From assembly GCA_024281055.1 (NCBI GenBank), contig JAMXLF010000067.1, forward strand, positions 1 to 40,898: a stretch of 40,898 bases of DNA, read 5' to 3'. Source of the DNA: Geobacteraceae bacterium (GTDB lineage: Bacteria; Desulfobacterota; Desulfuromonadia; Geobacterales; Geobacteraceae). The translations under genes and the position numbers were made by a program. Under the pieces are notes generated by a model that was not told the DNA's origin, ran no database searches, and saw nothing but the letters and a program-made list of their open reading frames with translations. Shown one piece after another: positions 1-40,898 of the stretch. The stretch's first letter is position 1. The number at the start of each line of letters is the position of its first letter.

Positions 1-1728
<1,728 letters not shown>

Positions 1729-1759
1729 AGCGGTGCTGCTTGCGCCCCGCCTGTCCCGC

Positions 1760-4700
1760 CTATCCGTCTAGAAGGGCGCGGATCGCCTTCAGGAGGTTGT
1801 CTGGCAGGATTGGTTTGGCGATGACCGTCACATCACATCCCATGGCGGTCCGGTCCTGAAGGATGTCGTAGGAATAGCCGCTCATGAAACAGATCTTTGC
1901 CGCTGGGTTCAGCCGCCGTATCTCGTCGTAGGCCTCCTTACCATTCTTCTTCGGCATGACCGCGTCGAGGATGACGAGAGCGATTTGCTCCCTGTGTTCG
2001 CGGTACTGTTCTACCGCCTCGTCCCCGTCCATGGCTGCTAACACCCGATACCCCTCCGTTTCGAGAATCAACTTGGTGATTTCCATGACCTGCTGGTCGT
2101 CTTCGGCGAGGAGTATCGTCTCGCTTCCACCTGCGGGGCCACAAGTGCGGGTCTCTTCCGGCAGTTTTCCGGCAGGTGCCACTGCCGGGAGGTAGACGGT
2201 GAAGGATGTGCCCCGTCCCTCCTCGCTCTGACAACGGATGAAACCGTTGTGCTGGGCGACGATTCCGTGGACGATTGCCAGACCAAGCCCAGTCCCCTTC
2301 CCCACCTCCTTGGTCGTGAAGAACGGCTCGAAGATCTTCGCCCGGGTCTCTTCGTCCATGCCGCTGCCGGTATCACTTACCGTGAAGCAGACGTGGAGGC
2401 CGGTATTGCCGTAGCCGCAGGCCTCGATGAATGGCCGGCCGATCTCCTCGAAATCGGTGGCGATGGTGAGCCTCCCGCCGCACGGCATTGCGTCACGGGC
2501 GTTGGCCGCCAGGTTTATGAGGACCTGCTGCAGCTGGTTTGCGTCGACAACGGCCACCGGCTCCCCCGGGCTTAACTCCAGGGTCAGCTCGATGTCCTCG
2601 CCGATGATCCGGGCAAGGAGCGCATGCACGCTTTTTACAACGTCGTTGATGTCCGTGGGGGCCAGCTCCAGGGTCTGTTTGCGGCTGTAAGCGAGAAGCC
2701 CCCGGGTCAGGCCGGCGGCCCGGGCCGCCGAAGCCAGTATCCCGTTCACATAATCGCGGGGCTTGTCTCCCTCCAACGTCTTCTCTAGAAGACTCGCAAA
2801 GCTGGTAATAACTTGGAGCACGTTATTGAAGTCATGGGCGACTCCACCGGCCAGCAGCCCTATGGCCTCCATCTTCTGCGCCTGGAACAGCTGCCCTTTG
2901 AGTTTCTCCCTTTCCTCCTCTGCCATCCTTCGTTCGGTGATGTCGCGTAATGTGGAGATGATGCCGATAATCTCACCGTTTGAATTCCGCAGCGGCGCAT
3001 AAGAGTCAGCAAACCAGCCCGAGCGGCCAGTCCGCGGGAAATGGTACGTAATGTCGGCAGGGGGGGACGCTTGCCCGACCAGAGCCTTTTCAAGCCGGTC
3101 CACAACCCCAGATTCGACCAGACACGGAAAGAGTTCCCAAGGATGCCCCCCCAGCACCTCGTCCGCCGGCAGGCCGCTTAGCTCTGTCATGAACGGATTC
3201 CACAGCTGGTAACGCAGGTCCCTGCCATGGACGATGACCCCTTCTCCGATGCAGTCGATTATCTGCTGGTTGAACAGGCTCGACTCGCGCAGCGCCTCGT
3301 CGCTCCTCAGCTTCGCCAGGGCAATTGCGACGTAGGACACGAGGTTTTCCATCAGGGCAATTTTTTCTGCGGTGAAACGCCCCTTCCGCTTGTCATTGAA
3401 CTGGATCAGGCCAAATGTTGTATCTTGCGTGCGCAGCGGGATCAGGGCCACCGACTCGTATCCCTCGCCGTTGCAGCGGTTACGCGTTCGCGCCAGGCGC
3501 TCCGCTTCCGTCGTGCTCGCCAGCAGTTCCGTCGTGCAATTCGACCAGAAACTGCCGTGCGCGGTGAAAAACGGCCTGGTCGGATCGAAACGGCCGCAGA
3601 GGATGTTGCCGCACATGCAGTCGAGAGCCGGATGGCCCGTGCCGTCGCGCACCATTTCCCCTGCCGGGTCCGTCGCGCAGACACTGTTTTCAGCCAGCAC
3701 GAAGTCATCGGGAAAGCCGCGCGTCTCGTAGTAGGGAAAGTCGGCCCCTTCGCGCAGCCGCATTCCCACCGCTTCGCAACCGGTGGACTGCTGAAAAAAG
3801 CACAGAAGCTCCCGCATCAATTCCCGTGAGCTCCCCGCCCTGTTGCAGATATCCAGTAGCTCAATCGTGGCTTCCCGCGCCTCTTCCGCCCGCTTGCGCT
3901 GGTTGATCACATCGAAGACGGCGACAAAGCTCCCCATTTCCGGGCTGTACACGGAGATAGAAAACCACTCATCCAGAGGCTCTACATATGTTTCAAACCT
4001 CTCCGGCTCACCGGTCGAAGCCACCCTGCCGTAAATTTCAAACAGCTGCGGATTGGACTGCTGGACGCCCGGGATGACCTCGCTGGCCCGTTTTCCGACA
4101 ACATCCCGCAATCCCGTCAATTGTTCAAATTGCTCGTTGACGTTGAGGTAGATGAAATCCTGCGGCCGATCGTCTTCATACAGCATCCGGCAGTAGGCCA
4201 ATCCTTCCAGCATGTTCTTGAACAACGAGCGATAGCGTGCTTCGCTTTCCCGGAGCGCCTCCTCGGCGTTCTTGAGCTCGGTGATGTCCCAGTTCGTGCC
4301 GAGCATGCGCACCGCCCGGCCCGAGGCGTCACGCTGTACCAAGCCCGTGGCTTTGATGTGGCGGACGGTCCGGTCCGGCCACATCACTCGAAAATCGGTG
4401 TCGAATTCCTTCTCGCCATGCAGGGCCATCTGGACTTCTTCGTCCGCCCGGGGCAGGTCCTTCGGATGGACGCTCGCCTGCCAGGCCTCGTAAGCGCCGA
4501 TTTCGGGCATGATGCCGTACAGACGGTACATGGTGTCGTCCCACGAAAGCCTGTTGTTATCGACGTCTAGGTCCCAGATGCCGACGTTTGCCGTACGGGT
4601 GGCCAGCAGGAGCCGGTCGGAAATTCGCCGGAGATACTCCTCCGCCCGTTTGCGTGCGGTGATGTCGTGGCAGAATGCCATGAAATGTGCATCCGTGATC

Positions 4701-5011
4701 ATGGTGGCATGCAGGGAAACCCAAATCAGGTTGCCGTCGCGCTTCCTCAACCGGTATTCGCCTTCGATATCTCTCCCAACGGTCAGAGCGGCGAAATCCC
4801 GGAGCACCGCTCTATGCTCCTCCTCCGGAGTGATGTCAAAGATCTGCACTCCTGCCAGTGTGGCGGCGTCATAACCCAACATCTTCAGGGCCGCTGGATT
4901 GAAATCCACACAACGGCCGTGCCGGTCGGCCACGAACAAGGCCAGCGGGGTCTGTTCGACGTAAGTACGGAACCGGCCCTCGTTTTCACGAAGCTCATCT
5001 TCTGTCCGCAT
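1760..5011 (-). CDS. Hybrid sensor histidine kinase, PAS-PAS-PAS-GAF-PAS-HisKA-HATPase-REC
   Basis: Multi-sensor hybrid histidine kinase of 1083 residues. In order: three PAS domains (about 14-124, 133-247, 262-370), a GAF domain (about 385-565), a fourth PAS (578-695), a HisKA dimerisation domain with phospho-acceptor His726 in [12 protein letters not shown], an ATPase domain with DTGSGMD and GTGLGLAIV boxes, and a C-terminal receiver domain with phospho-acceptor Asp1016 in ILDAVMP. No transmembrane segment is evident, so it is probably cytosolic. The GAF carries a cysteine cluster (C465, C467, C472, C491), suggesting metal or redox sensing (inference). I chose the ATG at 5011 because AAAGGGA lies just upstream; an in-frame TTG at 5077 lacks a good ribosome site. 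No partner response regulator is adjacent. The gene is 77 bases downstream of glnE and may be co-transcribed. Confidence 0.93.
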
Positions 5012-5088
5012 CCGTTGTCCCTTTTCCCATGAGGCTGTCTCATGTTCTGCGCAGTTCCGACGTAGGACGACTTTCAACAGAGGTTACT

Positions 5089-8000
5089 TTATGGATTCAA
5101 TATCCTGGTATACACTTTCCGCACCGCTTCAGTCGTGGCCTCGTAATCGGCCATGAGGACATCGCCCGGGTTCTTCAGCTTCGGATCGTAGCCGATACGG
5201 CGCGCCAGCTTGTTCAGGTACTTCTGCGGCCCGCCGAGGTCGTTCATGGAGTAGTCGTGGATGATGCGGAGCCGGTTTTCGAGGCGGCGGAGGAATTTGT
5301 ACCCCGCGAGGAGCGCTTCGAAATCTTCCGCCGGCAGAAGGCCGCAGGAACGCATCGCCTTGAGGGCCGTCAAGGTGCTCGTGCTGCGAATGTCCGGGGA
5401 ATCCTTCCCATGCCTGAGCTGGAGATACTGGACCACGAACTCCACGTCCACCATCCCTCCCCGGCCGGTCTTGATGTTGTAGCTTCCTGCGCTCTCTTTC
5501 GCGATCTCCACCTCCATCCGCATCCGCAGACGATGGATCTCGCTGCGCACCGTCTCGTCGGCGCCGGTGCCGTAAACCGCGTGCCTGATGATCTCCGCGA
5601 TGTTCGCCGTGAGCGGCTCGTCGCCCACTACCACCCGCGCCTTGGTCAATGCCTGGCGTTCCCAGATCTGTGCTTCTTTCCGGTGGTACTCCTTGAAGGA
5701 ATCGAGGGAGGTGACGAGCGGCCCGGCATTGCCGGACGGGCGAAGCCGCGTGTCGATCTTGTAGACGTACCCTTCCCGGGTGGCGGTGGTGAGGATGGAG
5801 ATGATTTTCTGCCCGAGCTTGGCGAAATACTCGTGGTTGGTGATCTGCTTTTCACCGTCGGTCATCCCCTGGCGGTCGTAGATGTAGATTATGTCCAGGT
5901 CCGAGTGGTAGTTGAGCTCCCGTCCCCCCATCTTACCCAGGCCGACGACGGCGAAGCTCGCCTCCCGTGTCGTTCCCTCCACGTCCCGCCAAGTGGGCCG
6001 GCCGAAGCGGGCAAGCTCCTGCCGTGCCATGCGATTGGCGGCGGCGAGACAGACATCCGCCAGGTCCGAGAGCTGGATGGCTGCCTCGGTCTGCCCCAGC
6101 TTGCCATAGATGTCGTTCATGCCGATCCGGAGGAACTCCTCGTGGCGGAAGCGGCGGAGCACGTCGAGCCGTTCCTCGAAATCGGCCGCCTGGGCGATGA
6201 GGGTGGCGAGCTCTTCCTCCATGACGTCCCGCGCCTTGAGGAACGACGAGTAGGAGCGGGAGACCATGCTGTCGAGGAGTTCCGGGTGGCTGATGAAAAT
6301 CTTGGAGAGAAATTCCGACGTGCCGAACAGGGAGACGACGAGCTTGAGGATTTCCCGGTTCTCGGCGAGGAGGGCGTAGAAGGTTGAGCGTGAGCCGACG
6401 GCGCTCAAGAACCGGTCGAGGTTGGTGAGCGCCATGTCGGGGGCGGGCGAGGCGAAAATCTCCTGCAGCAGGAGCGGGGCGATCTTCTCCAGCAGGCGCC
6501 GGGCCCGCTCGGTGAGGTGAGCCCGCGGGGGACCGTCGCGCAGGAGCAGGAGGTTGTCGTAGGCGATGTCCACATTCTCGAACCGTCGCTCAGCCAACAT
6601 GTCCTTGACAAGGTCGGGGTCGGCCTTGGGGTCGAAGAAGAGATAGACTTCCGGCCGGACCTCCTCGCGCAGCTTTTCATCGCGGGAGAGAAACAGCCCG
6701 CCGTAGATCGCGGAGACTTTTCTGCGATGGGTCTCCAGGATGCCGCTAAAACGCTCCAGGCCATTGGCCCGCAGGTAGCCGCACCGCCGGGCCAGCGCCC
6801 TCAATTCCTCCTCTTTTCGCGGCAAGGAGTGGGTCTGACGTTCCTGAACCACCTGGATCCGGTGCTCGACGGTGCGGAGAAAGCGGTAGGCCTCGCAGAG
6901 TGCGGTGCAGTCCTCCTCCCCGATGAGCCGGGCGTCGCGCAGGGTCGCCAGTGCCTCCAGGGAATTCCTCCGCCGCAGCGCGGGATTCTTACCGGCGTAG
7001 ACGAGCTGCAGGGCCTGGATGAAGAACTCGATCTCCCGGATCCCCCCACGGCCGAGCTTGATGTTGTACTCCCCCTCCCGCTCCCTGGCCAGCGAGGCGT
7101 CGATCTTCATCTTCATGGCCATCATGTCTTCCACCAGGTTGTAGTCCAGGTACTTGCGGTAGATGAACGGCTGGATGAGGCGTAAAAGCTGTTCTCCAAC
7201 CTCCATGGAGCCGGCCACGGGCCGGGCCTTGAGCATGGCCGCCCGTTCCCACGACTGTCCCCAGTATTCGTAGTAGGTCTCGGCGGAGCGGAGCGAAACC
7301 GCCATGTCGCCGTTTTTCCCCTCGGGGCGCAGCCCAAGGTCGACCCGGAAGACGAACCCGTCATCGGTGACCTGGGCGATGGCCCGGGTGATCATCTCCG
7401 CCTGCTTCACGAAAAAGGCGTGGAGAGTGGCCTTTCCCCTGATCCCTCCCTGGCCGTCAGGGATCCCGGCGGTTTCTCCCCGGTCGGAGGAGTAGAAGTA
7501 GATGACGTCGATGTCGGAGGAGAAGTTGAGTTCCCGGCCGCCGAATTTTCCCATCCCCATGACAACCAGGTCCGCCTCCCGCAGTCCCTGGGGGGTCTCC
7601 ATGAGGGGAATGCCATGTTCGGCCACAAGAGTGCGGCGGGTCACCTCGTGGGCAACCTGGAGGGTGGCGGCGGCAAGGGCGGAGAGCTCTGCGGTCACCT
7701 CCTCGAGGGGGGCGAGACCGGTCAGGTCGCGGGTGGCGATGCGGAGGATCTCGGCGTACTTGAATCGGCGCAGGACCGGCAGAAGTGCGGAGTAGTCGAG
7801 GTCCGGGGGAAGCTGTGCCCTGAGGGCGGTCAAGGCCTCCGCCTCGTTCCGCCGCACTTCGATTTCTTTGGCAGTGAAGAGACGACGGAAGTATGCCGGG
7901 TCGCGGCAGATGATGTTCACGAGAAACGGCGAGGCCCCGCAAACGGTGAGGAGTTGGGTGAGCCGCCCCTTGCGGGCACAGACGGCGCGCAGTTCTTCCG

Positions 8001-8259
8001 GGGGAATGACAGTGCTGATGCGCTCAAGGTTGTTCAGGGCCATGTCCGGCATGGCGCTGGCAAGGGCCGCGAGGGCGATGGTGCGGACGCACTCGGGGGG
8101 GAGGCTGTAGGCGAGGAGACGCAGGTTGGTGGCGGACCGGGCGCCGTAAGCGAAACCCCGGGATTCCAGGAACGTTACCAGTTGGCGGTCGCCGTCCGAT
8201 TCGGGATCGGCGGCGAGTGCCGCCTGGAGCCCCTCGTGGAATTCCGCGGCACGGTTCAT
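5089..8259 (-). CDS. glnE: Bifunctional glutamine synthetase adenylyltransferase/deadenylase
   Basis: GlnE adenylylates and deadenylylates glutamine synthetase according to PII state and so sets nitrogen assimilation activity; it is cytoplasmic. Both nucleotidyltransferase halves are intact: the N-terminal one has [17 protein letters not shown] (Asp pair near 249-251) and the C-terminal one has [17 protein letters not shown] (near 780-790). Each half is followed by a conserved [10 protein letters not shown] or [13 protein letters not shown] stretch. At 1056 residues it is longer than the enterobacterial enzyme of about 946. The ATG at 8259 overlaps the mtnA stop as ATGA, so translation is probably coupled to mtnA. 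The link between nitrogen control and methionine salvage is likely only operon economy. Confidence 0.96.
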
Positions 8260-9296
8260 TGTCCCACCAGCGCCCGCAGTCCCTTCTCGAAATCTCCTCG
8301 TACCACTCCTTTTTCCGTGATGATGCCGGCGATGTACTTGGCCGGAGTAACGTCGAAGGCGGGGTTGCGGACCTTGATCCCCTCCGGGGCCACGGGATAG
8401 CCCTGGAGATGGGTCACCTCATGGGCATGGCGCTCCTCGATGGGGATTTCGTCGCCGTTTTTCAGGGAAAGGTCGAGGGTGGAGACCGGGGCGGCCACAT
8501 AGAAGGGGACGCGGTTTTCGCGGGCAAGGACCGCGACGCTGTAGGTACCGATCTTGTTGGCCGTATCGCCGTTGGCGGCGATACGGTCGGCTCCCACCAC
8601 CACGCAGTCGATCTCGCCCCGCTTCATGAAGAAGCCGGCCATGTTGTCGGCGATGAGGGTCACCGGGATCCCCTCTTTCAACAGCTCCCAGGCGGTGAGC
8701 CGTGCACCTTGGAGCCAGGGGCGGGTCTCGTCGGCAAAGACCTGGATCTTTTTCCCCGCTTCGTGGGCCGCGCGGATGACCCCCAGAGCGGTGCCGTAAC
8801 CGGCCGTGGCGAGGCCCCCCGCGTTGCAGTGGGTGAGGACGGTAGCCCCCTCCCGGATGAGGGCTGCGCCGTTTCTGCCGATGGCGCGACAGATCTGCAG
8901 GTCCTCCTGTTCGATGCTGATAGCCTCGGCCTTCAGGATCTGGCGGATGGAGTTGAGGTCCTTGTCCTTGTGTGCCTCGGCGGTCCGCTTCATCCGCTGG
9001 ATGGCCCAGAAGAGGTTGACGGCGGTCGGTCGGGTCCGCGCCAGCACGTCGCAGACGTTATCCAGCTGCCGGAAGAATGACTCGTGGGTGTCGGCGATGA
9101 TGTCCCGGGCACCGAGGGCGACCCCCATGGCGGCAGCCACTCCGATGGCGGGAGCTCCCCGGATGACCATCCCCTTGATCGCCTCGGCCACGCTCCGGAA
9201 GTCGTCGTACTCGTTGTAGACCTCTTCGCCCGGCAGGCGGGTCTGGTCGATCATCACCACCTTGTTGTCGCGCCATTCGATCGTGCGGAAAGACAT
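8256..9296 (-). CDS. mtnA: S-methyl-5-thioribose-1-phosphate isomerase
   Basis: MtnA converts 5-methylthioribose-1-phosphate to 5-methylthioribulose-1-phosphate in methionine salvage. It belongs to the eIF2B-alpha/MtnA fold. The 346-residue length is normal. Visible signatures are [31 protein letters not shown] with catalytic Cys157, [18 protein letters not shown] with catalytic Asp237, and [12 protein letters not shown] near the C-terminus. CGGAGA lies eight bases before the ATG. It overlaps glnE by four bases and follows gatB across an 87-base gap holding a heptamer repeat array. No other salvage genes are in the window. In bacteria lacking the rest of the pathway, MtnA can serve 5-deoxyribose salvage, so the exact pathway is not settled here. 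Confidence 0.96.
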
Positions 9297-9310
9297 CGTG
9301 TTTCTCCGTT

Positions 9311-9378
9311 AAGGTTCAAGGTTCAAGGTTCAAGGTTCAAGGTTTACAACATTGAACGTCGAACATTGAACGTTGAAC
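9311..9378. repeat. Palindromic heptamer array A (4+4 units)
   Basis: The gap between the gatB stop and mtnA start holds four tandem AAGGTTC heptamers (9311-9338, with a degenerate fifth AAGGTTT to 9345), a short centre, then four inverted heptamers of form RTYGAAC (9351-9378). GTTCAA of the left arm pairs with TTGAAC of the right, so the whole can fold into one long imperfect hairpin. A second array of the same design lies at 12814-12882. No spacers are present, so it is not CRISPR. Confidence 0.85.
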
Positions 9379-9383
9379 GGCTC

Positions 9384-10823
9384 TTAGCCTTTGAGTTTTT
9401 TGAGCAGGAGTTCGTTCACCAGCGCCGGGTTCGCTTTCCCTTTGCTTGCCCGCATCACCTGTCCGACGAAGAAGCCAAAGACCTTTTCTTTGCCGCCGCG
9501 GAACTCCTCCACCTGGCCCTGGTTGGCCGCCATCACCTCGTCGATAATCCGCTCGATCTCTCCGGTGTCGGAGACCTGGACAAGACCCTTGTCCGCGACG
9601 ATCTTTGCCGGTTCCTGGCCGGTCTGCCACATCTCGTCGAACACCGTCTTGGCGATCTTGCCGGAGATGGTCCCCGCGTCGATCAGCTTCAGTAGCTCAG
9701 CCAGGCGCTGGGGCGTCACCGGGCAGGCGGTGATGGCGAGGCCGCTGTCGTTGAGCCCGCGGGTCACCTCCCCCATCACCCAGTTGGCCAGCGGCTTCGC
9801 CTGGGGGTAGAGAGCGAGGCATGCCTCGAAGTACTCGGCCAGCTCGCGGCTGGCGGTGAGCACCTCGGCGTCGTAGGCCGGCAGCTCCAGTTCCTCCTGG
9901 TAGCGCTTCCGCTTGAGGTCGGGGAGTTCGGGAAGGGAGAGCTCCACCTCCTCCACCCAGTCGGGAGAGATGACCAGCGGCACCAGGTCGGGGTCGGGGA
10001 AGTAGCGGTAGTCGTGGGCTTCCTCCTTGCCGCGCATGGAGCGGGTCATCCCCGAATTGGGATCGAACAGGCGGGTCTCCTGGACGACCTTTCCCCCCTC
10101 CTCGATGAGGTCGATCTGGCGCTCGATCTCGTACTCGATCGCCTGCTTCACGAAGCGAAAGGAGTTGACGTTCTTGATCTCGGCCCGGGTGCCGAAGGTC
10201 GTCGACCCCACCGGCATCACCGAAACATTGGCGTCGCAGCGGAAGCTTCCCTCTTCCATGTTCCCGTCGCAGATGCCGAGGTAGACCACGATCTGGTGGA
10301 GCTTCCGGAGGTAGGCCACGGCCTCGTCGGCGCTGCGCAGGTCGGGCTCGGAGACCACTTCCAGAAGGGGCGTGCAGGCCCGGTTGAGGTCGACCCCGGA
10401 GCCTGAGCCGAGTCCCGGAACGTCGCCGTGGACGAGCTTGCCGGCGTCCTCCTCCATGTGGATCCGCGTGATGCCGATCCGCTTCGTCCCCCACTCTCCC
10501 TCGATGTCCAGGTGCCCCGCCGTGCAGATGGGGAGCTCGTACTGGCTGATCTGGTACCCCTTGGGGAGGTCGGGGTAAAAATAATTCTTCCGGGCGAAGA
10601 CGCTCTTTTCGGCGATCGTGCAGTTTGTGGCGAGCCCGGCGCGGATGGCGAACTCCACCACCTTGCGGTTCAGGACCGGGAGCGCGCCGGGGAGCCCCAG
10701 GCAGACCGGACAGGTCTGGGAGTTGGGGGAGGCGCCGAACTTCGTCGAGCAGCCGCAGAAGATCTTGGTGTTGGTGAGGAGCTGGACGTGGACTTCGAGG
10801 CCGATGACGGGCTGAAATTTCAT
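9384..10823 (-). CDS. gatB: Asp-tRNA(Asn)/Glu-tRNA(Gln) amidotransferase subunit B
   Basis: GatB is the tRNA-binding and kinase subunit of the GatCAB amidotransferase. It phosphorylates the misacylated Glu or Asp on tRNA-Gln or tRNA-Asn before amidation with ammonia from GatA. The 479-residue length is normal. The N-terminus [15 protein letters not shown] is diagnostic; the zinc-site cysteines are C23, C25, C38 and C41 ([17 protein letters not shown]). [20 protein letters not shown] is the cradle-domain signature, and the C-terminal YqeY-like tail domain ends in [14 protein letters not shown] precedes the ATG. It is the third gene of a gatC-gatA-gatB run, separated from gatA by a REP-like palindrome. 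Confidence 0.97.
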
Positions 10824-10849
10824 GGATGATTCTCCGGGTATCGGTTTAC

Positions 10850-10877
10850 GTGGGGGCGACCGGCCGGTCGCCCCTAC
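10850..10877. repeat. GC-rich REP-like palindrome between gatA and gatB
   Basis: A 28-base dyad with 14-base arms and only one non-Watson-Crick pair (G52/T75 in the last two digits); the core is GGGGCGACCGG followed directly by its complement. It lies between the gatA stop and gatB start. There is no run of T after it on the transcribed strand, so it is more like a REP element or processing hairpin than an intrinsic terminator. Copy number elsewhere cannot be judged from this window. Confidence 0.75.
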
Positions 10878-10884
10878 AACCCAT

Positions 10885-12342
<1,458 letters not shown>

Positions 12343-12456
12343 GGATGATTTCCTTGCAGGGGCAAACTTGTGTGTTTCCCTTTTTGCGATCACTAGGATC
12401 GAGGTTTTGCCCACCTGGCGCGAGATGGTCGGAAGACCGCGCCCGCCACGTGAAAA

Positions 12457-12744
12457 TTATTCGATCACCTTCGGCACCCGGAAGAACCCGTCCACCCGGT
12501 CCGGGGCGTTGGCCATGGCGTTGTCGGTGCCGATGGACGGCCGCTCTTCGTCGGCGCGGAAGGCGTTTTCCACCGGCACCGCATGGGAGGTGGGGGTGAT
12601 CCCCGTGGTGTCCAGCTCGTTGAGCTTGTCCACGTAGGCGAGAATGGCGTCCATCTGGCCGGTGAAGATTTCCGCCTCCTCGGCGGAGAGTTCCAGGCGG
12701 GCGAGCCGCGCAACGTGCTCCACTTCTGCTCGGGTTATTTTCAT
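12457..12744 (-). CDS. gatC: Asp-tRNA(Asn)/Glu-tRNA(Gln) amidotransferase subunit C
   Basis: GatC is the small belt subunit that stabilises GatA against GatB. At 95 residues it is the normal size. The family signatures are the opening EVEHVARLARLELSAEE, the middle LNELDTTGITPTSH and the C-terminal APDRVDGFFRVPKVIE. GGAG lies eight bases before the ATG. The 114-base gap to gatA holds no gene or clear signal. It is the first gene of the gat set; the 143-base gap before it carries the second heptamer array and could also hold a promoter, but I see no convincing one. Confidence 0.96.
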   Translation of the reverse strand: MKITRAEVEHVARLARLELSAEEAEIFTGQMDAILAYVDKLNELDTTGITPTSHAVPVENAFRADEERPSIGTDNAMANAPDRVDGFFRVPKVIE

Positions 12745-12813
12745 GGTCTGCTCCAGGAAGAAATCTCAACGGAAAACGCATTTTTTTACCACGAATGGGG
12801 GGAAAACACAACC

Positions 12814-12882
12814 GGTTCAAGGTTCAACGTTCAAGGTTCAAGGTTGATCAACTTTGAACGTTGAACGTTGAACATTGAACGG
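12814..12882. repeat. Palindromic heptamer array B (4+4 units)
   Basis: Five bases beyond the pcrA stop lie four heptamers of form SGTTCAA (12814-12841), a perfect palindromic centre GTTGATCAAC, then four inverted heptamers NTTGAAC (12853-12880) and GG. It has the same architecture and unit as the array at 9311-9378 but is more regular. It can form a hairpin of about 34 base pairs in pcrA-gatC read-through RNA. There is no T tract beyond it. Confidence 0.88.
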
Positions 12883-12887
12883 ATTTT

Positions 12888-15152
12888 TCAAACCCGTTCC
12901 AACCCGGCGAACCTGAGGAGAAGCTTCTTCGGGCCGACCGAGTTGAACCAGACGATCACCTTCTGCTCGTTGCCGCTCCCCTCGATCTTCCGGATGGTTC
13001 CAACCCCGAACTTGCCGTGACGGACCCGCATGCCGATCCGGACCTCACCCGCTTCCTCCGGCTCCGGAACCACCCGCACCTCGTTGGCGGGAGCAATCTC
13101 TGCCTGCAGGTCAAAGACCGCTGCCAGACTGTGGCGAGACGGCATTTCCTCTGACAGCGATTTTCCTGGTCCCCGATACCCGGTCCCCGGTTCCCAGTCC
13201 TTTAGGCCCTCTTGGGTCCGTGGTCCGAATCCCGGAAGTTCCTCTTCGACGTCGAGGAGCTCTCCGGGGATGTCGGCGAGGAAACGGGATGGCGTGTTGT
13301 ACTGGTCCTGGCCGAAGAGCCTCCGCCGGCGGGCGTTGGAAAGGAAGAGTCGCTCCCGTGCCCGGGTCATCCCCACGTAGCAGAGGCGGCGCTCCTCCTC
13401 CATCTGCTCCGGGTCGTCGAGGGACCGGACGTGGGGGAAGACCCTCTCCTCCATGCCGATCATGAAGACGAGGGGAAATTCGAGCCCCTTGGCGGCGTGG
13501 AGGGTCATGAGCGTCGCCGCCTCGCGCCCCTGGTCGTTTCGCTCCAGGTCGGCGATGAGGGCCACCTGCTCGAGGAAGGCTGCCAGGCTCTTTTCCTCGC
13601 TCGTCCGCTCGAACTCTTCCATGGCGACCACCAGTTCCTGGAGGTTGGCGAGGCGGTCCTGGGCCTCCTCGCTCCGCTCCTCCTGGAGCCGCGCGGCATA
13701 CCCGGTCTCCTGGATGATCCGCGCGGTGAGTTCCGCCAGGGGAACGGTCTCGGCCAGGATCCGGAAGCGCTCCATAAGCTCCACGAAGCCGGCGACCTTC
13801 CCCCGGGGTCCGCTGGCAAGAAGCCCGCCGGTTGCCGCGTCCCGAAGTGCCGCGTAGAATGGGACCTCCCCGCGGACGGCAAGCTCCGAGATCTTGTCCA
13901 CCGTGGCGTGGCCGATCCCCCGGGGGGGGACGTTGATGATCCGCTTCACCGCCACCTCGTCGGCGGGGTTGGCGAGGGCCTTCAGGTAGGCGAGGACGTC
14001 CTTGATCTCCAGCCGTTCGTAGAAGCGCATCCCTCCCACCATCCGGTAGGGGATGGCGTCGGCCACCATGGCGTCCTCCACCACGCGGGACTGGGCGTTT
14101 GTCCGGTAGAAGACTGCCACGTCGGCGAGGTTTCCCCCTTTGCGCACGTACCGCTCCACCTCCCGGCAGACGAAGCGCGCCTCCTCCCGCTCGTCGGCGA
14201 GCCGGCGGTAAACGATCCTTTCCCCCGGGGGGTTGTCCGTCCAGAGGGTCTTCTTCTTGCGCCCCCGGTTCTTCTCCACCACGCTGCCGGCTGCGGCGAG
14301 GATGGTCCGGGTGGAGCGGTAGTTCTGCTCCAGCTTCACCACCGTTACCCCGGGGAAGTCCTTCTCAAAGTCGAGGATGTTGCGGATGTCGGCGCCGCGC
14401 CAGCGGTAGATGGACTGGTCGTCGTCCCCCACGACGCAGAGGTTTTTCCGCTCTCCCGCCAGAAGCCGCACGAGCCGGTACTGGATCGGGTTGGTGTCCT
14501 GGTACTCGTCCACGAGGATCCAGTGCCAGCGCTCGCGGTAGCGTTCGAGCACCTCGGGGAGCTCTTCGAAGAGGCGCACGGCGAGCATGACGAGGTCGCC
14601 GAAGTCGAGGGCGTTGCACTTGCGCAGCCGTTCCTGGTAGGCGGCGTAGACGCGGGCGAGCTTCTCCCTGAAGAAGTCGCCCGGCGGCACATCCTCCGGT
14701 GCGAGCCCGCCGTTCTTGCAGTCGTCGATGGCCGCGGCGAAGGACTTGGCGGGGAAGCGCTTCTCGTCGAGATTCAGCTCGGCGACGATCTCCTTGAGGA
14801 GCCGCTCAGAATCCTTGTCGTCGTAAATGGCGAAGCTGGCATCGTAGCCCAGGTGGTGGATCTCACGCCGCAGGATGCGGGCGCAGGCGGAATGGAAGGT
14901 GGTGATGAGGGGGGCCTCGCCGGGACCGACGAGCCGCTCCACCCGCTCGCGCATCTCGCCGGCCGCCTTGTTGGTGAAGGTGACCGCCAGGATCTGCCAG
15001 GGGGGGACCCCCCGCTCCCTGATGAGGTAGGCGATGCGGTGGACGATCACCCGGGTCTTCCCCGACCCGGCGCCGGCCAGGATGAGGAGCGGCCCCTCGC
15101 CGTGGAGGACCGCCTCTTTTTGCGGGGGGTTGAGGTTGTGGAGGAGTTTCAT
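12888..15152 (-). CDS. pcrA: ATP-dependent DNA helicase, UvrD/PcrA family
   Basis: Superfamily 1A 3'-5' helicase acting in repair and replication-conflict resolution. Visible motifs in order: Q-motif region LNPPQKEAV, Walker A GAGSGKT (27-33), motif Ia TFTNKAAGEMRERV, Walker B VDEYQDTNPIQ, motif III VVGDDDQSIYRWRGAD, motif IV EQNYRSTRTIL, motif V TLHAAKGLEFPLVF and motif VI YVGMTRARERL. The C-terminal GMRVRHGKFGVGTI segment is the Tudor-like RNA polymerase-binding region typical of PcrA/UvrD. The length is 754 residues from the ATG at 15152. A TTG four codons upstream (15164) is an alternative start with an equally weak ribosome site. Array B follows the stop. Confidence 0.95.
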   Translation of the reverse strand: MKLLHNLNPPQKEAVLHGEGPLLILAGAGSGKTRVIVHRIAYLIRERGVPPWQILAVTFTNKAAGEMRERVERLVGPGEAPLITTFHSACARILRREIHHLGYDASFAIYDDKDSERLLKEIVAELNLDEKRFPAKSFAAAIDDCKNGGLAPEDVPPGDFFREKLARVYAAYQERLRKCNALDFGDLVMLAVRLFEELPEVLERYRERWHWILVDEYQDTNPIQYRLVRLLAGERKNLCVVGDDDQSIYRWRGADIRNILDFEKDFPGVTVVKLEQNYRSTRTILAAAGSVVEKNRGRKKKTLWTDNPPGERIVYRRLADEREEARFVCREVERYVRKGGNLADVAVFYRTNAQSRVVEDAMVADAIPYRMVGGMRFYERLEIKDVLAYLKALANPADEVAVKRIINVPPRGIGHATVDKISELAVRGEVPFYAALRDAATGGLLASGPRGKVAGFVELMERFRILAETVPLAELTARIIQETGYAARLQEERSEEAQDRLANLQELVVAMEEFERTSEEKSLAAFLEQVALIADLERNDQGREAATLMTLHAAKGLEFPLVFMIGMEERVFPHVRSLDDPEQMEEERRLCYVGMTRARERLFLSNARRRRLFGQDQYNTPSRFLADIPGELLDVEEELPGFGPRTQEGLKDWEPGTGYRGPGKSLSEEMPSRHSLAAVFDLQAEIAPANEVRVVPEPEEAGEVRIGMRVRHGKFGVGTIRKIEGSGNEQKVIVWFNSVGPKKLLLRFAGLERV

Positions 15153-15462
15153 GGTTGCATCCAATATCCAGGCCGGCCTTCAGGTCGATATGACACGGCC
15201 GCAAGCGGTCAAGTCCAATTTTTTATATTCGCATACCTTGCACAAAATTTCAAATTTTCCTCTTCCCCACCGCATGTCTCGCTTGGACACCGAGTTCGCC
15301 CATCCCTGCGAATGCGGCTGATGTGTGTTAGAATTTAGGACGAAGCCCGAGTTTAGGTAGAGACGACGCTGAGCTGCGTCAGGACCGAGATCCGACGGCG
15401 GTAATCGAACTTTTCATGATGAACGGCGCTCACGGCAAGAGCAGCCGGCACGGGGAATCAAA
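15153..15462. other. Intergenic region upstream of pcrA
   Basis: This region has no convincing gene. On the minus strand a weak sigma70-like promoter for pcrA may be formed by TTGACC (15207-15212) and TATCGA (15185-15190) with a 16-base spacer. The stretch 15213-15260 is AT-rich compared with its surroundings. From 15340 to 15460 I see no recognisable signal apart from the GGGG ribosome site of the following small frame. Confidence 0.35.
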
Positions 15463-15570
15463 ATGAAAAAGCTCCTTCCAAAACTGCTTATCATGTTTTT
15501 CTGTATCGGCTGCGCCGGTATTTCTTCCCCAACCTTAATGAGGCATTCCTGTCCCTTTCGTCTCAATTGA
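15463..15570 (+). CDS. Possible 35-residue lipoprotein-like ORF or gene remnant
   Basis: A short frame starting MKKLLPKLLIMFFCIGCAG has a basic N-terminus, a hydrophobic core and a lipobox-like IGC, as in a type II signal peptide. It then runs only 18 more residues before a stop. GGGG lies seven bases before the ATG. It may be a genuine small lipoprotein or the 5' end of a gene cut when the adjacent tRNA-Phe island was rearranged. It is followed directly by a strong terminator. I do not recognise the sequence; moderate to low certainty that it is expressed. Confidence 0.4.
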   Translation: MKKLLPKLLIMFFCIGCAGISSPTLMRHSCPFRLN

Positions 15571-15584
15571 CTGACGGAAAGCAC

Positions 15585-15619
15585 AAAAAGGCTTCGCGGG
15601 TTTCCCGCGAAGCCTTTTT
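15585..15619. terminator. Strong bidirectional intrinsic terminator
   Basis: Perfect 16-base arms (AAAAAGGCTTCGCGGG and its complement) with a TTT loop, giving T runs on both strands. On the minus strand it sits immediately after the truncated tRNA-Phe 3' half, mirroring the intact tRNA-Phe and its terminator at 22837-22868, so it is probably the ancestral tRNA-Phe terminator. On the plus strand it would end the small lipoprotein-like frame. Confidence 0.9.
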
Positions 15620-15623
15620 TCCC

Positions 15624-15670
15624 GGTGCCAGGGACGGAATCGAACCGTCGACACGAGGATTTTCAGTCCT
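15624..15670 (-). pseudogene. Truncated tRNA-Phe 3' half (putative attachment-site remnant)
   Basis: On the minus strand this 47-base stretch matches the intact tRNA-Phe (22898-22973) from the anticodon stem (AGGACTGAAAATCC) through the T arm to CACC. There is one substitution in the T stem (GACGG instead of GGCGG) and one missing G in the acceptor strand. The D arm and 5' acceptor strand are absent; sequence identity stops abruptly at 15671. The substitution makes the T stem fully Watson-Crick (A-U instead of G-U), so it looks like a real alternative tRNA-Phe 3' half rather than random decay. It cannot be a functional tRNA. Confidence 0.88.
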
Positions 15671-15932
15671 GTAATTTATTACTTCTACATGGTTTCACAA
15701 TCCTTCCAAATGTAAACCCTTCCCCTTTCCCTCCGAGAGAGGGGAAGGGTGATGCATCGGTCTTGGCAAGAGCGGCGCAGATGGCACACTCGTCGAGAGG
15801 GGGATAATTTCGTTTTTAAATTATCGTTTAAATTTCCTTGCCAGTTTCACCTAGCTATGCAATAAGTCAGTGCGTCGCAGTACATCACCATACGGGTCAG
15901 CGGCAGCGAACTCTCTGACTTCGGCAGTTCGT
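15671..15932. other. Left end of island, non-coding
   Basis: No convincing gene. It contains a hairpin with perfect 10-base arms ACCCTTCCCC (15716-15725) and GGGGAAGGGT (15741-15750), and an AT-rich inverted repeat GATAATTT (15803-15810) with AAATTATC (15818-15825). The latter lies about 108 bases before the first island gene and could be an operator or promoter element. Only a poor promoter match (TTGCCA 15838-15843, AATAAG 15861-15866, spacer 17) is visible. Confidence 0.5.
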
Positions 15933-17090
15933 ATGAACATTGTTTTTATCACAACCTGTACCGCCCCATGGGGAGGGAGCGAGGAGCTTTGGGGAGGCAC
16001 GGCGGAAATCCTTGTGTCTCAGGGGCATCGCGTCTCGGCATTCCTTACGGTATTGGATTGCGGACACCCGCAGATCGTTCGCTTGCGGGAGGCAGGCGTC
16101 GAGGTACGTTTCCTCGCATCGGACTGGCTCCGCTACGCCGATCGCTTCTTTTCCAGGTGCTCATCCATCTTTGTCAGACCCATCGATCTCGTCCTGTCCG
16201 CAAGATTGAAGGCACAGTTCCCGGAGTTCGTGGTGGTTTCGCAGGGGGGGAACTTCGATGGGGTGAGGTACGGGGAGATCTGCCGACGCAACGGAATCCC
16301 TTACGTCATGCTTTCGCAAAAGGCTTCCGACGCCGGTTGGCCGAACGATTCGGTCCGGCCGCTGATGAAGAGCGCCTACCTCGGAGCGGTCCGCAGTTTC
16401 TTCGTTTCTCTCCACAACCTTAACCTTACGGAGCTTCAGATGGGGGCGCGCCTTCCCAATGCGGAGGTGGTCAGCAACCCTTGTGCGATTGCCGGGGCGA
16501 CGATGCTTCCCTGGCCTGATTCGGCGGAGGAAATTTTCAACCTAGCATGCGTGGCCCGGCTGATGGTGAAGGATAAGGGACAGGACATCCTGCTCCAGGT
16601 GCTGAGCCGTCCCAAATGGAGAGAACGCAATATCAGGGTATCTTTTTATGGAGACGGCATCAATCGGGAAGGGCTGATCGAGATGGGGAGGATGCTGGGG
16701 CTTGACCAGCAGGTAGCATTTCGGGGATTCGCCGTAGATGCCGGTGAGATATGGAAGGCGCACCATGCGCTGGTGCTTCCGTCGCGATGCGAAGGACTTC
16801 CTCTGAGCGCGATCGAGGCGATGACATGCGGAAGGCCGTCGATTGTTACCGCAGCAGGCGGCACAGCGGACATTGTCGAGGACAATGTGACGGGATTTGT
16901 GGCACGAGGAGCCGATACCGATGCCCTGGACGAAGCTATGGAAAGGGGATGGAGCCGTCGAGAGGAATGGCAAGCAATGGGGCGAGCGGCGGCCAGGCGG
17001 ATAAGGGTGCTTCTTCCCGCCGACCCTCATGCAGTTTTCGTGGAAAAAATATTGGGCGCCTGCGGTAAGGATTATCCGAGAGAACTCTGA
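15933..17090 (+). CDS. Glycosyltransferase, GT4 family (GT-B fold)
   Basis: A 385-residue retaining glycosyltransferase that probably adds a sugar from a nucleotide-sugar donor to a lipid-linked acceptor at the cytoplasmic face. It starts MNIVFITTCTAPWGGSEELW, the N-terminal GT-B strand and glycine-rich turn. The C-terminal donor domain shows VARLMVKDKGQDILL, FYGDGINREGL and the E-x7-E motif in CEGLPLSAIEAM, followed by GGTADIVEDNVTGFV. I chose the ATG at 15933 because upstream residues do not fit the family; the ribosome site is weak. It is the first gene of the island operon. The sugar and acceptor cannot be told from sequence. Confidence 0.9.
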   Translation: MNIVFITTCTAPWGGSEELWGGTAEILVSQGHRVSAFLTVLDCGHPQIVRLREAGVEVRFLASDWLRYADRFFSRCSSIFVRPIDLVLSARLKAQFPEFVVVSQGGNFDGVRYGEICRRNGIPYVMLSQKASDAGWPNDSVRPLMKSAYLGAVRSFFVSLHNLNLTELQMGARLPNAEVVSNPCAIAGATMLPWPDSAEEIFNLACVARLMVKDKGQDILLQVLSRPKWRERNIRVSFYGDGINREGLIEMGRMLGLDQQVAFRGFAVDAGEIWKAHHALVLPSRCEGLPLSAIEAMTCGRPSIVTAAGGTADIVEDNVTGFVARGADTDALDEAMERGWSRREEWQAMGRAAARRIRVLLPADPHAVFVEKILGACGKDYPREL

Positions 17091-17229
17091 CCCGCAACAA
17101 CCGGGTCAAGGGCGAGAGGGCTTATGCACGGGAATGTCACCCAGCCCGGCTGCTCCCTCATCCCCCTGCAAGCCAATCCATGAGCCGTCCCTAGCGGCTG
17201 TGCCTGCACCGTCTTTGCGAAAGCCAAAA

Positions 17230-18093
17230 ATGAGAATATTAAAATACAATAACGGAACGATCAGGTACTCCTCACGCTCACGGTTATCGCAGCCCGGGCT
17301 GCTGGCTACACAGTTGCTGCGCGATCTCCGCGCCTCGCGGGAGATCGGCTGGCTTTTCCTGGTCAGGAACCTGCGCGTGCAGTACCGGCGATCGCTCCTG
17401 GGCTACCTCTGGGCCGTGCTCCCGCCGCTGGCTTCCATGCTGAGCTGGGTCTATCTGAACATGATCGGAGTTCTGAAAGTGGGAGCCGTCGGAGTCCCCT
17501 ATCCGATCTACGTCCTCTCCGGAACCGTGCTGTGGCAGGCATTTCTCGATGCGCTCAACACGCCACTTAACCAGCTCTCGGCCAACCGCTCGCTGCTGAT
17601 CAAGGTCAATTTTCCCCGGGAGGCGCTCGTGCTGGCCGGAATGGGCGAGGTGCTCTTCAACTTCTGCATCCGTCTGGTCCTTTTGCTCGCGGCTTTCGTC
17701 TGGGCCGGCGTTTCCATCCCCCAGACCATCGTGCTGGTGCCGCTGGGGGTGCTGGCCCTGCTCCTGCTCGGGCTTTCCATAGGTCTTCTGCTGGTTCCCA
17801 TAGGGCTCCTTTACGAAGACGTCCAACGCGCCATCGGCATCTTCGCCACTGCCTGGTTCCTGCTGACTCCCATTGTCTACCACCAGTCCGTCCCGTGGCT
17901 TCCGGGGCTGCTGGCGCTCAATCCCTTGACCCCGCTGCTGGTCACCACCCGGGATTGGCTCACCACGGGGGTTCTGGCTCCCTCCCCCGGTGCGGGGTGG
18001 GTGGTCCTGGTTTCGATGGCGGTGCTCGCGGGAGGATGGGGATTGTTCAGCCTGGCCTTCAGCCATATCGTCCCGCGGTTGGGTGCCCGATGA
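17230..18093 (+). CDS. wzm: ABC-2 type polysaccharide export permease (Wzm-like)
   Basis: Integral membrane half of an ABC exporter that moves undecaprenyl-linked or similar glycans across the inner membrane together with the Wzt-type ATPase at 21515. It shows the ABC-2 signature RNLRVQYRRSLLGYLWAVLPP, then about six hydrophobic segments, and FPREALVLAGMGEVLFNF and LLYEDVQRAIGIFATAWFLLTPIVY as in O-antigen and teichoic acid permeases. The ATG at 17230 gives 287 residues; ATG 17134 and earlier in-frame starts are possible but add a Pro/Ser-rich stretch that does not fit. It ends in an ATGA overlap with the next gene. Transport class is sure, start less so. Confidence 0.88.
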   Translation: MRILKYNNGTIRYSSRSRLSQPGLLATQLLRDLRASREIGWLFLVRNLRVQYRRSLLGYLWAVLPPLASMLSWVYLNMIGVLKVGAVGVPYPIYVLSGTVLWQAFLDALNTPLNQLSANRSLLIKVNFPREALVLAGMGEVLFNFCIRLVLLLAAFVWAGVSIPQTIVLVPLGVLALLLLGLSIGLLLVPIGLLYEDVQRAIGIFATAWFLLTPIVYHQSVPWLPGLLALNPLTPLLVTTRDWLTTGVLAPSPGAGWVVLVSMAVLAGGWGLFSLAFSHIVPRLGAR

Positions 18094-19172
18094 CTCAGAC
18101 TGCCGGCCAGGGAAAGTTCGGATCCGAGATAGACGCCGCCGCGATCGATGAGGCGGTAGGGCGGGCGCTCGATTATCTCAGGCGCGCTCAACTCCCGCAC
18201 GGGCAGTTCAGGTCGTATCACTCGTTCGATGCGACGATGACAAAGGACTGCTACGACGATCCCACCGTCTTCGTGACCGCCACGATCCTCTATTCCCTCT
18301 TTTTCGCGGGGCTCGACCGCAATGATACCATGGTGCGGAAGGGGCTCGATTGGCTCGTGTTGGAGCGGGAGCAGCCGGGGGTATGGCGTTATTGCCCGCT
18401 TTCGCAGACTGGGCCATCCAGGATTCCTCCGGATACGGACGACACCTCCCTTATCGGCTTCGTGCTGGAGATGTACGGCGTCGATCCCTGCGTCGACAGG
18501 AAGCTGCTGCTCGCCAACCGGGAGAGAAACGGGCTTTTCAACTGCTGGTTGCTGCTGCGAGGGCGCAGGTACTACAACCCGGTCTGGTGGATGAGGGCAA
18601 TGCGCCACCCCCTCAAGTTCCTCCCGATCGCCTATCGCTCGTTTTGGCGCAGCACCGAATGCATTCCCAACGATATCGGCGCAGGCATGAACGCCAACGT
18701 GCTCCTGTACCTCGGGGAGGGCCGGGAGACGAAGCCGGTCGTGGAATATCTCCTGGAGGTGGTGAACCTTGGGCGCGAGGAAATCTGCGACCCCTACTAC
18801 GTCAGGCCCTCCATCATCCACTATCTCCTCTCGCGGGCCTTTTTTCACCGGGGAGGAGGACTCGCGGCGGCGCGGGAACCCGTTGTGGCAAGGGTCGCGC
18901 AGGGCTGGAGCGAGGGGTTTGACGATCCCCTGGGTACGGCAGCCTGGATCTCCACCCTCTGCAACTTCGGGTGTCTTCACGCTCTTCTCCCCGAGGCCGT
19001 GACACACCTGATCGGGACGCAGGTGTGCGACGGCTCATGGCCGCGGAGCCCGATCTACGTGGCAGGGCCCAGGCGCGCGATCCACTTTGGATCGGAGGAA
19101 CTGACCACCGCGCTTTGCGTGGAGGCGTTGTGTCGCTACCGGCAGGTGGCCCCGGGGGAGAAAGTTTTGTGA
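18090..19172 (+). CDS. DxDD terpene-cyclase-like alpha/alpha-barrel protein (prenyltransferase/squalene-oxidase repeats)
   Basis: A 360-residue protein with squalene-hopene-cyclase-type repeats. QW-like motifs occur at AQLPHGQF (about 34-40), EREQPGVW (about 92-99) and QVCDGSW (311-317). PPDTDDTSLIGFVL (Asp115, Asp117, Asp118) matches the DxDDT proton-donor motif of class II terpene cyclases. It is about half the length of squalene-hopene cyclase and has room for only one alpha/alpha barrel, so it may be a cyclase subunit, a non-catalytic lipid-binding relative, or work with the UbiA-fusion next door. The ATG at 18090 overlaps the permease stop as ATGA; translation is probably coupled. There is no signal peptide. 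The fold is fairly sure; the activity is unknown. Confidence 0.82.
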   Translation: MTQTAGQGKFGSEIDAAAIDEAVGRALDYLRRAQLPHGQFRSYHSFDATMTKDCYDDPTVFVTATILYSLFFAGLDRNDTMVRKGLDWLVLEREQPGVWRYCPLSQTGPSRIPPDTDDTSLIGFVLEMYGVDPCVDRKLLLANRERNGLFNCWLLLRGRRYYNPVWWMRAMRHPLKFLPIAYRSFWRSTECIPNDIGAGMNANVLLYLGEGRETKPVVEYLLEVVNLGREEICDPYYVRPSIIHYLLSRAFFHRGGGLAAAREPVVARVAQGWSEGFDDPLGTAAWISTLCNFGCLHALLPEAVTHLIGTQVCDGSWPRSPIYVAGPRRAIHFGSEELTTALCVEALCRYRQVAPGEKVL

Positions 19173-19185
19173 GTAAAGCCGACAG

Positions 19186-21525
19186 ATGAAAGCGCGCATC
19201 CGTTCCCTAAAACAACTCGCCCGGACCGAGCACTGGTGGGCACAGAAGGCCTCGCCGATGCTGGCGGTGGCGTATCTCGAGATCTTCCTTCATCATGCTC
19301 CGCCCGCGGCTGCTTTCCCGTACCTCGCGGGGCTCCTGTTTTTCATCATTTGCCTGGGGGCCTTCGGGAACTTCATAAATGACATCTTTGACATCGATCT
19401 CGACCGCCGCGCCGGCAAGTGGAACGCGATGGCTCAATGTTCTCCCTGGCAGCGGCTGGCGTTTTGCCTGGTAACGGCAGCCGTGGGAGGGATGCCGTGG
19501 GGCTTCCTTCCCCTGACACTGACCGCCAAGCTGCTTCTAGTGGTCTTCTACTTGGCGCAGCCCCTGTACGCCATACCTCCCGTGCGCCTGAAGGAACGGG
19601 GTTTCTGGGCAGTAATCACCGACAGTGTTTATACCCGCGTCGTGCCGGTCTGGTTCGTTGCGGAGACGGCGGGACGACTGGTGCCCTGGCGGCATCCGGC
19701 CGACCTCCCGCTAACGGTGGCGGTGACCGCGCTCGCCTTCTTCAACGGCCTGCGGGAGATCATCCATCACCAGATCCAGGATGCACCCGGCGACCGCCGG
19801 GGGGGAGCCACCACCTTCGTGACCTGCCACGGAGAGGATAGCGCCAGGCGCCTCGTGAAGAGGTATATCTTTCCAGCCGAGCTCGTTTGCGTGAGCGCGA
19901 CCCTCGCTGTGATCTTCACCTTCGCCCCGGGCATCGCCTGCTTCTTCTTCCTCTTCGCCGGTATCCTGGGACTTTCCTGGCTGCTCGGCGTCTGGAACAT
20001 CTCGTTCCGCGACCCTGTCCCTTTTCTCTGGGACGAATACGTGCCGCTTCGGGAGGGATACAAGGTCTGGCCTGCCCTGGCCTTTGCCGCGGAACTGGCG
20101 CTGCAAAGGCCGCTTTACCTTTCCTTGTTGGTCGTGCATGTCGTCCTCTTCTACCGAAAGACGCGGGAGGAAGCCTGCGACGCCCTTGATATTTTCGGGT
20201 GGAGTGCGGAGGATTTGGCCTCCCGGTTGGCCGCAGGCAATGCCGATCCCGAAATGAAAGAGGAGAGGGACGCGGGGAACGTTGCATTCGTCCTGCCCGA
20301 CGGGATGTCGCTGGGAGGGGTGACTTCCTGGTCCATTGCCATGGCCGATGCGCTGTCGACCATCGGCTGCCGGACCCACCTGGTCGAACACGTGAATGAA
20401 CGGGTCTCTCCGCAATATGAAGTACCTTCCGGAGTCTCTGTTCTGCAGCAGAGGGGGGTGCATCCCCATCATGCCACCAATGTCGAGGTAGCGGGATACG
20501 AAAGGTTGTACCGGAAGCTGCTTCCCGGCGTGCTGATCCCCAATTATTACTGTGGGACGTATGCAGCCTCTGCACTGCTGGCCCGGCGCCACGCCACCAG
20601 GATGCGGGTCATTGCCTTTGCCCACACGGACGAGGAGGACTATTACCGTCTGTTGAGCTACTACGAACCGCTCATTCATCTCTTCGTTGCGGTGAGCGGG
20701 CAGGTGGCCGGCAAACTGGCGGAGAGGATACCAACCCGTAGAAGCGATATCGTCACCCGTCCCTACGGGGTGAAAACCAGCGCGGGGTTCCGCCGCGATT
20801 ATTCGAAAGGGGACGCACCGCTCCGTATTGTCTACTCGGGCCGGCTGGTCGAGAAGCAGAAAAGGGTTTCCGACCTGGCACGCGTCGCCACCAGTCTGTC
20901 GGTTCGGAGAGTGGATTTTCGCCTCGATATCGTAGGCGAAGGGAGGGACGAGGACGCACTGCTGCGCGCCATCCAGGCGCTGGAGCCGGAGGTCCGCGGT
21001 CGCATCGCTTTCCGGGGGATGGTCTCCCCGGCGCGGATGCTGGAGATCTGGAGGGAGGCGGACGTCTGTCTGCTCGTCTCGGAGTATGAAGGGTTTTCCA
21101 TCTCCATGATCGAGGCCATGGCCGCCGGTTGCGTGCCGGTGGTTACCAAGGTGAGCGGGGCTGAGGGATTCATCCGGTCCGGCGAGAACGGCTATCTCGC
21201 CGAGGTCGGGGACGTCGAAGGGCTCGCCGAGGCGATCGCGAAGCTCGCCGCGGATCGCGACGCCTTGGAGCGGATGGGAGGCAAGGCGCACGAAAGCGTG
21301 GACGTCGAATTTTCCCTGGAGAGATATACGCAGTGGTTTTCCGAGGTCGTGGAGCGGGTCTGGAGCGAACCGGATCGCCCTTGGCCGCGGAGGAAGGCGT
21401 TGATGCCCCCCTACCACAGGCCGCGCGCCTCGATCCTGAGGTTCCGGATCGGGAACATCTGGAGACGGGTGAAAAAACTGCTGGCCGTATCGGGCCGAGA
21501 GGCGGGAGTTGCCGATGCGCGGTGA
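19186..21525 (+). CDS. UbiA-family prenyltransferase fused to GT4 glycosyltransferase
   Basis: A 779-residue fusion. Residues about 15-325 are a polytopic UbiA-type prenyltransferase with both Asp-rich metal/diphosphate sites intact: NDIFDIDLDRRAGK (Asp66, 69, 73) and HQIQDAPGDRRGG (Asp199, 203), plus the LYAIPPVRLKERGF loop. A short linker (about 335-362) leads to a complete GT-B glycosyltransferase (about 365-725) with VVEKQK-type donor region SGRLVEKQKRVSDL, IVGEGRDEDAL and E-x7-E at Glu635/Glu643 (EGFSISMIEAM). The C-terminal tail is basic. UbiA enzymes join prenyl groups to acceptors in the membrane; the attached GT4 would face the cytoplasm. The gene starts 13 bases after the cyclase-like gene and overlaps the ATPase gene. 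Substrates are unknown. Confidence 0.88.
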   Translation: MKARIRSLKQLARTEHWWAQKASPMLAVAYLEIFLHHAPPAAAFPYLAGLLFFIICLGAFGNFINDIFDIDLDRRAGKWNAMAQCSPWQRLAFCLVTAAVGGMPWGFLPLTLTAKLLLVVFYLAQPLYAIPPVRLKERGFWAVITDSVYTRVVPVWFVAETAGRLVPWRHPADLPLTVAVTALAFFNGLREIIHHQIQDAPGDRRGGATTFVTCHGEDSARRLVKRYIFPAELVCVSATLAVIFTFAPGIACFFFLFAGILGLSWLLGVWNISFRDPVPFLWDEYVPLREGYKVWPALAFAAELALQRPLYLSLLVVHVVLFYRKTREEACDALDIFGWSAEDLASRLAAGNADPEMKEERDAGNVAFVLPDGMSLGGVTSWSIAMADALSTIGCRTHLVEHVNERVSPQYEVPSGVSVLQQRGVHPHHATNVEVAGYERLYRKLLPGVLIPNYYCGTYAASALLARRHATRMRVIAFAHTDEEDYYRLLSYYEPLIHLFVAVSGQVAGKLAERIPTRRSDIVTRPYGVKTSAGFRRDYSKGDAPLRIVYSGRLVEKQKRVSDLARVATSLSVRRVDFRLDIVGEGRDEDALLRAIQALEPEVRGRIAFRGMVSPARMLEIWREADVCLLVSEYEGFSISMIEAMAAGCVPVVTKVSGAEGFIRSGENGYLAEVGDVEGLAEAIAKLAADRDALERMGGKAHESVDVEFSLERYTQWFSEVVERVWSEPDRPWPRRKALMPPYHRPRASILRFRIGNIWRRVKKLLAVSGREAGVADAR

Positions 21526-22765
21526 CAATGGCGCCGTCATGATCGAAGCAAACGGAGTCTCCAAGAAATTCTGCAAGAACTTCAGGCGCGCCCTCTGGTA
21601 CGGTGTGAAAGACGTCGCCAATGAGTTGGCCGTATGGCGGGATTCCAAGTCGTCTCTGCGCCCGGGAGAGTTCTGGGCCGTGCAGGATATCTCCTTCCGG
21701 TTGCAGCGCGGGGAAGCATTGGGAATCCTCGGGCATAACGGCGCCGGCAAAAGCACGCTGCTCAAGATGTTGCACGGCTTGATCAAACCGGACGACGGCG
21801 AGATAGAGGTACATGGCCGAGTGGGGGCGATGATCGAATTGGGAGCCGGCTTCAGCCCGCTGCTCAGCGGGCGGGAAAACATCTACCTGATGTCGGCCGT
21901 GCTGGGCCTGACCAGGAAGAAGACCGAGCAGGTGATCAGGCCGATCATCGAGTTCTCGGGACTGCAGGATTCCATCGACGCTCCAGTACAAACCTACAGC
22001 TCGGGGATGTGGGCGCGTCTCGCCTATTCGGTCGCAGCCCATCTCCAGCCGGACATCCTGCTGGTGGACGAGGTGCTGGCTGTGGGAGATCTTGACTTCC
22101 AGCGCAAGTGCCTCCAGCACATGCAGCAGTATGTGAAAAGCGGCGGGTCGCTCCTGCTGGTTTCTCACAACCTTTACCAGCTGCAATTCACCTGCCCGCG
22201 CACCTTGCTTCTGGACGAGGGACGAATAGTCTTTGCCGGCGACACCGTCTCGGCGGTCAATCGCTATATAGAACTGAGAGGCGGTCCCTCCCGAACCGCA
22301 TTGCCAGGGGCGTCTGCACCGGAAAAGGGCGGACAACGTCCGGCAACGGTGATCGAGAGGATCGAAATTAAAGGGGCCGATGGAGAGCTGATAACCGGAA
22401 GCCCCGCACGGGTCGAAATCCAACTGCGTTCCGAAGAAGAGGTCGGCGCGGTCAATTGGGGATGGACGGTGTGGTCCGCCGATCTCGAAGTCTGCATAAT
22501 GTTCGCCTTCACCGACGACGCCTCCCGTTGGCTGGGGAAGGGAGCGGCCACCTTTGCCGGTACGCTGCCGGAATTGCAGCTCAATGCCGGTTGTTACGCG
22601 CTTCGCGCCGCCGTCACCGACGTCAACGGCGCCGTTGTTGCCTGGTACGGCTGGGATATCCCTCCTCTCTTTTTCACGGTCCGCTCATCCGTCACTCGCC
22701 TGAACAACATCAACAGCATGCTGGGCGCCATCATCACACCGCGTGTGCACTGGGAAGCGCAGTAA
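21515..22765 (+). CDS. wzt: ABC transporter ATPase with Wzt-type C-terminal domain
   Basis: A 416-residue ATPase that powers glycan export with the permease at 17230. Walker A GHNGAGKST (73-81), signature YSSGM (161-165), Walker B ILLVDE (181-186) and the switch His in LVSHN are intact. From about 265 a beta-rich C-terminal domain (IERIEIKGADGELIT through WYGWDIPPLFFTV) matches the Wzt C-terminal carbohydrate-recognition type, which in known O-antigen systems binds the modified end of the finished chain. The ATG at 21515 is preceded by GGGAG; it overlaps the fusion gene by 11 bases. A later ATG at 21539 lacks a ribosome site. It is the last gene of the island operon. Confidence 0.92.
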   Translation: MRGDNGAVMIEANGVSKKFCKNFRRALWYGVKDVANELAVWRDSKSSLRPGEFWAVQDISFRLQRGEALGILGHNGAGKSTLLKMLHGLIKPDDGEIEVHGRVGAMIELGAGFSPLLSGRENIYLMSAVLGLTRKKTEQVIRPIIEFSGLQDSIDAPVQTYSSGMWARLAYSVAAHLQPDILLVDEVLAVGDLDFQRKCLQHMQQYVKSGGSLLLVSHNLYQLQFTCPRTLLLDEGRIVFAGDTVSAVNRYIELRGGPSRTALPGASAPEKGGQRPATVIERIEIKGADGELITGSPARVEIQLRSEEEVGAVNWGWTVWSADLEVCIMFAFTDDASRWLGKGAATFAGTLPELQLNAGCYALRAAVTDVNGAVVAWYGWDIPPLFFTVRSSVTRLNNINSMLGAIITPRVHWEAQ

Positions 22766-22836
22766 AACCTGGTCCCTCTCCCCGGGGAGACGGAACGTTC
22801 CTGCCATTCGAGGTTCCTGGAGATTTCATAAACGAC

Positions 22837-22868
22837 AAAAGGCCCCCGGTCGGCATCGGGAGCCTTTT
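22837..22868 (-). terminator. Intrinsic terminator after tRNA-Phe
   Basis: AAAAGGC and GCCTTTT arms with an inner CCCG/CGGG stem, one mismatch and an eight-base loop. On the minus strand it follows the tRNA-Phe 3' end by about 30 bases and runs into TTTTGTCGTTT. On the plus strand it can also stop the island operon, 72 bases after its last stop codon. Confidence 0.8.
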
Positions 22869-22897
22869 CATTTGTTGCAATGGTTCTTGTTAGTTAG

Positions 22898-22973
<76 letters not shown>

Positions 22974-22987
22974 AAAGAAGAACTCAT

Positions 22988-23016
22988 TTTATAAAACTAT
23001 TTGCGGTAGGTGTCAA
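22988..23016 (-). promoter_or_regulatory. Sigma70 promoter of tRNA-Phe
   Basis: On the minus strand TTGACA (23011-23016) and TATAAA (22988-22993) are separated by exactly 17 bases. The predicted start is about eight bases before the tRNA 5' end. This is the best consensus promoter I see in the window. Confidence 0.85.
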
Positions 23017-23049
23017 CAACTTTGTTGCGCCAGCCCGCACATGGGTTGT

Positions 23050-23613
23050 CTATGCCCGGGAGATGAAGCGGCCGTCCCGGGTGTCGACCTTGACCTTGTT
23101 GCCCGACTCCAGATAGGGTGGAACCTTTATTTTCAGGCCCGTTTCCAGGATGGCATCCTTTGTCTCCGCAGTGGCGGTGGCATTCTTGATGACCGGGGCC
23201 GTTTCCGTGATGGTAAGTTCCACGGTCATGGGGAGGTCGACGTTCACCATCCGCTCCTGGAAGATCCCCAGTTGCACCTCGGTCCCTTCGAGGAGGTAGG
23301 GGGAGAGCGCTGAGAACGCATCGGCGTCGAGCTCGAACTGCTCGTACGTCTCCAGGTCCATGAAGACGCCGCGGTCGCCGTCGGCATAGAGGAACTGCCC
23401 CTTGTGCCGCTCGAAGTCCGCCTCCTCCAGCTTGTCCCCGGAGCGAAAGGTCTTGTCGAGGACCTGGCCGGTGAGGAGGTTGCGGTAGCGGGTCTTGACC
23501 ATGGTGTTCGCCCCCCGGGCCGAGGGGGACTGGAAAGTGACATCGATGATGAGGCACGGTGCGCCGTCGACCTGGATGACGAGGCCGCGCTTGAAGTCGG
23601 ACGTGGTGATCAT
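23050..23613 (-). CDS. efpL: Elongation factor P family protein, EfpL/YeiP-type tip loop
   Basis: EF-P family proteins enter the ribosomal E site and relieve stalling at proline-rich and related motifs. This 187-residue protein has the three-domain layout (KOW-like N-domain, two OB folds). The tip of the first domain reads FQSPSARGANTMVKTRY, matching the YeiP/EfpL loop with Arg33 at the tip, not the KPGKG loop with modifiable Lys34 of canonical EF-P. The C-terminus VDTRDGRFISRA resembles ordinary EF-P more than enterobacterial YeiP. The ATG at 23613 has AAAGGAGA upstream; an upstream in-frame extension of 24 residues lacks a ribosome site. No EpmA/EpmB or EarP gene is adjacent. Family sure, subfamily fairly sure. 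Confidence 0.9.
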   Translation of the reverse strand: MITTSDFKRGLVIQVDGAPCLIIDVTFQSPSARGANTMVKTRYRNLLTGQVLDKTFRSGDKLEEADFERHKGQFLYADGDRGVFMDLETYEQFELDADAFSALSPYLLEGTEVQLGIFQERMVNVDLPMTVELTITETAPVIKNATATAETKDAILETGLKIKVPPYLESGNKVKVDTRDGRFISRA

Positions 23614-23641
23614 GGGAGTCTCCTTTGGGAAAATTCTTCCA

Positions 23642-23670
23642 AATTTACCAGAAAAACGTGCTAAATTCAA
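23642..23670 (-). promoter_or_regulatory. Candidate efpL promoter
   Basis: On the minus strand TTGAAT (23665-23670) and TAAATT (23642-23647) are spaced by 17 bases, 29 bases before the efpL ATG. Each box matches four of six consensus positions, so this is plausible but weak. Confidence 0.4.
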
Positions 23671-23702
23671 CCGACAGGTGTGCAAGTTCCCGGAGGGTGA
23701 CC

Positions 23703-23900
23703 ATGAAGATAGATACCGACTACATCAAGCTCGACAGCTTCCTCAAGGCGGTGAACCTCGTCGGCTCCGGCGGCGAGGCGAAGACCCTGATCGCCGAGGG
23801 GATGGTTCTGGTGAACGGCGCGCAGGAGATGAGGCGCGGCCGTAAGCTCCGCCCGGGTGACCGGGTGGAAGCAGCCGGACAGAGCTTCGTGGTCGAATGA
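23703..23900 (+). CDS. Small S4-domain RNA-binding protein (YbcJ/YaaA-like)
   Basis: A 65-residue protein made of a single S4 RNA-binding domain: DSFLKAVNLVGSGGEAKTLIAEGMVLVNG followed by RRGRKLRPGDRVEAAGQSFVV. This matches the stand-alone S4 proteins YbcJ and YaaA, which probably bind ribosomal RNA, though their exact role is not established. GGAGG lies seven bases before the ATG, which fixes the start and excludes a longer upstream frame. It is divergent from efpL across 89 bases, and the next small gene follows by 21 bases, so those two are probably co-transcribed. Confidence 0.9.
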   Translation: MKIDTDYIKLDSFLKAVNLVGSGGEAKTLIAEGMVLVNGAQEMRRGRKLRPGDRVEAAGQSFVVE

Positions 23901-23921
23901 ACGAGCAGATGGAGGATAACC

Positions 23922-24131
23922 ATGGCTGACGATACTATCACCGGCCTCGACCGCGCGCTGGCACGCGTTTGCGAGATGTGCCCCGTCTGCCGGCGGGCCC
24001 GGCACAGGCAGGCGGGTGCTGCCTTCCAATTGGTTCGGCGCATCGAGGTGGATATCTGCCCCTTCTGTCGGGCCTATGCAAAGATCCATGGACGCAAGGC
24101 CCACGAACCTCTTCGCGCGCAAGGCGACTGA
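23922..24131 (+). CDS. Small Cys-rich protein, probable zinc-binding
   Basis: A 69-residue protein with a CEMCPVC cluster (Cys17, 20, 23) and CPFC (Cys46, 49) spaced like a zinc ribbon; the rest is basic (about one fifth Arg/Lys/His). GGAGG sits before the ATG (GGAGGATAACCATG), so it is very likely translated. I do not recognise the family. Co-transcription with the S4-domain gene suggests an RNA- or ribosome-related role, but that is inference from position only. Confidence 0.8.
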   Translation: MADDTITGLDRALARVCEMCPVCRRARHRQAGAAFQLVRRIEVDICPFCRAYAKIHGRKAHEPLRAQGD

Positions 24132-24174
24132 TCGGCCTTCCTCCGCTGGTCCCGGCAGATTACGCAATTCCCCG

Positions 24175-24202
24175 TTGCATCACTCCCGGCAGTCGCTATA
24201 CT
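24175..24202 (+). promoter_or_regulatory. Candidate sigma70 promoter of msrB
   Basis: TTGCAT (24175-24180), 16-base spacer, TATACT (24197-24202). It lies 50 bases before the msrB ATG and closely resembles the quinone oxidoreductase promoter at 27496-27523. Confidence 0.55.
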
Positions 24203-24251
24203 TTCCGGTACGAAACAGGTGCCGAATCTTTCGGGCAAAGTGGAGGTGGCC

Positions 24252-24776
24252 ATGACGATGCGGCTTATCGCGGGGGGACTCTTCTTCCTGGCGGTCGCTG
24301 TCGGAGCCGGGAACGCGGCGGAGCAGAAGAAGCCTGGGCAGATCAGGGTATACTCTGTTGCTAAAAAGGGGTACATCATGACGGAGCGGGTAATCAAGAG
24401 CGACGAGGAGTGGCACAGGCTGCTGACCCCTGAGCAGTTTAAGGTGGCGCGCAAGGGGGGGACGGAGCGGCCGTTCGCCAATGCTTACTGGAACAACCAC
24501 GAGAAAGGGCTCTACCACTGCGTCTGCTGCGACCTCGACCTCTTTAGCTCCGCTGCCAAGTTCGACTCGGGCACCGGCTGGCCGAGTTTCTGGCAACCAG
24601 TGGCCCCGGAAAACATCACCACCCGCGAGGACCGGTCGTTCTTCTCGGTCCGCACCGAAGTGCGCTGTGCCCGATGCGATGCCCATCTGGGGCACGTCTT
24701 CACCGACGGTCCGCCCCCCACCGGGCTGCGCTATTGCATGAACTCGGCGGCCCTGAAGTTCGCCAGGCAGGAATAA
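24252..24776 (+). CDS. msrB: Peptide-methionine (R)-S-oxide reductase, exported
   Basis: MsrB reduces the R form of methionine sulfoxide in proteins. The 174-residue product starts with a signal peptide ([20 protein letters not shown], then a likely AxA cleavage at GNAAEQ), so it should act in the periplasm. The MsrB core is complete: zinc pairs in [11 protein letters not shown] and [14 protein letters not shown], the [13 protein letters not shown] box and the catalytic Cys in [17 protein letters not shown] lies before the ATG at 24252; a longer upstream frame lacks this. A periplasmic MsrB fits protection of envelope proteins; no MsrA is nearby. Confidence 0.94.
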
Positions 24777-24824
24777 TCCGGGTTATCTGTAAATTTTAGT
24801 GTCGCAAAAAATTTTTATTATCGC

Positions 24825-24830
24825 TATAAT
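24825..24830 (+). promoter_or_regulatory. TATAAT box directly before the EamA gene
   Basis: A perfect TATAAT ends four bases before the ATG at 24834, and no ribosome site precedes that ATG. If used as a -10 box, transcription would begin near 24836-24838, at or next to an in-frame GTG (24837), giving a leaderless mRNA. The -35 region is poor. Chance occurrence in this AT-rich spacer is possible. Confidence 0.3.
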
Positions 24831-24833
24831 GCC

Positions 24834-25709
24834 ATGGTGACTACCCTGGCATTTACCCTCATCCTCATCTCCGGCATCCTCCATGCCCTGTGGAACCTGC
24901 TCGTCAAACAGAGCCGCCACAAGACTGTCTTCATCTGGTGGATGTTCGCGACGTCGCTGGCACTGTTTACCGCCGTGCTCCCCTTTCTTCCGGGAAGCTT
25001 CCCTTCTCTGGACCGGAACATACTCTTCCTCGGTGGCGGCGGTGCCGTCTGTTTCGTCCTCTACCACCTGTTGACCGGCCGCGCCTATCGGGCGGGAGAC
25101 CTGTCGCTTACCTACCCCCTTTGTCAAACGGCGATTGTCTATGTGCCGGTCTGGGGGATCTGGCTTCTTGGGGAGCGCCTGAGCGGGATCGGCTGTTGTG
25201 GTATTCTGCTCGTGGCGGCTGGGGTCTACGTAATTCAATTGCAGCAGATTACCATCGGGGAACTCTTGCGGCCGTTTCGCAGCCTCGGCGAGCCCTCGGT
25301 CCAGGCGGCCCTCGCCGCAGGCTTCACGTACTCCCTCGGAGCGGTGTTCGACAAGAGCGGCGTCCGGCACTACTCCTCCCTCTACTTCACCTACCTCCTC
25401 GTCGTGTTCATGCTGGCGCTCATGACCCTGAACATCGTGCGGCCCCGCTACCGCTCTCAGTTCCTTGCCGAGTGGCGGGAGAACCGGGCACTCATCCTCG
25501 CCAGCGGTCCGGTCGTAATGGGCTCGTTCCTCTCGTTCCGCTTCGGCCTCAGTCTCGCGCCGATGAGTTATGCCGTGCCGGTGCGGCAGGTGAGCGTGCT
25601 CGTCGGCGTACTCATCGGCGTCTTTTTCCTCGGCGAGACCTGCGGGCGCATCCGCTCGGTCGCGGCCCTCCTCATCCTTGGCGGGGTCTTTCTCATCCGG
25701 TTGGGCTAG
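24834..25709 (+). CDS. EamA/DMT-family membrane transporter
   Basis: A 291-residue polytopic membrane protein with about ten hydrophobic segments in two repeats. The first repeat begins LISGILHALWNLLVKQSRHKTVF, the usual opening of EamA (drug/metabolite transporter) proteins, and the second ends VPVRQVSVLVGVLIGVFFLGE followed by VAALLILGGVFLIRL. Substrates of this family range from amino acids to drugs and lipid carriers, and none can be assigned. The start is uncertain: there is no ribosome site before ATG 24834, and GTG 24837 could be used. It converges with the zinc-ribbon gene across 24 bases. Confidence 0.88.
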   Translation: MVTTLAFTLILISGILHALWNLLVKQSRHKTVFIWWMFATSLALFTAVLPFLPGSFPSLDRNILFLGGGGAVCFVLYHLLTGRAYRAGDLSLTYPLCQTAIVYVPVWGIWLLGERLSGIGCCGILLVAAGVYVIQLQQITIGELLRPFRSLGEPSVQAALAAGFTYSLGAVFDKSGVRHYSSLYFTYLLVVFMLALMTLNIVRPRYRSQFLAEWRENRALILASGPVVMGSFLSFRFGLSLAPMSYAVPVRQVSVLVGVLIGVFFLGETCGRIRSVAALLILGGVFLIRLG

Positions 25710-25733
25710 CTTCCCCCTTGTTCCCTTAAAAAG

Positions 25734-26585
25734 TTACTCGGAAAATTCCCGCGTGATCGTCTCGCTCCGCAGGAACCAGAGCAGGGCGAGGAATGGGGCA
25801 CTCCAGAGGACTGCCATCAGCAGAGAACTCACGAGTCCGATGGCGCAGTAGGAGATAGACGGTGAGCTTGAGGAGATTCGTATCCAGGAGATGAATTCGG
25901 CAGTCTCGTAGACGGCGCACAGGACAACGCCGGCCCAGGCCGCCTTTTCCATGTCCTTCCGGGCACGGTCCCGAAGCAGCAGGAACTGGGAGGTTGCCGC
26001 GAGGAAAACGCTGCTGAAGAGGGTAACCAGCCAGGGGAGGAAGCCGAGACGGAAAAACACCTCGGTTTTCGAGAGCGGTTCAAGACGACCTTCTGAAAGT
26101 GCTGCCTGCCAGTCGTTGCCATAGTATGACGCCAAACCGTAAAGACCATAGCAGAGGAGAGCACCGCCGAGGGCAGTGCATGTCCAGCCCGCATAGCGGA
26201 TCGGCGCCGGGGCAGAACTTTTTCCCGATTCTGCGTCCGGTGCCTGGGGGAGGTCGGGATTGCGGAGAGAACGCAGGAGCAGTTCCTCGTCGTGCCGGGC
26301 CTGCTGCTGCGCGTTCTCCTGTTCCTGCTTTTTGCGGAGTTTTGCCTGGTACTCACTGCCCACCAGCCCGCACTGCGGACAGACCGCGAACATCTCCGTC
26401 CCGAAGGTCGAATATCGGCAGACCGGGCAGACGTTCATCATGTCGGGCGACCAGGCGGCAACAGCGGGTTTGTCGACGTGAAAGCTGTTCTTGCAGCGCG
26501 GACAGCTGACGAGTCGTCCTTCGGGCGGCATTTCCAGTTCGTTGACATTGCCGGTCAGATGGCAACCGGGGCATTCGATGCGCAT
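25734..26585 (-). CDS. Zinc-ribbon membrane protein of unknown function
   Basis: A 283-residue protein. The N-terminus carries two CxxC pairs (C5/C8, C28/C31) in the MJ0042-like pattern IECPGCHLTGNV...VSCPRCKNSF, then a second ribbon (C53/C56, C69/C72). A charged Gln/Lys/Glu-rich helix (about 78-105) follows, then about four transmembrane segments (about 130-150, 180-205, 220-240, 250-275). GAGGAGG lies upstream of the ATG. Such proteins may couple a cytosolic zinc ribbon to the membrane, but no function is known to me. It follows another CxxC protein on the same strand by 126 bases, perhaps as one unit. Confidence 0.8.
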   Translation of the reverse strand: MRIECPGCHLTGNVNELEMPPEGRLVSCPRCKNSFHVDKPAVAAWSPDMMNVCPVCRYSTFGTEMFAVCPQCGLVGSEYQAKLRKKQEQENAQQQARHDEELLLRSLRNPDLPQAPDAESGKSSAPAPIRYAGWTCTALGGALLCYGLYGLASYYGNDWQAALSEGRLEPLSKTEVFFRLGFLPWLVTLFSSVFLAATSQFLLLRDRARKDMEKAAWAGVVLCAVYETAEFISWIRISSSSPSISYCAIGLVSSLLMAVLWSAPFLALLWFLRSETITREFSE

Positions 26586-26711
26586 GTGCGAGCGGCCTCC
26601 TCTCTCGGGGTGTGCGCGGCCACTATAGCAGGAAAACCGGCAAAGATAAACTAAGTCGGCATCGAGCCGTGGCTGGCTGGTCCGGAAAAAGGCTTGACTC
26701 GGAGGTGGGCG

Positions 26712-27191
26712 TTACCCGTAGTACTCGAAGAGTATTTCGCAGAGACGAACATCGGGTGGGGGGAGTTGGGCGTCGAACCTGGAGCAGCAATCGTTGCAGG
26801 AAAATTTGCCGGCCATGGTGGTTTCCGGGGTCGGGGTTATCTTCAGGCGAGTGGAGTGTCTCTGGACGAATTCTGCCGGTGGCAATGCTGCCGGCCGGTA
26901 TTTGACAAGGGCGACGTTATGCCGGTGGCAGTGGGGACAGCGGACCATGGTCGCATAGTCCTCGTAAACAGCGTCGATGCGGTAGCCGTAATTATTCCTG
27001 ATCCGGTCCAGTTTTTCCCGGTACGGCTGGTCGTGGCTCGAGCCCGGGTGGCAGGCGATATACTGTTTGACCTCACGCCTGGTGATAAGGACTTCCTTGA
27101 CCAATTTGAGGTAATCCCCGTCCCGCGCACCGGCCCGAAGCCGGTTGTCCAACCGCTCGAAATGGTTGAGGAGCTCTTCCAGGACAGACAT
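26712..27191 (-). CDS. Cys-motif (zinc-ribbon-like) hypothetical protein
   Basis: A 159-residue protein, probably cytosolic. The first 80 residues are helical and charged (coiled-coil-like, ELLNHFERLDNRLRAG and KLVKEVLITRREVKQYI). The second half carries CPHC (85/88) and CNDCC (132/135/136), which could bind one zinc. A perfect GGAGGTGAT sits before the ATG, so translation is very likely strong. I do not recognise the family. It is first in a minus-strand pair with the zinc-ribbon membrane protein. Confidence 0.8.
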   Translation of the reverse strand: MSVLEELLNHFERLDNRLRAGARDGDYLKLVKEVLITRREVKQYIACHPGSSHDQPYREKLDRIRNNYGYRIDAVYEDYATMVRCPHCHRHNVALVKYRPAALPPAEFVQRHSTRLKITPTPETTMAGKFSCNDCCSRFDAQLPPPDVRLCEILFEYYG

Positions 27192-27582
27192 GAAATCACC
27201 TCCTCGCTCCTTTCCGGGAGCGTGTTGTTTAAGGTTGGTAAATATTTATTAAGTTTACCCTAAAACGCATGCGGGTGCCATAAAAATGTGCACAATTGCA
27301 GCTTTTTTTCTGCCGTCGCAACGGTATTTATTTAAAGGCCAGTTGTTGAATAAAATTTAAGCAGCCTCGTCCCGCGCGCGTATCCCAATTTCTGCATCTT
27401 CCGACCCAATACCCCCGTTTTTATTGTATGGGAAACTTCCCTTTCGAAGTGAAACCGCCTGTTGACTGGCAACATGGCGGCGATTCTCCGCCGAATTGAA
27501 AGCCGCCGCAAGACTGGTATACTCGGACAGGGGCAACTCCCCAGAACGATGACCGGCTGTGGTCCGGAGAAAGGAAGTGCCC
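27192..27582. other. Divergent intergenic region between CxxC protein and quinone oxidoreductase
   Basis: This AT-rich region between divergent genes has no convincing gene. An inverted repeat GGTAAA (27237-27242)/TTTACC (27254-27259) around AT-rich sequence lies 46-68 bases before the minus-strand gene and could be an operator. Runs of T at 27302-27308 and AT-rich sequence at 27328-27360 are suitable for promoters, but I cannot assign boxes. The plus-strand promoter is listed separately. Confidence 0.45.
27496..27523 (+). promoter_or_regulatory. Sigma70 promoter of quinone oxidoreductase gene
   Basis: TTGAAA (27496-27501), 16-base spacer, TATACT (27518-27523). It lies 59 bases before the ATG, with AAGGAAG as ribosome site further down. 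Confidence 0.6.
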
Positions 27583-28545
27583 ATGAAAGCGATCAAGGTC
27601 CATGAATTCGGCGCGCCCGAGGTGATGCGCCTGGAGGAAGTCCCCGAGCCGGTGCCGGGGGAGGGGGAGGTGGTGGTGCGGATCCATGCTGCCGGCGTGA
27701 ATCCTGTGGATACCTACATTCGGGCCGGGTACTATCGTCCCGATCTTCCGCTTCCCTACACTCCCGGCAGTGACGGTGCGGGGGTGATCGAGGCGGCAGG
27801 GCCCGGTGTCAAGCACCGACGGGTGGGGGAGCGGGTATACGTGGCCGGAACCCTTTCGGGTACCTATGCCGAAAAGGCGCTCTGCCGCGAGTTCCAGACC
27901 TGGCCGCTGCCGGAGCGGAATGCCTTTGCCCAGGGAGCGGCCCTCGGAGTGCCGTACGGCGCCGCTTACCGAGCCCTTTTCCAGCGGGCCCGCGTCACGG
28001 CCGGTGAGACGGTGCTCGTGCACGGGGCCAGCGGCGGCGTGGGCATTGCCGCCGTGCAGCTGGCCCGGGCTTTCGGGCTCAGGGTGATCGGCACTGCCGG
28101 CTCCGCGCAGGGGCTGGAGCTGGTGCTGGCCCAGGGTGCTCATCACGCCCTCAACCACCATGAAGCCGGTTACCTGGAGAAGCTCGAAGGGCTCACCTGC
28201 GGGGCCGGGGTGGATCTCATTCTCGAGATGCTCGCCAACGTCAACCTGGGGAAGGACCTGGAGGTGCTCGCTCCAGGCGGTCGGGTGGTGGTGGTCGGCA
28301 GCCGGGGAAAGGTGGAGATCAACCCGCGGGACGCCATGATGCGCGAGGCGTCCATCCTGGGAATGACCATGTTCAAGGCTACGGAGCGCGAACTGGCCGG
28401 GATGCACGCGGCGTTTGCCGCCGGGCTGGAGAACGGCGCCCTGCGCCCGGTGGTGAGCCGGGAGCTGCCTCTGGCTGAAGCGGTGGCTGCCCACCATGCC
28501 GTCATCGAGGCGAGTACCTTCGGAAAGATCGTCCTCGTTCCGTAA
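27583..28545 (+). CDS. qor: NADPH:quinone oxidoreductase, zeta-crystallin type (zinc-independent MDR)
   Basis: A 320-residue medium-chain reductase that uses NADPH to reduce quinones or enone-type compounds in the cytoplasm. Visible marks are the opening MKAIKVHEFGAPEVM, GVNPVDTYIRAGYY, the PGSDGAGVI turn, and the nucleotide site HGASGGVGIAAVQLA (about 147-161). The GHE zinc motif and structural zinc cysteines of alcohol dehydrogenases are absent, as expected for quinone reductases. The ATG at 27583 has AAGGAAG upstream; eight extra upstream residues are possible but unlikely. It is monocistronic, convergent with the protease gene. Confidence 0.92.
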   Translation: MKAIKVHEFGAPEVMRLEEVPEPVPGEGEVVVRIHAAGVNPVDTYIRAGYYRPDLPLPYTPGSDGAGVIEAAGPGVKHRRVGERVYVAGTLSGTYAEKALCREFQTWPLPERNAFAQGAALGVPYGAAYRALFQRARVTAGETVLVHGASGGVGIAAVQLARAFGLRVIGTAGSAQGLELVLAQGAHHALNHHEAGYLEKLEGLTCGAGVDLILEMLANVNLGKDLEVLAPGGRVVVVGSRGKVEINPRDAMMREASILGMTMFKATERELAGMHAAFAAGLENGALRPVVSRELPLAEAVAAHHAVIEASTFGKIVLVP

Positions 28546-28573
28546 CGGCCTGCCGGAACGGGAAAACGCGCCA

Positions 28574-29536
28574 TCAGAACCAGCCGCCACCCATGTGGCG
28601 ACGCGGCTTTCGTGTCTGCTCGGCGAGATGGTGCGCCAGGCGTGGGTGGGCTTCGCCGGGGAAGGGAAACCACTCTGAGGGAGGCATCTCTTCCGCGATC
28701 TGGAGAAGCCGCCGGACCCGTTCGTCAGTCCGCGGGTGGGTCCGGAGAAGGGACGGTTCGCCGCCGCGATGTCGGGGGATCCTCTGTTTGCCCAGAAGCC
28801 GCTCCTGGTACTTTTCCAGTTTCCCGAGGGCGGCGGCAAGGCCGGCAGGGTCCCCGGTGAGCCGTGCCGCATGGAGGTCGGCATCGAACTCCCGGGTGCG
28901 GGAGAGCGCCAGCTGCATGAGGGCGCTGACCGCTGGAGCGAACGTCAGGAGTATGACCGGTATCCAGGGAAGGGCGCGGTTGCCGAGGAAATAGAGCGGC
29001 AGGTTGATGAGCACGAGCACCTGGCCGAAGAGGGAGAGGGTGCCGGTTATCCGGCTCACCACGTCGGCGAAGCTCATGACCCAGGTGTCGTTGTTGCGGA
29101 TATGGCTGATCTCGTGACCGACCACGCCGACCAGCTCGCGCAGCGTAAAGAGCCGCAGCAGGCCGTCGGTGACGGCGATGGCACCCTCCCTGCCAAACCC
29201 CACGGAGAAGATGAGCGCCATCCGGCTCGGGATATAGTACAGCCGGGGCATGGCCCTCAAGCCGGCCCGCTTCGACAACTCGGCAGCGAGGGTGAAGAGT
29301 TCGGGTGCCTCGGCGGCCGAGAGTTCCCTGGTGCGATAGAGCTTGAGGACCATGCGCGGGAGGACGCGGATGCTCACGAAAAGAGGGATTATCCCGAGGA
29401 GCACCGCCCAGAGCATGCCGATCTCCCCCGCAAAAAGCCAGCCGAGGAGGAGAAGAAGGCCGAACAGCCCCACGAGGAGAACGAGGGTATGGAGAAGGTT
29501 GTTCATGCCATGACTCAGCATCCGGATCGACGGCAT
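28574..29536 (-). CDS. htpX: HtpX-like M48-family membrane zinc metalloprotease
   Basis: A 320-residue membrane protease of the HtpX/M48 family, probably degrading misfolded inner-membrane proteins with its active site in the cytoplasm. Two N-terminal hydrophobic segments (about 12-57) precede HEISH (His141, Glu142, His145), the zinc and catalytic motif. Two more hydrophobic segments (about 165-210) are followed by the third ligand Glu216 in SRTREFDADLHA. The C-terminal LRTHPRTDERVRRL is the M48 conserved tail. GGGAGG precedes the ATG at 29536. The C-terminus is Arg/His-rich (KPRRHMGGGWF). It is divergent from the acyl-CoA dehydrogenase. Confidence 0.9.
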   Translation of the reverse strand: MPSIRMLSHGMNNLLHTLVLLVGLFGLLLLLGWLFAGEIGMLWAVLLGIIPLFVSIRVLPRMVLKLYRTRELSAAEAPELFTLAAELSKRAGLRAMPRLYYIPSRMALIFSVGFGREGAIAVTDGLLRLFTLRELVGVVGHEISHIRNNDTWVMSFADVVSRITGTLSLFGQVLVLINLPLYFLGNRALPWIPVILLTFAPAVSALMQLALSRTREFDADLHAARLTGDPAGLAAALGKLEKYQERLLGKQRIPRHRGGEPSLLRTHPRTDERVRRLLQIAEEMPPSEWFPFPGEAHPRLAHHLAEQTRKPRRHMGGGWF

Positions 29537-29683
29537 CGTTGCGTTCCTCCCGTGGTCGATTCCAGCCGGCCCGCTCTGCCTCCAGATTCCCGGACTTCGC
29601 GGGTTCTGTCGTTAAGTGTACCCGGTGGAGGACCACGTCGCCATAACGGAAAAAATTTTTCTTAGATCTACGGGAGGCAAACC

Positions 29684-30838
29684 ATGGAATTTGCTTTGAA
29701 CGAGACGCAGGAAAAGATCCGGGACCTGGCCCGGCGCTTCACCGAGGAGGAGATCATTCCCACGGCCAGGGAAAACGATGCCCAGGAACGTTTCCCGCGG
29801 GAGACGTTCCGCAAGCTGGCGGCACTGGGGTTTCTCGGCGGGACAATCCCCCGGGAATATGGAGGTGCAGGGTTCGACTGGATCAGCGATGCCCTGATCT
29901 TCGAAGAGATCGGCCGCGGCTGCTCCTCGGTGCGGACGACCATGTCGGTACAGGTCTCCCTGGTGGAGCAGGTGATCTTCACCTGGGGTGACGAGGCGCA
30001 GCGACAGCGCTATCTGCCGCGCCTCTGCCGCGGTGAGATCCTCGGCTGCTTCGCCCTGACCGAGTCGGGGGCGGGAAGCGACGCGGCCGGGATCAGGACC
30101 CTGGCACGGCGGGAAGGGGGAGGCTGGGTGCTGAACGGTACCAAAACATGGATCAGCAACGGCGGGGTGGCGGATATCGCAATCGTTTTCGCCCGAACCG
30201 ACCCCGGTCCCGGCGAGGGGGCGCCGGCAGCATTTCTCGTCGAGACCGGTGCGCCCGGGTTCAACGCCACCGAGATCAAGGGGAAGCTCGGCCTCCGGGC
30301 ATCGAACACCGCCGGGATCGTCCTCAAGGAGTGCTGCGTTCCCGGCGTGGCGCTCCTCGGGGAGGTGGGTGCCGGGCTGAGGATCGCCCTCGGCGCCCTC
30401 GACAACGGCAGGTACGGCGTGGCCGCCGGCTGCGTCGGGATCATCCGCGGCTGTCTCGAAGCGTCAACCGCCCATGCCCGGAAGCGGCACCAGTTCGGAA
30501 GGCCGATCGCCTCCTTTCAGCTGGTGCAGGAGATGATCGCCCGGATGGCGGTGGACCTCGATGCGGCACGGCTTCTCGTATTCCGGGCGGGGGAGCTTAA
30601 GAACCGGGGGGTGAGGAACACCCTGGAGACCTCGATCGCCAAGTACTTCGCCAGCGAGGCGGCGGTGAGGGCGGCCACCGATGCCATCCAGGTGCATGGC
30701 GCCAGCGGCTACTCCAATGCCTACCCGGTGGAGCGCTACCTGCGGGATGCCAAGGTGGCCACCATCTACGAGGGGACCTCCCAGATCCAGAAACTCATCA
30801 TCGGTGAGCAGATCCTCGGGGTGCGGGCGTTCGCCTGA
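29684..30838 (+). CDS. Acyl-CoA dehydrogenase family protein
   Basis: A 384-residue FAD flavoenzyme that oxidises an acyl-CoA to the enoyl-CoA, passing electrons to ETF. Visible marks are the N-terminal helical domain, CFALTESGAGSDAAGIRT (FAD/substrate loop), WVLNGTKTWISNGG, and RHQFGRPIASFQLVQ. Next is IQVHGASGYSNAYPVERYLRD, then the catalytic Glu363 in IYEGTSQIQKLIIG. GGGAGG lies before the ATG. The SVRTTMSVQVSL stretch recalls glutaryl-CoA and alicyclic acyl-CoA dehydrogenases, but the substrate cannot be fixed. No etf, thiolase or CoA ligase gene is adjacent, so pathway context is missing. Confidence 0.93.
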   Translation: MEFALNETQEKIRDLARRFTEEEIIPTARENDAQERFPRETFRKLAALGFLGGTIPREYGGAGFDWISDALIFEEIGRGCSSVRTTMSVQVSLVEQVIFTWGDEAQRQRYLPRLCRGEILGCFALTESGAGSDAAGIRTLARREGGGWVLNGTKTWISNGGVADIAIVFARTDPGPGEGAPAAFLVETGAPGFNATEIKGKLGLRASNTAGIVLKECCVPGVALLGEVGAGLRIALGALDNGRYGVAAGCVGIIRGCLEASTAHARKRHQFGRPIASFQLVQEMIARMAVDLDAARLLVFRAGELKNRGVRNTLETSIAKYFASEAAVRAATDAIQVHGASGYSNAYPVERYLRDAKVATIYEGTSQIQKLIIGEQILGVRAFA

Positions 30839-30854
30839 AAGCCGCTTGACCTTG

Positions 30855-30881
30855 AGCCCCGCCGGCTTTGCCGGGGGGGCT
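30855..30881. terminator. GC-rich hairpin between convergent genes
   Basis: Twelve-base arms (AGCCCCGCCGGC with its complement) around a TTT loop, with one mismatch. It lies between the stop codons of the acyl-CoA dehydrogenase and the NosL-barrel gene. There is no T tract, so its strength as a terminator is uncertain. Confidence 0.55.
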
Positions 30882-30911
30882 GGAGTTCGACTAGGGCGGG
30901 AAGTGTGCCTG

Positions 30912-32381
30912 CTAAAACATCGCCTGAAAACCGGTAGTGAGAAACCAGCCGGTTGCCAGCTGCAGACCGTTCAGGTTTTGATAAACGGGAAGGCCACCTT
31001 CCACGCCGAAACTGAAGGGTCCCTTCGCGAAACTCACACCAACCAGGGCATCGAGCCGCTGACCGCCATAGTTGTTGGGATCGGCATCGGGAGTTGACGC
31101 TCCGATCATCGGGTTGGGGTTGAGGAGGATCTGAATCTCGGGGTCCCGGCCGTTGATGTGTCCGGTGTTGCTGAAGGCCAGCCGTGCCCAGGTGGCAGCG
31201 GGGCCTAAGGCGCGCTGGAGCCATGTGGTCGCCTTGATGGTGTCGCCGAGACTGTAGCCGGAATCGTTTTTCCCGATGTGGTTAGTATAGCTGACCTGGG
31301 CACCCCAGTTCCAGAGGGCGTCACTGCTGAGGTCCGAGTAGGTCAGTGCGGGTTTCAGGTCGAAGGTGCCCGAGCCGAGCTGCATGTCGTACGGGGCGCG
31401 ATAGGTCCTCCCCATCGTCCCGAACTCCTGCTTGATATCGCCGGTCGGGATGCTGAGCCCGAGACTTGCGACCAGGTAGTCGGTGATCTTGTAGATCGCT
31501 CTTACCTCGGTGTCCCCGATGCCGTTCGTATTCATGGGTGGCTCTATGGTATTCCCTTTGCCCATCCCCATGTTCATCAGCATCTCCATTTCATTGGCCA
31601 CATAGGTCGCCATCCCCATCAGAGTCAGCCGGTCGGTCACCCCGTACATCGCCATCACCATGTGCATGTCCATGGTCATGCTGGTGGGCGTCATCATAAA
31701 CCCGTATTTCGTGCCCATCATGGGGATTACCTGGTCCACGGAGACGTTCTTCGTGCCATCCTGCAACCCCCGCATGTCCATGTGCATGAACTTGTAATTG
31801 ACCATCCACATGCCGGCCGGGTGGGTGTGGTAGATATCCTCGCCGAAAGCGGGGTTGAACTGCATCTGGGCACCCGGGCCCATGTGGCTGCTCATGTCGT
31901 GCCCCGTGTGCCCCTGATGCGTCTGTTCCGTTTCCGTCTCCTCCACAAACTCCTTATTGGCCGCCTCCATCGCCTGGTCGAAACGGGTCACCTCTCCGCC
32001 GTTCTCCTTCACGAAGTTCCGGGCATCCTCCTCCCTGGCGAAGGCCCACTTCGGCAACGCGGTCATCACACCCTGTTTCGTGCCGCCCATGACCCAGGTG
32101 GCACTCCTGGCGTCGATCAATTCCTTGGTCTGGTAATCGGCGACCTTGAGCGACACGACCTGCATGCCCTTGTGCTGCTTCATATTCTCGGCTGCGCAAT
32201 TGAGGCTGCAGACCCCCACGGTGGTGCCGTCGGCATAGCTGATCAGCATGCGGCTGTGGGCAAACATGGTCCGGTCCATCCCGCACTGCTGACATTCTTT
32301 CGGCCTCTCCACCGCCTCGGTTGCGCCGGCGACCGTGCAGGCAAACAGCAGGCAGAATACTACTAACGTGAGTATTTTCAT
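30912..32381 (-). CDS. NosL-domain protein fused to Met/His-rich outer-membrane beta-barrel
   Basis: A 489-residue exported protein. A signal peptide (MKILTLVVFCLLFACTVAGA) is followed by a NosL-like domain (about 25-150). This has ECQQCGMDRTMFAHSRMLI (Cys30, Cys33, Met35) and VGVCSLNCAAENM (Cys58, Cys62); NosL proteins bind Cu(I) in the periplasm. A His-rich linker (HQGHTGHDMSSHM) leads to about 300 residues of amphipathic beta strands ending in Phe, typical of an outer-membrane barrel. Its first third is exceptionally Met-rich (PMMGTKYGFMMTPTSMTMDM). AAAGGAGA precedes the ATG at 32381. It is last in a six-gene operon. A copper role is inferred from NosL; there is no nosZ here. Confidence 0.85.
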   Translation of the reverse strand: MKILTLVVFCLLFACTVAGATEAVERPKECQQCGMDRTMFAHSRMLISYADGTTVGVCSLNCAAENMKQHKGMQVVSLKVADYQTKELIDARSATWVMGGTKQGVMTALPKWAFAREEDARNFVKENGGEVTRFDQAMEAANKEFVEETETEQTHQGHTGHDMSSHMGPGAQMQFNPAFGEDIYHTHPAGMWMVNYKFMHMDMRGLQDGTKNVSVDQVIPMMGTKYGFMMTPTSMTMDMHMVMAMYGVTDRLTLMGMATYVANEMEMLMNMGMGKGNTIEPPMNTNGIGDTEVRAIYKITDYLVASLGLSIPTGDIKQEFGTMGRTYRAPYDMQLGSGTFDLKPALTYSDLSSDALWNWGAQVSYTNHIGKNDSGYSLGDTIKATTWLQRALGPAATWARLAFSNTGHINGRDPEIQILLNPNPMIGASTPDADPNNYGGQRLDALVGVSFAKGPFSFGVEGGLPVYQNLNGLQLATGWFLTTGFQAMF

Positions 32382-32416
32382 CTGCGTCTCCTTTGTGTGC
32401 CAGGATATCACCCTTT

Positions 32417-33109
32417 TCATGCTTCAAACGCCCGGCCGTCCCGCATCTCGACGATTCTCTCCCCCAGGCGGGCGAGGCCGGGATTGTGGGTAACCATGAC
32501 AATGGTGAGTCCCCTGCTCCTGTTGAGCTCCTGCAGGACTTCGCCGATCTCCTCCGTCCTTTTCGTGTCGAGATTTCCCGTCGGCTCGTCGGCGAGAAGG
32601 ATTTCGGGGCGGTTGACGAGTGCCCGGGCGATGGCCACCCGCTGCATCTCCCCCCCCGATATCTGCCGCGGCAGATGGTTCCTGCGTTGTTCCAGGCCGA
32701 GCATGCCGATGAGCCTGTCGACCTCTTCTTCGGTTTCCGGCTTGCGGTAGAATGCCAGGGGAAGGGCCACATTCTCCCGTACCGTGAGGGTCGGGATGAG
32801 GTAGAAGTTCTGAAATATATAGCCGAAGAGCTCACGACGGACCCGGGTGAGGTCCTTTTCGGAAAGGATGTGCCCGCTGCCGAAAATGCTCCTCCCGGCC
32901 AGGTGGAGCTCCCCCGACGTGGGGTTGTCGAGGCAGCCGAGGAGGTTCACCAGCGTGGTCTTCCCGGACCCCGAGGGGCCAACGAAGGAGACGAACTCCC
33001 CCCGGCCGATGGTGAGAGACACGCCGTCCACAGCCCGGATCTCCTCGCTCCCCATCCGGTAGACCCGTGTCAGCTCCCGCGCCTCCAGTGAAATTCCGTT
33101 GCCGCTCAT
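32417..33109 (-). CDS. ABC transporter ATPase, LolD/MacB type
   Basis: A 230-residue ATPase of the MacB/LolD group, which drives periplasmic conformational work (lipoprotein release, efflux, signalling) rather than substrate passage through the membrane. Walker A GPSGSGKTT (44-52), signature ISGGEMQRVAIARAL, Walker B ILLADEP and the family mark PTGNLDTKRTEEI are all present. It overlaps the permease gene upstream as ATGA and lies 35 bases before the NosL-barrel gene. Together with the FtsX-like permease it forms a complete type VII ABC pair. Confidence 0.94.
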   Translation of the reverse strand: MSGNGISLEARELTRVYRMGSEEIRAVDGVSLTIGRGEFVSFVGPSGSGKTTLVNLLGCLDNPTSGELHLAGRSIFGSGHILSEKDLTRVRRELFGYIFQNFYLIPTLTVRENVALPLAFYRKPETEEEVDRLIGMLGLEQRRNHLPRQISGGEMQRVAIARALVNRPEILLADEPTGNLDTKRTEEIGEVLQELNRSRGLTIVMVTHNPGLARLGERIVEMRDGRAFEA

Positions 33110-34293
33110 CGTCCGTCACTCCGGATCGACTCGAGAGGCCGTACCCGCCCCGCCTTCCACGCGGGATAGATGCCGCTTGCGAGCCCCACCGTCACTATGA
33201 CCGTCAACGTCAGCAGCGCGAGCCGCAGGTCGATCGCCACGAGCCCGCCACCCGGGGCGTAGGGCAGTATTCTCCGCATCAGGATGTCCGTCATCCGGGC
33301 AAGGACGAAGGCGAGACCGATTCCGGCGACGCCGCCGCAGCCGCAGAAGATGAGGGTTTCGGTCCAGACGAGGCGGAAGATGTCGCCCGGCATGGCACCC
33401 ATGGTCTTGAGGATGCCGATTTCCTGCTGCTGTTCCAGGACCGACATGAGGATGGTGTTCACGACGCCGACCATGGCGATGAGGATGGCGATGACGGCAA
33501 CGGAGAAGACCATCACCCTGGCCGTCGAGATGAGCTTCATGATCGTCTGCTTGACCTGGGTGAAGCTGACCACCTGCACGTCCGGAAGCTTATACAATTC
33601 GGCTTCCAGCTTCGCGCTGTCCGCGTCCTTTTTCAGCTTGATCCCGATGGTGGTGATCTTGTCGGTTGCCGCGATCTTCTGCAGTGTCTTGAGGGGAACA
33701 AAGATCGTGCCGTCGTCCTGGGTCCCGGTCCGTTCCAGAATCCCCACCACCTTGAGCGTGACGTTCTTTTCGGGAACGATGATCATGTCCCCCACTTCCC
33801 GCTGCTCCAGTTCGGCCGCCTCGTATCCCATGACCGCTTCGGCCGCCGTTTCATCCCGGAACCAGCCCCCCTGGCGGAACCGGAAGAAGGGCTTCATGCC
33901 GGGGAACGTGGCGGGATCGACGCCGTAATAGCCTGCGATACCCCCGCCGTCCCCTTTGTTGGGGTCGAAAAACGCCTGCATGAGGATGGGGGTGATCTTG
34001 TCGACTTCGGGTTCCTTCGCGATGGAGTCCACCATCGTCTGGTCGATGTAGCGCAGTCCCGTCCCCCCCTGGAGCATCATGGTGGCGGCCTCGTAGGGGC
34101 ATCCCTTTGCCATGACCATGAGTTGATACCCCATGTTCTCGATATCGTGGTTCAGGGAGCGTTCATAGCCCCGGTTGAAGCCGAGGAGGCTCACGAGCAC
34201 CCACGACGAGAGCATGATGCCGACCAGCGTAAGGAGCGTACGCATCTTTTTCCGCAGAAGATTCCTGTAGGCAACCTGGAACTTGGTGATCAT
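33106..34293 (-). CDS. ABC transporter permease, FtsX/MacB type
   Basis: A 395-residue membrane subunit with the four-helix MacB/LolC topology: one helix near the N-terminus (about 20-42, after RNLLRKKMRTLLTLVGI), a large periplasmic domain (about 45-265), then three helices (about 270-295, 320-345, 360-385). The cytoplasmic coupling stretch reads QQQEIGILKTMGAMPGDIF and the tail is GIYPAWKAGRVRPLESIRSD. The periplasmic domain would meet the operon's periplasmic proteins. It begins four bases after the preceding stop and overlaps the ATPase gene by four, so translation is coupled. Confidence 0.94.
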   Translation of the reverse strand: MITKFQVAYRNLLRKKMRTLLTLVGIMLSSWVLVSLLGFNRGYERSLNHDIENMGYQLMVMAKGCPYEAATMMLQGGTGLRYIDQTMVDSIAKEPEVDKITPILMQAFFDPNKGDGGGIAGYYGVDPATFPGMKPFFRFRQGGWFRDETAAEAVMGYEAAELEQREVGDMIIVPEKNVTLKVVGILERTGTQDDGTIFVPLKTLQKIAATDKITTIGIKLKKDADSAKLEAELYKLPDVQVVSFTQVKQTIMKLISTARVMVFSVAVIAILIAMVGVVNTILMSVLEQQQEIGILKTMGAMPGDIFRLVWTETLIFCGCGGVAGIGLAFVLARMTDILMRRILPYAPGGGLVAIDLRLALLTLTVIVTVGLASGIYPAWKAGRVRPLESIRSDGR

Positions 34294-34297
34294 GGGA

Positions 34298-34960
34298 TTA
34301 TCTTTCCGCCGAGTAGAAGAACTCGTCCATAAGAACGAGGTTTTTCTTCACCGCCCGGAGCAGGCCGAAAAAATCGGTCGCTGCTTCAGGGGCCGGGTTG
34401 GCGATCGCGGCTACCTTGCCGGAACCCTTGCCGCTGACCGTGTCGTAGCGCTCGAAATCCTTGAGGCTCAGTCCCACAAACTGTTTGCCGAATCTGGGGG
34501 AGGTGAATTTTTTTGCCCACGGTCCGGCCATCCGCTGGATGTAGAACGCCTTGATCGTTCCATCCATATCCAGGGAGACAAAGACCTCGAGTACGCCGAA
34601 TTGTCCCTTCTGGTTCACGCCGTGGACGTAGCCGACTTTCTTCTTCCCCTTGTAAACCTCGTAGAGCGTATACGGAACGTTGAGCGGGGCATAGAGGGTT
34701 GGTACCCCCCCGAGGCGCGCTTCGACCTTCCGCAGCAGGGGGTCTCCTCCCCGCTGGGCAAAGGAGAAGTAGACCGTCTTGAAGCTGGTGGATTCCGGGA
34801 AGAGCCTTGGCACGTCGCTGGAGGGATTGTTCAGTTCGCAATTGACGGCGGCCAGCGTCGGGGCGGCCAAGGCAAGCAGGAACAGGAAAACCGCGCAACA
34901 GATTAATCCCCCCGCAAGTGTTCGTTGTCTTTTTGCGGCTGATGTCGCCGAATCTTCCAT
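34298..34960 (-). CDS. Exported protein, possibly FMN-binding-domain-like
   Basis: A 220-residue protein with an N-terminal signal anchor (QRTLAGGLICCAVFLFLLALAAPTLA region, about 13-38) and a periplasmic domain. The domain has GKKKVGYVHGVNQKGQFGVLEVFVSLDMDG followed by IKAFYIQRMAGPWAKKF and KVAAIANPAPEAATDFFGLLRAVKKN, recalling the layout of FMN-binding domains of the RnfG/NosR group. The SGAT flavinylation motif is absent (ANPAPEA stands there), so covalent FMN is unlikely. GGGG precedes the ATG at 34960. Position between the cytochrome-binding protein and permease genes suggests a periplasmic partner of the ABC pair. Confidence 0.7.
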   Translation of the reverse strand: MEDSATSAAKRQRTLAGGLICCAVFLFLLALAAPTLAAVNCELNNPSSDVPRLFPESTSFKTVYFSFAQRGGDPLLRKVEARLGGVPTLYAPLNVPYTLYEVYKGKKKVGYVHGVNQKGQFGVLEVFVSLDMDGTIKAFYIQRMAGPWAKKFTSPRFGKQFVGLSLKDFERYDTVSGKGSGKVAAIANPAPEAATDFFGLLRAVKKNLVLMDEFFYSAER

Positions 34961-34989
34961 GCTGCCCCAAATTTTACTTTCGGGGCCGG

Positions 34990-36744
34990 TCACGGTGTCA
35001 CCCAGCCAATCTTTTTCAGGAGCCCGGTTTTGCCGAGTTGAACGATATAGCACCCTTTTGATGCATAGCGCTGGCCGGTACCGAAACTGAGCCGTCCATA
35101 CAACGGAACATCCTGATCCATGATCGTCCCGATCACGTCGAGCAGGTTGTCGCGGTAATAATCGCCCCTCATGTTCAGTAACGCCATGTTCAGGACCACG
35201 GTGAGAATGTATGACTGCTGCGATATCCTCGTCGTGGCCACGGCATTGGCTTCCGCGTTGAAATTGGTCGTTCCCAACCATGGCGTATTCTTGTCCTGGG
35301 GCGGCGCGGGCATCGCATAGGGATACGTAATGTAGGTGTAGTCCCGAGCCTGTTCATTCAAGGAGAACATGCTCTTGCCCAGATAGCTCGACGAAGCCAG
35401 GACCATCGCCGGTCTGTTCTTTTTCGCAGCCAGCATCTCCAGTGTCTTGAGGGACTCCGGGCCATCCCACAGCACAATGGCGGCCGGTTTGTCCTTGGTC
35501 AGTTCCTGCAGGCGCTCTGCGGCCAATGTTTCCCCGGCTTTCAGGGTGATCGTCACCGGCGCGGTTTGCCCAAGGTCATGCCAGGTTTCCTGGAATCCCC
35601 TGGCAAGCGTCTGTCCCTCCCGCGAATCACGGACGATCTGAACGATGGGCTTGTCTCTTGCCTCGTCGTTATCATTGAGGAAGCGGGCGGCGGTCTCTCC
35701 CTCCTGGTAGTACCCTTTCGACAGGTACAGGGTGTACCAGTCGGTCTGGGAAATGACCGGGAAGTCGGTAAAGGGGAAAATGTCCGGGATGTGATTCTCC
35801 TCGCAGAACTGGTGGACCGGCTGCCATTCTCCGGTCGTCATCCCTCCCAGGAGGGCGAACACCGGCTCTTTGCGATTATACTCCTCCAGCTGGCTGCGCC
35901 AGGTTTCAGGAGGGCCTTTCAATACCCAGAGGGACAGCTCCAGTTTCCTTTTGGCCACCCCCATCGGAGTGAATAATGTTTCTGCCATGGCGCGGGACCT
36001 GGCCCCCAGGACACCCGCCTCATGATCGGGAAAGTAGGTGGCATTCCTGACCTTGACATAATTTTCCAGGGGGGCCAGCATCGCAATCCGCTCTTCGGGG
36101 CTCACGTCATCCGTGATGACTGTGGCAAAGCGGATGGTCGTCTCCGTTACCCCGGGCGGAAATTCGGCAGAAAGCGATTTCAGGTACGAAATGAGAACCT
36201 TCATGTCGTCGTCTGCGAGGAGATACCGCGGCATGGCATCGTTCAGTATGCGCCCGGTGGGATCAGCGCCGCGCCGGATCGCTTCGGCCAGCGAAGCATC
36301 GGTATACGGCGGGCGGTTGGGAGGCCTCGGGTAATACCTCAGGTTGTCTTGCACAATCTGGCGGGGCACAAACGGCCTGCCTCCGAAGGTGGGAGACGAG
36401 TAGGCGCGGAATGGCTTGAAGAGTTTGGCTCCGGTTATCGGAGGGATGATGGTGACTTCAGCAACCGAGCCGAGTCCGCTTCGCAGATGACAGCTGACGC
36501 AGGCAAAGGTAGAACCGGGGACAGTAAGACCTCCTTTGAGAGTGGCTCGCAGCGGTTCTCCCGAAGGCAGGATCCCCTCGCGATAGATCCGTTCTCCCTG
36601 GCGAAGCGTCTCCGGCGACGCGGTCGATGGTGCGGACGATGCCGCACGTGAGCCTGACGATACGACTAAGAGCAAGAGGGTTGCAAAGAATAGCAGTGCC
36701 CCTGCTCTTTGTCGGAGGCAGCAATTCCTTATCGGATTGATCAT
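34990..36744 (-). CDS. Mono-heme cytochrome c fused to periplasmic ligand-binding (Peripla_BP_6-like) protein
   Basis: A 584-residue exported protein. A signal peptide (hydrophobic 15-32, cleavage near SRAASS) is followed by a class I cytochrome c domain (about 45-195) with heme site CVSCH (82-86) and likely distal Met171 in NDAMPRYLLADDDMKVLISYLKSL. From about 205 to the end is a type I periplasmic ligand-binding fold of the branched-chain amino-acid-receptor kind (YNRKEPVFALLGGMTTGEW, FPFTDFPVISQTDWYTLYLSKGYYQEGE, KPIVQIVRDSREGQTLARGF). It would bind a small ligand and hold a heme in the same chain. The ribosome site is weak. No import permease of the matching class is nearby; the operon has a MacB-type pair. 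Confidence 0.85.
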   Translation of the reverse strand: MINPIRNCCLRQRAGALLFFATLLLLVVSSGSRAASSAPSTASPETLRQGERIYREGILPSGEPLRATLKGGLTVPGSTFACVSCHLRSGLGSVAEVTIIPPITGAKLFKPFRAYSSPTFGGRPFVPRQIVQDNLRYYPRPPNRPPYTDASLAEAIRRGADPTGRILNDAMPRYLLADDDMKVLISYLKSLSAEFPPGVTETTIRFATVITDDVSPEERIAMLAPLENYVKVRNATYFPDHEAGVLGARSRAMAETLFTPMGVAKRKLELSLWVLKGPPETWRSQLEEYNRKEPVFALLGGMTTGEWQPVHQFCEENHIPDIFPFTDFPVISQTDWYTLYLSKGYYQEGETAARFLNDNDEARDKPIVQIVRDSREGQTLARGFQETWHDLGQTAPVTITLKAGETLAAERLQELTKDKPAAIVLWDGPESLKTLEMLAAKKNRPAMVLASSSYLGKSMFSLNEQARDYTYITYPYAMPAPPQDKNTPWLGTTNFNAEANAVATTRISQQSYILTVVLNMALLNMRGDYYRDNLLDVIGTIMDQDVPLYGRLSFGTGQRYASKGCYIVQLGKTGLLKKIGWVTP

Positions 36745-36802
36745 GTGAGCACCATTCCAAGTGTAGTTCCCGTGAGAAATAGGGACGAAGAAGGCATTTT
36801 AA

Positions 36803-37258
36803 CTACAGATCGAAGAGGTAGGCACCACGGAACACCGTTTTTCCGTTCTTGACGAAAATGAACCTGATTTCCCAGTCCCCCGGCATCACGAGCCGCACGG
36901 GAAGGAGATAGACCCCCTTTGCCGACAGGGAAAAATCCTTATTGCCGCTGCTGTGGGCTCCCCGCATGGACGGCATGTCCGCGTCCCCCCTGACGGCGAA
37001 CGAGGTGTCATGTTTCCCGTCGCGGGTGAATATTTCCACCCTCATGATGGCCATGCCGAGCTTCGGTGGCTTTTCGAAGCCGTAGGTGAAGTAGTGGTCG
37101 GTGTCGAGGGGTACTTGCTTTCCGGGTTTCGGAAGTTGCTGGTAAACGTCCTGAGCGTGTGCGGAGGAAGCGGTCAGGGGAGCAGCAGCTCCCAGAATGA
37201 AGACGAATACGGTCCCGAGCACAAACGTCCGCGTGATGATCGTTATCCTTGAGAGCAA
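36803..37258 (-). CDS. Exported YtkA/FixH-like domain protein
   Basis: A 151-residue protein with a signal peptide (TFVLGTVFVFILGAAAPLTA, cleavage near AHAQD) and a small beta-sandwich resembling YtkA/FixH. The marks are KLGMAIMRVEIFTRDGKHD, GDADMPSMRGAHSSGNKDF and GVYLLPVRLVMPGDWEIRFIF. The MPSM...GAH stretch offers Met and His ligands of the kind used for copper in such domains (inference). It starts with TTG at 37258, supported by a perfect AGGAGGGAAT ribosome site. It is the first gene of the six-gene operon. Confidence 0.85.
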   Translation of the reverse strand: MLSRITIITRTFVLGTVFVFILGAAAPLTASSAHAQDVYQQLPKPGKQVPLDTDHYFTYGFEKPPKLGMAIMRVEIFTRDGKHDTSFAVRGDADMPSMRGAHSSGNKDFSLSAKGVYLLPVRLVMPGDWEIRFIFVKNGKTVFRGAYLFDL

Positions 37259-37324
37259 AATTCCCTCCTCTTTCGCAGCAATATTGCCTTTATGTTAAGG
37301 CAAGTAAACCACAGGTTTTGTTAA

Positions 37325-37357
37325 AGTCAACTTACTGGCCAGTCGGACGAATTGACT
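37325..37357. promoter_or_regulatory. Possible regulatory region upstream of the envelope operon
   Basis: It contains a perfect 10-base palindrome ACTGGCCAGT (37334-37343) flanked by AGTCAA (37325-37330) and TTGACT (37352-37357), which form a second inverted pair. Read on the minus strand, TTGACT at 37325-37330 could be a -35 box for the operon, but the matching -10 is poor. The palindrome could be an operator; this is tentative. Confidence 0.3.
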
Positions 37358-37397
37358 GAATGTGTGGAAAGCAAAAGGGGTGGGTGACGGGGCACGA

Positions 37398-37424
37398 AAA
37401 AGGCCTGCACGGCGCAGGCCTTCC
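37398..37424 (-). terminator. Intrinsic terminator of the radical SAM gene
   Basis: AAGGCCTGC (37400-37408), loop ACGGC, GCAGGCCTT (37414-37422); on the minus strand it is followed by TTT. It is nearly identical in its stem to the hemB terminator at 40239-40262. Confidence 0.85.
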
Positions 37425-37448
37425 GGTGGGTGTACGTTTGATGGGTGG

Positions 37449-38969
37449 TCAATTATTCGAGACAGTCGCGGTTTCGAACATGCCGCTTCCCCGCACCTTC
37501 TCCGCGATCTTCCGGAAGTGGAAGCCATAGATGGCATAGGTGATGGCGAGGGGGAACAGCCGCGGTTTCCTGCAGAGGGACCAGAAGAAGAGTTTCCAGA
37601 ACTGGAACCTCTCCCGGCCGAGCACCCCCAGGACCAGGATCGACTTGACGAGAGCCCCCAGGTACCCCGGCTGGATGCGGAACTTCCCCCGCGGCAGCGG
37701 CCGGTATTCCTGGAGGAGCCTGATCACCCGCTGGTAGTAGTGCCGGGGGGAATAGATGGTGTCGAGGATGGTCCGGTAACCGCTGATGAGGGCTTCGGGC
37801 TGCATGCGCGGAACGAAGTTGAGGGCGATGGCGGTATTGTTGCCGGAGGCGTCCCCCAGAAGCCTTCCCTCGCGGTGCAGACGCTGGTAGAGCCTGGTGC
37901 CGCGCAGAGCGGTGAGCATCCCGACCATGGCGGTGACGATGCCGCTCTCCTGGATGAAGCGGATCTGCCGCTCGAAGATCGCGGGCTGGTCACTGTCAAA
38001 GCCGACGATGAACCCCCCGTGCACCTGGAGGCCGGCACGCTGAATGCTGCGCACACTGGCCAAGAGATCGCGGTTGCGGTTCTGGATCTTGCCGCTCTCG
38101 GCGAGCCCTTCCTCCTGGGGGGTCTCGATGCCGATGAAGACCTCCTCGAAGCCGGCCCGGACCATGAGCTCCATGAGCCGGCCATCGTCGGCCAGGTCGA
38201 TGGATGCCTCGGTGTAGAAGTAAAACGGCTCCTTTTTTTCCTCCATCCATGCGGTCATGGCGGGGAGGACTTCCCGCTTCAGCTTCCCCCGGTCGCCGAT
38301 GAAGTTGTCGTCCACGAAGAAGACCGCTCCGCGCCATCCCCGTACGTAGAGGCTCTCCAGCTCCGTCACCAGCTGCTCCAGGGTCTTGGTACGCGGCTTG
38401 CGGCCGAACAGCCCCGTGATGTCGCAGAACTCGCAGTCGAAAGGGCACCCCCGGGAATACTGGATGTTCATGGCAGCGTAGTTCCTGACATCTACCAGTT
38501 CCCAGAGCGGCAGGGGAGTATCCCGCAGGTCGGCCCGCCGCGTGTCGGCGTACAGGCGTCGCGGGGCTCCTTTTTCCAGGTCTGCCAGGAAGGGTGGGAG
38601 GGTAAGCTCCGCCTCGCCCAGTACCAGGTGGTCCACCTCGGGGAAATCCTCGTGACAGGTGGTGAAAAGGGGGCCGCCGGCCACGGTCTTCACCCCCATC
38701 TGCCGGCAGCGGACGATCACTTCCCGGGCAGATTCCTGCTGGATGGTCATGGCGCTGATGAAGACATAGTCGGCCCACGCCAGGTCCCGGTCGGAGAGGG
38801 TATGGACGTTCATGTCGATAAGCCGCTTCTCCCATTCTCCGGGGAGCATGGCGGCCACGGTCAGGAGTCCCAGCGGGGGGAAGCTGGCCTTGCGGCCGAT
38901 GAATTTCAGGGCGTGCCGGAAACCCCAGAAGGTGTCCGGATAACGGGGGTAGACGAGCAGGATGTTCAT
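37449..38969 (-). CDS. B12-binding-domain radical SAM protein (DUF4070-type, HpnP-related family)
   Basis: A 506-residue protein. The N-terminal cobalamin-binding-like domain begins MNILLVYPRYPDTFWGFRHA and has FPPLGLLTVAAMLP. The radical SAM core holds the 4Fe-4S motif CPFDCEFC (Cys175, 179, 182), then FGRKPRTKTLEQLV. The C-terminal region with basic stretches fits DUF4070. Members include the hopanoid C-2 methylase HpnP, so methylation or other chemistry on an unactivated carbon of a lipid is plausible but not shown. AGGAGG precedes the ATG at 38969; a longer upstream frame is unsupported. It is monocistronic, with its own terminator. Confidence 0.9.
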   Translation of the reverse strand: MNILLVYPRYPDTFWGFRHALKFIGRKASFPPLGLLTVAAMLPGEWEKRLIDMNVHTLSDRDLAWADYVFISAMTIQQESAREVIVRCRQMGVKTVAGGPLFTTCHEDFPEVDHLVLGEAELTLPPFLADLEKGAPRRLYADTRRADLRDTPLPLWELVDVRNYAAMNIQYSRGCPFDCEFCDITGLFGRKPRTKTLEQLVTELESLYVRGWRGAVFFVDDNFIGDRGKLKREVLPAMTAWMEEKKEPFYFYTEASIDLADDGRLMELMVRAGFEEVFIGIETPQEEGLAESGKIQNRNRDLLASVRSIQRAGLQVHGGFIVGFDSDQPAIFERQIRFIQESGIVTAMVGMLTALRGTRLYQRLHREGRLLGDASGNNTAIALNFVPRMQPEALISGYRTILDTIYSPRHYYQRVIRLLQEYRPLPRGKFRIQPGYLGALVKSILVLGVLGRERFQFWKLFFWSLCRKPRLFPLAITYAIYGFHFRKIAEKVRGSGMFETATVSNN

Positions 38970-39098
38970 GGTGCCTCCTGTTCCGGGTGGTGGGGGAGCG
39001 CATCTATGGACCGGCAAATCTTTTGCCAGGTTCAACTATAGCCGTTTCGGGAAGGGTTGAATGTAAATGTACTGTAAAAGGAGGGACGCTTGGGGAAT

Positions 39099-40199
39099 TC
39101 AGCGCTCCGACATCATCCTGTCGAGTCGAGGCAGTTCGCCGGCCAGGAGGGGACGCGGGGTGAGATGCTCCGGGAGGCGCAGGAGACTGACTCCCGGCGG
39201 CATCGCCAGTTCTCCATAGAGGAGGTTGCTTCTTCCCCGGTAGGTCCGGGAGAGGTGCGTTGGGAGAACGAAGCGGGGCCGAAGCTTTGCCGCCAAGGCG
39301 CTGAGGTCGGGGGTCGCCAGGTGATGGGAGACCCGGGCCTTCTCCAGTTCCCAAGCCAGGAAGGAGCATTCGCTGACCAGGAGGGTGACCCCCTCCAGAA
39401 GGGTAGTGACCTTTAGCTGGTTTTCCGCGGTGAATCCTATATCGCCGATGTAGCCGATGCTCGCGGGTGGGGCGTCACGCCGGATGCTCTCGTAGAGAGC
39501 AGTGATATCAGTGGCTGGAATCGCTACGACATCCTCCCCGCGACGGCAGAGGACCAGTAAGGGGCCGTCGTTTCCTCTGCCATGGAGGCGCTTCTGCAGT
39601 TCCCGCAGCCATTCGCCCGGGACCAGCCCGGCCCGCGCGATCTTTTCCTCGTCGACGAGGAATGTGGCGCGTTCGGTGATCCGGAAGATGAGCGCCGGAA
39701 TCCGGTGATCGCAGAGCTCGGCCTCCACCTGGAGACAGTCGTTGCGGTAGATGACCCGGTCCGCGCGGTGATGCTCCCCCTCCGGGCGGCAGGGAAAGCC
39801 CGCCGGGCCGGAGAAGCGGGCGGTCGTGATCCGGTCGTCGGCCACCTCGTGGACGCGGAAGGTGCACCAGGAGGGCTCGGTCAGGTTCCAGTCGTAGCCG
39901 GCAAACTTGCCGGCCATCTTCCGGATGATCCCCGGTGGGCCGAAGATCTCGGCGGTCCGCGGCGAGACGTGGTTGTGGCGGATGAACGTGTCGATCCCCA
40001 TGAAATGGTCCATGTGGGCATGGGTGATGAAGAGGGCGTCCACCCGCTTCAGGACGCGCTTGGCAAGGTGGTGGAGCTGGCCGCAGTCGAAGAGGCAGCA
40101 CCTGCCGAGGGGCTTGACGTGGAGGAGCAGGAGCGGGTCGTCCAGGAGCCCGGCGCAGAAGACCGGCTCGATATGGCGAAAGAGGAGGCGTGGGCTCAT
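39099..40199 (-). CDS. Metallo-beta-lactamase-fold protein, RNase Z-like
   Basis: A 366-residue MBL-fold hydrolase. The metal motif HAHMDH (His60, His62, Asp64, His65) is intact, followed by the downstream ligands in IGYIGDIGF and the SECSFL...VSHHLATPDL and LPTHLSRTY segments as in RNase Z/ElaC relatives. Family members of this layout process RNA 3' ends or act on other phosphodiesters; this one is longer and lacks the obvious flexible arm, so tRNA 3' processing is only possible. The ribosome site before ATG 40199 is weak. It follows hemB on the same strand but behind a terminator. Confidence 0.85.
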   Translation of the reverse strand: MSPRLLFRHIEPVFCAGLLDDPLLLLHVKPLGRCCLFDCGQLHHLAKRVLKRVDALFITHAHMDHFMGIDTFIRHNHVSPRTAEIFGPPGIIRKMAGKFAGYDWNLTEPSWCTFRVHEVADDRITTARFSGPAGFPCRPEGEHHRADRVIYRNDCLQVEAELCDHRIPALIFRITERATFLVDEEKIARAGLVPGEWLRELQKRLHGRGNDGPLLVLCRRGEDVVAIPATDITALYESIRRDAPPASIGYIGDIGFTAENQLKVTTLLEGVTLLVSECSFLAWELEKARVSHHLATPDLSALAAKLRPRFVLPTHLSRTYRGRSNLLYGELAMPPGVSLLRLPEHLTPRPLLAGELPRLDRMMSER

Positions 40200-40236
40200 G
40201 GTGGTAATGATATCACAGCCTGGCCGGCATGATACA

Positions 40237-40264
40237 GAAAAGGCCTGCGGATGCAGGCCTTTCC
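40237..40264 (-). terminator. Intrinsic terminator downstream of hemB
   Basis: AAAGGCCTGC (40239-40248), loop GGAT, GCAGGCCTTT (40253-40262), followed on the minus strand by TTTTCTGT. The stem matches the terminator at 37400-37422 except for the loop. Confidence 0.85.
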
Positions 40265-40401
40265 AAATTACTCTGAAATCAATGCAACGTCAGATTCAAG
40301 ATGATAACGAGGCAGCGAGGAGGAGGCTCCGGAAGCGTATTGTAAGTACGCTGAGGAAGCCGACGACGACGCAACGAAGTTAGCGCTTGAATATGGCGTT
40401 G
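40265..40401. other. Non-coding spacer downstream of hemB, possible dispersed repeat
   Basis: This lies between the hemB stop and its terminator. It contains AGCGTA...TACGCT inverted arms (40335-40353) and GACGACGACGC repeats. Plus-strand frames here encode only short Arg-rich or Glu/Asp-rich peptides with no ribosome site. The unusual length of a hemB 3' untranslated region and the composition suggest an inserted repeat, but only one copy is in this window. Confidence 0.35.

Positions 40402-40898
<497 letters not shown>

Follow-up and report, generated by a model that had tools for sequence, protein, structure and literature searches.

What would an operon make and export when two terpenoid genes lie between the subunits of its glycan exporter? 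Such an operon is found in a Geobacteraceae bacterium (assembly GCA_024281055.1, contig JAMXLF010000067.1), and the window analysed here is a stretch of 40,898 nucleotides of that contig. The usual view of glycan ABC exporters is that they pump teichoic acids and undecaprenyl-linked polysaccharides, and class II cyclases are generally regarded as enzymes of hopanoid or natural-product synthesis. In the open-licence PMC literature no paper was found, by title, on a combination of terpenoid genes with Wzm/Wzt.

Operon layout and the tRNA-Phe island

The operon comprised five compactly arranged forward-strand genes in the order GT4, Wzm, DxDD protein, UbiA-GT4 fusion and Wzt, with the DxDD and UbiA-GT4 genes sandwiched between Wzm and Wzt and with ends that overlapped or nearly touched. 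The GT4 glycosyltransferase (GT4a; 15933-17090, longest frame from 15870) matched Pfam Glyco_trans_1_4 at 90.9 bits and has 50%, 45% and 43% identity to GT4s of L026, L017/L053 and L035, all three of which are loci with both UbiA and a DxDD protein. The Wzm-type ABC permease (17230-18093; longest frame from 17029) shares an ATGA overlap (Wzm stop 18093, DxDD start 18090) with the gene for the DxDD protein (18090-19172), in which the DTDD motif occupies codons 115-118 (18432-18443). After a 13-base gap (stop 19172, start 19186) follows the fusion gene (19186-21525), encoding a UbiA prenyltransferase half (19186-20190; Pfam UbiA 50.8 bits, cut-off 34.2) and a GT4 half (20314-21288; Glyco_trans_1_4 97.6 bits, cut-off 27; Glycos_transf_1 96.6 bits) in one 779-aa frame. 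An 11-base overlap (stop 21525, ATG 21515) leads into the gene for a Wzt-type ABC ATPase with a C-terminal beta-rich domain (21515-22765; longest frame from 21509). The original prediction had named these three junctions, the fusion and the motif, and all agreed with the sequence. Its interval of 18090-22765 covers the DxDD, UbiA-GT4 and Wzt genes but omits the GT4 (~15933-17090) and Wzm (~17230-18093) that it had counted.

No Pfam match was obtained for the window Wzm, and its NCBIfam scores for KpsM (33 bits) and a galactan permease (17.4 bits) were both under the cut-off. The name comes from these scores together with an alignment to the L034 Wzm (232 aa, 41% identity, E 4e-53); the L034 protein is recognised by Pfam ABC2_membrane, and on this basis the window protein was taken as the permease. 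The ATPase matched ABC_tran at 75 bits, and a Foldseek search with its model gave as top match the full-length A. aeolicus WzmWzt (8dku; E 2.5e-34, 399 columns, 30% identity, rmsd 7.0). In alignment A6 its identity is 46% to the Wzt of L022, 41% to that of L053, 40% to that of L034 and 27% to the L029 and L032 proteins; alignment with the L022 and L034 proteins extended through its end. Both subunits of the predicted exporter were present, but the carbohydrate-recognition domain ascribed to it scored 16.1 bits for Wzt_C, under the Pfam cut-off of 30.4, and the model blocks in this C-terminal part had middling confidence (pLDDT ~37-84). The window has both subunits in common with the A. aeolicus O-antigen exporter. 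It differs from Wzm/Wzt O-antigen exporters in the two terpenoid genes between Wzm and Wzt and in an island without a sugar-nucleotide and chain-building set, as Pfam identified no initiating phosphoglycosyltransferase, sugar-nucleotide or polymerising glycosyltransferase gene among the five.

These five genes are the whole cargo of an island of ~7.3 kb, inserted at an intact tRNA-Phe gene (22898-22973, reverse strand, ARAGORN) and bordered at its far end by a 43-nt copy of the tRNA-Phe 3' half (15628-15670; 98% identical to 22904-22946). The copies lie 7276 nt apart, and the 35-nt core of the repeat occurs, with up to two mismatches, in just two places in the 4.44-Mb genome. No integrase was detected between the borders by frame listing and Pfam, and GC content gave no clear signal of an island. 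A tRNA-Phe lay near the EF-P gene (named by Pfam) in all 27 family loci scanned, from a search of 28 other genomes in which G003 gave no more than a weaker EF-P paralogue. Of the 27 loci, just one was found to have the UvrD gene that marks the far flank, and there it lies on the opposite side of EF-P, so the family loci offered no clean empty site. The operon island seems to have been acquired horizontally. The tRNA-Phe setting was absent from the original prediction.

The DxDD protein had no match at E 0.001 in any of the 57 other family and order genomes. Eight of 395 phylum genomes had a match, window included, and besides the window only G089 was matched over most of the length; the locus there (L018/L019, with L042 the same sequence) encodes radical SAM-SPASM proteins together with a different type of ABC exporter, and no UbiA. 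UbiA of the window kind was detected at E 1e-20 in two of the 395 genomes, the window's and, as a more distant form, G260. A plasmid search with GT4a at E 1e-40 recovered the same system in Novosphingobium and also a Streptomyces plasmid with no UbiA or DxDD match in a 28-kb stretch; GT4a alone is therefore not specific.

The DxDD protein and the UbiA half

The AlphaFold2 model of the DxDD protein (pLDDT 88.2, pTM 0.89) displayed a single-domain beta-domain fold of ~350 aa. Its best fold matches were drimenol synthase (Z 33.4, rmsd 2.8, 302 aligned), squalene-hopene cyclase and MstE (6sbc; Z 28.1, rmsd 3.4, 300 aligned, 17% identity), with the first clear non-cyclase row at Z 20.8. D115, D117 and D118 of the DxDD acid motif were invariant in 16/16 and 28/28 alignment rows. 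The curated cyclase models scored the protein below their cut-offs (SQHop_cyclase_C 19.7 vs 26.1 bits; TIGR01787 17.9 vs 322.7 bits). The confidently modelled protein is predicted to be a single-domain class II terpene cyclase, a shared fold not in itself showing the reaction. A role in which it "shapes or binds" a prenyl chain had been proposed; the fold matches and the model are better described by a cyclase.

MstE, of the merosterolic acid pathway in Scytonema, has the same single-domain class II fold, and its cluster holds a UbiA. The enzyme cyclises a prenylated aromatic acid, i.e., a prenylated acceptor, as described in PMC9401909. The window differs from that pathway in the 17% identity over 300 residues and in having linked GT4s and Wzm/Wzt within an operon without an aromatic-acid gene. 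The closest match in both fold and sequence was to drimenol synthases with a HAD domain (AsDMS, 9mhs/9m7d). D117 aligns with D333 of drimenol synthase, the essential middle Asp, and PMC9128629 reports that the Asn mutant at this position is inactive and that drimenol synthases use free FPP and remove phosphate. The HAD domain is, however, absent from the window protein. A cyclase tree, from which the partial L018, the split-frame L052 and L042, identical to L019, had been removed beforehand, clustered the UbiA-linked cyclases (4 changes compared to a shuffled mean of 11.8), though they did not form a single clade; it was poorly resolved, with the window protein on a long branch.

Two Asp motifs were identified in the UbiA half, at N65-D73 (19378-19404) and H195-D203 (19768-19794), and the NDxxDxxxD and DxxxD columns were invariant in all 15 rows of alignment A3. 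A UbiA profile matched chlorophyll synthase (5e-9), DGGGP synthase (6e-8) and UBIAD1 (0.03) among PDB sequences, with no phosphoribosyltransferase (DPPRS) chain up to E 5. The NCBIfam decaprenyl-phosphate phosphoribosyltransferase model did not match the window UbiA at E 0.1 and matched one of seven relatives (E 0.016). Judged by sequence, the UbiA half resembles true prenyltransferases and differs from the phosphoribosyltransferase type, which likewise occurs near Wzm/Wzt. DGGGP synthase and chlorophyll synthase are its nearest relatives among PDB sequences, but at this low similarity (35-39 bits) the same substrates are unlikely. Prenyl-diphosphate synthases occur in one gene run with related UbiAs at three loci. 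At L034 a polyprenyl synthase, UbiA, Wzm and Wzt are consecutive on one strand; at L055 the same four lie with glycosyltransferases in one same-strand run; the UbiA of L058 is more distant. The L034 and L055 synthases matched mainly GGPP/FPP synthases. It is the gene runs of these three loci that suggest a prenyl diphosphate as the UbiA donor.

Co-occurrence and gene fusions in other genomes

Co-occurrence was tested on 34 DxDD loci from genome contigs, excluding the window, L016 and L017. A UbiA of this type (profile score >300 bits) was present in 12 and absent in 22 (L042 being kept among the 22). GT4 was found in 10 of the 12 compared to one of the 22 (one-sided Fisher p 5e-6) and Wzt with a C-terminal domain in five compared to none (p 0.003); sulfotransferase and PhyH were each found in 6/12 and 0/22. 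Prenyl synthases (1 vs 1) and P450s (5 vs 3) within the loci were not enriched in the 12. These values are to be read with the knowledge that the 12 loci are not independent (four are cyanobacterial), that several tests were made and that the GT4, Wzm and Wzt profiles started from proteins of the window, L016 and L017 and were iterated over the loci under test.

Recurrence elsewhere, which the original prediction had made its own test, held for UbiA, DxDD and GT4, but not for all five genes everywhere: Wzm and/or Wzt were present in seven of 14 distinct UbiA+DxDD loci (window counted; L017 and L053, with identical cyclase rows, counted as one), some of them on short contigs. L021, where no exporter subunit was seen, has an MFS transporter. 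Besides the window's own phylum, this UbiA type occurs with DxDD in Cyanobacteriota, Gemmatimonadota, Acidobacteriota, Pseudomonadota and Verrucomicrobiota. For any two of UbiA, cyclase and GT4 there is a genome that fuses them: five cyanobacterial loci encode UbiA-DxDD as a single chain, two Verrucomicrobia encode GT4-DxDD-P450 and the window encodes UbiA-GT4. UbiA relatives also occur without DxDD (L054, L055, L058), and this UbiA is missing from 22 of the 34 DxDD loci (another UbiA type is present in two of these 22), so neither needs the other. A chance neighbourhood was considered, and is made unlikely by the co-occurrence statistics and the fusions.

Proposed pathway, alternatives and significance

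From the directly observed gene content, predicted folds, motifs, fusions, co-occurrence and island borders we infer chemical steps, their order and export, and consider it probable that the island makes a glycosylated, probably cyclic, terpenoid that Wzm/Wzt exports. Starting from a short prenyl diphosphate, probably C15 or C20, UbiA would load the prenyl chain onto an acceptor associated with the membrane. By protonating the terminal double bond, the DxDD cyclase would then fold this chain into rings, in the manner of MstE, whose substrate is a prenylated acceptor; cyclisation may instead precede transfer. Both glycosyltransferases, the UbiA-fused GT4 and the stand-alone one, would add sugars, and Wzm/Wzt would carry the product across the inner membrane, its glycan possibly recognised by the Wzt C-terminal domain. 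The series UbiA, DxDD, GT4s and Wzm/Wzt in the original prediction is thereby kept in part, supported by co-occurrence and with the DxDD step recast as cyclisation. No acceptor-making, oxygenase or prenyl-synthase gene was present in the island by frame listing and Pfam.

The nearest competitor, which we regard as a lesser but real possibility, is a soluble or envelope-associated terpenoid glycoside, a meroterpenoid like that of MstE, with Wzm/Wzt as efflux pump and a role in chemical interaction. MstE's action on a prenylated aromatic acid (PMC9401909), the PhyH, P450, sulfotransferase, acyltransferase or PKS genes in related loci and the plasmid and island locations, which suit an accessory metabolite, all fit it; the exporter, however, resembles polysaccharide and teichoic acid exporters and not a drug efflux pump. 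This glycoside overlaps with the favoured product, the difference being what the product is for.

Two further explanations leave the polysaccharide conventional. In one, a standard undecaprenyl-PP-linked chain bears a terpenoid cap or decoration, read by the Wzt C-terminal domain as export signal, making the terpenoid ornament and not anchor. In ABC-dependent O-antigen systems, according to PMC11127046, it is terminal modifications that these domains recognise, and the gene for the initiating enzyme often lies outside the locus; the window Wzt aligns through to its end with its L022 and L034 counterparts. An island with two GT4 domains only, and without chain terminator, polymerising glycosyltransferase module or sugar-nucleotide gene, nevertheless makes the cap unlikely. 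In the other, UbiA acts as a polyprenyl-phosphate phosphoribosyltransferase, all that the operon does is add a pentofuranose to an ordinary O-antigen, and the DxDD protein has another role. The window shares with the three-component pentofuranose systems (UbiA-type PPPRS) described in PMC11127046 a UbiA homologue in a Wzm/Wzt locus, and belonging to the UbiA superfamily does not by itself settle which donor is used. Against this stand the resemblance to prenyl-diphosphate users in the PDB and NCBIfam comparisons, on which it was rejected as the main reading, the prenyl-diphosphate synthases beside related UbiAs and the lack of any phosphatase, GT-C or GtrA/flippase match by Pfam among the five proteins; we think it very improbable.

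The preferred product, an exported and probably cyclic terpenoid glycoconjugate, can be extended to a broader proposal that is plausible but tentative, and short of an even chance: a widely shared, unrecognised class of surface or secreted glycans on a cyclic C15/C20 terpenoid anchor replacing undecaprenyl diphosphate. Their synthesis would fall to UbiA and GT4s together with a single-domain class II cyclase, and their export to a re-purposed Wzm/Wzt; other hosts would sulfate and oxidise them, and plasmids and tRNA islands would spread them among hosts ranging from cyanobacteria to Verrucomicrobiota. As the five-gene island is small enough for whole transfer to a laboratory strain, a direct search for the product is feasible. 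An operon that interleaves a glycan exporter with a class II cyclase gives single-domain class II cyclases a new context and predicts cyclic-terpenoid glycoconjugates with a dedicated exporter, a class of molecules that would span cyanobacteria, Gemmatimonadota, Acidobacteriota, Verrucomicrobiota and Pseudomonadota.

Operon layout and island borders

The window is the entire contig G000:C67 of a 4.44 Mb genome in 103 contigs. At 15933-22765 it carries five genes in one direction, in the order GT4 glycosyltransferase, Wzm-type permease, DxDD protein, UbiA-GT4 fusion and Wzt-type ATPase, so that the two exporter halves flank both terpenoid genes. All three junctions of the original prediction were confirmed on the sequence, namely an ATGA overlap between Wzm and the DxDD gene, a 13-base gap from the DxDD gene to UbiA-GT4 and an 11-base overlap of UbiA-GT4 with Wzt; its interval (18090-22765) misses the first two genes, GT4 and Wzm. 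The permease had no match in Pfam and was identified by NCBIfam scores (below cut-off) together with 41% identity to the Wzm protein encoded in L034, a related locus.

The operon lies between an intact tRNA-Phe (22898-22973) and a 43-nt copy of the 3′ half of that tRNA (15628-15670; 98% identity). The 35-nt core of this duplicate occurred at no further place in a genome-wide search, and shuffled windows gave no match. Between the borders the operon's five genes were seen and no others, with no integrase. The tRNA-Phe near EF-P was kept in 27/27 family loci scanned and a DxDD protein match was absent from all 57 other family or order genomes, so acquisition at the tRNA-Phe site is most likely, with no clean empty site found among the family loci scanned. 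In one family member (L061:1-1200), DNA past the same tRNA-Phe looks coding and differs from the window's island when read by eye, and the site may therefore be an insertion hot spot.

The DxDD protein and the UbiA domain

Against PDB sequences, the DxDD protein (18090-19172) matched HAD-type drimenol synthases (3.6e-6 as a single sequence, 1.6e-15 as a profile), with scores under cut-off against curated family models. An AlphaFold2 model built from 28 input sequences (pLDDT 88.2, pTM 0.89) had drimenol synthase as its best fold match (Z 33.4), followed by two single-domain squalene-hopene-cyclase homologues (Z 29.2 and 28.2), squalene-hopene cyclase (Z 29.1) and MstE (Z 28.1), and the first clear non-cyclase row at Z 20.8. 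D115, D117 and D118 were invariant in 28/28 alignment rows. Alignment placed D117 opposite a drimenol-synthase Asp whose Asn mutant is reported to lose activity (PMC9128629). As modelled, the DxDD protein has a class II terpene cyclase fold.

The donor type of the UbiA domain (fusion at 19186-21525) matters because UbiA-type phosphoribosyltransferases are described in other Wzm/Wzt loci (PMC11127046). The phosphoribosyltransferase model of NCBIfam appeared once among seven UbiA members (E 0.016); nearly all their matches were to prenyltransferase models, all below cut-off. In the PDB, the UbiA profile matched chlorophyll synthase and DGGGP synthase, with a weak match to UBIAD1. Both Asp motifs were invariant in 15 relatives, with an invariant His ahead of the second; we call this type HQ, the residue after the His being Q or E. 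By sequence, the UbiA domain looks like a prenyl-diphosphate-using enzyme.

Locus content and gene fusions

A genome-collection scan with the DxDD alignment gave 34 loci, 12 with an HQ-type UbiA (>300 bits with the profile built here). GT4 was present in 10/12 of these compared to 1/22 of the other DxDD loci, GT2 in 4/12 and 0/22, Wzm in 4/12 and 1/22, Wzt with a C-terminal domain in 5/12 and 0/22, and sulfotransferase and PhyH each in 6/12 and 0/22, using profiles that were seeded with proteins of the window, L016 and L017 and then iterated on the loci under test. Wzm or Wzt with a C-terminal domain differed (5/12 and 1/22, P = 0.014) and P450 did not differ significantly (5/12 and 3/22, P = 0.08) by one-sided Fisher tests. 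Some of the 12 loci are related to each other, four being cyanobacterial, and several of the contigs are short. Prenyl synthase (1/12 and 1/22) also showed no significant difference.

UbiA and DxDD occurred together in 14 distinct loci, window included and two Novosphingobium loci merged, with Wzm and/or Wzt in seven of them (Wzt alone in L022). Plasmid loci of Nostoc sp. C052 and Novosphingobium sp. RL4 carry UbiA, DxDD, Wzm, Wzt and GTs. The window's separate GT4 has 43-50% identity to GT4s of three UbiA and DxDD loci (L026, L017/L053, L035); the L035 contig, with UbiA, DxDD and the window-like GT4, is labelled an Akkermansia muciniphila MAG, and this bin assignment looks doubtful.

Single-chain fusions join UbiA to DxDD in five loci of cyanobacteria (L016, L023, L024, L029, L032), GT4 to DxDD and P450 in two Verrucomicrobia, where a UbiA protein with an acyltransferase domain (Acyl_transf_1) follows (L040:8285-14642; L045:483-6859), and UbiA to GT4 in the window. 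Fusion in all three pairings argues for one pathway. The giant cyanobacterial proteins combine a PhyH oxygenase with UbiA, a class II cyclase and TPR repeats, with TPR-sulfotransferases in the same loci and AMP-binding/carrier/thioesterase proteins in L024 and L032.

Related UbiAs also occur with no DxDD match (L054, L055, L058), and this UbiA type is absent from 22 of the 34 DxDD loci, two of which have another UbiA type; the parts are therefore usable separately. No UbiA was seen in the stretches scanned of L020 and L028; DxDD lies next to an amine-oxidase-like protein in the former and to a PKS with MBOAT in the latter. In L054, where the stretch scanned gave no DxDD match, an Oscillatoria plasmid protein (L054:8233-11556) carries methyltransferase, UbiA and PhyH domains plus a coiled coil in one chain. 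In L018/L019 (= L042) a DxDD relative has three radical SAM-SPASM proteins and an ABC exporter as neighbours. This set resembles a peptide-modification cluster, in which a cyclase would be unexpected.

Prenyl donor and proposed product

A prenyl-diphosphate synthase shares a gene run with a related UbiA in three loci. In L034, synthase, UbiA (355 bits), Wzm and Wzt are consecutive on one strand; nearby, the opposite strand carries DxDD, PhyH and P450. In L055, a Methylomagnum plasmid with GTs and no DxDD match, UbiA (237 bits) lies ~3.5 kb on from the synthase, followed by Wzm and Wzt. In L058 (G260), which has GT2s and gave neither a DxDD nor an exporter match, the synthase is directly ahead of a more distantly related UbiA (114 bits). 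All three loci also encode radical SAM proteins. The L034 and L055 synthases matched chiefly GGPP/FPP synthases, and this gene context points to a C15/C20 prenyl diphosphate as the probable donor, which we infer to be supplied in the window by housekeeping synthesis. A locus of a Patescibacteria MAG (L041) pairs DxDD with a different UbiA type and also encodes a geranylgeranyl-reductase domain and a polyprenyl synthase, the latter split by an intein that contains a LAGLIDADG domain (L041:3299-5761).

MstE is described as cyclising a prenylated acceptor, geranylgeranyl-dihydroxybenzoate (PMC9401909). In the window, the best-supported reading comprises prenyl transfer, cyclisation either before or after it, glycosylation and export, with a putative terpenoid glycoconjugate as product, in which the terpenoid may be anchor or cap and which may stay on the surface. 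The component parts are already known, and the combination of UbiA, cyclase, GT4, Wzm and Wzt was not found in the open-licence PMC literature searched. In the boldest case, the operon product would be a categorically new class of molecule.
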